A stretch of DNA of 64,000 nucleotides, taken from contig JASAND010020555.1 in assembly GCA_030248195.1 (NCBI GenBank), positions 1 through 64,000 of the forward strand, given 5' to 3'. The translations under genes were made by a program, and so were the position numbers. Each line of letters opens with the position of its first letter. Position 1 is the stretch's first letter. Below are positions 1 to 64,000 of the stretch, piece after piece. This DNA is from Trissonchulus latispiculum. Taxonomy: Eukaryota; Nematoda; Enoplea; Enoplida; Ironidae. The notes under the pieces are model-generated. The model made no database searches. It saw only the letters and a program-made list of their open reading frames with translations, and was not told the DNA's origin.

Positions 1-1718
1 CTTTAGGCTGGATACGCAACCTCGACTGGAGATAGTTCCAGGCCAACCTCGACAAGCCTCGCCAATTAGAATATGCCAGATGACGTGAAACTTAAGACTC
101 AACCCCAACTACGGCCAGATTCTAACCCCAAATATTTCCTAGGGAGCACCTACCTACCGAACTAAACAATCTAAAACCTAGCTAAAATACACTAGGTCAA
201 ATGGCCGTATTACAATATTTTAATATAAAGACTGGAGGGGAGGGTTGTATAGTTGACAAAAAACCTGATGCACTTACAGTTGGATTCCAAGAATAGGCGT
301 AGAAGTACAGATATTGGCAGGCAAATAGACCATAAAATATAGCATATAAAATATCAAGTGCCCCGATAGCCGATATTTAGGTGTCCCCCACCCAGCCTAT
401 CACCAGATTGGGTGGTCTTTACTAGTTTAACCCGACGTTCAAGACACTAGGGGACCCAAAAATGCGATACAGAAAACAGGAAATAACATGAAATTTTAGC
501 CAGAGAGAAACTGAAAATTGACCGACTGCACACGACAAGCGCTAAACTAAGACTGACTGGGCTTTTTGAAATAATGAGAGAACGTGCAATCACGCGATCA
601 CACGTGACTTGCCCAGCCAATCAAATTTTGACAAAGTTTTGAAATAGAATTTTGGGCGTTACCAAGGAAATGCATGATCTATCTTTGCAAAAACACAGGC
701 AATTACAACATTTCAAATACACTATATGAACTATCGGGGCAATTTCAATAAAAACGAGATGCACAAGTTCGGGCTAATTTTGAATGGAGAATCTTTTTAA
801 ACAATAATAAAATATGACAGTAGGGCGTCACCGCCCTACTGTACACCACTCGTGGTATTATAGACTCTTGAACATAGTGAATGCTTTAAAAATAAGAGAA
901 AAGTAGATTTTTGCATAGAATTAGAGGTTAATAGGTTAATAACTCAAACTTTTGCGGTCAGAAAATTTGCTTGCGGGTTGATGTGGGTGTGGGCGATCGC
1001 GGTCACGACGTCTGCGGTCGCGGACGCAAAAAATGTGACCATGTCCAACTGTGTGAGTGTCTTACTCTTCCTATTACAAACTCTTGATAATACCATAACA
1101 ACATTGCTTTGATCCCACTATTGAGGTTGCCGAAAGCTTCCCCAACCAGAACGACACAAACAGGCAAGTGGGGGTTCACTTGGGCACCTCATGCCCACAG
1201 CGCCCTAAAGCGATAAGAAATATCTGAGAGTACTGCTGGTAGCTGGCAAACTTACTAACATCTGGATGAAGGTACATTCCACAGATAGTCATCATTGGAG
1301 TTGTCACTTCTGGCTTCGGGCTGCGAATCCGAAAATAAGCGCAGGCACCTCATAACCTTCTGAGGTTTTTTCCGGGGTCATTCCTTTTACTTTACCTATA
1401 AATTTCTATTATTTCATGTCTTGACATGCATAGATCAACAACAAACGGCTTGCTACATTGAGCCGCAAAACATATCCTGTTTTAATTTTAAATATAAAGT
1501 ATAGCTTCAGATGAATAGCAATATGCTATAAACAAGTACAACCACATGACTCTAACATATAAATGTAAACAATATCACAAAAAGAACGGAAAACATTCGA
1601 TACATTAATAGTTCAGGTAATTAACTAAATAGTAAAATTAGTATATTCGATATTTTCACAAAACAGAGTCTTTCTATGCTATGCTGGTGACGCTGTAGAA
1701 TGATCGTAAATGGCTGCT
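1..1718. other. Gene-free AT-rich sequence
   Basis: I see no supported gene here. Reading frames are short and lack splice context. It lies just 3' of the minus-strand exon ending at 1719, so part of it is probably 3' UTR and downstream flank of that gene. An ATTAAA-type signal on the minus strand near 1480 is possible but not compelling. Confidence 0.4.
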
Positions 1719-1985
1719 TTATGGAACCTTTGGGGCAATTCCATGTCTTTCCTTAACTGTCATTAACTTCCCATATCGTTCTGATTTTTCTGAAACTTTC
1801 TCTGATACTTCCTTTGCTGTTTTTACAGAAGTTTTCATGTCCCCTTTTGCCTCCTTCATGAACTTTGAATCCTTTATGTTCTTGGCTTTCGATGTTTCCT
1901 TATCCTTTTTAACAGCTGGAGTTGATTTTTTTAAGTTCTTTATTTTTGAGGGCTCGTCCTTTTTAGCCGGTGGTCCTTCATGCAC
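1719..1985 (-). CDS. Lysine-rich C-terminal exon of a putative membrane protein
   Basis: This is an 88-codon open frame ending in a stop, with about a quarter of residues lysine and several Ser/Thr, so it would be a highly basic, probably disordered tail. It has no methionine start of its own. Immediately upstream on the minus strand is a good acceptor (pyrimidine-rich tract ending TTTTCAG), so it reads as a terminal exon entered in phase 0. The nearest upstream exon candidate, at 5595-5710, encodes a transmembrane segment and ends in phase 0 at a GTAAGA donor, so the two can be joined without breaking frame. The tail would then be cytoplasmic. I do not recognise the family. The intron would be about 3.6 kb and full of transposons. 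Confidence 0.5.
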   Translation of the reverse strand: MHEGPPAKKDEPSKIKNLKKSTPAVKKDKETSKAKNIKDSKFMKEAKGDMKTSVKTAKEVSEKVSEKSERYGKLMTVKERHGIAPKVP

Positions 1986-2552
1986 CTGAAAAGTTAGACA
2001 ACTTAGAGCTCACGATAGTTGTTGTTATTTGTTACTAGGAAATTTAAATTGCCCCTATACCCAATTCAGCCGACGAACCACATACTGAAGTCAAAGAAAC
2101 ATACCAAAATAGTTCAATGCAGTAGAAGTTATTGACGCCGCCATTGACTATGCTTTTTATGCACTATTCCTGGCTTAGAGGCCTGCATGGGCCGAATTTT
2201 CAGTGGGTTGTTATATGAAACTCTGTTTTTCGAGAAAATGACTTTTTCGAGTTTTTAATGTGTTTATAACGGAACGTGTTTTTAAACACACCGTGTAGTC
2301 TTGGTGTGGTTGTGTCGTGCTGCAGAAGAAACCAAATAAATATTACATACTGCTTTGTATGTACATTTTAGAAAGCTGGAGCGCTATAGCATCAAAGAAG
2401 AGGTTAATTAATATTTGCTAGACAGCCACAGTGGCAGCATTAAATATTTTAGTTTTATTAAATCAATTTGTCTTTTGCAAAGTTCACATTTCTTATGAGA
2501 AATAGTCTAAAATTGTAAGAATTATATAGAATTAGAAACACAGGTTTTGCAG

Positions 2553-4274
2553 CAGAGATGGACGCGGATCACCGGGTCACCGGGTCAGTTCGGGTCACTT
2601 TTTGGACCAGACCGGGTCACCGGGTCAAGAGCATCAACCCGGTCTTGACCCGGTTTTCTGAATTTACCTCAAATTGTAGAAATTTTTGGCTTACCGAACT
2701 AAAACTTTAGCTTAAGGTGGTGGTATCCTTTTGTGCAGTGCTTTTGTGGTGATTTTTTTGAAACGCTATAACTTTCGCAATTTTGGGAGTTGCAAAGAGC
2801 TACATCGTTTTAAAGCTTATTATCTGCGCATTCACATGCGCTTACAGAACTGGCAAAATTAGCAAAAAATAGCAGAAATTTTCTGATATGCTGACATCTA
2901 ACAGGATGAATATAGATCAAAAGTTTTTGAACATCGATTTCTCAAAACTGAAGAATCGGCCAAAACTTCTTTTTGTGCCAGGATATGAAGGACATATGGG
3001 CCGAGGGACGTTTTTTTGGATTTGGCTCAGAAGGTCTTAACGGTCGAGAAAATCGGCCAAATGCACAATAACACGAAATTTCGCAACTTCGCATTGAGTT
3101 TTCTTGCTACTCAATAAGTTTTAGCCCAAACCAAGAAAAAAGTCCCTCCGCAGAAGTGCGAATTTCGATTCTGCCGAAAATCTCCGGAATCCGTCGAGTA
3201 GTTGTTGAGAAATCGATGTTCGAAACAAAATAATCGCAGTTTTGCCGAAATGGTGTTTCGGCCAAATCTCTAGCTGAAAGCAATAAAGTCCGGCTAATAG
3301 GCATTCATAAAATGTGCATTTGGACGCTGTATCGATTGAGTATAACTAAGCCAATTTTGTCCTTAACATGTGGCAGTAATTTTGAAAAAACTGATTTCCT
3401 CGAAAATGGCCATTTTTTGACCCTAAAAACAGTTTTTTGCTTATACTGACTTAACCACTGGAGATAGCTCAAAGGTTGTAAAGAGCAAAAATGTTCAGTT
3501 TCGTGTCCTCTTTCCAGCCATACCAACCAATCCCGTGTCTTGGCTACCTACTGGGAGCCTAAGGCCAAAAACCAAAACTTTCTTATCTTTTGGCCTAAAA
3601 ACACGGGACTGGTCCTAAAATGTTAAAGAGCACGGAAATAGGTTATTTCGTAAGTTTTAGCCCTTTCCGTAAAGGATTAAAGCCGTAGGAGTCAAAAATC
3701 CCCGAAAGGAAACCAGCACCTTAAATTTTTGTTCGATGTGCAATATTAATTTTCTTTTTCCTTATATTTTAGTCTTGAACATTTTCGCAATTTGAGGTTA
3801 TTTGAATCTGTCAATCTCTGGCTGATTATTGTTTAGCCTTATCAGGTTCATGATTGTTGCATAAATCTGTCCAGTACTATATAGTTTGCAGATTATTTTC
3901 GCAACCAAGGTAAATGTTGAACCAAGGTAAATAAGTGAACAATTTAATTAATTTAACGCAATGCGCAATAAAAACCAAATTTTTAACGTACTCATACGAC
4001 CCTGCAAAATTTCGCTGGCGGATAAATTATTGGCTTTACAAACCCATTTCTGCATAAATTTAGAAAATGCAAGAGATAATTAGATAATTTTAAAAAAAAC
4101 CTAGAGCAAACATATGGTCGGGGTGGTGACGGAACATGGAAGCCAAAATTTTAGCTTTCTAAGGCAAAATAAAAAAATTTTGCAGATTTTTGTATTTTCT
4201 GCAAAACCGGGTCACCGGGTCAGGCTCGACCGGGTCACCGAGTCAAGCCTAAATGACCCGGTTCCATCCCACTG
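2553..4274. mobile_element. hAT-like element with repeated GGGTCAC words at both ends
   Basis: The left end begins CAGAGATGGA and the right end, read inverted, begins CAGTGGGATGGA, the CAGNGRTGG-type terminus of hAT elements. Just inside both ends, copies of a GGGTCACC word repeat in direct and inverted orientation (about 2575-2655 and 4205-4262). The flanking 8 bp match only partly (GTTTTGCA versus GCTTGGAA), as expected for an old target duplication. No transposase frame is visible, so it is non-autonomous. A second element (2712-3724) sits inside it. Both lie in the intron proposed between the exons at 1719 and 5595. Confidence 0.5.
2712..3724. mobile_element. TTAA-flanked TIR element, family A, copy 1
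   Basis: A roughly 1-kb element opens with TTAAGGTGGTGGTATCCTTT and closes with the inverted form ending CAGCACCTTAA. Related copies occur at 39389-40417 (inverted) and within 40414-42092. The short frames inside it (3107-3304, 3305-3526) do not look like conserved protein. It is inserted in the hAT-like element at 2553-4274. TTAA at both borders suggests a TTAA-targeting, piggyBac-like insertion mechanism, but no transposase is present to prove the superfamily. Confidence 0.6.
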
Positions 4275-4759
4275 CGCTTGGAAAAATTAAGGAAACACAA
4301 TTTTGCCAAAGGTGCAAAATGTTTTCTACAAAAACCTTTCTGAAGAAATTAGTTGAACTCTTTGTCCCAGAAACTTAAAATTTTGGTGTATGTTTAAGAG
4401 TGTGTCTAAGTAAAATAATGTTTTTCTTTGAAAAATTGTGCAGTATATATATTTGGTCAGTATTCATTCACAGTAAAGCAAAAATACACTTTTCCCAATA
4501 TTTTATATCATTCTAACTCACAGTTTGATATTCGAATGGTGTAACCGCTAAATGAATTAAGGATTAATAAAGTGCCAACGTCAAATGCTATGTTACATAT
4601 TATCCATAGCATGAAAATGCTGAAATTGCATAAGTAGCTGCTGAAAACCAGTGTTAATGTGAACTAAACATGTTGACGGCAATCACACACAAGTCTTTGA
4701 ACCTAAAAATTTGAGTTATTATATTCTAGTAAAAGCTTGCAAAACCTCACTACTGGCAG

Positions 4760-4866
4760 AACAGTCGGTCTGAAGGCCGGTCCGGCTCGTGAGGTTCGCC
4801 CCGTGTACCTTAGTGGTCGGCCTGCTCGGCCCGGCCCATAGGCCGGCCGGGCCACGGGCCGTTTAA
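4760..4866. repeat. GC-rich block of GGCCGG/CGGCCC words
   Basis: About 100 bp is strongly GC-rich in AT-rich surroundings and contains many overlapping GGCC, CGGCCCGG and TCGGCC words in both orientations. It resembles the subterminal ends of the hAT-like elements elsewhere in the window (2553, 50865, 54444). I could not identify a complete element or a target duplication, so it may be an isolated end or remnant. Confidence 0.35.
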
Positions 4867-5230
4867 GTTGATTATGAAAGTCCAAGTCTTGTGATAAAGC
4901 CCCTATGCACGTTTACCACACTGCGTGTCTAGCTCCGAAGAGTTATACGTGTTCTGGAGACATAGTTACACACAGAATAGCGTATAGTAGCCGGTTACAC
5001 TGAGGCGTAGCCAGATAAAAGGATCTCTAGCAGACCTTTTGTAGCGAGGTGCAGCAGGAAAGATCTTTCTTGTTCATTTAAATTAGGAGCCAACATTTCT
5101 CCACTGTTACTACAATCGTACATGGTGGTAAACTATGCGACGACCTTGCTTCAGTTGTGGATTATTCTCACGAGCGTACAGAAAAGGGAGTGCTCACATC
5201 GAAAATCACAGTGTAACAGCGGACGCACTA

Positions 5231-5563
5231 CAGGCTTGGGACTTGGGAGTCTCGGTCTCGATCTCGGTCTCGCCCAAAAGCCGAGACCGAGACTTTTGGG
5301 TGAACGAGACCGAGGCCGAGACCGATACCGAGACTCTCTAGTCTCTCAATTTTTAGAAAACTTTAAATTTCAGCAAAAATCTTAAATCAACTAATGTACA
5401 AATGTAAAATTAACTGACGAGGTGCAGAAACCGTGTTTATGTGTTAAAGTCCCTAATACTGGGTCGAAGCCTCGAAAACTGGAAGAAATTAAGTTCAAGC
5501 TTAAAATCACTAGTCTCGGTCTCGGTATCGGTATCGGTGAAATCTCGGTTTCGCCCAACCCTG
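5231..5563. mobile_element. hAT MITE, 333 bp, with perfect 8-bp target duplication
   Basis: The element begins CAGGCTTGGG and ends with the near inverse CCCAACCCTG, and is flanked by a perfect 8-bp duplication ACGCACTA (5223-5230 and 5564-5571). An 8-bp duplication with a CAGG-type terminus indicates the hAT superfamily. Inside are arrays of GGTCTC/GAGACC words (5255-5340, 5510-5545). It lies on the intron side of the minus-strand exon at 5595-5710, about 30 bp from that exon's donor. The overlapping short frames are by-products of the repeats. Confidence 0.8.
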
Positions 5564-5594
5564 ACGCACTATGCCAATATTTGGCAACTCTTAC

Positions 5595-5710
5595 CGTTCT
5601 GCGCTTTCTCCGCCATTTTCTTAACAGGAAGAATATTAGGATTAGCATTACAATGGCAAGAATGATACCAAGAACAACTGCCACTGCAACGGCAGCATTA
5701 CTTTGGTCTT
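5595..5710 (-). CDS. Transmembrane exon of a putative single-pass membrane protein
   Basis: The 116-bp exon starts after an acceptor reading CAATTTTGCAG (phase 1) and ends in phase 0 at a GTAAGAG donor. It encodes a few acidic/polar residues (EDQSN), then about 22 hydrophobic residues rich in Ala, Val, Ile and Leu, then a strongly basic stop-transfer stretch (RKWRRKRR). This is the layout of a type I membrane protein's membrane exon, and phase-1 entry is usual after extracellular modules. Phase 0 matches the lysine-rich terminal exon at 1719-1985. Ectodomain exons should lie at higher coordinates on the minus strand, but I could not identify them. Family unknown. Confidence 0.5.
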
Positions 5711-7309
5711 CTGCAAAATTGACATTCATGAGTTTTACTGGTAGAAGTACATAGTAAATGCAAGTGCAGGTTTTGCGGGTTATGTTTACAAGTGCATTAT
5801 GCTTAATTAAGGCTTAATTGTTCCACCTCAGCATGATGTCTCGACAAAGGTTATCACGGGGGAGGTTGGAGATCCCTTCCCCCATAATATGAGCTAAAGG
5901 TAAGTAGTGGATTTGGAAGAGTGCTAACAAGGCGAAACTAATTAACGGTAAGCAACTAAGAGCTAAAATTTGCATTTTTGAAATTTTCAGGCCAAGACCT
6001 TTCGAATGCTGAGAAACTTGCCGGAAAAAATAAATTCTGAAAAAATCTACTTTCTCATATGGGTTTAAAAGTGGCGATTTTCTCTGCATTCAGCATGATT
6101 TTTGTCCATCTTTGTTTAAATAGATTTTTCGAAAAATTTTCGATAACATTTTTTGGTTATCAAGTCAATGGTACCAAGAGGGCATAATTAGTTTATTAGA
6201 TGAAGACTATAATATACTAGATGAAGAGTAAGCCACTAGAGGTGTCCTCTTCTTGGCATTGCGTAACGGTGTCCGACTACAACACGCGAATGCTCACCCG
6301 TTTGGTCGACCAAATTGACAGCACATACCCCCTCCGTTTGGTGGGGGGGGGGGTAGCTGAAAAGGTCCCCGATTAGAGGGGGGGTAGCCGATAGCCAATC
6401 AGATTGCAGAGGCCCCCTCCCCTTTTGGTGGGGAGAATTTGAACAGAGGATTGCGGTAGTTTCACTGCATTTCTAAAATGGGTCCCCGTTTGGTGGGGGT
6501 GTGTGTGTAGTACCACTACCGGGATGGACTTTGAACCGATACTGTGAACTATAAACGTAATCAATCGGATTGTAATTATTTGTTCAATATCATGTTCTGC
6601 ATCAAATGAGTTTGCTTACTGCGTTGCGGGGTTTGGCTTGTTGTCTACACAGGTGGAATTGTATTAAAAGCTTGGAATGTAAACATCTCCTTCAGTCCAC
6701 TATAAATTCATTTGAAGTTTGTTTCAATTGAAAATTTATTAAATTATACGCTCACGCCGTTTTTTAGTTTTTCGCAAATGCATTTTCGATTTTTAACTCA
6801 TTTTGAGATGTTTTAAATTCTTAATCTTGCCTACTACTGGGTTTTTTGAAAATCAAAGAAAACGGCCTGAGCGTATGCAGATATAAAACATATCTGCTAA
6901 ACTTGGTCAAGTTTGGTTGAAGCAGTGACAAGAAAATCAACAACTTTTCATTGTTTGCTTTGGTTTTAGGAATTATAGCTATGGTTTCAATCAGCTGCAA
7001 AGTGCTTTTGTTAAATAATACACATACGTAACACAATGGCGATCTCTAAAACACAATAGTTTTAATTTTCGTATAAAATGGTCTTACATTACATTGATTG
7101 AGTAATCGATCAACGTAAATAAGCCATATGTAAAATCATCTGGAACTTTTCATAGAAACCAGTTACAGATGAGATATGCACTCCATTATACAGCCCGGTT
7201 TGTGCTCTTTCACATGGCAGAGTAAAATTTAATACATAAAGCTTAAAATATTTTTAATTGCGCTTGCGCAAAGCCACAATGGTAGCTAGCCAATTACGCG
7301 CTCTCTCAC
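5711..7309. other. Intron or intergenic sequence, no gene seen
   Basis: Apart from the G-run repeat at 6327-6505, I see only AT-rich sequence with short, unsupported frames. If the membrane exon at 5595-5710 has upstream exons, this stretch is intronic. Confidence 0.35.
6327..6505. repeat. Short G-run repeat (CCGTTTGGTGGGGG unit, three copies)
   Basis: The unit CCGTTTGGTGGGGG or a close variant recurs near 6334, 6420 (as CCTTTTGGTGGGG) and 6485, interspersed with further G runs. The longest is 11 consecutive G (6343-6353). The plus strand could form a G-quadruplex. Not coding. Confidence 0.5.
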
Positions 7310-8045
7310 TCTTAAAAAGACTCCTGTAGAAACTACAGGAATTCTTGTAGTTCAAAAGTGCTCCTGTGCGGTCAGTCACTAGCGGAACTTCCTGTATTTT
7401 CCACAAAAGTAACTTTTGTATTTTCTACCGGTCTCTCGAATAGTAAAAATTACAGGAATTTTCTGTAGAAAATACTAAGGAAACCTGTAATTTTTATTAT
7501 AGGAGTTTCCTGTAGAAAATACTAAAGAAACCTGTAGTTTTGTTTGACTTTTTTGTCAATCCTAAATCAGATACCAAACCTGTAGTTTTTACAAGAGAAA
7601 GCCTGTAAATTTTACTGGAGCGACCTGTTTTAATGGAAAAGGGGGGCAGGTGCAGGGGGGCGGCCTATCCCAAAATATTTTCGGCAGGGAGCGGCCGTTA
7701 CAAAAAAATCAACCACTGGGTGTTGAAAGACTGAAAATTTGAAAATATTCAAAAAATTTCAGTCTTCAGAAATTATGACCACTGTCGCCCTTATATACTC
7801 AGATTGCGTTATCAGCGTATCGAGTACTTTCCTGTAGGGTAAACCTGTAAACCAGTGAAAACTACAGGTTTCATTTGTATTGAATACTAGTCTAACTTGT
7901 AATCCATTATACCAAAGTATATCCGGTAAATACTACCAAGGACGACCTGTAGAAAGTACAAGAGTTAACCTGTATTTTCTACAAAAGCTTTTGTATTTAT
8001 CATCAACAAAAGTGATTCCTGTAGTTTCTACTGGAACATACATGG
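7310..8045. repeat. Block of dispersed CCTGTAGAAAATAC words in both orientations
   Basis: The word CCTGTAGAAA(A/G)TAC, or CCTGTAGTTT, recurs many times (near 7323, 7463, 7509, 7531, 7580, 7950, 8020). Its inverse GTATTTTCTAC occurs near 7414 and 7972. The spacing is irregular, so this is not a simple tandem array. It looks like a non-autonomous element built of many short, possibly protein-binding repeats with imperfect inverted symmetry. The long minus-strand frame across it is not protein-like. Confidence 0.45.
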
Positions 8046-8149
8046 GCAATGGATTTGACCGTGGCCTATACAGCCAAAGAAAATTTTGCGCGGGGGTCAA
8101 AAATTTCCAAGTGTAAGTTGTAGCACTGCCAGGAGTGCTCTCAGAGATT

Positions 8150-8245
8150 TGTACGCACACTAGCAGGCGAAGCTCCGAGTGAAGGGCACGAGTGCGCGAA
8201 GCGCACGAGTGCCCTTCACGAGGGCTTCGCCTGCAAGTGAGCTCA
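8150..8245. repeat. Large imperfect palindrome around AGTGAAGGGCACGAGTGCG
   Basis: The arms contain GCAGGCGAAGC / GCTTCGCCTGC and GTGAAGGGCACGAGTGCG / CGCACGAGTGCCCTTCAC, nearly symmetric about 8200. On either strand it would form a stable hairpin. It is flanked by the CTGTAG-rich block and may be part of the same transposon. Confidence 0.5.
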
Positions 8246-8504
8246 CAAATTTCTGTGAGCACAGCAAGCAGTGCTACAACTGGCTTGTAATATGGCTCAA
8301 AAAGATAGAAGACTTTGTGTCTTCTGTATGTCATGTCTTGAAAGACTGACATCTCTTCTGAAATTTCAGACGTATATGTACTATCCAACCTAATTTGCAT
8401 ATTTCTCTTGGTGGAAAGTATATAAGCAGGAGAAATTCTGGATCAGTGCAGTCAGTTCTGCTGGCTGTGAGCAGCCTCGCTGCATACTCCGAAAGGAGAG
8501 CAGC

Positions 8505-8605
8505 GAAGGCTAACCGTGCAGTACAATTGTACTGCACGCTACACCGTGCAGTACAAATGTACTGCACGGTGTAGCGTGCAATTCAATTGTACGAACGCGG
8601 TTGTA
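8505..8605. repeat. Nested palindromes (GTGCAGTACAATTGTACTGCAC)
   Basis: Two adjacent palindromes centred near 8526 and 8558 (arms GTGCAGTACA / TGTACTGCAC) are followed by a partial third unit. Together they form an inverted-repeat cluster of about 100 bp, probably a transposon end or foldback core. No gene is associated. Confidence 0.5.
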
Positions 8606-8974
8606 GCATGGTTCGGTTACACTGAGCCATGTTACAATTACACATGTTTATTATAATTTTGCATACATAAAACTTTATTACTTTAGCTAGAAAGCAGCAA
8701 TCGCAGCAAACAAACTGGGCCTTTTCTACCGGGGATGGGGCGGAGCGAGGGCCGCCCACTCCTTGGGTTCCCTCACTCGACCCCTTCCCTCCACTCGGCC
8801 CTACCCCCACTTTTTTGGCATTCTCCCCACTCACTCTAAGGTGCCCAGAAAATGCCGAATTTTAAATATTTTTAGTCAAAATTTTCAAAAATTTTCCGGC
8901 TTCGCTGGAATATTTTGATCAAAAACTAGTCTATTTTGGTACTCAAACTCCATTTTTGAGCAAGTTTTAACATA

Positions 8975-9690
8975 GTTATAGCAGTACTTGTAGAAAACAG
9001 GCTATTTGTACTGCAGTTTTGGCAATTTTAGACCGCTTTGGATCCCCCACTTTTTGGGTCCAGCTAAGAAAGCTGCCCGGGTGTTTTCTGTTCAAAACAC
9101 ATCTGTTAAAGGGCAACCCTTTAGCATGCACATTAAATGCTCCACAATCGCTGGAAAAACATCGGTCGCATTTGTGCAAAAACTATATTTTCAATCTTAA
9201 CAGACGCATAAATACATGTTGGGCAATGATAGATGACGCCTCAGGCGGGCTGGCTGGCCAATAGCTGGCCTCAGTGAGACCATAAAATCGACACCATTTT
9301 ACGGCTTGTGTAGAACGAGCAGTAATGGATTATTTGATTTCTTCAAAAATGACAAGCTTTTAACGCTAAAATATGAAAGTAGGCTATATCTCACGATAGA
9401 GAAAAGCTAGCTAAAAAGTTGCTTCAAAAACAAAACTGGACCTAATAATGTGATCTTTCCATTGAGCATAGTCGTAGCTATGCAGATGCTAGCCAGCTGT
9501 AAGAAGTCTGTTAAATCCATGCCGAACGGAAACTTTTCTTTCTTTTTGTTCATTTTTCGAAGCGGGACTATGCCGTGCCTGCTATAACACTAAAAGATGC
9601 AATTTTGGGAAGTTTCATCAAATTTGAACTTTATTTGGGCCATGCGCTAGCAATAGTGCCCCGAAAAGAATCAACACGCAAGAACGCAGC
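8975..9690. mobile_element. Degenerate copy of TTAA-TIR element, family B
   Basis: Several stretches match the better copies at 13732-14708 and 42089-43078: the segment around 9100-9175 (AAACACATCTGTTAAAGGGC, then CTCCACAATCGCTGGAAAA) and 9300-9420 (AATGGATTATTTGATTTCTTC). The right end near 9672 retains a decayed GAAAAGAATCA terminus. The left end is lost. It has no coding potential. Confidence 0.55.
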
Positions 9691-10069
9691 ATAAAAGTGA
9701 CTTTACCTTGACATGGGCCATTGATTTGAAAAATTGGGATTTGTTGACATATCGAAGCAAAAGGCCGGTGCGCCGAAGGCGCAAAATTTTAGGTGCTGTA
9801 GAAAGGCTCTGTAGCTCAACACTTTTATAAAGCAATCCATTAAAGTTTGCTTCTGAGTATCAGAAACTGAACCTTTGTCGTCTTTAGACGAGTTTAGAAA
9901 TATTGTTGGAAAAATATAATTGGAACAAATATTTAAAACTGCATAAAAACCAAACACTAACTCTCCTCCTAGCATTAAATTGTGATGAAGGTTTTGAATT
10001 TTGAATAAATATAATAATGAAAAGCTTTGAAAAAATTAATCTGGTAAGAAACATTCGTCCTGTTGTAAA

Positions 10070-10440
10070 AACAGTGTTGGCCCCCGCGCAGGGATGTGTT
10101 GTTCTGCGAGAGGGTTCCAACAGTGTTGACCCCCGCGCAGGGATGCATTGTTCTGCGAGAGGGTTCCAACAGTGTTGACCCCCGCGCAGGGATGCATTGT
10201 TCTGCGCGATGGTTCCAACAGTGTTGACCCTCCGCAGGCACGGGTTGCTCTGCGCAGAGGGTTCCAACACTGTTGACCCCCGCGCAGGGATGCATTGTTC
10301 CGCGCGATGGTTCCAACAGTGTTGACCCTCCGCAGGCACGGGTTGCTCTGCGCAGAGGGTTCCAACACTGTTGACCCCCGCGCAGCGACGCTTTGTTCTT
10401 CGCGAGGGTTCTAACAGTGCTGACCCCCGCGCAGGGATCT
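10070..10440. repeat. 49-bp minisatellite, about eight units
   Basis: The unit contains GGTTCCAACAGTGTTGAC, then CCCGCGCAGGGATGCATTG, then TTCTGCGCGA. The GGTTCC/GGTTCT landmarks fall at 10113, 10162, 10211, 10260, 10309, 10358 and 10407, an exact 49-bp period. Two unit subtypes alternate: one with CCCCGCGCAGGGATG, one with CCTCCGCAGGCACGG. Because 49 is not a multiple of three, the overlapping minus-strand frames are repeat artefacts. A CGCGGGGGTCAAAAA motif at the right edge also occurs near 8090. Confidence 0.85.
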
Positions 10441-11127
10441 TCTGCGCAGAGCTTCGCGCTGTGCGGGGGTCAAAAAGTTTGCTGCGCACTGCGCGGGGGT
10501 CTCGGATTCTGGCCTATACATGTATAGGCCCAGTACAGGCATTGCGCATGTGTGTACTGGAACATTTCTAAGAGTGTAACACCAAGATTTTGCCCAAAGA
10601 TGGCTTGCCAACCAAGACTTAACCTATCCAATGTTTTGTCAAGATGGCTTCATCCATGCAAAAATTACGCAGGAAACCCCGGTAGTGGTACTACCTCCTT
10701 AAATATAGAATAATGATGAACTCTTGATGGTACTTAACAATGTTATGTTATTCCGAACTTCGATCTGGTTCATACTATGTGTATTATAAGCGTGACACAT
10801 CCTCTCACGGATGACCCCCCACTGCTGCAAATTGGGTCCTGCTGAATCAAAAACTCATTGGTATGCGCCTTTTCTAAAGCATCCTAAAATTCGTGCACGT
10901 ACTGCGTGTGTTTTCGAGCTGTAATTACACACAAGCAAAGAGCGTAGTGAGCGTATCCCTGGCCCTGATTCAGTTGAGTACAAATTTACTGGGGTCACTT
11001 TGGTATAATTTGTGCGAAGAGGGGTAAGCCGTTGTCGTGCAAGGATGGGCCTCGCTTTTAATTCGCAGAGTATAACACATTTGTACTCTTACGTAGTCTT
11101 GATAAATATAGTAATGTGCACGTCACC

Positions 11128-11246
11128 CTACATACTTTGATTTCCTTCCGTATCAGTGCTTTTTAATCTATCTCCGCTTGCACTATCGGTATTGTTCTTT
11201 GTGGAAGGAGCGGCGGAAGAAACGTCATCAACAATCAAATGTGAAC
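11128..11246 (-). CDS. Possible short terminal exon, Ser/Asp-rich tail
   Basis: After a GTTTTCAG acceptor on the minus strand, a phase-1 frame of about 39 codons runs to a TAG stop. It is rich in Ser, Asp, Thr and Asn. The composition and clean acceptor suggest a C-terminal cytoplasmic tail exon, but the piece is short and no upstream exon was found. It could also be chance. It is not the same terminal exon as 1719-1985, so it would be a separate gene or an alternative end. Confidence 0.25.
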
Positions 11247-12602
11247 CTGAAAACTATGCATGATATTAGAATTAGGAGATTTGAAGAGTTCGAATCATTA
11301 GCACGGCATAATGTCAAGGTTAGAGTAAAGCTAGCTATATTATGTACTGGCCACTAAAGTGGCATAAGCATTCGATAAGATTAGACAAGATATCTTCTCC
11401 GGAGGTTGGCCAATCTCAATTTTGTAAAATATTTTGAATCGTTTAGGAAGCTTGCAGTTCTGAGATAACTCCAGCTATTTTCTACGCCCCTCAAATCTTT
11501 AGGCCATGCCTTCCAACAATCCGATCAGACAACGCTGTTTCATCTTCAATATTGACCGTTTGCAACATCACCGTGCTTGTGTACACTGCGTGGAGTGGGC
11601 CCTGGTGTCCCGAATGTCTTCATCCTAACCCCTGTCCACATCTAAACTTTAGAAAATTAGTTTAACGTAGCAAATTTGAGATTGGAACACAAATACTTAA
11701 GGAATAGGGGACAAAGGAAAGGGCCCATGTCAGGATAAAAATCAGAACCCCATCAGAAAAAGAACATTCTCAATTTTTCAAGAGTTGGTATCGTTTCAAC
11801 GTTGAGGATCCTTCCATTCAGCAGACACTTCACGTGTCATGATATGTTTATAATATGTAGGTATATCAGTATCTCAGTCACCAAATTTGTAGCATGGAAT
11901 TGGTGTGTACTGGGGTGGGGCCCTCCTTGTTTTTCTCCAAAATTAAGACTCAAATTTGTGTGTATACTACATCCAATATGCACACTACGGATATCGATCG
12001 AAAGCTGACAACAAGTACAATAAGTTCGCAATAAAGATCTAAGTTCATACAAATCACACGCTTTTCGGCATCCCCGGACCTCCTCAACCATCGAAACCTC
12101 TAGCAAACACTCAAAACTCAATATTAGAGGATCAAATTTCCTGAAAACTTTAAGAACCCCCAAGAACACCGTCAAAAATTCGAAACTACACATAGTTATA
12201 AATCAAATCTCTACAAGGAATAAAAGCTCCCAGAACCTACATGAAAATAAAGCTTCAAGAAGAGCAATTGCTCAGAACGCATAAAAAGTGATTTTATCTT
12301 GATTTGGGGCAATGAGGGGTTGGTTCTTTGCGAAATTCGAAGGTTCTCGACCTGATATTTTCAAAAATACAAATTACAAATCTGCAACTGTTTCGTTTTA
12401 GTCAATTCCGAATTTAAAAGACTGCAACTGCCCATTTGGCTCATGTCTCATGTTATAAGATGCTATCCAAGGTAAACCTCTGACAAGGCAGAGTGTGTAA
12501 CTTGCATACCCAGCCGCTTTGTGGGTAATTATTAACAAGTAGCTTGTGAAATCGAACCCATATACTATATAATATATATTCTTCCATTGCATTCCATTTC
12601 AT
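11247..12602. other. Gene-free sequence
   Basis: I see no protein-like frame with splice context and no clear repeat. The 118-codon minus-strand frame near 11837-12193 has no recognisable motif or exon borders. Confidence 0.35.
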
Positions 12603-15022
12603 TTAAGATGGTGATTCCTTTTGGTGTCATCAACTTTGAACCGTTACTAATCGTTAATTATTTGGAGTTAATAAACAATCTTTATATCAAAACGTAGCTT
12701 AACGTTTGCTCCTTTTAATGAATACAATGAAACTAATTTTAGTTTTCGAAAAGTTTTTAACGGATTTTAGAAATAGTATATACAACATTTCGGAATTTTT
12801 CCGGCTACGCCTCAGCGTAGCCGGCTATTATACATTATCCTCGTACTGTTGTTTTCTGCTCCACAGTATAAAATTATGATGGGAAAATTTCGCATGTGAT
12901 AAATATGAAGGGGGTTTCGGAAACTGGTTTTATTGCGTGACATTGCGTTGCATTCTATATCCACTTACAAGTTCGGTTACGAAAGCTATATGTGAGATGT
13001 GGATGATATGCAAATTAGGTTGCACTATAGGTAGGGAAAATGTTGCATAGTATAACGTGTAATAATCTCAAGTCGATCCCCAGTTCTAAAACCTAAAGTT
13101 ACAAAGATGCATAAAAACACGGAAGTTGGCTGATGTCCTAACCATCGCCACTAATGCAGCAAAGACCGCTATCAATGTTGTCGCTAACAACATCACAATA
13201 TTAACCATTTGCTGCGTAGCCGGCACAAAACTTTTAAAAAGTTAAACTCCACAACTTCCAATCCTTTTGCACACAGCTTTTGCAGACTGAATAGAATGTT
13301 TTCAAGGGACATCGGTCATATCATTGGAAACCTCTATCGAATATATAGCTGGGGCCGTTTTTAATTATTGTGAAGCTTTTCCTTACTGTGTAGAAATTAG
13401 TTAACATGTGTGCGCAACTTGAATTTTGCCAACAATTCTCAACTTTATCAAGTGATTATCTTGCTAGAAAGCAGCAATCGGGACAATTAAAAAAGGGTCT
13501 CGGGGTAATTTAGCGTAGAACACATCTGCTAAATGGCAGTCCTTCATCTCGCATAGTGAATCCCGGGCTCCACAATCCCGGGAAAATTGGTCGTGCTTTT
13601 GACAAACTACATTTTTGAAAGTTACAGTTATAGGATAGTATTTGGATAACGATCATACGCCAGATATTTGTCCTTTGTAGAGCCCTTAAAATGAGTTTAA
13701 CCTTGTGCAGCTCAAGAAATTTATTTATGATTTAAGGTGGTGATTCCCTTTGGTCACATAAAGTTTGCACCATTATTACTCATTCATTACTTGCAGTTAA
13801 GAAGCCATTTTTATATCAAAATGCAGCTTGACATTTTCTCTTTTTAATGCATACCATGAAACTAATGTTGTTTTTCTAAAATATTTTAAACACATTTTAG
13901 AAGAAGTATACTTTTCCAGAATTTTTGCAGACTCAGGTAAATCTTTTCGCGAGACATCGGTTATATCATTCGATACCTCCATCAAATAGCTGAGGACCAT
14001 TTTTTATTTATTGTGAAATCGCCCTTCGTTATAGAGAAATAAGCTGAAATGTTCACATAACCTGTATTTTGCCTACTTTTTACAAATTTGTTAAGCGATT
14101 ACTTTAGATAGAAAGCAGTTAGGGCAACTAGAAAACGTCGTCCGTGGAATATATTTGTGCAGAACACATTTGTTAAGTAGCAGCCCTCCAGCATGCATGG
14201 TGAATGCTCCACAATCCTTGGAAGAAAATTGGTCGTGTTCTTGCAAAAACTACATTTTTATGATAGCAGCCTACGGGATAGCTGTTGGAAGAGGATAATT
14301 TGCCCCTATGAGACCTTCAGATCGACGTCCTTAGTTTGATTTTACGGCTTGCATAATTCAAGAAATGATGGATTATTTGATTTCTGCAAAAATGACAAGT
14401 TTTTGACGCCAAAACAAGAAAATCGGCTATATCTTACGGTAGAGAAAAGCTATAACATTGCTTTAAAAAGCAAAAGTGTGAAGCTCAACGAGATCTTTCG
14501 AATGAATATAGTCATAACTTTATCGCTACTGCCAAACTTTCAGAAATTGGGAAAAACCGACCTGACCAGAAATCTCGAATTTTTGAATCGGGATTGCGCG
14601 GAGGGTGTTAGAACGCTAAAAGAACGCATTTCGGAAAGTTTCGTCAAATTTCATCTTGATTTACGCCGCCAACCAACAATATGTGCCCAAAAAGAATCAC
14701 CACCTTAAATAATGGATTTAACTTTAAACTTATACAAAAATAACAACTTTTGGACTTCAAAATGATAAAGTTGGCAATACCTCAAGATTAGAGAAAGAAA
14801 CTTGCTTCATAAAGCAAAAATGTAGAGCAGTACGAGACCTTTTGAATGAACAATGCAGCCGCTGCCACTGTCGCAAATTGGATAAAACTATCCTTTACGC
14901 AAAGATCGCATTTTTGAAGCGGGATAAACGCTAAAATAAGTGTTTTTCGAAAGTCTCGTAAAATTTCAACTTGGTTAAAGCTGTAAACTAACAATGTGAC
15001 ACCACAAGGAATCACCACCTAA
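12603..15022. mobile_element. TTAA-TIR element, family B, interrupted outer copy
   Basis: The left end reads TTAAGATGGTGATTCCTTTT and the right end the inverse, AAGGAATCACCACCTAAA. Internal sequence (around 13460-13620 and 14710-14990) is a diverged copy of the element nested in it at 13732-14708. Without the insert it would be about 1.45 kb. It is more diverged than the insert, so it is the older insertion. Confidence 0.65.
13732..14708. mobile_element. TTAA-TIR element, family B, nested copy
   Basis: A 977-bp element starts TTAAGGTGGTGATTCCCTTT and ends with the inverse, AAAGAATCACCACCTTAA. An inverted copy lies at 42089-43078. A 119-codon plus-strand frame at 14349-14708 runs through its right half and reads out through the TIR. 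I found no homologous frame or domain, so I regard it as incidental. It is inserted inside the older copy of the same family (12603-15022). Confidence 0.75.
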
Positions 15023-15687
15023 AGAAGCAATCGAACACCAGCTAGAGTTCAAACAGCCAAGCTGCCGTTGCTAATAAGGGCATCGCAAGAATAAAGTTTG
15101 TTTCACAAACATCAAACGTACAGGAAACGGATATATTCTTGCTGAAAATATCGATTTGCTTTCTATAGTAGGGCCAGTAGAACAACAAATCCACACTTAT
15201 TTGGCATTGAATAGTGTATTGAAGTCTATTTGGATAGTAGGTAACCGGCATGCAGTTTTTCTCAGCATATATGTCCTAAACGAAAACGTTTGCGAAATGA
15301 AGTCAGAAAAACTAAATAAAAGCAAGGACATGGTAGTCGGATACCCGATATCCAGCTAAACAAGAAAACAAGTAGGCCCCTAAAAGGAGCATCATCCCGT
15401 CGTAGAATGTGAAAATATGACTACATATTATTTAAGGATTCAACAGCCATAATTGTTTATTATCACTGTTTTACAATAGCTCTTTAAATGGTAGCGACTA
15501 AAATGCGGGTGGGTACCGCAAATTTCTTGGATCGGCTTCATTTTTTGCATGTATATATATGCCACGTGTGTGGTGAAAAATACTTAGTCGTTGGCTCTTA
15601 GTTCGCTCTGAGCTGGCCAGGCACACAAGAACCGGTCCGACCCTCCACTTTTTGTGGCATCCAATATAAACACGCAGAAATTTTCCC
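15023..15687. other. Sequence upstream of a retroelement protease frame
   Basis: No gene is evident. It may include LTR or leader sequence of the retroelement whose frame starts at 15688. A TGGTAGCGAC stretch at 15488 could be a primer-binding site, but I could not pair it with LTR borders. Confidence 0.3.
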
Positions 15688-16710
15688 TTGGTGTTTGGTT
15701 CAACGAAAACATCTGCTTTGGCACAACATGAGACGGCATATTCGATAACATTTGGAAATTTTTGGCTGTCGTATAGAAAATTTAATACTGGTGCGATCCC
15801 GAAAGATGAAATTTTGTGTAAAATGGCTTATTTATTGCAACGTTTATGTCCAAATCAGTCGGAATTCGACTCAGTCTTGCTTGACAAAGGACAGCCTCCT
15901 CCCTCTTGGACCGCGGGTTTTTCTCCCAATCTCCAGGAGGCGGGTGCCTCTCGTTGCCACAGGCTCGAAAGTAATTCTGCGGGGACAAAAACTGAAGAAG
16001 CTGTCAGTCCAACAGCACTGCAGGAGCCAGAAAAACCCCAAAAGCGAGATCCAACATCTGATGCAGTAACTCCGGGAGGGTCCACCGAAAGTGAATCCGA
16101 GCAAGTACTGGCGGCAACAGACAATATCCCAGCTATACTCGCCACCTCCGGGGGGACCAAAATTTTGGCTATTATTGACTCTGGGGCATCTATATCTATT
16201 ATCAGCCCCCGGACAGTTAAGAGAATTTTGAAAGGGGGCGCCAATGTCAAATTTCATAAACCGGACCCCATCACCGCAGTGACGTCTAGCGACGCGCCGT
16301 TAAAAATTTCTGCCAAAGTTTTCGTAATCTTCACGGTGGGGTGTAAAGAATATGAGTGGTCTTTTCATATGGTTCCTGATTTTTCTCGTGAGATGCTCAT
16401 AGGAACCGATTTCATGAAAAGTTTTCATTGGGATTTGTTATTTTCTACAAATGAGGTGAACATGCAAGGAATACACCACCCATTATTGTCATCAGCAGAA
16501 ATTTTCTCGGAATTTGTTGCAAATTGGTGTAACGACGCGCCTGTGGTGATGTACGTAGATGTGGGGATACTCTCGTCCACAGAGGTTCGGGCTTTGCCCC
16601 ATACCCTCCATGCTGTCCGGGGGCCGAGGTGCCTTCCTCCGGTACAGTTTCTTTCCAACAAATTTTCTCGTGATTTGCCATTGGTGGTTAATATACATAA
16701 TGGGAAATAG
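15688..16710 (+). pseudogene. Ty3/gypsy-like protease fragment (gag tail-pro)
   Basis: A 340-codon frame contains a retropepsin domain at about residues 145-245. The catalytic motif IIDSGAS (Asp164) is intact and is followed by the expected flap/ILGxDF-type signature, here MLIGTDFM. The upstream part is a Pro/Ser/Glu-rich linker of the kind found at the Gag-Pol boundary. The downstream part resembles the start of the protease-RT spacer, then the frame stops. No reverse transcriptase, RNase H or integrase follows. A purine-rich stretch near 16801-16811 may be the polypurine tract, which would make this an internally deleted element. It is on the opposite strand to the related gag-env-pro element at 17.6-21.4 kb. 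Confidence 0.7.
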
Positions 16711-17378
16711 TTTTTCCAGGAGGACTTTCCATTTGGCATGAATTTACTTGAACATATCTAAGATAATCAGGAAATTTTCAATGGACCCCGAATAAATTTT
16801 CAAAAGAGGGGGTAAACCCCGAATCATGGCCACCATTATTCCGGTTGATTGTGTCGTTTGCTTGGCCCGGTTAATTTGCTGAGAGTTCTTTTTCAAAAAA
16901 CATTTTTGAAAGAGATTTTTTAAAGTTTTTCAATTTTACTTTTCCTCTGATTCAAATTCATAAGATTTATTTAAATTCGGCTTTAAATGGTCTTTAAAAA
17001 CATTCTAAAAGTTAGTCTCTCCGGGAGTATATACGTATACGTACATATCTCCTGAACCTTTCACATTTTGTCTTCCATACCTCCGGTACTATTGCTTGTT
17101 TTAGTTAGTTTTAGGTCTATCAGTTCAGGTAGACATATTTTAATTTACACTGTAGTTTTCAGGTCAACACTATAATTGTTTTATATTTGATTTTACAGCT
17201 ACGCACGGCTAACCGGTCACGGTTCGCCTTTCACACCACACTTGCACTTGTTTTACTTACAATTTAAGGTATAATTTTTCCCGCCACTGAGTCGATGATT
17301 CCAGCGAGTAACAATTGGCGGTGCACATTGGACGATTTTCCGGAGTGAATCAGTGCATGGAATCACACCCGGATCAAC
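16711..17378. other. Probable LTR and flank between convergent retroelement fragments
   Basis: AAAAGAGGGGG at 16801-16811, directly followed by TAAACCCCG, resembles a polypurine tract abutting an LTR. No matching 5' LTR was found. The rest, to 17378, has no protein-like frame. Confidence 0.3.
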
Positions 17379-17597
17379 TTAAGTTTTCGATCGGATTGGT
17401 AAGACCCTTTTTGCATTCGCCACTGGGACGCATTCTGCTGGCTGCGGACAGCTCGACGCGCTCTGGTTTTCGGTAGGGGTAAAATTTGATTCCTTTACTA
17501 TAAAATTTTCATTTTTTGTTAGCGGAGCCGGGAAAATCCTGACATTAATTCTCTCGTTTCTTCCCACAGAAATATTTACTTGGGTCGGCCAAAGCAC
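17379..17597 (-). pseudogene. Fragment of a Ty3-like protease-RT spacer
   Basis: A 72-codon minus-strand frame has the pattern of the region between protease and reverse transcriptase in Ty3/gypsy elements. It resembles, in another frame, the spacer directly upstream at 17598-18110. It therefore appears to be a piece of a second, adjacent copy in the same orientation. It is truncated at both ends, with no RT motif. Confidence 0.4.
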
Positions 17598-18110
17598 GCT
17601 GGTCGGTTCAAGGTAAAATTTTCAATCAAATTGAAGGTGAAAATTTGCATGAAAATCCAACAGTTGAACCCAATGGGGGGAATACCTGGCAGCCCCGAAG
17701 AGCTTTTGTTTGGGTCAATAAGGGCGGAAACCTCATAACCGTTTGCTGATTCCAACCAACCTAGACGGGTATTACGGTAGATTCGAACTGGTGCATTTGT
17801 GATGTTGACTGCCCTAATGGGAATCGAATCTCCTAGATGGACTCGAGTCAGGGCTCTGGCAGTGCGAAACTTAAAACGGCTATGGCTGTCCAAGTTAGGT
17901 TCGAATAAAAGATCCTGTCCTTGAGCTTATTTGCTCAGATTCGCAGGCAACTTGCACATAACACAGATTTCGGAACGAGGAGGGATTAACCCGGACGAGG
18001 ATGCTTTAATTTCTACCGGCGTGAAATTATGTCCTGCTACAGCTGCAGATACCGATTCTCCACCAATTGAAATCTGCTCACTTACTGGATCTACTAACAG
18101 ACTTCCGGCT
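17598..18110 (-). pseudogene. Protease end and protease-RT spacer, frame-broken
   Basis: Downstream of the gag-env-pro frame (18094-20748) the same element continues in a shifted frame. It encodes the end of the retropepsin fold, then an IPPRSE-type spacer motif, an in-frame stop at 17927-17929, and the V-G-S-IP...NAPVRIYR spacer signature. So there is a frameshift near 18110 and a nonsense codon at 17927. The frame is lost before any reverse transcriptase, and the next sequence belongs to another fragment. Confidence 0.6.
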
Positions 18111-20748
18111 TTGAAAGAAAATCCATGCCTAATGCACCACTCGTGGGGACCTTATCAGCAACATAAGTTGGGTGAGTGACTACTTTCGAACCAATCAGGA
18201 AGGGGACGTGCAAAAGTCCATCCAATTCTAGAGTATGGCCGGTTGCTGAATCAATCCGAGGCACTTCCTGTGGCCTGAGTTTGAGGTACTCCTCATCGTC
18301 TAGCAACTTACGTCTCAATGGAGACGAAATCATAGTGATGCTGGCTCCAGGATTGACAAGGGCTGGGAGATGCATATCCCGTATACAAATCCAGATCACT
18401 AGGGCCGAAAACGGGTCTAACGAAAACAATACCGGACGCTGACCTTCAAAGCCGGACGAAGGCGGAGACGGTCTTCTACTTCTGGAAAACAAACCGCTAC
18501 TACGACGTCGATTTTCGGTCGGAGAATCTGAATCCGACCTTTTTCTCCCACGAGCCACCATTTCTATTGACTCAGCATTTGGTCGGTATCTGACTGAAGG
18601 CGAACTTCTCTGTGATTGTCTGTTGCAGCGCTGGCAACAATAACAGAGAAGTAAAGAAATCAGTACTTTGAGAACAATAGCTACTACAACATACAATCCG
18701 AGGAAGGAAATTCTGAAATCCCTCCCAAAAATGGGATATAAGCCGGCATGATTAGCAACTTCTTGAATGAGTTTTTGCCTTTGCGCTAACTCTAACGAGG
18801 TAAAATCTATTGCAAAAGGTGTAATGACCTGTGGCCAGTGAGGTCTCTTTTGAAAAACTTTTACACGTACCTGTTGTACTGCTTTTAAACTGTTATAGTA
18901 AACGTAAGAGGCAACTGTTAAGAGTGTGTAGTCTGCATGTGAAAACCAGAGTCCACCGTGGCTGGGTACGCTGATCCTGTTACCTACATTTTGATGTGCT
19001 ATGGTAGATGATCGTGTAACTAGTACTTGAGATTCGTTCGTACGAATGAGTACTCCAGCTGTGGTAGACTGTATTTGAGTACTCCTACTGGGTGTCGCTA
19101 AACGGTGTCGAGGTTCCCAATATTTTTCGCTAGTGTGTGGACGATTATATAGTGCACTGATGCAACTTTGTTCCTGGGACCATGCTAGCGGTATGGAATG
19201 TGGATGACACAACCACAGCCCTGGATGGCTGATACAGTGTTCCTTACTGATTGGGAGAACCAAATGGTTATAGCTATTATCAGCTACAGGGATGTTCCCT
19301 AGCATAATGAGATCCGGTAGATCTAAACTGTATTGGAGTTTATTTGTCTTGTTGTGCCACCCTACGTTGTGAACTTTAAAAACTGGTTTCACATCTTCTT
19401 CAATTATTATCGGAATTTCGAGCAAAAATGAAAATAATAGTCGATGAATTTCCAACTTTACTGGGTATGTTTTCGCGAATTGGTACAACAAGGCGGGTTC
19501 TTGGTAGAAAAGTGTACCCTGCAAGTTAATATTATCTCTCAAAAGTCGTTTTAGGGTGGTTACATCAATTAGGTCTGGGGCTAATCGTCCTTCTTTAGTG
19601 GCTAGCATAGCACCGTCAACCATTCTAGTAATGGTTTCCTTCATTGCTAGACCACTAACCATTGCATCGACTTCTTGCACGATCTCGTTTTGGGCGCATG
19701 CGAGTTGATTGATTTTGTCTTGTATTTGCTTAAAGGAATGGTGAGTAAAAATGTATAGTTGCTCATTTGCTGATGTCTGTCTATTCAGTGTCCGATCGCG
19801 GAGGTTTGCATCAGTTTTCATTAGCATCATAGCATCTTGTAAAGCATCGAGTTTTGAACCAACTTTACCTAAGTAGATGCTATTTGCTACACCTAAACCA
19901 GTTCCCGTCAAACCAAGAACTCCAGCTATCAAAGCACCCAAAAAACGCGTCTCTCGTTTTGGTGAATTTTTTTGGTTTGGTGCAACCGATGGTACGGGCG
20001 GCTCAGTTTCAGCGCAAAATCTCTCTGCCTGTTTGCAGACTTGGTTCAACAGTTTTGCGTAGAAATCTGTGTTTAAAACGCCCTCGTAGGCAATGGCTAG
20101 CTCAGAAATCACTGCTTGTAGCCGTCTGTGCAGACTGTGCCGACCAGTACAATTGCCATTAGTCTGCTTCGTCCCTGTCCCCAACCATTCGACGTAGTCA
20201 TCATAGTCTTTTTCTATCTGTGGTAGTTCAGCATGGATGACTATGGGGGGATACTCCACGTTACGTGGAGTGAGAGCTAATCCAGCGGGTTCTATAGCAA
20301 CTCCGTAAGCGGTGTGTACTTGTGTAGTAAATTTACCTAGTTCCCCGGCTAGCGACCCACGAGTAGTCGGCAACAAACAAAATACAATCAGTGGCAGAAA
20401 TAGGGCAGCCTGTAAAAATGAAGCTGCACGCACGCGAGCCCTAATCGGCCAGGGAGCCATCCTCAACTGCGGACCAGCGTGTCCAATGTTTACAGCAAGT
20501 GGTGCTTCCCACTGTGTCTCTGCATTATTCAGTGACACTTGAGTGTTAGTGCTTCGCTCCTCTAGAGTTTTGTTATGCTGAGCTAGTCGGTATAATCCCG
20601 AAGTTCTACTTACACTAGCAGCATGAACGGTAGGGAATAAAGCTTTGACAGAAGTTTCTCTACCTTCGCCTTCTTCGTCTTCTCTGTCTTCCTCATTCTC
20701 AGCTTCGCTTGAGCTATGAACAAAGGTGTGGGGCTCAGTTCGATTCAT
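18094..20748 (-). CDS. Env-Pro fusion frame of a Ty3/gypsy-like retroelement (Gag-Env-Pro order)
   Basis: An 884-codon frame without stops. Residues 1-107 are a hydrophilic, acidic leader. 108-128 is a hydrophobic signal segment. 129-268 has several Cys. RETR at 265-268 is a furin-type site, followed by a Gly/Ala/Leu-rich fusion-peptide-like segment (269-292) and a long helical region. 680-702 is a C-terminal membrane span followed by CCQRC. After an Arg/Ser-rich linker (730-770), a retropepsin-like domain occupies about 790-880. Its active site reads NPGAS (799-803) where DSGAS is expected, so the catalytic Asp is replaced. The architecture is that of class I fusion glycoproteins acquired by errantivirus-like elements. 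The frame is also open upstream to 21006, through a CCHC zinc knuckle (20812-20853), so Gag NC, Env and Pro share one frame. This is an old genomic copy, with breaks downstream and no reverse transcriptase. Confidence 0.75.
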   Translation of the reverse strand: MNRTEPHTFVHSSSEAENEEDREDEEGEGRETSVKALFPTVHAASVSRTSGLYRLAQHNKTLEERSTNTQVSLNNAETQWEAPLAVNIGHAGPQLRMAPWPIRARVRAASFLQAALFLPLIVFCLLPTTRGSLAGELGKFTTQVHTAYGVAIEPAGLALTPRNVEYPPIVIHAELPQIEKDYDDYVEWLGTGTKQTNGNCTGRHSLHRRLQAVISELAIAYEGVLNTDFYAKLLNQVCKQAERFCAETEPPVPSVAPNQKNSPKRETRFLGALIAGVLGLTGTGLGVANSIYLGKVGSKLDALQDAMMLMKTDANLRDRTLNRQTSANEQLYIFTHHSFKQIQDKINQLACAQNEIVQEVDAMVSGLAMKETITRMVDGAMLATKEGRLAPDLIDVTTLKRLLRDNINLQGTLFYQEPALLYQFAKTYPVKLEIHRLLFSFLLEIPIIIEEDVKPVFKVHNVGWHNKTNKLQYSLDLPDLIMLGNIPVADNSYNHLVLPISKEHCISHPGLWLCHPHSIPLAWSQEQSCISALYNRPHTSEKYWEPRHRLATPSRSTQIQSTTAGVLIRTNESQVLVTRSSTIAHQNVGNRISVPSHGGLWFSHADYTLLTVASYVYYNSLKAVQQVRVKVFQKRPHWPQVITPFAIDFTSLELAQRQKLIQEVANHAGLYPIFGRDFRISFLGLYVVVAIVLKVLISLLLCYCCQRCNRQSQRSSPSVRYRPNAESIEMVARGRKRSDSDSPTENRRRSSGLFSRSRRPSPPSSGFEGQRPVLFSLDPFSALVIWICIRDMHLPALVNPGASITMISSPLRRKLLDDEEYLKLRPQEVPRIDSATGHTLELDGLLHVPFLIGSKVVTHPTYVADKVPTSGALGMDFLSKPEVC

Positions 20749-20753
20749 ATAGT

Positions 20754-21392
20754 TTAGGCTGCGACGTTTCGGTTCATTCCGAGGAAAACGCTGCGTCGAC
20801 TGAACTTGAGGACAACTTGCCTTTGTATGACCGGCTTGGCCACATTGCCAACATTCAATCCCTTTGAACTGAGTGCGGCGTTGAAAGTTTGAGAATGGTG
20901 GTTGTCCTCGAAATCCATTGTACTGCTCAGTCGGTCTATTGTAATTTCCGCTTTGTCTGTTCGCATTTGAATTTTGTTGGGCGCTGTCTGTATCTGTTGA
21001 GTCAGATTATTTATTTGGGTTTGCAAATTCGATACCTCCTTTTTGAGAGCTGTTGTTTCAGAACTGCTTTTATCGTCCCTAACTGCACTGTACAGTTCTC
21101 TATTTGGGCGGTTTCCCAATTGTTGTCGCTGTTGGTACTGTTGTCTGTTATTGTGATGACGAGACACACCGAACCTATTATTTCGGTAATGCCGACCTGA
21201 TTGTCGTTCGAAATGACGGTTGGAATGGTCTCTTGGAGGTGGCCGATTCACTACTTCATCAACCACGGTGCGTCTCCATACATGAGATGCTGATGTGCTT
21301 CCTGTTCTACGGCCGGTAAGTAAGGTCCAAGCCTGTACGCTTTTAACAGAGTAGATAGCCAGAGTGCTAGGTAAGGTCAATCCAGTCAACAA
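20754..21392 (-). pseudogene. Gag C-terminal region with frame switch before the zinc knuckle
   Basis: The 212-codon frame encodes an Arg/His/Asn/Gln-rich basic segment, then a coiled-coil-like stretch (about residues 105-135), typical of retrotransposon Gag. From roughly 20960-21006 the protein-like sequence moves to another frame (bases 21006 downward), which carries an Asn/Gln-rich linker and a CCHC knuckle with spacing C-x2-C-x4-H-x4-C (20853-20812). That second frame continues into the Env-Pro frame. The rest of this frame, to 20754, is a shadow. The switch could be a mutation or a programmed frameshift. The capsid N-terminal half and a 5' LTR were not found. Confidence 0.55.
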
Positions 21393-21959
21393 GCCGGGTG
21401 CTCTTAACAGAGTAACATTTACTTCTCACCAATGTCAGACAGCCACTAATTACACCAAGAGACTTCACAAAACACCAGACCACTCAGTCCAACGTCTGAC
21501 CAAAGACTACCCCTTTTCTCCTTTTTCCGACCTCCCAATCAGTCTCATTATCCGACCTCCCTCTAATGGAATTATCCTACGTCCCTATAATGGACCCAAG
21601 TCTGTCTGATCGCCCCTCTCTAATGAATTTTTCTCCCTCCTCTGGATTTCAATTTAATGCCCTTCTAGAAGGGTTTTCAATGTCCAGCTAATGAATGTCC
21701 AGCTAATAGCTAATGGATTTTCCAGCGACTAGCTCCAATTTAATAAATATTCCCGACATTCAAGATGCTAAATTAAAACTAGCCTCCCATCTGTCGAAAG
21801 GCCCCAATTTGAATTTAGAATGTCTAAATTTGTTTACAAGTTGACCTGTTTACACAGTCTTCGTCCGATGTACAACTTATTCACCAGCGTCCGCCCGCTC
21901 ATAATGACTCTCACACTTTCCCATGCCAAGTGCAGTAATTGCAGATTTAACCAGAACAA
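21393..21959. other. Possible retroelement leader or flank
   Basis: No protein-like frame. The stretch repeats short phrases such as CCTCTAATGGAATTATC and CCTATAATGGACCCAAG near 21550-21640 and CCAGCTAATGAATGTCCAGC near 21690. It may be leader sequence of the minus-strand element or an unrelated low-complexity flank. Confidence 0.25.
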
Positions 21960-22229
21960 TCTAGTTATCCACCAAGGCTAGTACCAACCTTGCCAGTGTT
22001 TTGTTTTCTTTCTTCCGGTAGTCTCTGAATTGTATTGCGCGAGTTGAATTCCAGTGGGCTGGTTCTACGACGATAGTAAATGTCCCAATAAAGATAGATA
22101 TAATCCCAATACGCCGTGCTAACAACTCTGTCAATTATGAGGGTTGAACAGGGCACGGGCCAGAACGCAGCCATGGCTGACCTGGGTACTGACTGGAATA
22201 AAGTCGGTGTAGGTGCGCTCAAATTTCAC

Positions 22230-22579
22230 AGTGCAGTTTGCTCTGTGCAGCAAGATATTAGCAGGACCAGCTTCGCAGGCACGCCGTATGTAGCAAGGCC
22301 TTTCCACAGAGTCTCCCGATCAACGCTATCAAAGGCTTTCTTCAGATCAATGAATACAGCAAACAGCTGTCTCCACCGAAGGAGGGGTCTTCACCTTTGG
22401 GTGGGGGAAGATATGATCCTGACAGCTTCAAATTGGGCGAAAACCATATTGGCCGGATTCCGGAAGGTCGGCAGGTCACAAGATCCAAAAGTAGTAGCGG
22501 CATATACCTTGTCAGGAATGACAATGAAAGCAAGTCCACGGTAGTTATCGCAGATAAAGAGACTGATCTCTCTTTTCAT
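22230..22579 (-). pseudogene. LINE reverse transcriptase fragments
   Basis: Two out-of-frame pieces are seen. One carries NYRGL...IPDKVYA, the fingers motif before the catalytic palm. The other carries the palm motif A, FIDLKKAFDSVDRETLW, with its first catalytic Asp present. The frames break between and after them. Confidence 0.7.
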
Positions 22580-23429
22580 GGAGTACGCTGATCAGAGAGT
22601 CTTTCCACTCTTGATGGCATTGTTCAGCTCTCCAGCACGAGACTATCACCAATTGCATGCCAGACCGCCGGGCAGCATTAACTCAATGGTTATTTTGCAA
22701 GAGCAAGGGGCTTTATTCCTTTCAGTATGGAAACGATTTTCTGCACTTTCTCAATCGTCGGTTCAGAAATCACAGAAATCAGTTGATCAGCAGATTGAAC
22801 TGGATCTGTCCCGAAGCAGTTCGAGTAGTTTACTGCGCGTTGCATGTTCAGAACCTCATTGAAGTGCTGTTTCCGACTGGGTGGTCTACTATGCTTCGTA
22901 CGCAGTGTTTCCATGCCTATCCTTGATGGCAGCCGGACCAGATATGTTAGTATTCCAAAATAGTTTGGGTTTATGGTAGAAGCCATGCCAGCGGTTAGCA
23001 TGGTAGGCATTGCTCATGTTATTTGCTAAGGCATTGAAATAGTTGTTCTTGCCCGACGTACCAGTCGCCTGCAATGTTGCAGATGGGCACGGAACTCATG
23101 AAGGTGAAATCTAAGGCGGACAATGCGTTGATGCGGTGTCGATGAAAGCTTCTTTGAAATTCACCCAATCTGCAGTTGGGTCATCTGTGACGGATGGGAG
23201 TAGCTGAGCTAATCTATTTGATAGAGTGGGTTGGAATTGCTGCCGTATCTGTGGTTCCGTAAGTCGCAAGCGGTCAAAAGGCCGGTTGGACGCATTGGCC
23301 CTCTTGGTCGCCGGAAGGCGGAACTGTTGGCGACAGGCGACCTGTATGTGATCAGTCCCACGAGGAGATCAGCAGATTGGGAAGGGAAGCTCTATTGCTA
23401 ACCCTGACATCCAGCAAGTAACTACGCAA

Positions 23430-23747
23430 TCAAATATCGTCAATAGGTTTTCTGCAGATTCCAGTACTTGAGTACCAGGTATATTGGTGGGAAGGTTTGT
23501 GCCTAAAGAAGGTATTACCAATCAAAATTTTTGTGGTAGTATCAAAGCTGTGAAAACGCAGACCGTTATCATTCGTAGTGCCGCATCCTTTGGCTCCAGC
23601 AGTACCCATCAATGTGCGGGCATCAAGGCCAATTTTAGCACTTAGGTCACCACCTAGTAAGCAGAGATGGCAGCGGGGATGTCGGGCATAATAGGCGTCC
23701 TTGGTAGATAAATCGGCCATCTCAGTAGGTTCACATGTCGCTAACAC
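23430..23747 (-). pseudogene. LINE APE-type endonuclease fragment
   Basis: A 105-codon frame carries the conserved C-terminal half of the LINE endonuclease: GGDLSAKIG (normally GDLNAKIG), NDNGLRF, NTFFRHKPSHQYTWYS and a terminal DDI in place of the usual DYI. It nicks target DNA to prime insertion. Here it is a truncated relic. Confidence 0.8.
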
Positions 23748-24831
23748 AAAAAAGGCAGCGGCTTGGTGGCCAGGAGTGCGACACTTCCCTGTATTCTGGT
23801 TTGTTTTGGTAGCTATTTGCTTGGTTTCCTACAGCTAGCATTTTCTAGCCAAAAATGTTTGTCTTGATTTGTCAGGTACTGTACTGTCTTACATACAGTA
23901 ATTGCTCTGCTGATTCGTTTTTGCTTTAATCCTAATACGTAATTTTACCGTGATTCTAACTGTCTGCCTTGTATGCATCTATATCTGTTTGGTTATGTGA
24001 TCCATTTTAGGTAGTTTGGTTACTATCTTTCTTTAGTTGGGTTGTTGTCAGCGGAATTCAGTGGGTAGTATCCATAAAGTAACCTCTCTCGCAGTTGTGG
24101 ATACGTGCACTTTGCAGGATTAGAGTGCGCAGCTCAGCGGGGTCGGACCCGGGGTCGAAATGGGGGTCGCTCACACCTTTGCATTATTACACGTTGAACT
24201 TAACAGGGTTCCAATTTAAGGGGGTAAAGCATTTATGTTTAACACATAGATGTACAAAATGTACTAAGCGAGTGAGCGACCCCGTTTGGAACTATGTAGC
24301 CATATAGGGGCAGTGTGATAGGGGGTCAATTTGTAGTGGAGAGTGTCAGACGATATTGTTTCGCTTCGCTTCGAATTGTTTTTGTCTTCACTGCATAGAG
24401 TGCGAAGTTTGTATACTCTTAGATTATTTACTCTTGCTACTTTCTACACTTGATTTCTAGTGTGAATACGACATTGGTTTTTCAAGCGTCAAGCTCTGCT
24501 TTAGTTTTTAAACAAGAATGTGACACTTGATAAAGCGACGAAATAGGACAGGAAGCATACATACGTGAATCTAACATAATACTACACCGCGCACTAGTTA
24601 CTGTCAAGCTAAATTACATGAAACTGATCGCTGCAAACTGAACATAAAGCTGTACACATTTACTAAGTCAAAATTTCTCTGGTCGTTCTCATGTCTACCG
24701 TTGCTTACGAGAAATGTGAATTGCATTATATTATATTCATCATTGACTCCAAATCAACGTTTAGGAATTTAATTTGACGCAGTTTCAAAATTATTTTACA
24801 GTTATAAGAAGCAGTAAATTTCAGTCAACGG
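23748..24831. other. Non-coding flank 3' of channel gene 1
   Basis: No gene is seen. A perfect 12-bp inverted repeat, GGGGTCGCTCAC (24163-24174) and GTGAGCGACCCC (24272-24283), with further GGGGTCGG words on its left, could mark a small MITE of about 150-200 bp. The 3' UTR of the minus-strand channel gene ending at 24832 should lie at the right edge. Confidence 0.35.
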
Positions 24832-24924
24832 TTAGATTGGTTTCAGAAAATCTACTATGTGTGACACGACATATCCCAAAAAAAGCAGGACGGTCTGGGC
24901 CACACCCAGTATGGAAATACCAGC
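24832..24924 (-). CDS. Gene 1 exon 5: pore end of TM2 and C-terminus
   Basis: Entered in phase 0 after a GTGTTTCAG acceptor, with 30 codons then TAA. It encodes GISILGVAQ followed by a hydrophobic run and a very short tail. GIS corresponds to the G/S-x-S filter of DEG/ENaC channels. The cytoplasmic tail is only about a dozen residues. Confidence 0.8.
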   Translation of the reverse strand, partial: AGISILGVAQTVLLFLGYVVSHIVDFLKPI

Positions 24925-27900
24925 CTGAAACACCATAACAACGTCGAGCATTCCTACGAAATTTCATTGATATTGAACATAGCATACATGTTAATATAAT
25001 ACAATCAATTGTGAAGTGTATTTCTAAAACATATGCTTAGTTTCTTCATCACAAACGTTTACGAGTGCGATTTTCGACTTTGTCAAATGGATTAAACAGA
25101 TGATTAGCACAATCAGTCAGTGCTCGGATGGCTTTGATCATTTCAGGTGGACGTCGTGCACGTCAGAAGAATAATTGTTCATTAAAACAGGTCTTATTTA
25201 GTTAGGTTGGTTGTGTATTTTATTAGGATGTTGCACCCATAACCTCCATTTGACTTGTCAATCAAGTTTCCTGGACAGTAAACCGTGGATCAGGCTGGAT
25301 TTACACTATCAAACTTACGTCTGACTTTTCCAGACGGAACAAATGTCAGAGCAAACATTTTTTACTCAACCTGTAGTTTGCACTGTCCATCAACACGTTT
25401 GGAGTTTGCTAATGACAATTCGTAGTTTTCTAATAGTTTTTGCTGATACCAGACGGAATTCTCATTTTTGGTCAACAAAAATTTTCTTATCAGAGCTGAG
25501 TCAACTAGTCTTTTACATGCTTTTTATTGCTTTTTATGTAATGGGGATGTATTTATTTATTGGAGAATTTATTGTGGAATAATAGTCTGTTGATATAAAC
25601 GTATGAATTGGCTTTTAAATTGTGCCGAAATTTTCAATCTTCTACGTAAACAAGCAAGCAAAATATGTCAGCTTTGAGCATAATTACCGTAAATATAAGC
25701 CTGCTGCGAGTATATAAAATTTACATTGGAAAATACAGCTTTGCTGAAATAAGTTGGCACAGCGCCTGGAAGGAACAATGCCTATGTTGATCAAAACTGA
25801 TTGTATATACCCTAGAATAACCAGTAGTGGGACTGAACATGATTTCGGCCTGTAGTTTGCATTGAAACTTACTTCTGTCGAATAGGCTCTTCGATAGGGA
25901 TACGATATTGAAAGTTCGACTTTGAAAAACAAAAGGATTGAACTTATGGCAGATTTGTGGTTTCCTAAGGCGTAGAATTTGAGCGTCCTGAGTTCTCCTT
26001 TTTGGCAACATTTTTGTATTCTCTATTATCGGAGGTTTAACTCATTTAAAGTTAAATTTTATTCAGGCAAATATTGGCGAAGTCAAGCTAGGCAAAAATA
26101 GGTCGACTGGAACTATATCATCTCCCGGTCGACTGGTACTACTTTCTTTCCAGGTCGGCGTTTCTGTTAGCCCACAAGTTTTCGCCCTATTAGTTTTCTA
26201 CTTTTAAAACTCAGTTGTGCATGATTTTCAACTTTACACAGCTACACAGTGAGATATCTAACCTTCCTGCCCCGATGGATGGCATCTAACATTATTTCTC
26301 CTCAAAAAATTCCGGCACTAACCAAATGATTACTTTTATGTAACGACCACCTGTGATTCAAAGTGCAGTTAGAGTACAACTTCGAAACTAAAATCTCAGC
26401 TCAGCGGTAAGCGTGCTAAGCAATGGTGCACTAACGTAAAAAGAAAATGTTATTCACTTCTTTCTGTTTTGAATAATTCCTATTTCTCTCAGCACTATCA
26501 CATCTAGAGACCACAGAGCGAAGCAACTCTTTTTTTGTGGAGTGCTAAAATGGATTCATAGGAAATTGGGATTAAGAATTAAGAATTAAGAAGTACGAAT
26601 TGACATTGAATTTGTGGTCGATGTTAGTATGCTGAAATGACAAAGGATTTCTTAGGTCAGGTGCAATAAATCACTGAGAAAATTCAATACACCTAGAAGT
26701 AATGAAAATAATAGTATGCTAAAATGCGACTATTTCTTGTCGCTATATAAGTAACATATGCCTGGTTTAAAGTGGGCTATGAGATAAAACATAAAGCTTT
26801 TAAGTTGGTTTAAAAAGCTATATGATATGACTCCGAGAAGGCTTTGATTTGACTTCGAAATCTGACCTTATTTTATTCCAGTGTTGAAGTTAACATTATA
26901 AACCGGTATAGTAGTTTAGGAGTGTTTGGGTGCCCGATTGTAAAGCTGATCTTCAATCTCCGCCTTGGACAGTTCTCTCCAGTTTTATATCCTAGACTAC
27001 CACCCTTTGCAATAAACTATCCGTGCATACCCAAACTGCTAGAGTTCCACCAATAAGAGATACGGCAGTACTAATGTCAACTTTCAGACTATCCTGTAAA
27101 ACTTCCACAGATATTTTCTGATGATGCACGTGGAATACTGCAAAGTTGTGCTCTTTAAGGCGCAGCCTAAACAATATTATATTGTATATGCAACAATGTG
27201 AATGCTCAATGCGACTTAAACACTTGTCAAACCGAAGTTTTTTCTATTAGGCTTATGCAATAATTAAATGTTTAAATATTTGCTGTCGTTCACTGCCGTA
27301 CACTGCAACTCTAACGATACCTAATGTTGCCCACGGATCTCACCTGGAGTAGGAGACGGTTTTCTCATAGTAGTGCTCAATGCAGGTAGGTGAACACTGA
27401 TTCTGACATCCTTTATAAAGACTTGCTGCACAGCCTGATAATCTCTGCATGTATAACGGTATAGTGAAGCATTCCAGTGTGTCCAATACAGAGCATTCTT
27501 TCAATTTATAAAAAGACATGTTGACAAATATTGGCACGGTACACTGATCACATTTTGGAACACTACCCTTAATATTGTTATAAATACAATTCGCTACACA
27601 TTGCTGGTTACTACCGCTTGTGTGGTCGCAGGGGTTGGCCGTCGTTTTTATTCGCAAATGCTTGGAATAGGAGACTGACAATTGTGTCTCCATGTTCATA
27701 GGAACATGAATAACTTCGTTAGTGATTGATGACGGCAACATTGTCTGACATATCATAGCTTCAAAACCGTGATTCGCTGGAACAAAGAGCTGAGATTTGA
27801 TATGTGGTATTTCCTGCATGCCAATGTACAAACCTGCAACAATTCAAATATTAAATTGCACATGCTTGAAAACAAATTTGGTTATCCAATTGTGAAGCCA

Positions 27901-30900
27901 TGCATGAAAAACCATGTTTTCCTTAATGAAAAATGTATGTGAAATAATCCAATTTTTTGAATTCAATAAGTTTTAGGTCGCATATATTTAATTTAATTTC
28001 TTGAATTAGGGATTGCAGCTGAACCTACCAGCTTACATATCACAATTCTTGTGAGCAAGACATTTTATTTTAGTGGAATTGGAGTTGTCATTTACGCTAA
28101 ATTATTCGCTTTCAACACATGAAGTTAAGCGCTGTCAAGAACAAAAACATTTCATTTATTTCGAAATTTCAAGTAATGTATTCGTGAGTTGTTATTGAGT
28201 GGTGATTGGAAATGACAAAGAAGTTTGCAGCGTTTGTTTCTCAAAGAAAAATTGTGTATACTCAAAATTTCACAGAAGCTAATCGACTCGGGAACAGTAC
28301 TTGTTGGTTTAGAGCTCACTCAATCCTTTTCAAGTACAGAGTTGTGTTTCAGATGCCTTTCTTTATGGTACCAATTTTTTGCTACTTTCAAGTGCTAATA
28401 CTGCGTGTTGGCCACAACGCTTGCTCATAGGGACAGCTCAAAGGAAGAGAAGCCAAACATTTCATGTGTGTGGGTGTTTTGACTGTGCACTGTTGTTTAT
28501 ACATTCTCAGATTGGCTAAATTATTAAATTCATGGGTGCCCGATACCGGTCTGAGACTGAGTGGTGCAATTTATACTGATGATTGACTTTATAATCAGAA
28601 AAAACATTAATCGGATATTTAAATAGATAGCCTACTGGAAGACGTCAATGTATAAAAGTATCTATTCAGTAAGCAATTTTTCACTAGGCGCTCGGATGGA
28701 TAACTAAATGCGGACATTTAAGCTCTTTTTACAAAAACCACACCACTTACCCGATGTTGCTGATACAACGGTTTGCGTGAAGCCTCCTAACATGATTTGC
28801 ATACCTCCCGGCCCGAACGATTTCTTAGAAAAGGAACAACAATCAGTGATGTTCGTTTTTTCTAGCAAGCAATACTTAACGAAATCTTCACAACTGTATG
28901 CAATATGATCAATTAAGTCTGTTATTGTATGATTCCTTTCCTGTAGCAGTTGGTGTAGCTTGTTCGCTGCATTTAATATGTTGTCTGGACTAAAGTCGAC
29001 ATTCGTGATGTAAGGAAAACTGTAGGGAGCAGGAAACATAGCGCCTAACAAAGTAGCTATATCAGAAAATTCAGATACCAATGGGTTGGTAGAATGCTTC
29101 AAGTATGCAATCAGCTTCTCTCTGTTGTACCTATAAACATGATGGAAAAACAGTGAAGAGATTTCGTCTATAGCTCTTAATCAAAACAGAATGCAGGAAC
29201 GCGAATGTGTTTATGTGCGAAACTACCTGCAATCAGAGCATTCTAGCCAACTACGAAATAATAGGTCGACAGTTAAAGAATTATCGAGCGTATTTAGTAG
29301 AAATAAAAAATTGAAATCAAGAAAAATGTATAAAGAGTACATAAGTACTAGAAGTAATAACTAAGCATATACAGTTACCAGAGTAATTTAAATTTACCAT
29401 TATCAAACAACCAAAACTGAACACGACCCGAAAATTAGCAAAGAATTCACACCTGAATCCTCCACAACCATGATACCATCACTGTCAAAAGTCCCACAAT
29501 AGTACTGAGTAATGCGAGCCCAAATTTGTTTGACAATAATGAGGTATTGGATAAGTGAAACCAAAGTCCATACACGAACGTAGAATTCAGTTTAAACGGT
29601 TGTTAGAATTTTAAGACAGTTTCAAACGAATTTGAATAAAATTCAAAAAATATTTCTGAAGGATATTGTAACATTCATACTATAAATCGCTGCCTATTTC
29701 ACATGAGTTCTGAACCTATACTGTGAAAATACAGTAACAATTCTACTAAAGGTACTTGGCAAAAGTAGTTACTGTAATGAAGGTACTCTATGCATTAGGA
29801 TTTATGCAATTGTGTTAAAAATATTAGAGATACCAAATGATTAAAATAGCAAGCTAAAAATATAATGGGTATCGCTAAATATAGTTGAACAGTTATTCAC
29901 GTTAAAGTTTTTAAAGAAAGGCAATCGCTGATCAGCATTAATTTTGTTGTTTTACAGTTTACTTGTCAAAATTAAGATTTTCTAAACATCGAACACATTT
30001 ATGATTCAGGATTCCAAAAATAGAGGGAGCAGGCTTTGGCCATCACTGTAACGGAGAGTAAAGGCTATCATAATTGTTTGCTTTTTCATTTTGAACTCTG
30101 AAGCCTCGTTCGACTCCTAAATATTCAGTTTTTGAGCGTCTTAGCTTCTTCTCAAGGTAGTGAATTGCAGGAAATCCTTGCAATCTGTACTTTGCCCCTG
30201 TTTATTTAAAGATTAAACAATAGTCCACGATTGAAGGAAACAGTGATTAAAAGTTTTACCAACCAACTCTGAATGGGCTTAATCCGCTGCTGGGCGAGTT
30301 GAAAACTCGTTATAAAATTCATTAAGTTCATTTAAATAAAACATCGATTAAGCAAATTGACTTCAAATTAGCCCGTTGACTTTTTTCTGATTAAGAGTAT
30401 ATAATAGCAAGAGTTGGAAGCTTGGAACCTAGCAGAAATGGCTTGCGAGATGCTCAACACATTACGACGGAAATTTCGGGGGAGGGGGAAGTACCGCTTA
30501 CCGTTGTTCAGCATGTGTTTATATGCGTTTGAACTAAAACGCATCTGATTGGCTAATTCCCTACCTTGAGTCAAATTTATGCGTATAGGGGACCCTCTCC
30601 CCCGAGTTCTCTGGGGGGGGGGGGTCCCGCTTAGCGTTGTTAAGTGTGTGTTTATATGCGCTTGAACTGAAATGCACTGATGAGCATTACGGTAGCTAAG
30701 TAGCCAGTCAAATGCATTTCAGTTCAAGCGCATATAAACACACGCTTAACAATGCTAAGCGGGACTCCCCCCGAGATCTCGGGAGGTACCCTTATACACG
30801 TAAATTTGACATAAGGTAGGGAATTAGCCAATCATATGCGTTTTAGTTCAAACACATGCTGAACAACGGTAAGCGGAACCCCCATCCTCCACACACGAGA

Positions 30901-31508
30901 TTACGGCCTTAATGTGCCGAGCATCTCCAGGCCATTAGCTAGCAGGCCATTTCCGCTAGGAAGGGCCAAGTTTCCCACTCTTGCTATTATATACTCTTGT
31001 TCTGATGGATAAAATAATACAAGATTAGAATAAAGTGTCAATCGTATTGTGCTTGAAGAACTGGGCTGCCCCAGTCCAAATTGTTTCCAACAAATTCACC
31101 TGTCACATGTGACGTCTTAAATTTGAATGGTGATGAAGTTTCTATTCGTTAAGTTTGATTTAGTATATCTCTTTAGAGTATATGCACTTAAAGTTGAGTA
31201 TCGTACAACAGAGCCGCGTACTAGTTAGTAATATTATAAAGACACACCAAATACGGATTTACGAAAAGTTCAAATAAAAAACATAATGTTTCTTACCTGG
31301 CGAGTGGATACAATGCAAAACTGGGAATAGAGATATTTGGAACTCTGCGCGTAATTACATGGGTTTTTACTTCGCCGATGGCATAGGCGTGATCTATACC
31401 TTTGGTTGAATACGTAGCAAATGCCAGACAAACCGCCATAACTAAAATCCATATTAATCTGATCCACCAGGGTTCGTCACTAAAAATGTTGTCTAGAGCA
31501 GGCACTGC
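24832..31508 (-). CDS. DEG/ENaC-family sodium channel, gene 1 (five exons, 5' end missing)
   Basis: Exons on the minus strand are 31508-31297, 29130-28751, 27833-27344, 27166-27031 and 24924-24832. Phases at the junctions are 2, 1, 2 and 0, with GT/AG at each. The assembled frame is 436 codons plus stop. It has a membrane helix near the N-terminus, a Cys-rich extracellular domain, and a second helix ending in the pore region with a GIS triplet at the selectivity-filter position. Family members are trimeric, usually amiloride-sensitive cation channels gated by acid, peptides or force. Gene 2 (44013-51772) is a tandem paralogue with the same exon lengths. The first 13 codons present in gene 2 are replaced here by a (TA)n/(CA)n tract and no in-frame ATG is visible. 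It may use an upstream exon or be dead. The rest of the frame is intact. Confidence 0.8.
27031..27166 (-). CDS. Gene 1 exon 4: pre-TM2 region
   Basis: A 136-bp exon, entered in phase 2 and leaving in phase 0 at TGG|GTATGC. It encodes the wrist and start of TM2, including VDISTAVSLIGGTLAVW. It is identical to the gene 2 exon at 37 of 45 full codons. Confidence 0.8.
27344..27833 (-). CDS. Gene 1 exon 3: Cys-rich extracellular domain
   Basis: A 490-bp exon, entered in phase 1 and leaving in phase 2 at AG|GTGAGA. It carries most of the conserved cysteines and ends in the family signature CIEHYYEKTVSYSR, the counterpart of the C..Y....S..S segment before TM2. Bounded by TTGTTGCAG. Confidence 0.85.
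28751..29130 (-). CDS. Gene 1 exon 2: extracellular finger/thumb region
   Basis: A 380-bp exon, entered in phase 2 and leaving in phase 1 at a GTAAGT donor. It contains CEDFVKYC, NITDCCSFS and FGPGGMQ, matching the family pattern in which two Cys and a ..C..F....G segment precede the Cys-rich domain. N-glycosylation sequons NHT and NIT are present. Confidence 0.85.
30394..30998. mobile_element. Foldback element in gene 1 intron 1
   Basis: A roughly 600-bp inverted repeat centred near 30690. The outer ends are AGAGTATATAATAGCAAGAGT and its inverse, and matching inner segments include GTGTTTATATGCG / CGCATATAAACAC and a G-rich stretch with 12 consecutive G (30613-30624). The arms are diverged at several points, so it is older than the palindrome at 48676. 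No coding frame. Confidence 0.7.
31297..31508 (-). CDS. Gene 1 exon 1: TM1, start codon missing
   Basis: This holds the first membrane helix (WWIRLIWILVMAVCLAF) and ends in phase 2 at AG|GTAAGAAA. Protein homology with gene 2 stops abruptly at 31508, where (TA)8 and then about 72 TG/CA units begin. The frame stays open into the repeat but offers no ATG. An acceptor-like TATAGCAG at the border could join an unseen upstream exon. Confidence 0.7.
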
Positions 31509-31674
<166 letters not shown>

Positions 31675-31869
31675 TGTGCAGGCTTATCTTTACCGTAACG
31701 TAAATATCGTCAAAGCAGCTTTATTGATGTGTTTTAAAATTAGCATAGTATGCCGGCTTTGGTTTTAGATACGTCACTAAGTGGGTTAATTTAATGTGTT
31801 AAAGGTAATAAATTAACTAGGGCTGGCAACTTAAGCCTAGTTTAGACGTTGATAACATGTTATACACTT

Positions 31870-32100
31870 GAGATTAAGAGCTGAAGATGTCCATTGGAGA
31901 GGACGAGCTCCAGCAGTCCGAGATGTTGAAATACAATATCGTCAATTATCAAGACACTAAATTTAACTAATTGTACTTCAAGCAGAGTGGAAAATTTGTT
32001 TGAGTTCTGCCGTCTTGTAGTTTCAGAGCGAACAAATAATTATAAACTCAAAGGGTTTTACGGCTACCGTCATGAAAGTGGTGCCAGTTTACATAACGGT
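31870..32100 (-). promoter_or_regulatory. Upstream block shared by both channel genes (copy 1)
   Basis: This block matches 53110-53325, upstream of gene 2. Shared phrases include TGCCGTCTTG.AGTTTC, AATAATTATAAACT (AGTAATTATAAACT in the other copy) and GGCTACCGT, in the same order. It lies about 0.4-0.6 kb upstream of exon 1 of gene 1 and about 1.4 kb upstream of gene 2. No conserved frame is seen, so it may be promoter or 5' UTR carried along by the duplication. Confidence 0.5.
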
Positions 32101-32433
32101 TTGCAATTAAGACGGACAAAGTCAAACCAGCACAAGAACACGATTAGTAAGGATAATTTACAATTTTTTGAAAACATGATGAAACATATAATAAAAATCT
32201 CCTACGTCAAAAACAAATCATTAGCGAGTAGATCTCAGAACGACAATTAGCATCATCTTATTAACAAAAATTGTGTTAGCAAAATTTATCTAACTGTCCA
32301 AATTCTACAAAGCAGACACAGCTTTTACTTTTCCAGTATGACCAATGCTCCACACGATTCTTGAGCCTTTCTTCATGCCTGCCAGCAGATGCTTCGAATT
32401 TTGATGCTTTGGTCTCAAACTAGATTGTTTTTT

Positions 32434-32747
32434 ATTCCTGCTGGAGCAGGAATGTGAAAAACGGAGACTATTATGTTTAGTGCATAGTGGGTCATTTCTC
32501 TATTTACAAGCCCTGTCTTCAACACAGGGCTAGCTTCATGTTTTGCATTCAGATTGTGCAAATTAGGTTTTGATCCTATTTAATCAGCGCAAGTGACAGC
32601 CTTCGTGCAGTCTTCGACTGTCAGCAACTTAAACGGTTGCTGATTTTTTTGAGCACCAGTGTAGCAAGGGAGGCAGCTACCAAGGCACTAACTTGAGCTG
32701 AACATGACAAGTTCAGCCATGGCAAGTCTGATCTTTATAGAGATCAG
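32434..32747. other. String of short hairpins (possible structured RNA or SINE)
   Basis: At least five stem-loops follow one another: ATTCCTGCT/AGCAGGAAT (32434-32453), AGCCCTGT/ACAGGGCT (32509-32531), CAGCAAC/GTTGCTG (32622-32642), GCTGAAC/GTTCAGC (32697-32717) and CTGATCT/AGATCAG (32728-32747). Weaker ones sit at CAGTC/GACTG (about 32609) and GTAGC/GCTAC (32661-32680). Loops are mostly 2-10 nt. This is more local self-complementarity than the surrounding AT-rich DNA shows. Function and strand are unknown. Confidence 0.45.
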
Positions 32748-32749
32748 CG

Positions 32750-34030
32750 AGAAAGAATAGTGCTTGGATAGCACAAGAAGTAAAGAGAAGTGAAGTGAAA
32801 TAGTAACGTAAACTTAAGCTTCTAACTTAAACCATGCTTCCAACAATAACAATTTTTGTAATTGAATGAATAACAGGTCTAAAAAGGAATACTGCCCCTT
32901 TTGGGGCCAACTTGCTTTGTTTTGATGCAAAAAATATATCCAAATATCAAAAAATGGGATGGTTGACAACGAAGTGGATATTTAGTACCCAATACAAGAG
33001 GGAAGCCTCTCGATCACGAATCGAAACAAAAATTAAACATAGAAAGACTTTGCAATGTACAACCAGTTCCTACGTCTGTGATGTACCTCTTTGTTCCACA
33101 TCATTGTAGAGTGTATTCCTTTTGTTTTCCGCTATTATTCTAGATTAAAAAACTAACAAACAGCAGTCATCCTAAAACTTATTACGCTGACTAACTTGCT
33201 AACTAACTAACTAACTAACTTGATACTAACGCTCTATTTTCATAGACAACAGATAACAGATAACCTTGGAATACATCGTAGTGGCTGTGACAGTTAAATT
33301 GGTAACAAACCTCGAATTTAATCTGTTTGCTGCCATTCCATATTATTAGATAACAGTTATTTAATTAGTTTAGGATATAACAAATCCCTATCTAAGAAAA
33401 ATAGATAATTGGTATGCAATATTTTTACAGTGAAGCCGTGTCCCATTGTGAAGTTAGCACCGACAGGGAAGATATAAATTATATTAGTGATGATAAGCCT
33501 AAGTGAAATCGGCAATACATTCTGACAAACGGTAAATCTTTCTTCTCGCTCTCGACTAAATTTGTACGTTATTTAGCTAATACTCATTATTCGTCATATT
33601 CTGGAAACTGTAGTTAGTTGAGTCAGGTTCCTGGCCGGGTTAACTCGACTTACGTAAGTTGGGAGAGATTCTATCCGAATCATTCTAGGACTCTGGTGCT
33701 TATTGTTTTGCGTAAATCTCTCGTGAATTCGACTAACGTTGTTTCTATAATTTTAATATTTGTCAGTTTCATTGATTGAGCTTGAAATCCAGTAAACCGT
33801 TGTAATTGCCACATCGTCTTCTAGTCGGTCAGGAATCAGGATCGTCCATTGCACCAATGTCACACACCACCGGTATTCACCTTTAATCTAATACCTTAAC
33901 TTAGGAGTCAAAAGGAAGACAACTATATTTCACTAATCTCGTAAAGTCAAACTTCACATGCGCCTACCGTGCTATGTGGTAGATGTTGGAGGAGTATGAC
34001 GATCTTGATCGGAAATTAAAAGACCGACTT
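32750..34030. other. Gene-free sequence, possibly LTR of a gag-like remnant
   Basis: Only short frames, plus a small CTAA repeat near 33195-33220. It precedes a gag-like region and could include its LTR, but I found no LTR pair. Confidence 0.3.
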
Positions 34031-34305
34031 CAAGATATCCAAAGTTTTTCGAATTTGTACAATATCTTCATTACCCAGACGAATATAACGATTTAGTTTT
34101 GCTCCAGCGTTGTTGTGAACAAGCACCAGTCATGGACCGGGGGGACCTCATAGAATATTGTGACCCCCCACCAAGATGGGGTTCCACCCAGAACTCGGTG
34201 CCGGGCCCCTTGGGGGATTCCCTACATCGCTACCGCTATCCCTCTTCAAACGTGGACGGAAATACTTCAAGTAGTCAAAATACACCGCTATTTCCGCTAC
34301 ATTAA
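34030..34305 (+). pseudogene. Unrecognised frame upstream of a gag-like remnant
   Basis: A frame open for about 90 codons ends at 34305. I recognise no domain. Its position about 1 kb upstream of the gag-like frame at 35359, and its GC level above the surroundings, suggest leader or Gag N-terminal sequence of the same element. Confidence 0.2.
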
Positions 34306-35358
34306 TCCACCAGAAGAACGAGCCTATTCTGCTCTGATCTTTGATTTGAGCTCATCATTTGAAGAAATAGAACCTTGCGTTCTCCTGGTACTTGATTTCC
34401 TGGACTTACCTGGGTTCTGAATCTGAAAATCTTGACTCATAACTCACTCCTGATCTTATCAATTGAAGAGATAGAACCTTTGCGTTCGTTTGATTTGCGC
34501 CTCCTACGTTCCACTTGCTTATCTACGATTTTCCCTAAGCGTTAACGGCAAGTCTACATTACTGTTATTTTAACTATTATAATAGTTTTTCTCTTGTGTT
34601 ATTTTAACTGTATTTCCACTTTTTTTACCTGCCTAATTTAATTTTTTTTTCAGATTAACTTGTCTCTAATTGTACAATAATTATTAGTTAATTTCCTCGT
34701 ATACTTTAATACTAATATACTTATACTTTTATACTTCAATAACTTTCTTTTCCAATTTTGGAGTACGTACGTAGCTTACTTGTCTTTTTCAAGACATTTT
34801 CAGCTCAGAAGAATTTTTCTATGGAGAATATCACTGAACGTCGTGCGTCAAAACGTCTCCAGGAAAAGGACGTTCCTGTCCGTTGGTAACCTGGACCCGG
34901 GTGAACTTTTTAATCAAGGTGGACAATTGGTCCGGGCGGTGCCCCTGAACTCTGGAATACCGAACCTGGGTCTTTCGTTTGATCTATTTTTGGCCAATAT
35001 GACCGAACGCTTGGAAACCTTTGGGCGAACATCGTTTGTCCAGGGATCCATCTGATTTTGGGGGTCGCTGGACGACGGTCAACCCACCAGTGATCCAAAC
35101 CCTTCGCTCGAATTTAGGACCGACAACCCACATTCGTACCGTATATGACACTTCGCTGACTGTACGAACGCCACTGTCAGTGGGTCTGGGAGCATTCTCT
35201 CGGTTCCAACGGCAGCTTGGAGCACTTTTTGTCATGACTGTCAACTCTCACTCTTTGAGCAATCGTCAACCAGATCAGCATGGTTTTAGTATTGCTGTAA
35301 TCCTCACCGTTATCTCGACGATTTGGCCTTGAACTTTGGTGATTGATCTGGCCACCCT

Positions 35359-35763
35359 ATGTCCAGATCCAGATTCTCGTCTGAATCGTCAGATGAGGGA
35401 CAATCTATGCCAGCCTGCCCGGCTTCCACGTCCCCGACCTTGCCTACGATCCCGGCTCGGCCTGCTACTATGGTCAATATGGCTCAGCTATCACCTGATA
35501 CGGTACGTATGTTGAACGATTATGTTAAATGGTTCAAATCGATTAATATGTTTAAAAGCAGAAAGAGCACGTTGGCCCTATCAACGTGGCTCAGTATGTT
35601 CGATAGCGCCTCGAACGACAGTGGTGCTCTGAACGCCCTTAGGTGGCCATTATTATGGTATTTGCTCGAGGACTTCATCGAACAGGATCTTATTGAACAG
35701 CCGACCGAGTCGTATGATGAAATTGTTTCTGTTTTGAAACATTTCTACGAGCCAATCGGTTGA
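35359..35763 (+). pseudogene. Gag-like fragment of an LTR retroelement
   Basis: A 134-codon frame has a Ser/Pro-rich start, then a segment with the Ty3/gypsy Gag capsid pattern: TWLSMFD, L..LRWPLLWYLLEDFIEQ, then SYDEIVSVLKHFYEP. This matches the Trp-containing helical core and the Y..I...L...Y helix of retrotransposon capsids. The frame stops directly after it and no zinc knuckle, protease or RT was found to 36.5 kb. A relic; similarity judged from pattern only. Confidence 0.4.
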
Positions 35764-36147
35764 CGGTTGACCAGTACGCGGTTATTCAAATGCGCATTGT
35801 GCACCTATCAAAAGATAGTGAGTACACAAACCAAGCAAGATTCTGCGGATGGGGCGCATCAAAACTATGCTTGCTTTATTCCTCGGAATATTTTTGAGGC
35901 AAAAACCAGCCACTTGCATTCCAACCAGTCCACTCGATACCGTGGAATTTGTTTAAAGCAAATTCTTGGCAGCAGGTTTCCAGCTGTTCCAGCGCAAAAT
36001 AATTTTAAGGCTAAGCCCAGTTAAAGAAACATTGAAGCGGAAATACAAAAACGGTGGTTCAATTAAATTTAAAACTGACGTGCCTTGCCCAGTTCAAGCC
36101 ATATCTAAGCTAAATTCCAAAAATGCGTAGCTCAATTCAGCAAAAAG

Positions 36148-36281
36148 CTTGCGATCCTTATTCCAGTCAGCAAAATTCCATCCACTAAACTGGAATTTGG
36201 TTTTGACAAATGCGCTTGCGATCCTTATTCCAGTCAGCAAAATTTCAACCACTAAACTGGAATTTGGTTTAGACAAAAACT
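36148..36281. repeat. Direct repeat, two 67-bp units
   Basis: The phrase CTTGCGATCCTTATTCCAGT followed by CAGCAAAATT and ACTAAACTGGAATTTGGTTT occurs twice, starting at 36148 and 36215. It is a short tandem duplication inside the decayed retroelement tail. Confidence 0.8.
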
Positions 36282-36542
36282 GGACAGCGCACTTGCGACC
36301 ATGCCTGCTCAATTTCGTGGAATCGTTTTGAGGCAAACCCTAGCTTGAACGAATCTGCGGAATCTTGCTAGGTTTGTGTGCTCAATATCTTTTGATAGAC
36401 GCATTGGGCGGGAAGCCTAGACGACAGGAAGTCAGTGACTGGATATAAAAACTTAAATTATAAATAAATACAAAATATAACCTGCTTTCTAGCTATTACT
36501 TCCTGTGTTAACTTTTGTTACTTTCTGATTGGTTACAAATAT

Positions 36543-37769
36543 GTATATATGTCGTGTCCAAAACACAAAGTTAACGTAATTGCAAATTTCGTCAACGAAA
36601 ACGCAAATTTGCGTTTACGTTAACGAAAACACCAATGGTTCTCTCCCTTAAGGCTGACTAGACTGTGCATATACGGAAGCGTTTACCATTGAGTTACGTG
36701 TGTATGTAGGATATGTTGGATATGATTGGGCCATGACATCACATAATAATTTGATGCTCCGCCTTAGTGAAGCAATTTTACCCCGACTTCTGTTGAAACT
36801 ATTTCTACAGAAATGCTAAAAACAAACTGCATTACATATGTAGATTACATTACTTTATTTTTTTAAATTGGACATTACAACTGGAGAAATAACATTAAAT
36901 TAAAGGATAAGCACTAAGAGTTAGTTATCTCGAATTAGCAATTCTAGAAAAGATTAAAATATTTATTATCTAGCTGTTTAATGCTGTTTTTCGATGCTTG
37001 CTGATTCCAATGCTATAAACAATTTTGCTCTAACTTGTTGCTCTAGCGACATTTCGGAAAGTGTCGCTATAAACGACCAAAACAGCTATTTCTTCAAGTT
37101 TTGACAAATAAATCTTATAGAAACAAGTTAGAGCAAAATGGATTAGAACATCGGTCTGAGCAAGCCATGGGCTTTGCAACGATATAAATATTATCTTATA
37201 ATGTTGCGTCAACCGCCGGCAATAAATTTTGAAGCTGTTTAATTTTTCTCGGCGGAAACTTCCTTGATAATATGATCCATTAAAGGAAAATCACGTAAGA
37301 ACATATTTTCGTAAAACAGTTTTAAACAGCTAGATATGTAATATATTTCAATCCTTTCTAAATTTGCTAGTTCGACATCTTCCCGTTAACTTTTAATGCT
37401 TAGCCTTTAATTTAATGTCTAATTCTCCAGTTGTAATGTCTGATTTAAAAAATTAAAGTAATGTAAACTATGTAATGCAGTTTCCCTTTAACATTTTTGT
37501 AGAAAGAGTTTCACTAGAAATAGAAACCGAAATTGTTATGTGATGTCATGGCCCAACCATATCCAACATATCCTACGTACAAACATAACTCAATGTATAA
37601 ACGCTTCCGTATATGCAAGTTTACACATAGTTTACAATGCTGACTGACAGTCCAGTCAGCCTTAAGGGAGAGGACCATTTGTGTTTTCGTTAACGTAAAC
37701 GCAAATTTGCGTTTTCGTTGACGAAATTTGCAATTACGTTAAATTTGTGTTTTCGACACGACATATATA
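36543..37769. mobile_element. Foldback element, copy 1 (TATATATGTCGTGTC ends)
   Basis: The outer ends are TATATATGTCGTGTC and its inverse. Long inverted arms share the internal palindrome CGTAAACGCAAATTTGCG and phrases such as TGTTGGATATGATTGGGCC. The middle differs from copy 2 (48676-49590) and contains a second, nested inverted repeat (TTTTGCTCTAACTTGTT at 37022 and its inverse at 37123). The arms carry more mismatches than copy 2, so this copy is older. No transposase. Confidence 0.8.
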
Positions 37770-39388
37770 CGTAATGCGTAAACCAGTGCTTTAGGCTTAG
37801 CTTAAGACTTTCATTCGGTCCTACCCGACTTTTATTTAAGCTGGCTGCATAATTTGCATAATTGCGCCAGCTATGCTAATTATCATGTTACGCTTTAGCA
37901 TTCTAGTTAACATCGGTATATAAGACGATGCTTTATTGTTGTTAATAATTTTTATTGTTTTTCTGCAATTTGAGTGCGGTACGGTTGCATAGCCGAGTTC
38001 CACTTAAATATACCCGAAATGTAGTGTCCGCTTCTACATTGATGGCTCAGGGTAAATTTTCTTTTTATTTCGAAGCTTTTGTAGACCTACCTTGGACTTC
38101 TGCCTTCTATCTGAAATCTTCCTATATTCGAGAAAATGGAGCGGCCTTCAAGGATTGTGGTGATAACTCTGGAGTCCATACACTATAAGAATCGCTACCT
38201 TCGTGCCTTACTTGGCAAAGCATGAACATTTTTACAATTCTTTGTCATGCTTCGTACGTCTTGGTTCGGCATATGGTTCACTGACTGCTGGGGTATCCGC
38301 CACATTAGATACATTAGACCAACCAATTGCCTGATCAGAAATTTAATGGTTGAAAACAATTCCAAAACTTCAGCAAAGTTCTCACATGTGGTCTGGTTTT
38401 TGCTTTGAACAAATAATGAGCTTAAATATCAGCATGTTTTGCTTCCATCAGAATATTAGCAAAGGGAAGGTCATATCGATCAGGGGTACATTCGCTGGAA
38501 CTGTTCACGTACATTTCAAAGAGGTATAAAAATAGGAAAGAACATAGCTTTCAATTGGACCGTCGATATCTTTAGTATATCGCAATTTCCGTGTTTTGAG
38601 ATGTGGACTGCAACCAGGGAGTAGGCAAACAGATGTGCTGAATCCAACACTTACTGGCATAATAGTTTAGACCTACGCATAATCGCCCTAACATGTGCGT
38701 CTGTAGGGCATAATGTATGAATCGTAGTATGAATCTTGAACTTAGAAGTTATTATTGGGTTCCATAAAGAAACCTGACTTAACTTGTCTTTTCTATTTAT
38801 TAATAGTTTGAATGAGGAACTTACCTGCAATTCCTAGAATTTCTAGTTAGCGACAGAAACACTTTCAGCTAACTTTAAACGGTTTAAATAAGTCCAATAA
38901 ACAAAAACGTTGGCGTCCAACGAGCTACCTGAGTTGTTGCGCACCATACCGAAAAAATGAAACTCCGTGATTCGATCCCTGTACACCTTTGCTGTTTGCC
39001 GCATATTCACTTCCATTCGCCTAATATTTCAAAACTTGTCTCCTCCTCATGCGTTTGCAGTTCTTGAAAAAGCTACGACCTGTCATGCAAAACATTTCTT
39101 CTTTTGTACACGTATTGCAGTGGCTTCAGTTTTCATCCAGATACAGTATTATGGTATCGCAGCATTTATGTCTCTTCTCCGTCGAACATTAATTATAATT
39201 GAACACACTCCAGTTTGCACACAAGGCCGTCAGCACCATCCTTTCGTGAACGCAAGAGTACATAATGGATTAGATTATAAAACACTGAGCACACTCTGGC
39301 TAGCAGAGCAAGTAGATGGCGGTTTAAGTTTTCTAATGTTCCATACAAAAATTTGAAGAAACTTACAAACTAAATCAATCGCATTCCA
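37770..39388. other. Gene-free sequence
   Basis: The longest frame, at 38967-39356 on the plus strand, has no recognisable motif or splice context. Nothing else stands out. Confidence 0.3.
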
Positions 39389-40417
39389 TTTAAGGTACTG
39401 GTTTCCTTTCGGGTATTTTTGACTCATACGACTTTAATCACTTACGAAAATACCTAAAACCTAGGAAATAACATATTTTCATGCTCTTTAACATTGTGTG
39501 ACCAGTCATGTATTTTTAGGCGAAAAGATAAGAAGGTTTTGGTTTTTGGCCTTAGGCTCCCAGTTGGTAGACAAGGCACGGTATTAGTTGTTATGGCTGG
39601 AAAGAGGACACAAAAATGAACATTTTTGCTTTTACAGCCTTTGAACTATCTCCAGTGGTTACGTTAAGCAAAAAGCATAAGCATATTATAAGCAAAAAAC
39701 TGTTTTGAGGGTCAAAAAATGAGGAAATTTTCGAGGAAATCAGTTTTTGCAAAATAACTGTTAAATGTTAAGGACAAAGTTGGTTCACTTATACTCAATC
39801 GATACATCGTCCAAATGCACATTTTATGAACGCCGCCTACTAGCTGGACATTATTTATTTATTTGGCCTAAAAACCATTTTGGCAAACCTGCGATTATTT
39901 TTTTCGAACATCGATTTTTCAAATACTACTCGACAGATTCCAGAGATTTTTGCCAAAGTCGAAATTCGCCCTTCCGCGGAGGGTCGTTTTCCTTGGTTTT
40001 GTCTAAAACGTATCGAGTAGCATGAAAACTCAACGCGAAGTTGGGGTATTTCGTGTTACCGTGCATTTGGTCGATTTTCTCGAACGTTAAGACCTGCTGA
40101 GCCAAATCCGAAAAAAACGTCCCTCTGCCCATATGTCCTTCATATCATGGCCCAAAAAGAACTTTTGGTTGATTCTTCAGTTTTGAAAAATCGATGTTCA
40201 AAAATTTTTGGTCTATTTTCATCCTGTTAGATGTCAGCGAGTCAGAAAATTTCTTTATTTTTTGCTAATTGTGCCAATTTCGTAAGCTCATGTGCATGTA
40301 CAGATAATAAGCTTTAAAACCACGTACAAAGTTCTTTCCAACTCCCAAAATTGCGAAAGTTATAGCGTACAAAAAATCACCACAGAAGCACTGCATAAAA
40401 GGATACTACTACCTTAA
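39389..40417. mobile_element. TTAA-TIR element, family A, copy 2 (inverted)
   Basis: Bounded by TTAAGGTACTGGTTTCCTTT on the left and ATACTACTACCTTAA on the right. The interior matches the element at 2712-3724 in reverse orientation (for example the CATCGATTT..CAAA and GGCCAAAT blocks). Its right TTAA (40414-40417) is shared with the next element. Confidence 0.7.
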
Positions 40418-42092
40418 GGTGGTGGTATCGTTTACCGCACTGGTGTAGACTGAAAAATTTGTAATTCCAACCTATATATTTGACCCCCTTAAAGCATTAA
40501 ATAACCAAAAATTTGTATATTCCCAAAAAATGTAGCTTTCATGTTTCGGTGGTAAACTCACAAATTGGAAAAATTAAAATAAAATTTTGAACAACGATTA
40601 CTGTCGATTAAATTATGTTAGAAAGCTGAAATTTCGTATGCAAAGACAGGAATGTCTTGGCGAGGGTCATTTTTCAGCATTTCAGCATTTCAGACTGAAT
40701 ATAGACCAAAAATCTTTGAACATCGATTTCTCAAAACTGCAGAATCGGCCAAAATTTCTTCTTGTGCCATGATATGAAGGACATGTGGGCCGAGGGACAT
40801 TTTTTTGGATTTGGCTCAGCAAGTCTCAATACTCCAGAAAATCCGGCAAATGCGCGATGACACGAAATTTCGCAACTTTCTATTCAGTTTTCTCACAACT
40901 GGAGCTGTGTTAGCTCAAACCAAGAAAAATGTCCCTCCGCAATAGGGCGAATTTTCATTCAGCCAAAAATCACGCGAATCCATTGGGCAGTTTTTGAGAA
41001 ATCAATGTTCAAAATAATCGCAATTTTGCCAAAATGGTTTTTCGGCGAATTTCCTAGCATAAAGTAACGAACTCCAGCGAATAGGTATTGATAAAATGGG
41101 CAATTGGACGGTGTATCGATTGAGTATAAGTAAGCCGAAATTGTCTGTAAGATTTGGCGGTAATTTTGAAAAAACTGATTTCGTCAAAAATGGCCATTTT
41201 TTGACCCCAAAAATCGTTTTTGGCTTATACTGCCTTAACCACTAGAGGTAGCTCAAAAGTTGTAAAAGCAAAAATGTTCATTTTGGTGCCCTCTTTCCAG
41301 CCATAACAACCAATCCGATGTAGCGACCATGTACTGAGAGAATAAGGGCTAAAAGCAAAACTTTCTTATCTTTGCACCTAAAAATCTGGACCTGGTGCCA
41401 AAATGTTAAAGAGCACGAAAATAATGTATTTGGAAAGTTTCATCCACTTTCATGAAGAATTGAAGCTTGTAGGGTCGAATTTACACAAAGCGATACCAGC
41501 ACCTTAAAACATAAAATTGTTTCACTATTTAACGGTCAACGTAATTGGTGCTTAGCTAAGTGCTGGCTTGCAAAAAGGATTGATGATTTTGTTATCGTAA
41601 AACAGTGAAACAGACTGGTTGGGGGGAGGAAGAAAACGAGTGGGGCAGAGTTATTTATTTCCATATATGTTTGCGGACACTTTGGATGTTGTGGGGGGAC
41701 AAATAGCATTATTTTATTTCTATTCCCCCTTCGTAATTTTACTCCCCCCGCACTCTTCATTCGTAGAATATGTCTGAATGTTGCTGTTATGGGTTATTTT
41801 AATTTGCCAGTTATCCACAATCATTAATATGCATGAATGAGTGACATTACACGAAAAATTCCATTTTCTTGTAAATTTCGGGAAAACTACTAAAAACTTG
41901 AAGAATTCGTTATCACCATTTTTCGTCTTATATGGAATTTTGATGAAAATGAAAATGTTTTCATACACGATTAGAAGTTTTATCAGCATGATTGGGAACA
42001 CTAGTAAGGTCATCAAGTGATATTTCAGGTCAATGGGATTACTTGCTATAAAGGTAGAATTTAAAATACGCTAAACGATACCGCCACCTTAA
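40414..42092. mobile_element. Composite TTAA-TIR element, family A relatives
   Basis: Outer ends are TTAAGGTGGTGGTATCGTTT and the inverse AAACGATACCGCCACCTTAA, 19 of 20 matching. Inside, about 40690-41507 is a plus-orientation copy of the 2712-3724 element's 3' portion, ending ATACCAGCACCTTAA at 41507. The tract 41508-42092 is unrelated AT-rich sequence ending in the outer TIR. It is either one chimeric element or an element that received a truncated relative. Confidence 0.6.
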
Positions 42093-43078
42093 GGTGGTGA
42101 TTCCTTTTGGGCACGTATTATTACTTGGCGGAGTAAATCAAGATGAAATTTGATAAAACTTTCCGAAATAAGTTCTTTTAGCGTTCTAGTACCCTCCGCG
42201 CAATCCCAATTAAAAAATTCGAGATTTCCGGTCAGAGTGGTTTTTCCCAATTTCTGAACGTTCGGCACCTGCTATGCAGTTATGACTATATTCATTCGAA
42301 AGATCTCATTGAACTTCACATTTTTGCTTTTTAAAGCAACTTTCTAGCTTTTCTCTGCGGAGAGATAGAGCCGATTTTCTTGTTTTGGCGTCGGAAACTT
42401 GTCATTTTTGCAGAAATCAATCAATCCAACATTTCTTCAACTACGCAAGTTGTAAAATCAAACTAAGGGCTTCGATCTGAAGGTCTCACAGGGACAAATT
42501 ATCCGACGCATGATCGTCTTCCAACTGCTATCGTGCAGGCTGCTATCATTCAAAATGTTGTTTTTGCAAAAACACGACCATTTTTTTTCCAAAGATTGTG
42601 GAGCATTCACCATGCAAGCTGGAAGGCTGCTACTGAACAAATGTGTTCTGCACAAATATACCCAGGGACGATTTTTTAGTTGCCCCGATTGCTGCTTTTT
42701 AGCTTAAGTAATCGCTTGACAAATTTGGAAAAAGTAGGCAAAATCCAGGTTACGCACACATTTCAGCTTATTTCTGCATAACGAACAGCGATTTCACAAT
42801 AAATAAAGAATCGTCCCCAGCTATTTGTTGGAGGTATCAAATGATATAACCGATGTCTCGCGAACAAATTTACTTGAGTCCGCAAAAATTTTGGAAAATT
42901 ATACTTCTTCTAAAATGTGTTAAAAATATTTTAGAAACGCAACATTAGTTTCGTGGCATGTATTCAAAAGAGGAAATGTCAAGCAACATTTTGATATAAA
43001 AATGGCTTCTTAACTCCAGGTAATGAATGAGTATAAATGGTGCAAACTTTGTGTGACCAAAGGAAATCACCACCTTAA
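42089..43078. mobile_element. TTAA-TIR element, family B, inverted copy
   Basis: A 990-bp element starts TTAAGGTGGTGATTCCTTTT and ends AAATCACCACCTTAA. It is the reverse-orientation relative of 13732-14708 along its whole length. Its left TTAA (42089-42092) is the same four bases that end the preceding element. Confidence 0.75.
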
Positions 43079-44012
43079 ATCAAATATGTATTGAGCTTAA
43101 GTTTGACTTAACTACACTGATCAGATAACCAGCCAACCAGAATGAAAGGTTTTAAAAATTGGTTAGAGTGTTTGTAAGATATTTAGTCTATCGAGCATTT
43201 GTTCACAACTGACCAGTGTATTTTATCTTAACGAAACAATAAATTGAAATTATTAGTAAGTCCAATCGAACAACTAATTCAGTTCTATCCTCTATGCTTT
43301 TCGAAGCTTTAATACTAATCTTTGCATAGCATACAAACTGGAGCTTTGCTTTTGTGTTTAAATCCTTTCCCCATGCTACAATGTTTCCGCAGTTCATCAA
43401 TAGATATATCACTGATACAAGGGTGCAACTAATGCCAAACCAATTTTGTAACTTTTCACTGTAACTGTTGGAATCGTGTCTGAGACTAGGCATCGAGGCA
43501 GAATACGTTTTTTGGGGGAAGCGCGAGCGCCGCATCCTGCATCCACGTAAATAATTTCAGCCCAACACGCAGGCATTGTCCAGACTATGTCTAAACATTT
43601 AAATTATTAAACTGAAACTGAAACTTACATTAAACGGACTGAAAGCTTATAGGGCAAAATAGATTGTGGACGTTCAGGTTACTCCCGTACAGCGCACGCT
43701 TGGACCGTGCGGGTATAGAAACTCAAAACTGGTCCCGCAGTGCGGGTACCCGGCGGTACTTGGTACCCGCGGCCAGAACGTTGTGGCTAGCATACGGAAG
43801 TATAATTGCAAGAAAGATCTGCTAGTAATAACAATTTGGTTTGAACATGAAATTAGGAGAAAGAAAAACCACGGCTCGTCTTGTACATTTAACAAAACAA
43901 AATTGAATAAAATATGCATTCAATCAAGGTAAGCATTAAATCCAAATGCACATTAATAATCTTATATGATGCAGTTCACAAGCATCACCATAGTCATCAA
44001 ATCAGTCAACAG
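43079..44012. other. 3' flank of channel gene 2 with a GC-rich palindromic patch
   Basis: No supported gene. At 43670-43790 a GC-rich patch contains GCGGGTACCCGG, GGTACCCGC and inverted GTGCGGGTA/TCCCGCA words, resembling the subterminal repeat ends of hAT-like elements. A 110-codon minus-strand frame at 43203-43535 has no recognisable domain. Confidence 0.35.
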
Positions 44013-44105
44013 TTAAATTCTTTTAAATAGCTCTACTGCTTCGGTAACAGCATATCCAATAAAAAGTAGAATGGTTTGAGCAACACCCAATATAGAAACT
44101 CCAAC
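44013..44105 (-). CDS. Gene 2 exon 5: pore end of TM2 and C-terminus
   Basis: Phase-0 entry after ATACTTTAG, 30 codons and TAA. It encodes VGVSILGVAQTILLFIGY and a short tail. It matches gene 1 exon 5 at 18 of 30 residues, with the GxS filter retained. Confidence 0.85.
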   Translation of the reverse strand, partial: VGVSILGVAQTILLFIGYAVTEAVELFKRI

Positions 44106-47100
44106 CTAAAGTATTCAGTTTTTCAACATTATGATTTGAGCTGGCTTAGAAAATTAATCAATTAATTATTAATATTAATTTCTGTCATATATTATTAATT
44201 CATTAATTCATAATTAATTAAAGAAAACGAATCCAATACTTTTTAGTAGTTTATTCAGTTTCTTCCTTGTTTGGCTGAACTTTAGTGCATTGCAGGTTTC
44301 AAAGCGGATCTGTGGGCGAATTTCGTTCCAATTTGACGATTCTACATTACATAGCCTTAAAAATCTGTTTATAATAGGTTCACTTAAAAATTGAATTTTA
44401 TGATATTCGTATCCACTGCGGAAGTTGTACCATGTTCACTCCACGCCGAAAAATTTTAATGCTTCCTATCTTCAGTCTATTACAGTTCAATGATTTGTGG
44501 GCCCAAATTATTGTGATAGATGGGAATTGATTAGATGACACCCTATCCTTCAGACATCAAAACAATATCAAATACTTATACGCGAACTCTCAGCGGTTGC
44601 AATTAATATACTAGGCTAGTCTCTGTGTTCGTAACGTAGTTAGCGTAGTGGTTGTTCTCGACTGTAGACCTGGAGTTGCAGCAGATCCATCTAAACCTAA
44701 CAGCCAACGTGACAGCAACATAAAATGCACCTTTAGGAGGATTGGTTTCAAAAGATTCTCCAAAGATAGGAATGCTGTCCACCACTCCTAAATTTCTCAC
44801 TTTAGGGGCATCGGAAAATCTTTTAAAACGGTTAAGGAGGTCTTCAACTTTGGGCTAGACAGCCCCTTTATATCCTCCTATGTACCCTCCTGAATCATTT
44901 GCAAAGCGGCTAGAAGCTCTTAGCTTGATATCACATCCTAGATACCATCTTAAACCCCGTCATTGCGGATGTCACCAATTTACAATTAGCCTGAATACAA
45001 TGTTACGTACCCAAACTGCTAGAGTTCCACCTATTAGAGATACAGCTGTGCTGAAGTCAACTTTCAGACTGTCCTGCAGAACTTCCACAGATATTTTATT
45101 ATGACGGATATGGAATAGTGCAAAGTTGCTTCCTTTGTTGCGTAGCCTAAACGATAGCTTGCAAGCTACAAATATTTACTTTATTCCATATTGTTAACAA
45201 GCTTCTGCTGTGCATCTATTCAGTGTTCAACCCAAATTTTAAACTACAATATGGAGGTAAAATGGGTAGAAGCTTATTTTTTGACTTAAAGTATGAAGCA
45301 GTTTTATGATATAATCAAGCTCCAAACGTACACAAGAATAGCCTTAGAGCATATAATAGAATAAGATCATGAAACTATTATGTTGCATTTATAGATCCTG
45401 CCGCAATCAGACGCGTAAGCGTAAATATGCATGGCTGAGCATGAATATGTTACAATTCATTTTAAACGTTGCAATATGAGGAGTCTACGCGCGTCTCTCC
45501 CACCTTCCATTTAATTGACGCGGACTTCCACTTTGAACTAAATATATGCTTTCATATAAACGCACGTATGCTCTCCGTTTTGTTAATCAGACTTACGCTT
45601 ACGGTAGGTATTTTTTAATAATTTTTATTAAGTAATTGAAACTTTAATTAGACAAAAACGCAGCTAAATTCTACTTACATAAAAAGATTTTTGTTTATGC
45701 AATGGTTTTTTATATCATTGAAAGAAGAGACAAGCTGCTACAACGTTTAATCCAAATAGTTCCTAATTGCGTTAACCTATTAAAGTAGTAATGAATTCAG
45801 GAAAAATAGTAATGAAAAACCAACCGTAAGTCAAAGGCTGATTAACGAATCAGCGAGCAGACACACACGTAAGTGATATTTAGAATTTATGTACAGAAGT
45901 TAGAATAGAGACATTTAAAGCAATCAGGTCCGACCACGAACAGGCCCAACAGGCCGTGGGTGGAGCGGTGCCGGGCTTCGAATCGGCGCAAGTTTTTTCA
46001 GTTATATGCAAAACATTTTTTGATTTGTTTGATTTTTATTTCTGAATTTTTGGAACTTTTATCGGAAGTCTTGGACGATGCTAAAATAAATTTTGGCAGC
46101 TCTTTGGCTATTTCAATCTAATTAAGTTTTTAGTTCTTGAAGCTCGTTTAGCTTTTTCCTACATGCAGTTAGTTACCTTACCTGTGTTTGTATATTTCTC
46201 TGGGCTGTTTACTGACATGCATTTTCCCCCAGCCAATTTTGACATATCACCCAATTTTTAAAGATACAGACCAATATGCAGTTCTGAGCATTTGTGATTT
46301 AGAGTCTTTAAACGAGAAAGCATGTTTGTTTTGTGAAGCTTGTTTAATAAAAACGCACTTATAGCATCAGATAGCTCCGAATTTATGAACGTTCGCTACA
46401 TCATTGTGTCTGATATCATACTTCTTCAAGACTAATTTTCAAAAATTAAAAAACTGATTGAAATTGCAACTTAGCGCCAAAAATAACTGATCTAATGATA
46501 AACAATGACAATAGCAAGTGTTTTGGTATATTTGTAACCGTCTGTTGCTGTCTATGCGGCTATGCGATGATAGGGCATTTCATTTCATGCTATAGGTGCT
46601 TTGACGTAAAATTTACCTATGTCCGATGAGCAGCCTTCTACTGAAAACAAAATGCACCATATCATTTGGCATGGCCAAAATACAGGAGCAACCGTCATTC
46701 AGTACCCAGCTGATGACGTGGATCATTTTTAGTACCGTGTTTTCCCCCCGCCCGGTGCTAGTTCCGGAAGTACTGCACTGCTCAGAATAAACATTAACTG
46801 TGAAAGCAGGCTAACTGTATAATCCGCCACTATAAACATTTTTTGTGAAATTCTCAATACTGTTTCCGTCCACACAACAAATTTCGCAAAAACGGACACG
46901 TGCCCGACCGGGCTTGACTTTCAGCATGAAAATTCAGGTATTTTTCAGGTCTCTAATTTAGAATAAGGTCCCCACAGATGCTTTCTGTGGGGAAGGGGCG
47001 AGTTGACGAATCCCGCATGCATAGCATGTTTAACACATGATAACAAGAATACATAGTAGATAATGAATAAGAAACTCTTTATGTAATCATGCTGGGCATG

Positions 47101-50100
47101 ACGGTGCGTTAATTCGGGAAACTCATACTCACGGAGGAGGGTCCCAATTTGCAGCTAATGCACTCTTCCATTTAAACGAGTTTGTGCTCACTGATTTGCT
47201 TTTCAGCTTATGCCTTACGGCAAGTAATATATTTATTATTTTTATTACTTAATTATAACCTTATTTAGGTTAGTGCAATTACAAATTAATTCCACAACTA
47301 TGTAGCATTTTTATGATTTTTTTGTTGCAGAGTATAGCACAATGAATTTATATCTTAATTGGAATTAACGAATCTAATTGTAGCCTTAGGCTATTTAACG
47401 AATCAGCTATCAGACACTCTGTCTTTCTGGTTTTTCAGTTAAGTCTGGTTCACACTGGTGTCTTATGTCTGATGTCTTATGTCTTTTGTCTTTATGTCCC
47501 ATGTCTTATGTTTTATGTCTTAAGACAAAACCGTTCACACTGCTGTCTTATGTCTCTTGTCTTAGGCAGCCCATTTGATCTTTTCAACCAATCAACGTGA
47601 CAATGGCAAGACTAGCTGCAATATGATTGGTTTATCCCTTAAGACATAAGACAAAAGTTGAGCCTAGCCCAAGTCTGCCTTAAGACAAAAAGACATAAGA
47701 CATAAGACATAAAACACCAGTGTGAACGCCTTAAGACATAAGACATAAGACAAAAGACATAAGACATAAGACATAAAACACCAGTGTGAACCAGGCTTTA
47801 TTGTTTGTGCTTTCAATCATTGTGTGTGTGCTTGCAGGAAGAAATAAATCTTTAGCACACATATTACGAACAAAAGTTCCGATAAAATGATATTATGAAA
47901 ATTTGTAGTGTGTGTACGTTATGAGCCTCTGACGAATATTAAATGCTGAATAGGCGACCGCATCTGTCTGTTTAACACTCTTGAATAAACAATTAGCATT
48001 AACCGAAAATGCCTGTTGCCTTTGGTTGGTTATAAAATACTTACCATCTAACTCATTTTCTAGCTTAGCAGTACTATATTACTTGGCTCGCTGTCTAACC
48101 TGGAGTAGGATACCGTCTTGTCGTAATAGTGTTCAATGCATGTAGGCGGACACTGCAACTGACATCCTTCATAAAGACCAGCTTCACCGCCTGATAGTTT
48201 TCGCATATATACCGGAATAGAAAAGCATTCTATTGTGTCCAATACAGAGCATTCCGGCAAGTCATGAAATGATATGTTAATAAATAGTGGAACCGTACAT
48301 TTGTCACACTTTGGAACAGAACCCTTGAGATTGTTATAAATACAATTAGCTACACATTGCTGGTTGCTACCGCTGATGTCGTCACAAGGGTTAGCCGCCG
48401 TTTTTATGCGCAGATGCTTATAGTAGGAGACTGACAATTGTGTCTCCATGTTCATCGGGATATGAATCATTTCATTGGTAACAGAAGAAGGGGACGAAGT
48501 CTGCAGTATCATAGCTTCGAAACCGTCATTTGCAGGAACGTAAAGATGAGATCTTACTTGTGGTATCTCTTGCATGCCAATATACAATCCTGTAAATTAA
48601 CAGATATTGAATTGTTCGTGCTAGATAACATTCTTAATGATGCAACTGCAAAAGCTGCAAAAGCCAATGAGCCATATATATATATGTCGTGTCGAAAACA
48701 CAAATTTAACGTAATTGCAAATTTCGTCAACGAAAACGCAAATTTGCGTTTACGTTAACGAAAACACAAATGGTCCTCTCCCTAAAGGCTGACTGGACTG
48801 TCCGCATTGTAAACTATGTGTAAACATGGATATGCAGAAGCGTTTACATATTGAGTTACGTGTGTATGTACGAGATGTTGGATATGATTGGGCCAAGATA
48901 TCACATAACAATATGATGCTCCGCCCTAGTGAAGCAATTTTACCCCGACTTTTGTTAAAACTATACCTACAGAAATGTTAAAGGGAAACTTCATTACATA
49001 CCTAACTGCATTACTTTAATTTTTTGAAATTAGACATTACAACTGGAGAATTAGACATTCAGTTAAAGGTTTAGCATTAAAAATTAACGAGAAGATACTT
49101 ATCAAATTATTACTTATCAGCTAGATATATAATAAATATTTCAGTCCTTTCTAAAATTGCTAATTTGATACGTATCTTCTCGTTAATTTTTAATGCTAAA
49201 CCTTTAACTGAATGTCTAATTCTCCAGTTGTAATGTCTAATTTCAAAAAATTAAAGTAATGCAGTTAGGTATGTAATGAAGTTTCCCTTTAACATTTCTG
49301 TAGGTATAGTTTTAACAAAAGTCGGGGTAAAATTGCTTCACTAGGGCGGAGCATCATATTGTTATGTGATATCTTGGCCCAATCATATCCAACATCTCCT
49401 ACATACACACGTAACTCAATATGTAAACGCTTCTGCATATCCATGTTTACACATAGTTTACAATGCGGACAGTCCAGTCAGCCTTTAGGGAGAGGACCAT
49501 TTGTGTTTTCGTTAACGTAAACGCAAATTTGCGTTTTCGTTGACGAAATTTGCAATTACGTTAAATTTGTGTTTTCGACACGACATATATACAAACCTCC
49601 AATATGTACGTACTCCAGATTTACGCTTTCTTTGCATGCCCATAAAATAAAAAATGAGTGCGTTGTTAACTTATTACAATCAATTTGAAAAGTTGTGTCT
49701 TACCGATTATTTGTAGCAATGACATCAACCTTATGAAAACTGAATGGCTTTCTGCTTTCAGTATCACAAAAACTAATTATGCTTTGCATTAGGAGCTAGT
49801 AAGCTTTGCTTACATTCGGTGAGCTTAGTCGCAACTTTGGAACAATAATGCCTTAATTTTGTAAAATTCAGTAAATAGAGACTAAACAAATAAAAACATC
49901 TTAATCTGCGCTTGCAGAAACTGTCACTGTTTACAACCATAATGCTTACCGGACTTTGCTGAAACGACTGTCTGATTGAACCCTCCTATGACAATTTGCA
50001 TACCTCCTGGCCCGAACGAATTCTTTGAGAATGTGCAGCAATCAGTGATGTTTGTGTGCTCTGATAAGCACCACTTGACGAAATCCTCACAATGGTATGC

Positions 50101-51772
50101 AGTTTGGTTAACTAAATCTGTTATTGTATGATTTCTTTCCTGTAACAGTTCGTGTAGCTTGATAGCAATATTTGCGATGATGCCTGGATTAACGTCGACA
50201 TTCGTGATATAATGAAAGTTGTAAGGCCCTGGAAACATCACGCCTAACAAGGTTGCAACATTTGCTAATTCAGAGAGGAGTGTGCTGGCAGGGTGTTTCA
50301 AGTATGAAATCAGATTTTCTTTGTTGTACCTAGAAGCATAATGAACCAAATTGGTTGTTTGCACAGTAGATGTAATTAAATTCATCACCACTGTTTCCAC
50401 GAATATGTTCTTGTTTTCACATTAGCAGAAATAACAGTATTTCTGCTAATGCCACTTACTTAAATATACTTCAGTTGATTAGCACGTATACAAATTTATT
50501 TAACTAAAAACTCCAAAACTGAAAATTTCCACACAGTGTGATTTTAAAATTGCAGCAAAGTTTGTCGTAAATGTTGGCAAGGTTGCATAGTACATAAGAG
50601 TATAACCAGCGACATTCGCTTTGAATTATAAGCGTGACACCTATACATATACGGGTCCACACCGGAATTGGAGTCCATGTCAGTACACTAACATGTCAGC
50701 ATTGATTCGGTGGTACGTATGTAACGTACGTCTAACATACAGTATGATCTACACGTCTGTGTACAAATTCCACTATCCAGCACTATCCCGTTCTCCTGTT
50801 TAGACAACTTGCATGCTTTAATTTTAGCGATTTTAGAACATTTTCTATAGTCGATCCTGCCCGTTTCGGCCCGCGCCGGCCCGCAGTTATAAAATTTTGT
50901 CGGCCCGGCCCGGCCCGCTAACAAATGGATGTCGGCCCGGCCCGCGGGCCGGGCCTGGCCGACGGGCCGAAATGCTCATCTCTATAGGTCAGCCAATAGC
51001 GAGCATTTGAAGTAACGAACTTATAATATTCAAGCAAACAAACATTTAGAATGTCTGTAATACTCTTATTATGTATTATGCATTATGTAAGCGAGCTATC
51101 GACAAAACTTTAGAGGTGGGAGTCCGTGCGCAGATAGCAACGTCGAACCCAGAGGAGATGTTATTCTAGCTGACTTACACAGACTTCGCTAAAGTTTTCC
51201 TAAGTGAAATCTACCAGATGCTAAACATGTGATGAAGAGTAAAGACCCACATAAAATATTTCAGCGGGATGTTCAATAAATCTACCCAGAACACAATTTA
51301 CACTAAAACTATTATTTCCACTAAACGCCATAAACGTGAACGATTCCACTAATTTGGCACTCGCCAAGCATCTCCATCTTCCAAACACTTTTACTGGTTT
51401 GCCATTTTCGCAGCTTGTCGTTGCATTGCTACCTTAAATCCAATCAGTCACACTATACTACAAGCAGTAGCTAAACAAATATCAATGTAAAACTTTTATA
51501 AATATTGTTATGTTTCCATACGTGGCTAGTGGATACAAAGCAACACTAGGGATTGGCATATTGGAAACTCTATGCGTCACTACATGGGTTTTCACTTCCC
51601 CAACAGTATAGGCATAATCTATCCCTTTGGTTGAATACGTAGCAAACGCGAGACAAATAGCCATAATTGAAATCCACACTAATTTGATCCACCAGGGTTC
51701 GTCACTGAAAATGGTGTCTAGTGCAGGTACTGCAGTTCTTCTTCCAATCAATGAATGTAAAGTCATTCGCAT
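44013..51772 (-). CDS. DEG/ENaC-family sodium channel, gene 2 (five exons, complete)
   Basis: Exons are 51772-51522, 50329-49950, 48589-48100, 45146-45011 and 44105-44013, with junction phases 2, 1, 2 and 0. The sum is 1350 bp: 449 codons plus stop, somewhat short for the family. The ATG at 51772-51770 is directly preceded by an in-frame TAG, which fixes the start unless an acceptor (TTTACTGTAG) is used there. Order: short cytoplasmic N-terminus with an HSLI segment at the place of the family's His-Gly gating motif, TM1, extracellular domain with about a dozen Cys and several sequons, TM2 with the GVS filter triplet, very short tail. A plasma-membrane cation channel is inferred; ligand unknown. 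It is a tandem paralogue of gene 1, with no indels in exons 2-5. Introns 2 and 3 carry foldback elements. Confidence 0.85.
45011..45146 (-). CDS. Gene 2 exon 4: pre-TM2 region
   Basis: A 136-bp exon from TCGTTTAG to TGG|GTACGT. It encodes the segment ending in GGTLAVW at the entrance of TM2. Intron 4, on its 3' side, is about 0.9 kb, against 2.1 kb in gene 1. Confidence 0.85.
45400..45870. repeat. Dispersed repeat, copy 1 (gene 2 intron 3)
   Basis: Shares with 47100-47430 an ordered set of phrases: GCTTACGGTAGGTATTTTTT, a TTTTTATTA.GTAATT stretch, and TTAACGAATCAGC..GCAGACAC near the right end. The copies are clearly diverged. Nature unknown; probably a non-autonomous transposon. Confidence 0.4.
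47100..47430. repeat. Dispersed repeat, copy 2 (gene 2 intron 3)
   Basis: The diverged partner of 45400-45870: GCCTTACGGCAAGTAATATA, TTTTTATTACTTAATT and TTAACGAATCAGCTATCAGA are in the same order. It directly abuts the GACATAA foldback element. Confidence 0.4.
47441..47798. mobile_element. Foldback MITE with GACATAA repeats
   Basis: Ends are AAGTCTGGTTCACACTGGTG and the inverse CACCAGTGTGAACCAGGCTT. The interior is almost entirely short (TTATGTC)n on the left and (GACATAA)n on the right, so the arms pair. A small unique core lies near 47565-47635. It lies in intron 3 of channel gene 2. No transposase. Confidence 0.8.
48100..48589 (-). CDS. Gene 2 exon 3: Cys-rich extracellular domain
   Basis: A 490-bp exon from AATTTACAG to AG|GTTAGA, entered in phase 1 and left in phase 2. 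It contains ANPC, QQCVANC, KCDKC, ECS, ECF, GCQLQCPPTC and the closing HYYDKTVSYSR signature of DEG/ENaC proteins. Confidence 0.9.
48676..49590. mobile_element. Foldback element, copy 2: near-perfect palindrome with ~420-bp arms
   Basis: The left arm (to about 49098) and right arm (from about 49172) are inverted copies with only a couple of mismatches by eye, separated by a loop of about 73 bp. Ends are TATATATGTCGTGTCG and the inverse. Each arm contains the smaller palindrome GTAAACGCAAATTTGCGTTTAC (right arm variant one base off). It sits wholly in intron 2 of channel gene 2, so the pre-mRNA would contain a long hairpin. The high arm identity implies recent insertion or ongoing conversion. 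Confidence 0.9.
49950..50329 (-). CDS. Gene 2 exon 2: extracellular finger/thumb region
   Basis: A 380-bp exon from ATGCTTCTAG to a GTAAGC donor. CEDFVKWC, NITDCCTFS and FGPGGMQ correspond to the same motifs in gene 1. Sequons NHT, NQT and NIT are visible. Confidence 0.88.
50865..50985. mobile_element. GC-rich hAT-like end with GGCCCG words (gene 2 intron 1)
   Basis: Runs of CGGCCCGG and GGGCCGGG words in both orientations are followed by GCTCATCTCTATAG, which matches the inverted TAGAGATGAG terminus of the hAT element at 54444-55649. I could not locate the other end or a target duplication with confidence. Confidence 0.45.
51522..51772 (-). CDS. Gene 2 exon 1: start and TM1
   Basis: 251 bp from the ATG at 51772 to AC|GTATGG. 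It encodes 13 residues absent from gene 1, then AVPALDTIFSDEPWW and the TM1 helix. After TM1 the family's usual TxCN segment is represented by SVALYPL, without cysteine, in both paralogues. Confidence 0.85.
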
Positions 51773-53109
51773 CTACAGTAAAAGATGAATATTAGTTATA
51801 GTTCAAAGTTCAAGTTCAAAATTTGTCAATTGCAAGTTTCGGATAAAGTTTTTTGTAACTATTAATAGTTGCGTAGTAGCCTTAAGCGTTTGAACCTGCA
51901 ATATGCATTTATTGCAATTCTATTGAGCGACCTTTTCATTTTTGGCAAAGCTGAAAAACAAAAGATAAGAAGCAGAGCGTTGTTTATTGATGTTTGATTC
52001 ATGTTTTCTCCAGAAGAATTAAAAATTAACAGTTTGATGTTTTGATTTTGATTTCGCAGCACAAAAACAACAATCACCAATTAACAATCAATTCTTTGAC
52101 ACACCTATTGGTCGCATGCATTGAATTATTCTTTAAGAAACAAAAACAAATATCAAGCTTTTGTTTAAATGGTTTTCGCGTGGAAAACATAAATAAAAAG
52201 TTATAAAACAGCATTTTGTGACAACAAAACATTGGTCAAGTTAAACCCACCTTTTCAAAAACCTGGATAGCCCCCTGATATAGTTAACCGAAAATTACAT
52301 TTTTCAGCTAAGAATTTGATCAGTTTAACCGATTGCTTTCCTAGTACCATTGAAGCTGGTTTCGACTAATTTCCACATCAACGTCAATTTTAGATCAAAA
52401 TGATCGAAATAAATCGAAAGAGATAATCATTGCATTTAAATACAATGAGACAAAAATAACAGGCATTTTGGCATAAAGTGACAAATAATATAAGACACCG
52501 ACAACAAAACCCCGACTGTACAGGAACCGGAACAAGAATCCAATCCAAAACTTTTGGATTTTGGAACTGGCTCGGTCTATTGCCAAATTTGGCTGTTTAG
52601 CATTTCAAAAATTGTAAGACTACATCCAGAATTTAAAGTAACGTAAAAATGCATCAACCAACATTTATTAATTTAATGTTTTATTAATATCAAGCCAAGC
52701 ACTGACTCAAAAGCTATTTGAGTCTGTTACAGCGCAATGATTTCTTATCGCGCTATAATTGGAGTTTCATGTCAGGTCTAGAGCTTGCAAAAATAAGATC
52801 TAACCACCTCATTTAAACCCTCTTGGGCAATTTAGCGAGATTCTCAAGGGGTGGCCGCATATCAAGTGGAATTACCACAGAACCTCCATTACGGTGAACG
52901 TAATGGAGGTCCTCAGAGTCTTGTGAACACCTCGGGCAAATGCTATGGCTATTATTCAGTGTCAGCATCCCCTTCCCTCGAAAATGCATACGTTCGAAAC
53001 CGGCACTATCCATGACCGGAGCACCGACTTAAATAAGGTGGCTGTAAAAAGCTAATCCGTCTTAAGACTAATCTGAAATTTTCCATAGATAAGTGTGCAA
53101 GCGTATTCT
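51773..53109. other. 5' flank of channel gene 2, no gene seen
   Basis: AT-rich sequence with only short, unsupported frames. Promoter and 5' UTR of gene 2 are expected here. No unambiguous TATA box could be singled out in the AT-rich background. Confidence 0.35.
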
Positions 53110-53325
53110 CCATGGAGAGCTAGTTCTAGTGCTTGAAATATTGGCACAATAGGACACTAACAATAATTATAAACACATTAAATTTACAGTACTGTCAACC
53201 AATTATCCTTTAAAGTCGAGCGGAAAATTATCTGACAGATTTGTTTCCTATTGCCGTCTTGAAGTTTCTAAGTCAGCAAGTAATTATAAACTATAAAGGC
53301 TACCGTTCAAGGAAGTTTCTAGTGT
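53110..53325 (-). promoter_or_regulatory. Upstream block shared by both channel genes (copy 2)
   Basis: The counterpart of 31870-32100: TTGCCGTCTTGAAGTTTC, AGTAATTATAAACT and AGGCTACCGT are in the same order and orientation relative to the gene. Conservation of non-coding sequence between paralogues that have otherwise lost intron similarity suggests a regulatory or untranslated function, or simply slower decay. Confidence 0.5.
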
Positions 53326-54443
53326 TAACACGGACAGATATGATTAGATAAGATAAGATTCTGGAATTGCTAAGTTAAGAAGAGGGTGTCAAAGAAGGGA
53401 TGCTGTTTTGCAAAGGGTTTTAATCAACAGTTCCCATGCCAAAATATTCAGGGTTCAAAAGTAACAAAAATTAACAAACTTTTTACAAAACAAATGTCCT
53501 ATAAAAACAAAATGAAATAATAAAAACGGCTATTCTATATTCAACAAAAGAAAGAAAGAGACTAATCAGCCTCATTTCCAATTATAGACAAACACTATTT
53601 TATCATAGCTTATCTGATTGTTTTAGTACTCCGTTATGACCTGCCCTGTATGTATCTTGGTGTTTGCCAGTAGGTGGTTACCCGGCTGGATATTGGCCAT
53701 GTCACAATTTAGGTTCAAAGTGATACCAAGTAATCCAAATGTTTCTTCGTTTGTGTATGCAAATTCAACCTCTATTTGTTACTGGGTTAATATCTATACG
53801 CGAAATCTGTGCAGTAAACGGTTAGTTCAGGCCATGACAAGACATTTCTTTAGTGACGTTTTTGTAAGTCAAATTTGTGTAAAAACCGACTTCACCCAAC
53901 TTTGAAAATTTCTAGAGCTAACTCAAGAAATTCGCTGAGCTAATGCAAAAACACAACATATAGATATATAACATATCACGCATACCTAGTCCAGATTAAA
54001 ATTTTGAAACGTTGTAGCTCGTTTGCTCTTGCACACCGCTCAAACTTTTGGTTGCCGCGAAATTTTCCTAACTTTTTTGTTTTCCTATGTAACCTTTGTC
54101 ACCTTTGGAGGACTATTGTGAGTTATAGGGAAAGTTTTGCAACAAACACAACTGACTTGTTTTGGGGACCTATGGGGACTACAAAATATGTGAAAAAGAG
54201 AAAAATCGGAGATGGTCGAAAATTCGCGACCCCCTCCTTAGTTTTACAACCCACAACACGAACTGAGCATTTCAGCCCGTCGGCATTGGACAGATGGAGA
54301 CATCTGCAATTCACTGGCTACAAATTGATATCAAAGATCAAAGATTGTACCGTAAAACTAATTAGAACGAGCTATCCAACAAAAGACCCTTTAATGAGCA
54401 CCCACTTTCAAAACTCTAATTTACATGACAAATATATACCAGG

Positions 54444-55649
54444 TAGAGATGAGGACGAGCCGAGATTTTCCGGCTCGGCTCGGCTCGGCTCGGGAGAAAA
54501 TGTGGTCGGCTCGGCTCGGCTCGGCTCGCGGGCATACCCGGCTCGGCTCGGCTCGGCTCGGAAGAATATTGAAAGTGGGTCGGCTCGGAAGAATATTGAA
54601 AGTGGGTCGGCTCGGCTCGGCTCGGCTCGCCCAGCTTGAAATTTGAAATTTGACCGATCGCACCGAATTGTGGATTTTCTACGTTGTCTTTGACAAAAGG
54701 CCTGAAAACAGCTATCTACCTTTTCCATCTATCTAGAAAACAGCTATCTAGCTAAAATTCCATTATTGCCGAGACACTGCGAGCTGCAGAGTCCACGATT
54801 ATAAGGTTTAATTATATTTATATTTTGCAAATGTATATATATGCTACGAAAGTGAGCTTGTTTTGCTTAAAATTTATTATTTTATTCTATGTATACAATA
54901 TGGAAAGGAGCCATGGATAAACGCCGAAAAAATCAGAAATAAACTTTTTGTTTTCCGCAGTCTTTAGAAAAGCCATAATCTGATAAATTGCGAAATGCTT
55001 GAGAACTCAACAATAAAATTCAGAATTCTTTTGCATTATTTTTAAATTTTAAAGAAATTTCAAATCCTCTAATTGCTCTCTGCCGATCGTAAATCGTAGT
55101 CAATTGTAATTACGCAAAACAATTTTAAACTCTAAATTAATAGTAAGTATTTCTAGTATATAATCAGAAGTTTAACAACCTTTTCTGCTATGTGATAAAT
55201 TACTACAAAAACCCAAAGCAGCAGTAGTAAGACAATGGAAATTTTAATTGTAATATTTACCAAATATGACACGTTGAAATAATTAAGTCAAAATGTTTCT
55301 TTCTAACTACACATAAGTTTACTTCAAGCACAGCCTAACGTTTAAACTAAGTTGGCGTGGAAATAAGATATGAATAAAGACAAGGAAAACGGAAAATTAG
55401 ACGACAAAGTTAAAAACAGAAAACAGAATTTGTTGGCTATTTTGTTTGAACAAATTCACAAGTAATTACAGTGAACTTAAAATTTTTCAATAGGGTCGGC
55501 TCGGCTCGGCTCGGCTCGGAGTTTCAATTCTCCGGCTCGGCTCGGCTCGGCTCGGGAGAAATTGTTGCCGGCTCGGCTCGGCTCGGCTCGCGAGCCGAGC
55601 CGAGCCGAGCCGAGCCGAGCCGAGCCGCGAGCCAAAATCCTCATCTCTA
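54444..55649. mobile_element. hAT-type element, 1206 bp, with GGCTCG subterminal arrays
   Basis: Both ends are TAGAGATGAGGA (inverted at the right) and the element is flanked by a perfect 8-bp duplication ATACCAGG (54436-54443 and 55650-55657). An 8-bp duplication with this type of end identifies the hAT superfamily. Just inside each end are arrays of (GGCTC)n / (GAGCC)n (54470-54630 and 55497-55628). The AT-rich middle has no transposase, so it is non-autonomous. The Arg/Pro/Ser repeat frames across the arrays are artefacts. Confidence 0.9.
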
Positions 55650-55657
55650 ATACCAGG

Positions 55658-57649
55658 GACTGTGTCGTTGTTCGCTCTAAGAAATTCTCCGCTTATCTTA
55701 CAGCTATACAAGAAAACTAAGGAATTACACAAATTATACATTACTGTTCAGACTTTGGAACGACTGAGATTTAACTTTAATTGCCAGACGGTCTTACATT
55801 TTCTGCTTACAAGAAACTTGTGGTCAGTTGTGGATTTGGCTGTGGTTAAGACTTGAATGACTATATCCTAAATGTGTTGCATTAATAGAAGACAGATGAC
55901 AACCAGATGACATGACCAGATGCAGTACCATACTGAAATAAGCATAAGCGAAAATTACGTAGTATGTGGAGCTACTGTAAAGAAAACAATAAAGGTTTAA
56001 GAAATTTAAAACCTTCGGCGATATGCTGTTCACAGATGTTTTGAAAAGTTGGTGGGCTCCCGCTCCATCCAATGCAAACTTCAATCTGAGAGCTAACTAT
56101 AAGCACATGTTCCACGGTATATGGACAAATTGAGTGATATAAAACCCAGTAGCGCAGAAATACGGCCTCGAAATAGAAAAGCAGCCGAGAAGATGTCATC
56201 TTAGTCAGAGAAGCCAAGCTGCAGTTATGCAAAGAGTGGTATGCTAATTCAATACCTTTGTCTCAACTTTCCGTACTACAACCGGCTTGTTGAGTTTCTA
56301 GCTGTAAATCTATAATTGCAAAGGCAGGTTCCACAATCCAGTTTCACTTTCTTCGATTTAACTGTACAATTTTTAAGTTTATATGTGTTTGGTACTTTTG
56401 TACGTCATACAGCCTTCCCAGCCAGCCAGTCACAGTACGGCGGATACCTGCATGGTCGGTCTGTTCTTGACGGTTTTTACCATCGGTCTTTCTATGCCTA
56501 CATAAGCTTTTATACTGTTCAAAACAACTTCGGTTCCTTTTTACTCCGGACCGTAGACTGTACAAAAGACTCTTCCAAGAGTAGGAGCAGTTCTGGATCG
56601 GGCTTAGACATCTAAATATCTTACAAAACAGTTTCCAATTTGGAACTGGGCACCAGAGCTCCCAATATTTTGCCCAAGTTAGAACTATGTTTAGGAGAAT
56701 TCCCTCGAAACACTCTACTGTGTTATCCTGCGCATAAGAAGCTCCTATCTTTATAAAATTTATATTTTTCTAGTTTCAGCTTTTAACTATACTTTTTGCT
56801 TTTAACGTATGTATTTGTTTATGTCAAAACTGCTTTACGTGCGTTACTAGCGGCTTTTGTCTTTGTTACCGATGAAGGCATTTAGCAAAGGTGACCGACT
56901 TATCTTAATTCATTGAATATTTGGATGTGGTCAAATTGGTATTTGTCTCGTAAGAGGATGATAAAATTGATTACTGTAAAAGCTTTGGCGTATTCACTGC
57001 GCTAATTTACTCAGTAAGTACCTTCTTCAATGAAATTATATTGCTTATGTCGGTCTACAGCTGGCACTAACTAAGTAATTGCACTGGAAACTAATGAAAA
57101 ATTTATTCCAGGTATTAGACTGCAACTAGACGGAGTCCTTGTATTCGTTTGATTTATGTCATAATGACATGGTCAGCAATGGTTCACCTTGATTTGTCAA
57201 GATAGGTTGTTAGGAACGCAACATTAGAACACTTCGATTTTGAGCCTATGTCACCGAAAACCTAAACACTATCAAAGATGGAGCTGCTGTAAAACCTTCT
57301 TGTGAATGATGTTAGCAAGTTGTTGAGCAAGCAAGCAAACAGAAGTTGTTCAATACATTGGACTGAAAATTAGCTTACACGTATTTTAAACGCGAAATAA
57401 CTTGATGCATCTGCCCTAGAAGCAAACGACTGCAGACCACAGTCTCAAAGATGGTACTTTTAATATTTTTCTAAGCCATTACTGCTTGACACCAGTGAGC
57501 ACACCCCTTTCAAATTTTTTATAACAAAACTCACCTATTAACCACCGATGGTACATGTAATGCTGCAAGGTAGTTGTCGAATACTAGGAAATAGACTTTA
57601 GCTATAGCTTTAGCTGTACGTTAGCTTTCAAATTATTTTGACGACCCTA
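55658..57649. other. 5' flank of the 7TM gene, no gene seen
   Basis: Several 60-100-codon frames occur on both strands (for example 56316-56615), but none has a recognisable domain or splice context. Promoter and 5' UTR of the gene starting at 57650 should lie at the right edge. Confidence 0.3.
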
Positions 57650-57713
57650 ATGACGTTATTGATTTGCGCATTCTTGTTCGGATTTGCAAGCTTCGGCGAA
57701 GCTGCAGACATAG
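57650..57713 (+). CDS. 7TM gene exon 1: signal peptide
   Basis: 21 codons plus one base, MTLLICAFLFGFASFGEAA..., ending at a strong GTAAGAA donor in phase 1. It has a hydrophobic core and small residues (ASFGEA) before a likely cleavage point. It is short, so it depends on the downstream exons for support. Confidence 0.65.
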
Positions 57714-60700
57714 GTAAGAAACTAGTCTGTCATGAATTTTAAGAAAACGTTTGAAAATGTTCAATATGTTCTTCTGTGATGTACTATTACAATTAGCAGT
57801 ATTTAACTACAATTCTGCAGCAATTAGCAATCATGGCATCAACAGGTTGATATAGTTTTCACAAATACAGATCATTCAGTTACTGATAACTAGCAAAAAG
57901 TTTTTAAAGTTAGTTGACCTGTTATGCCAGTAGAACTCGACCCACAACTTTACTAAACATTTTCTGTGAATCAGAGACGTGATCTATGAAAGCACTTCTT
58001 TCCCCTTGCCATACAACAAAGTGTTTACACTCCACAACGCTTGGGAGGGATAACATGGAGCTTTTACTTGCAAGCTCGAGTATATTCTACGTTCTTTGTA
58101 ATTGCAGTGCTGTTAAGTGCTAATCATAGCAAGACATCTGAGGAAACCTCCACAAAAACACTCCAGTAAAAGATATTGACAGTCTTAAAGTGTACATTTA
58201 TGGATACAGTGCTTGAAAAATACAATTTAGTGTTGAGTGTCTTCTACAATCCAAGAACCAACCAAAAGCCGTTAAACAAACAGAAAGTTCCGTATAAAAT
58301 GACAAGAGTATTTACTATGTAGATTCACATTGTAGTTGTGCTGCTTTCAGATTCCGCTTGCATCGCGGGATGTCAAGGCAGGTGTCACGTTGGTAAAATT
58401 GACGGAACAAGCAAGTATGGAATTATCATTCACAGGGCTGCTGGTGACTATGGTTACGAGCTGCAGAATGCAGCAGCTGCAAAAAGACACTTTGATATGT
58501 CAAACTGTTCAAATTTTAAAACAGCTTACATACGAGATAGAGCAGGGCATCGAGGTAGTTTTTTAGCGCAGCTCCTAGTGTATGTAGTGATATTTGGTGA
58601 CTCCGTGATTTCACCGAAATGCAACATGTGGTCATGTTCTTTATTTTTATTTAGGCTTAGGATAAGGCTGTTGGCATAAGGTGTAAAAAGTATTGTTAGT
58701 ACTATGTCCTAAATAAACGGACTTGACTAAATATCTCTGCAGGTTCACAATCGGCAGTGTATGCCTAAACTAAACCTCCTCGTGCCACTCTAATGAAAAC
58801 CTAGATCTGAACCAAAGAATAGAACACAACACTTTAATCTCCACTTAACTAAACTTCAAATTAGACATTTTCCATAAATTCACAAAACTTTGAATCAAGA
58901 TACAAAAGGTAACAAAACGAACATAAAAAACACAGAACTAATTATATGTCTCTGCTGTCAAGAACAGACAAAAATCCCACTAATACCAACCGACTTCTAC
59001 CCGATCACAACCAAGGCTAACTGCATATTTGAATGCTAAACGACGCCATCCTTATAAACTAAAAGAATAGCTAATGCTAACTTTTGAACAGTTTGACCAT
59101 TTGTCAAAAGTTCACGAAAGAATTACTAGAATTCAGTGAATATTTCACAAAGGAGGAGCAGAGGTGGGGGCTGAGCGTGGTGTCCAGGGTTTTTGCAAGA
59201 CTGTCGGTGGAATTTTTGGTCAGTCATCCGAAGGTCTAATCCGGCCATTCCGAAATTTATAATAATAATAATCCGAAAGTTTCCTCAAATTTAAAAAAGA
59301 CGATCTCTCATCCTCAATACCTGTTTCCGGGGCAGAAGTAGCATGATGCACTGCACGCCCAAATTTCCACGTCGTTACCTTCAACACTAAATTAACACCA
59401 CCAGAACATTTTCCGAGAGCTGTAAAACCGACCTACCACCAAGACAAAACTAATGAGACTGATTCATTTTCTGATTTTGTAGATTTTTGTCAAATCCGAA
59501 TAGGGTATTTGCGGTCCCTCAAGTTACTAAGATCAAAAGCACCGACCGATCCGGTAAATCAAGTTCCACAAACTGTCCCAGGGGATAGCTAAACTAAAAC
59601 TCGGCGTTTGCCCCAGGGGATAACATATGGTGAGCATGCGTAAAAGTAAAACTTAACGTGGCGACCTCCCAAGGGAAGGGAGGATATTAAGATGAGATTG
59701 CAGCTGGCGTATTGTGCAAACTAAATCCTCGATTTTGAGTCACTCCAACCTTGCACAAACCCTACTGTTCCTGCTTTTATATATTTCCCCCCTTCAATTA
59801 TCTTGTCATATTTTGTAACTACCTAGGTTTTTTGCTCACAGTCACTCCTATCTTACTCCAAGCATATATTTCATAAAACCTGGCCTTGTTTTTTTCTGGT
59901 CTTGACTTTCCGCTACCGTGATTCTATATACTCTAGGTCGCTCCAAACTCACACCGTTACTACTCCGATCTTACAATGAGTCTGCTCTAGGCCTATTCCA
60001 AATTTACTCCATTTATGCACTTTAATCTAATTTGTTGTATCTACACCCTTCTGATTTTCTGCACAGGCATCCCATCCAAGCCGAATAATTACCTGTATTT
60101 AGTACATATTTACTACTACAGACAACACACTTAATAGAAAGCAATAACGCTTCAGATTAGAGGTACACATTCGTAAACTCATTTATTTAGCCTTCTTGAA
60201 TCCAACGTAAGCAAACTCAAGAGGGAGTCCACCGTGAAAAATTTTACTGTCACGGTTTCGGCTTATTTTGACGCAATTTTCTTTGGCACATTCTAGTCTT
60301 GAAAAATAAATTAAAGATTTTAAGATGTCTGAATCAAAATTCCGCTTCCGACAGATCGCTCTTTAAGGTTAACGTTGATGTGAAATGCTCCGTTTTGTCA
60401 CAGACGACATTTCTTTGGCACATGAAAATCTTCTGCTTTTCAATCACTTTCTTTTAACACATGTAAACATCAGCTTTGAGCTGAAAATTACGCTTCAACC
60501 ATGTAAGATCATACTTAAATTTTATAAACTAGCTAAAATGTACACTACAGATTACGTGAAAACAAGCAAAATCGGAGATGGTATACAATTGGCTAAAAAT
60601 TATATGCTGAAACCGAGTATTGCTAACATCCAGCCTAGCTTGATGCAATAGCAAATCTATGCACTATACTTGCTTTTGTAGCAGGACATTCTCTGTGTCG

Positions 60701-63262
60701 AGACATATGCCTCCACATAAGAATCGGCGAAAGCTTTTACGAAATTCCTTCTTGTCTGTATGAAAACACTTGCAACATTGACACCAATGTTTCCATTGTC
60801 TGCCCTCCCACTAATGTGGTGTCAGCAGTCTGTACAATCGAAGGATGGAAACCAGAAGTATTACAATGCTCAAACGCTGCAGGAACTGATTTTTCAAGAA
60901 CATGCGGTAAAAGTACGTAGTTTGTATTAATAGATTAACAACTAATTTTGCATTGGTTGGGAAGCGGGAGTGTTTATGCAAGACCCATCATCCAGTGATA
61001 GCATTGCACGAGGTCTTAAGCTACAGTTGAAAGCTGCGCCGACACTAACTATGTACATGAATGACGGAGGGGAATGGGGGCCGCTTACTCCCTCCAGACC
61101 GACAAAAAAACGGCAGAAGGGTAAAAGGAAAAGCGAGAATGGAAAAAGGGTAGACCTTCTCCTTCAGAAGAGCAAATAAGGTAGACCTCTTTCCGTTCAT
61201 TACCAAATATTCCACTGGCAAAGCGATATTTGCTGATTTTGTGGTAATCCCGTTATAATTTTAGAAGTTTTCAGGGACTTACCCCCCCCCCGGACTTGGG
61301 TTGATGTGGGCATTTCTTCTGGCGGGGGTGAGCCAAATCACGACGGTGCGAGTATATGTGCAAATATGTGCGTATACTGCAAGCAGGGACTAAAACTGAC
61401 TCTACGGTTTAACTGTCCAGATCACGTTGGCAAAAACAAAAAGCTTGAAAAGTACCAGAAACATCAATCAAATACTGTCCACAACGTGGGCTATACATAT
61501 ATTAATATAGAAAGGATGTTACGCAACTGACAATGCAAATGTATATCGCCTCTACAGGGCACTCAAATCTTCATACAGAAGTGACAAAACCTATATGTAA
61601 GCTCATATCCTAGCCGCACCCCGGCAAGTGCAGAAGGATAAATTTGTGAAAGGGGTGGGACGTCAGAATTAGGAGTGTTTCGGTTTTTTCCCAAACAATA
61701 GGAAAATTGCGATTCTGAGGGTGAGACACCCCTGGGGAGAACTCCAGATCTTACAACCCCCCACCTCCAGGCACGCTTATAACCCTAGTTGCTAGTAGAA
61801 TTCCTGACGCAAGGTGCAACACGCCGTAGCGCATCCAATTGTAGCCCAACGTTAGCGCGTTAGCGTGTGGAGGCGCAAGTCTACGTAGCTATGACGCTAA
61901 TATAATGATGCTGATTTATGGTTCCAGCCACAAGTAAACGCGCGTATTTCGGTGCAGACGCGCGCATAATATAATACAAGCGTCTGCATGCTTTTAAACG
62001 ACTAAAAGGGCATGTTACAATCTGAGGCATCAACGCGCGTCTTTATGCGTTCGCGACTATGAAGCACCACAACGCGTGCGCATTCAGTAATACAAGTATT
62101 TTTAAATTTAGTTAAAAAACTCTCACCCAACAATGTCGACTTGTCAACTACTACTGGTATTAAGGATAACAGCATAACAACTACAACGACGACTACTAGC
62201 ACTGTTACACCTACAGCCACCATAACTACTGCTGCAATTTCTATATTTGCCAATTTCACGGCTGCGACTACTTGTAGAGACATGTCAACTACATCTGCTG
62301 TGATTGTTTCAAACAGCGCAGTGAGGTCGTTGACAGCTTTAGCCACAAAAACTCCGGATTCTACAACATTTGAGTCGATTTCTGGGATCTTCACAACTCC
62401 TGAAATCTACGACGATACAACAAACGTCTTTACTGCCATTTCAGAGCAAACAAAAGATGTATCAGAAAAACTGCAAAATACCGGATCGTCAATTTGTACA
62501 ATTATACTAGGACTTGCACTATTGATTGTTTTGGTCACTCGTGATTTCATCCCGTTGAATATTTTGGGACTACTGCAAATCAGCAGCTTAATGCTGAAAC
62601 ATTTAATACTGTTATGTTTTCGTCATACATATATTGCTAAACTTAGTGCAGTTCAATGCCATGCGGCGTCATTAGCATTCACTGCTTTGCACTTTTTCCA
62701 GGCAGCAACTACCATGATGCAATCTCACATGGCCTACTATAGAAAAACAGGTCTTATCGGGCGGGATTGGTATCCGGCCAAAGAAATCGTATTCTGCTAC
62801 GGTTTGGCAGTGCCAACATTTGCCGTTTTGATATCTATAATTCTTGGCGGCACAAATGCAATTATTACACAATATTCTTGTCTTACGAATTTTCTGGATC
62901 CAAGAATGTCACTGATTTTCAGCATCATCAGTTTTCCACTGATTGCCGATGTTTGGATCAACGCGGAAACAGCTGTTCGGGATGAATATCCGAAGCGAGA
63001 GTTGGACATGAAGCTCTACAACAAGCATCAGTATTACACTTCACTCGTAGTTGTAGGTACCATGGCTTCAGCAGTATCACTGTCAACAGTCAATGTGATT
63101 GTAATGTCTCTGGCAGCTGGAAGGTTTTCCATATCCCTATACGCTTTAATTCAGCCGCTGAATATTGCTGAAGCAGTGGTGGCTGCTTATACAATTTTGG
63201 GGAGCAACGGCTTAGTGCAGACAACTGTAGAAAAAATTGCAGCCTGGCTGAAGGGAGGATGA
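57650..63262 (+). CDS. Adhesion-GPCR-like seven-transmembrane receptor (four exons)
   Basis: Exons are 57650-57713, 58351-58554, 60685-60906 and 62112-63262. All three introns are phase 1 with GT/AG borders, and the total of 1641 bp gives 546 codons plus stop. Order: signal peptide; a Cys-containing module of unknown type; a second Cys-rich, sushi-like module; a Thr/Ser-rich stalk of about 110 residues; seven hydrophobic helices; a short tail ending WLKGG. TM3 (QCHAASLAFTALHFFQ), the GLAVP stretch in TM4 and a Cys in the second extracellular loop match class B2 receptors. No GPS autoproteolysis motif is visible before TM1. I infer a surface receptor. Additional symmetrical exons could be hidden in the introns, so the model is a minimum. 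Confidence 0.7.
58351..58554 (+). CDS. 7TM gene exon 2: cysteine-containing module
   Basis: Acceptor GTGCTGCTTTCAG, 204 bp, donor GAG|GTAGTT, phase 1 on both sides, so it can be skipped or duplicated without frame change. It encodes about 68 residues with four Cys (ACIAGCQGRC and SNCSN). Domain not recognised. Confidence 0.65.
58555..60684 (+). other. Intron 2 of the 7TM gene
   Basis: No further exon with both splice sites and phase-1 borders was found by eye. The 88-codon frame at 60385-60651 ends in a stop and lacks a usable donor. Confidence 0.4.
60685..60906 (+). CDS. 7TM gene exon 3: sushi-like cysteine module
   Basis: Acceptor TTTTGTAGCAG, 222 bp, donor GTAAAAG, phase 1 on both sides. 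About 74 residues with eight Cys. The pattern C....C......V..C.......C...GWKPEVLQC resembles a CCP/sushi fold, which typically ends in W...P..C. Its symmetrical phase is typical of shuffled extracellular modules. Confidence 0.65.
60907..62111 (+). other. Intron 3 of the 7TM gene
   Basis: AT-rich with a C-run near 61282. Frames at 60970-61179 and 61306-61530 lack splice support. Confidence 0.4.
62112..63262 (+). CDS. 7TM gene exon 4: Thr-rich stalk and seven-helix domain
   Basis: Acceptor TTTTTAAATTTAG, phase-1 entry, stop TGA at 63260. The first 120 or so residues are Thr/Ser-rich (seven consecutive Thr codons), mucin-like. Seven hydrophobic segments then follow from about 62490 to 63215. 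The whole 7TM domain is in one exon, unlike many vertebrate class B2 genes. Confidence 0.8.
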
Positions 63263-63925
63263 CCGGAAGCAATGCAGAACTGACCAAGCAATAATAACTG
63301 TATTACAATAACTTCTACTTTAGTCATGATACAATATTCAGGATACGATATTATTTGTAGCATTAAAGAGTCGGTATTTAGCTCGTGTTTGTTCAAAAAA
63401 TGTTTTGTTTATGCCAACGCCAGCAAGAGCCTTATTCAAGCCAGTAGATGGCTGAATACTAGAGACGACAACACATTAGGGCCGTCGATATTTCCTGCAG
63501 CACATTACCGAAAAGCTCCTCACATAACCGCTTTGTTAAAATTTAATCCTTTCAGGTTGAAATTCTCCTTGTTTTATTAACACACTGGAACATTAATGCA
63601 TATTAGATTGCGGCAAGAAATGTCACATTAATATGCATTGGAGAAAAAGACTTTATTACGTTTCTAACAGTGGATTGCACCAAATGTAATTAGCTCGGTG
63701 TTAAGCTAAACTTAAGGCTAACCTATTAACCCTTTACTAATCCGTTGCGCGAAATTAGGCAATCTAATTTTTCGTTTGTACATTGCGGTGTGAGATATTG
63801 GCATTAACCTTTTAACGATTAACCATTCTTTCCTGAACAAAGAATTCTGTGCACCTGGCCAGTCAGGATGCTGATTTCAGGTGTGAAGGGTTATTGAACA
63901 AATTGAAAATTTTCAAGGAAAATTA
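63263..63925. other. 3' flank of the 7TM gene
   Basis: Contains the expected 3' UTR. No other gene seen. The 84-codon frame at 63326-63580 has no motif. Confidence 0.35.
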
Positions 63926-63927
63926 CG

Positions 63928-64000
63928 AAAAGTCAGGGATCGAACTCGACTTCGTTGATCTGCGGTCCAGTACTCTATGGATCCGCTAAACAAGGGCAGC
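63928..64000 (-). ncRNA. tRNA-like sequence, probably the head of a SINE
   Basis: On the minus strand, TAGCGGATCCATAGAG aligns with the D-arm/A-box of tRNAs in spacing, and GTTCGATCC (63937-63945) fits the B-box consensus GWTCRANNC. The acceptor ends do not pair, so it is not a functional tRNA gene. The arrangement fits the Pol III promoter of a tRNA-derived SINE. The element's 5' end is at or just beyond the window edge. Confidence 0.4.

What the first reader, a model, noticed from the sequence alone, without database searches (positions are those of the whole stretch)
18094..21006. Gag-Env-Pro order in one uninterrupted frame
The minus-strand frame open from 21006 to 18094 contains, in order, a CCHC zinc knuckle (20853-20812), a full envelope glycoprotein (signal segment, furin-type site, fusion-peptide-like segment, C-terminal membrane anchor), an Arg/Ser linker and a retropepsin-like domain. 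In LTR retroelements and retroviruses I know, Env lies 3' of pol and is expressed separately. Here the two cytosolic parts flank a membrane protein, so a translated product would have Gag NC and Pro on the same side of the membrane. If intact relatives exist, this is a new way to organise or express Env.
Basis: partly seen in the sequence, partly recalled or inferred. Interest (0 to 1): 0.88.

Follow-up and report, generated by a model that had tools for sequence, protein, structure and literature searches.

The report
Retroelement with envelope inside Gag-Pol
The window holds a decayed copy of a retrovirus-like mobile element whose stop-free relatives carry an envelope-like gene inside the Gag-Pol reading frame, between nucleocapsid and protease, so the element likely makes core, envelope and enzymes as one membrane-threaded chain rather than making the envelope separately.

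Summary
The window copy (21314-17690, minus) is a truncated fossil. The same genome holds 14 other stop-free NC-Env-protease copies of this family; eight lie in single ORFs of 2374-2404 aa. Read piece by piece, one such copy runs CA-NC-Env-PR-RT-RNaseH-IN, with a second ORF 3' of IN. Env is under purifying selection as strong as that on pol (dN/dS 0.05-0.06). One young copy has LTRs 99.8% identical and a 4-bp target repeat. More divergent families share the order: all 30 contigs with a PR-RT match in an ORF of at least 2000 aa have an Env match just upstream. There are two kinds of Env: a class I, paramyxovirus-F-like type (12; assignment weak) and a Monjiviricetes (class III) type (18). Sixteen further contigs with shorter ORFs stay unresolved and could be Env-free. 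Two other protein records carry the class III Env upstream of a protease-like region in one frame. The canonical 3' env slot carries NADAR plus SGNH, or a Tribbles-like pseudokinase. Likely mechanism, untested: one polyprotein with an internal signal and stop-transfer anchor, leaving Gag and Pro-Pol cytosolic. Main rival: splicing; two acceptor-like sites are conserved at the Env-PR junction.

The parts
17690..21314 (-). truncated, decayed copy of the retroelement (gag C-terminal third to just past PR)
   Evidence: blastn/tblastn with pieces of other copies: matches end at 21314 and 17690; RT core, IN and 3' ORF pieces have no tblastn match in the window at E 1e-3, and no flank piece with LTR matches next to the copy
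20967..21314 (-). remnant of Gag C-terminal part, frame breaks near 21260 and 20975
   Evidence: tblastn with gag of the C10745 copy: three pieces in different frames, the longest 82% identical over 99 residues
18094..21006 (-). open frame, 970 codons, NC-Env-PR
   Evidence: full-length relatives
20812..20853 (-). CCHC zinc knuckle (nucleocapsid)
   Evidence: pattern match CX2CX4HX4C; Pfam zf-CCHC E 0.013; PDB Gag polyprotein chain 2ec7_A E 0.0055
20362..20427 (-). predicted Env signal segment, basic residues before it
   Evidence: hydropathy 2.3 over 19 aa; charge +4 before, +1 after
19888..19956 (-). RXXR cleavage-type site (RETR) and fusion-peptide-like segment
   Evidence: hydropathy 1.82; REKR/RERR in relatives
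18634..18690 (-). C-terminal membrane anchor of Env, basic tail after it
   Evidence: hydropathy 2.75; charge +5 after
18457..18549 (-). Arg/Ser-rich linker between Env tail and PR
   Evidence: alignment of 17 copies
18109..18405 (-). retropepsin-like domain, catalytic motif NPG here instead of DTG
   Evidence: Asp_protease_2 E 0.051 here, 36.5 bits in L011; motif
17690..18132 (-). remnant from the end of PR onward, out of frame past 18094, ending before the RT core
   Evidence: blastn 95% to the C12559 copy; tblastn covers residues 5-148 of the PR-RT piece

Best explanation
This is a decayed copy of an LTR retroelement family whose stop-free copies encode CA, NC, an envelope-like glycoprotein, PR, RT, RNase H and IN in that order in one reading frame, which is likely translated as a single polyprotein that threads the membrane twice. 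The predicted steps are as follows. The internal signal segment would open translocation at the end of Gag, so Gag stays cytosolic. The Env ectodomain would enter the ER lumen, and its C-terminal anchor would stop transfer and put PR-RT-IN back in the cytosol. Signal peptidase and a furin-type protease would cut on the lumenal side and PR on the cytosolic side. This would release Gag, a cleaved Env and Pol, much as flaviviruses make capsid-envelope-protease-polymerase from one chain (analogy recalled). The Env slot holds either of two apparently unrelated fusion-protein types in sister families, which suggests that it is a swappable cassette. Shown: order, frame, conservation, two Env types, LTRs, 3' accessory ORFs. 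Inferred: topology, cleavage, expression, infectivity.
For: Eight copies with NC-Env-PR inside ORFs of 2374-2404 aa; of 16 other copies that cover at least 941 of the 970 residues, 14 are stop-free. Pieces of copy C18461: Ty3_capsid E 3.1e-6 (just under its cut-off), PR, RVT_1 E 1.5e-34, RNase H E 1.4e-37, H2C2 E 2.1e-19, rve E 8.3e-11. Env dN/dS 0.051-0.061 in five unsaturated comparisons and 0.024 in the one unsaturated class III pair. LTR pair 99.8% over 480 bp with TSD ATTA in C19522. 30 of 30 contigs with PR-RT in an ORF of at least 2000 aa have an Env match 346-505 nt upstream. Monjiviricetes Env above the Pfam cut-off in L051-L054. A signal segment precedes Env in 10 of 10 pieces and an anchor above threshold follows it in 9 of 10 (not L056). 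Charges fit N-in/C-in in the five F-like pieces. P0004 and P0005, from other NCBI contigs, have Env followed by a PR-like region.
Against: There are no RNA or protein data. Equal amounts of Gag, Env and Pol from one chain are unlike retroviruses. Two acceptor-like sites conserved at the Env-PR junction point to splicing instead or as well. Charge flanks of the class III families do not show a clear inside-positive pattern, and L056 has no anchor above the hydropathy threshold. The F-like assignment of this Env is weak (Pfam Fusion_gly E 0.0047, PDB E 0.3), and both structure models failed (pLDDT 31 and 32.5). Sixteen more-distant contigs with PR-RT in ORFs of 1016-1812 aa have no Env match in the limited searches. 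The PR-like region of P0004 lacks a DTG or DSG motif (read by eye).
Confidence: 0.6

Rival explanations
1. The Env segment is an alternatively spliced block. The unspliced RNA is the genome and the Gag-Env source, and a spliced message using an acceptor at the Env-PR junction makes Pol (or Gag-Pro-Pol) without Env, as foamy viruses splice Pol (recalled) and Cer1 splices CERV from an uninterrupted gag-pol frame.
For: Two polypyrimidine-AG sites are conserved in four subfamilies exactly at the Env-PR junction, both in the same phase; two or more there occurred in 1 of 1000 synonymous shuffles, one or more in 69 of 1000. Cer1 precedent (passages of PMC10309623).
Against: The junction window was chosen after seeing the sites. 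Only weak donor-like GT sites are conserved: five inside Env (6-7 of 9 consensus positions) and one in gag (6 of 9); in nine leaders the best score is 7 of 9, at no place shared across subfamilies, and one leader has none. Splicing alone does not explain why the unspliced frame is kept open through Env.
Confidence: 0.28
2. Env is translated on its own from an internal start or a subgenomic message (for instance at the Met of MNRTEP, conserved in all aligned window-family copies), and the continuous frame is incidental.
For: The Met of MNRTEP, over 100 residues before the signal, is present in all 17 aligned copies; contexts.
Against: In the subfamily C copy checked no Met lies just before the signal. 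The class III and C3133 pieces do not share this Met. Continuity to PR is kept although a separate Env would need a stop.
Confidence: 0.09
3. One-off insertion, chimeric assembly or unrelated fossil pieces side by side.
For: The window copy itself is truncated and decayed.
Against: Sixty matches in the genome, the window's own included; 14 other stop-free near-full-length copies on separate contigs, purifying selection, sister families with the same order.
Confidence: 0.01

Closest known systems
Metaviridae (Ty3/gypsy) retroelements with env, e.g. Errantivirus
   Same: CA-NC, PR-RT-RNase H-IN order, LTRs with TG..CA ends, 4-bp TSD, env-type fusion protein
   Different: Env lies between NC and PR in the same frame, not 3' of pol as a separate ORF (canonical order recalled, and stated in passages of PMC5408684 and PMC10309623)
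TelKA and Vesta elements of bdelloid rotifers (PMC5408684, passages read)
   Same: paramyxovirus-F-like Env in one lineage, GDSL/SGNH ORF in another
   Different: there the Env or GDSL protein is ORF3 downstream of pol; here Env is inside the polyprotein frame and SGNH/NADAR is the 3' ORF
Anakin BEL/Pao elements of mosquitoes with chuvirus glycoprotein (PMC7642597, passages read)
   Same: Jingchuvirales-type glycoprotein captured by an LTR retroelement
   Different: BEL/Pao rather than Ty3-like; the paper describes the envelope-like proteins of Roo, Tas and Cer-7 as downstream of the polyprotein
Cer1 of C. elegans (PMC10309623, passages read)
   Same: one uninterrupted gag-pol frame, extra protein made partly from that frame
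   Different: CERV is a spliced nuclear export factor, not a fusion glycoprotein, and its C-terminal half lies 3' of pol
Flavivirus polyprotein (recalled)
   Same: capsid, envelope, protease, polymerase order in one chain with internal signal and anchor segments
   Different: positive-strand RNA virus, unrelated proteins; comparison of strategy only

Membership tests
Metaviridae (Ty3/gypsy) | Pol order PR-RT-RNase H-IN | tested here: met
   (C18461 copy, pieces)
Metaviridae (Ty3/gypsy) | Ty3-type capsid | tested here: inconclusive
   PF19259 E 3.1e-6, 27.2 bits against a cut-off of 29.1
Metaviridae (Ty3/gypsy) | LTR pair, TG..CA ends, 4-6 bp TSD | tested here: met
   LTR pairs found in 3 of 8 same-copy flank pairs compared (three of the other five have a 3' flank cut by the contig end); TSD ATTA in C19522; none seen in C2173; C18461 has an inverted extra LTR next to its 5' LTR
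Metaviridae (Ty3/gypsy) | RT phylogenetic position among LTR clades | not tested
   no reference RT set was used; only a weak PR tree was made
Errantivirus-type or retrovirus-type env element | env is a separate ORF 3' of pol | tested here: not met
   Env between NC and PR in one frame; the 3' ORFs read are NADAR-SGNH, SGNH or Tribbles-like
Class I paramyxovirus-F-like fusion protein (window-family Env) | RXXR site, fusion peptide, anchor, sequence homology to F | tested here: inconclusive
   features present; PF00523 E 0.0047 in L010, 15.7 bits against a cut-off of 29.8; PDB F0 entries are top hits but at E 0.3; models failed
Monjiviricetes fusion glycoprotein, class III by recall (sister families) | match to PF24664 above its cut-off | tested here: met
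   L051, L052, L053, L054 above 27 bits; L056 below, 18.6 bits; weak matches to herpesvirus gB as well
Tribbles pseudokinase (3' ORF of C8813 family) | closest to Tribbles among solved kinases | tested here: met
   TRIB1/TRIB2 E 2e-40 to 9e-40, next STK40 5.3e-20

The most novel reading that the evidence does not exclude
A clade of retroelements uses a flavivirus-style gene order, capsid-envelope-protease-polymerase threaded through the ER membrane as one polyprotein. Its internal Env slot is a cassette swapped between unrelated class I and class III viral fusion proteins, and the vacated 3' env position carries captured effector genes (Tribbles-like pseudokinase, NADAR domain, SGNH esterase-type domain).
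Probability: 0.5. Interest if true: 0.92.

Novelty: new variant of a known kind. Interest (0 to 1): 0.86.

Why it matters
Env placement 3' of pol and separate expression is treated as a near-universal rule of retroelement organisation. A lineage that fuses Env between Gag and protease would have solved Gag, Env and Pol sorting and dosage in another way. It would make the question of how an intracellular retroelement becomes enveloped testable in one host with two Env types in the same slot. It also means that pipelines that look for env only downstream of pol will miss such elements, and that the 3' ORF can carry captured signalling-type genes instead.

Tried and rejected
Protein search with the F-like Env alone and with a longer piece found nothing at the thresholds; 7999 and 7984 candidates were scored. 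Viral contigs gave no confirmed relative of either Env type. Two structure predictions of the F-like Env had pLDDT 31 and 32.5 and were not used for a fold search. A tree of ten PR pieces had no well-supported branch, so direction and number of Env swaps stay open. A 2A-type skip motif was considered by eye and not conserved. Host naming failed: no tRNA, Rfam or Pfam match in the window helped, and a mitochondrial gene search did not complete. NADAR with retrotransposon gave no relevant paper among the 15 titles shown of 104. For precedents of Env between gag and pol I ran and saw none in the titles and abstract starts shown; some lists were capped (15 of 26, 10 of 73). The library is open-licence PMC only, so this is not proof of absence. 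Of the Troyka paper (PMC12440569) I saw the abstract and passages, and of PMC11952523 passages.

A test for Env-free relatives (position of NC relative to PR) was asked five times and never answered, and a family search with PF24664 three times. So 16 contigs with ORFs of 1016-1812 aa stay unresolved.
Full report
The observation. The minus-strand frame from 21006 to 18097 (stop 18096-18094) is open for 970 codons. It holds a CCHC knuckle, a signal-like segment, an RXXR site with a hydrophobic segment behind it, a membrane anchor, an Arg/Ser linker and a retropepsin-like domain, in that order. The copy itself is a fossil. Matches to other copies end abruptly at 21314 and 17690, the gag remnant has frame breaks near 21260 and 20975, RT-core, integrase and 3' ORF pieces found no match in the window and no LTR was found next to the copy, and the protease motif reads NPG where all 16 other copies aligned read DTG.

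Stop-free relatives. A search with the 970-residue piece gave 60 matches, the window's own included, a lower bound. Of 16 other copies that cover at least 941 of the 970 residues, 14 are free of stops and two have one stop each. Eight of them lie in ORFs of 2374-2404 aa. Read in pieces, the C18461 copy gives Ty3_capsid (E 3.1e-6, just under the curated cut-off), the NC-Env-PR piece, reverse transcriptase, RNase H, integrase zinc-binding and core domains, and then a separate 3' ORF. LTR pairs were found in 3 of 8 same-copy flank comparisons. In three of the other five the 3' flank was cut by the contig end, and the remaining two showed none. The C19522 copy has LTRs 99.8% identical over 480 bp and a 4-bp repeat ATTA at both ends, so it is young. 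C2173 has LTRs 92% identical and no repeat that I could see; C18461 has LTRs 100% identical over 521 bp but an extra inverted LTR beside the 5' one. The stretch after the 5' LTR resembles a tRNA-Leu primer site; this is from memory and was not tested.

Selection. Nei-Gojobori dN/dS for Env is 0.051-0.061 in the five comparisons between stop-free subfamilies that were not saturated (A-B, A-A2, C-C2, D-A, D-B). Pol in A-B, A-A2 and C-C2 is 0.041-0.133, and the NC-linker is 0.13-0.32. The remaining comparisons were saturated at synonymous sites in Env. The window copy against its nearest subfamily is relaxed: Env 0.110, PR 0.159. Env in the frame is therefore a selected protein.

A wider clade with two Env types. 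A PR-RT piece found 88 matches, including families only 42-47% identical with ORFs of up to 2640 aa, and one of 2824 aa. Six were read upstream of PR. All six have an envelope-like segment between the Gag end and PR in one frame. C3133 has an Env about 36% identical to the window family's. Four others (C8813, C10583, C1536, C3364) match the Monjiviricetes fusion glycoprotein above its Pfam cut-off; that this is a class III fusion protein is recalled. C19664 matches below the cut-off, and has a NADAR domain (E 3.7e-28) upstream of Env in the same frame; its Env is about 40-43% identical to those of the other class III families that matched over their full length, apart from its own close relatives. 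Position tables were then compared. Of 30 contigs with a PR-RT match in an ORF of at least 2000 aa, 28 have an Env match 346-505 nt upstream on the same strand, and the other two, C19664 and C10901, have one 484 and 481 nt upstream. That makes 12 F-like and 18 class III. Two of the 30 (C2211, C3302) carry breaks. Across, Env matches without stops lie in ORFs of at least 2000 aa on 15 contigs (F-like) and 42 contigs (class III); whether PR follows was checked only for the 30. The count gave 43, and I dropped C18350 because one of its matches has a stop. Class III Env in the one unsaturated pair has dN/dS 0.024.

Against the reading. Of the 88 PR-RT match rows, 36 showed no Env in the tables; three of these rows (C10901, C19664 twice) were later resolved. 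Many of the rest are fragments, but 16 contigs outside the window family have ORFs of 1016-1812 aa (for example C5228 and C15055) and could be Env-free. Five of the 16 start within 2.2 kb of the contig's first base, so an Env could be cut off there. The genome searches score only their best candidates, so absence there is not informative, and the search that would settle it did not complete.

Other records. Two protein records on other NCBI contigs, P0004 (organism not given) and P0005 (labelled a bacterial MAG), match the class III Env at 41% and 35% identity. P0004 runs on in frame into a PR-like region that aligns to ours, though without a DTG or DSG motif by eye. P0005 ends in a DSG protease-like motif, which aligns only weakly (E 0.008). 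I think that P0005 is stray eukaryotic DNA. That they come from other species is likely, not shown.

What Env is. The window-family Env has the layout of a class I fusion protein. The best named matches are paramyxovirus and pneumovirus F proteins, in the right order of features but not significant (Pfam E 0.0047, PDB E 0.3). I hold F-like as likely, not shown. Two structure models failed.

The 3' ORF. Where env normally sits, the window family and C3133 carry NADAR plus an SGNH/GDSL domain; in C3133 they are in different, overlapping frames. C19664 has an SGNH/GDSL match there. The C8813 family carries a Tribbles-like pseudokinase (E 2e-40 to TRIB1). A Tribbles-like match lies 2259-2345 nt downstream of PR-RT in 8 of the 30 long-ORF contigs.

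How it likely works. Ten pieces were scanned for hydrophobic segments: all have a signal before the Env ectodomain and nine have an anchor after it (not L056, where I placed one by hand); C3133 has an added hydrophobic stretch before PR. In the five F-like pieces the charges fit Gag and PR both in the cytosol; in the class III pieces they are not decisive. I therefore favour one membrane-threaded polyprotein, cut by signal peptidase, a furin-type protease and PR. The main rival is splicing. A scan for polypyrimidine-AG sites conserved in four subfamilies found only two in about 965 codons, both at the Env-PR junction. In 1000 synonymous shuffles two or more at that junction came up once, one or more 69 times. 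The window for this test was set after seeing the sites, and only weak donor-like sites are conserved. Both routes could operate together. No expression data were available.

Novelty. Searches of an open-licence library listed no report of an Env between Gag and protease among the titles and abstract starts shown. The nearest precedents place Env or GDSL ORFs 3' of pol (PMC5408684, passages), describe a chuvirus glycoprotein in BEL/Pao elements (PMC7642597, passages), or a spliced non-Env protein drawn from an uninterrupted frame (PMC10309623, passages).

Noticed in passing
L057:827-1936 (C8813:68026-69135) and 8 of 30 long-ORF contigs: Tribbles-like pseudokinase ORF at the 3' end of class III-Env elements; more distant kinase matches also lie in ORFs of 2162-2934 aa elsewhere.
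   Followed up: partly
L056 residues 70-219; L038:3525-4661; L058:1153-1638: NADAR domain recurs in these elements, once inside the polyprotein between the Gag end and Env, otherwise in the 3' ORF with an SGNH/GDSL domain.
   Followed up: partly
NC-Env-PR alignment columns 324-351 (Env, before the RXXR site): Patch of unusually conserved synonymous codons across four subfamilies (12 of 15 codons; 95% of permutation maxima at or below 9). Possible cis-element or recombination patch.
   Followed up: partly
L055, residues 916-949: Extra hydrophobic hairpin-like stretch between Env anchor and PR in the C3133 family.
   Followed up: no
C10073:64050-65858 and C13365:36411-38222: F-like Env in ORFs of 3395 and 3131 aa, far longer than the other families; extra domains unknown.
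   Followed up: no
P0005: A record labelled Pseudomonadota MAG carries this eukaryote-type retroelement protein; likely contamination of the bin.
   Followed up: no
window 15670-16710 (+): Another open frame of 346 codons with a gag-asp_proteas match (E 0.00023), apparently from a different Ty3-like family.
   Followed up: no
window 10060-10451: Tandem units of 49/98 nt, G+C-rich.
   Followed up: no
window 30484-30857: Cluster of nested inverted repeats, up to 95-97% complementary.
   Followed up: no
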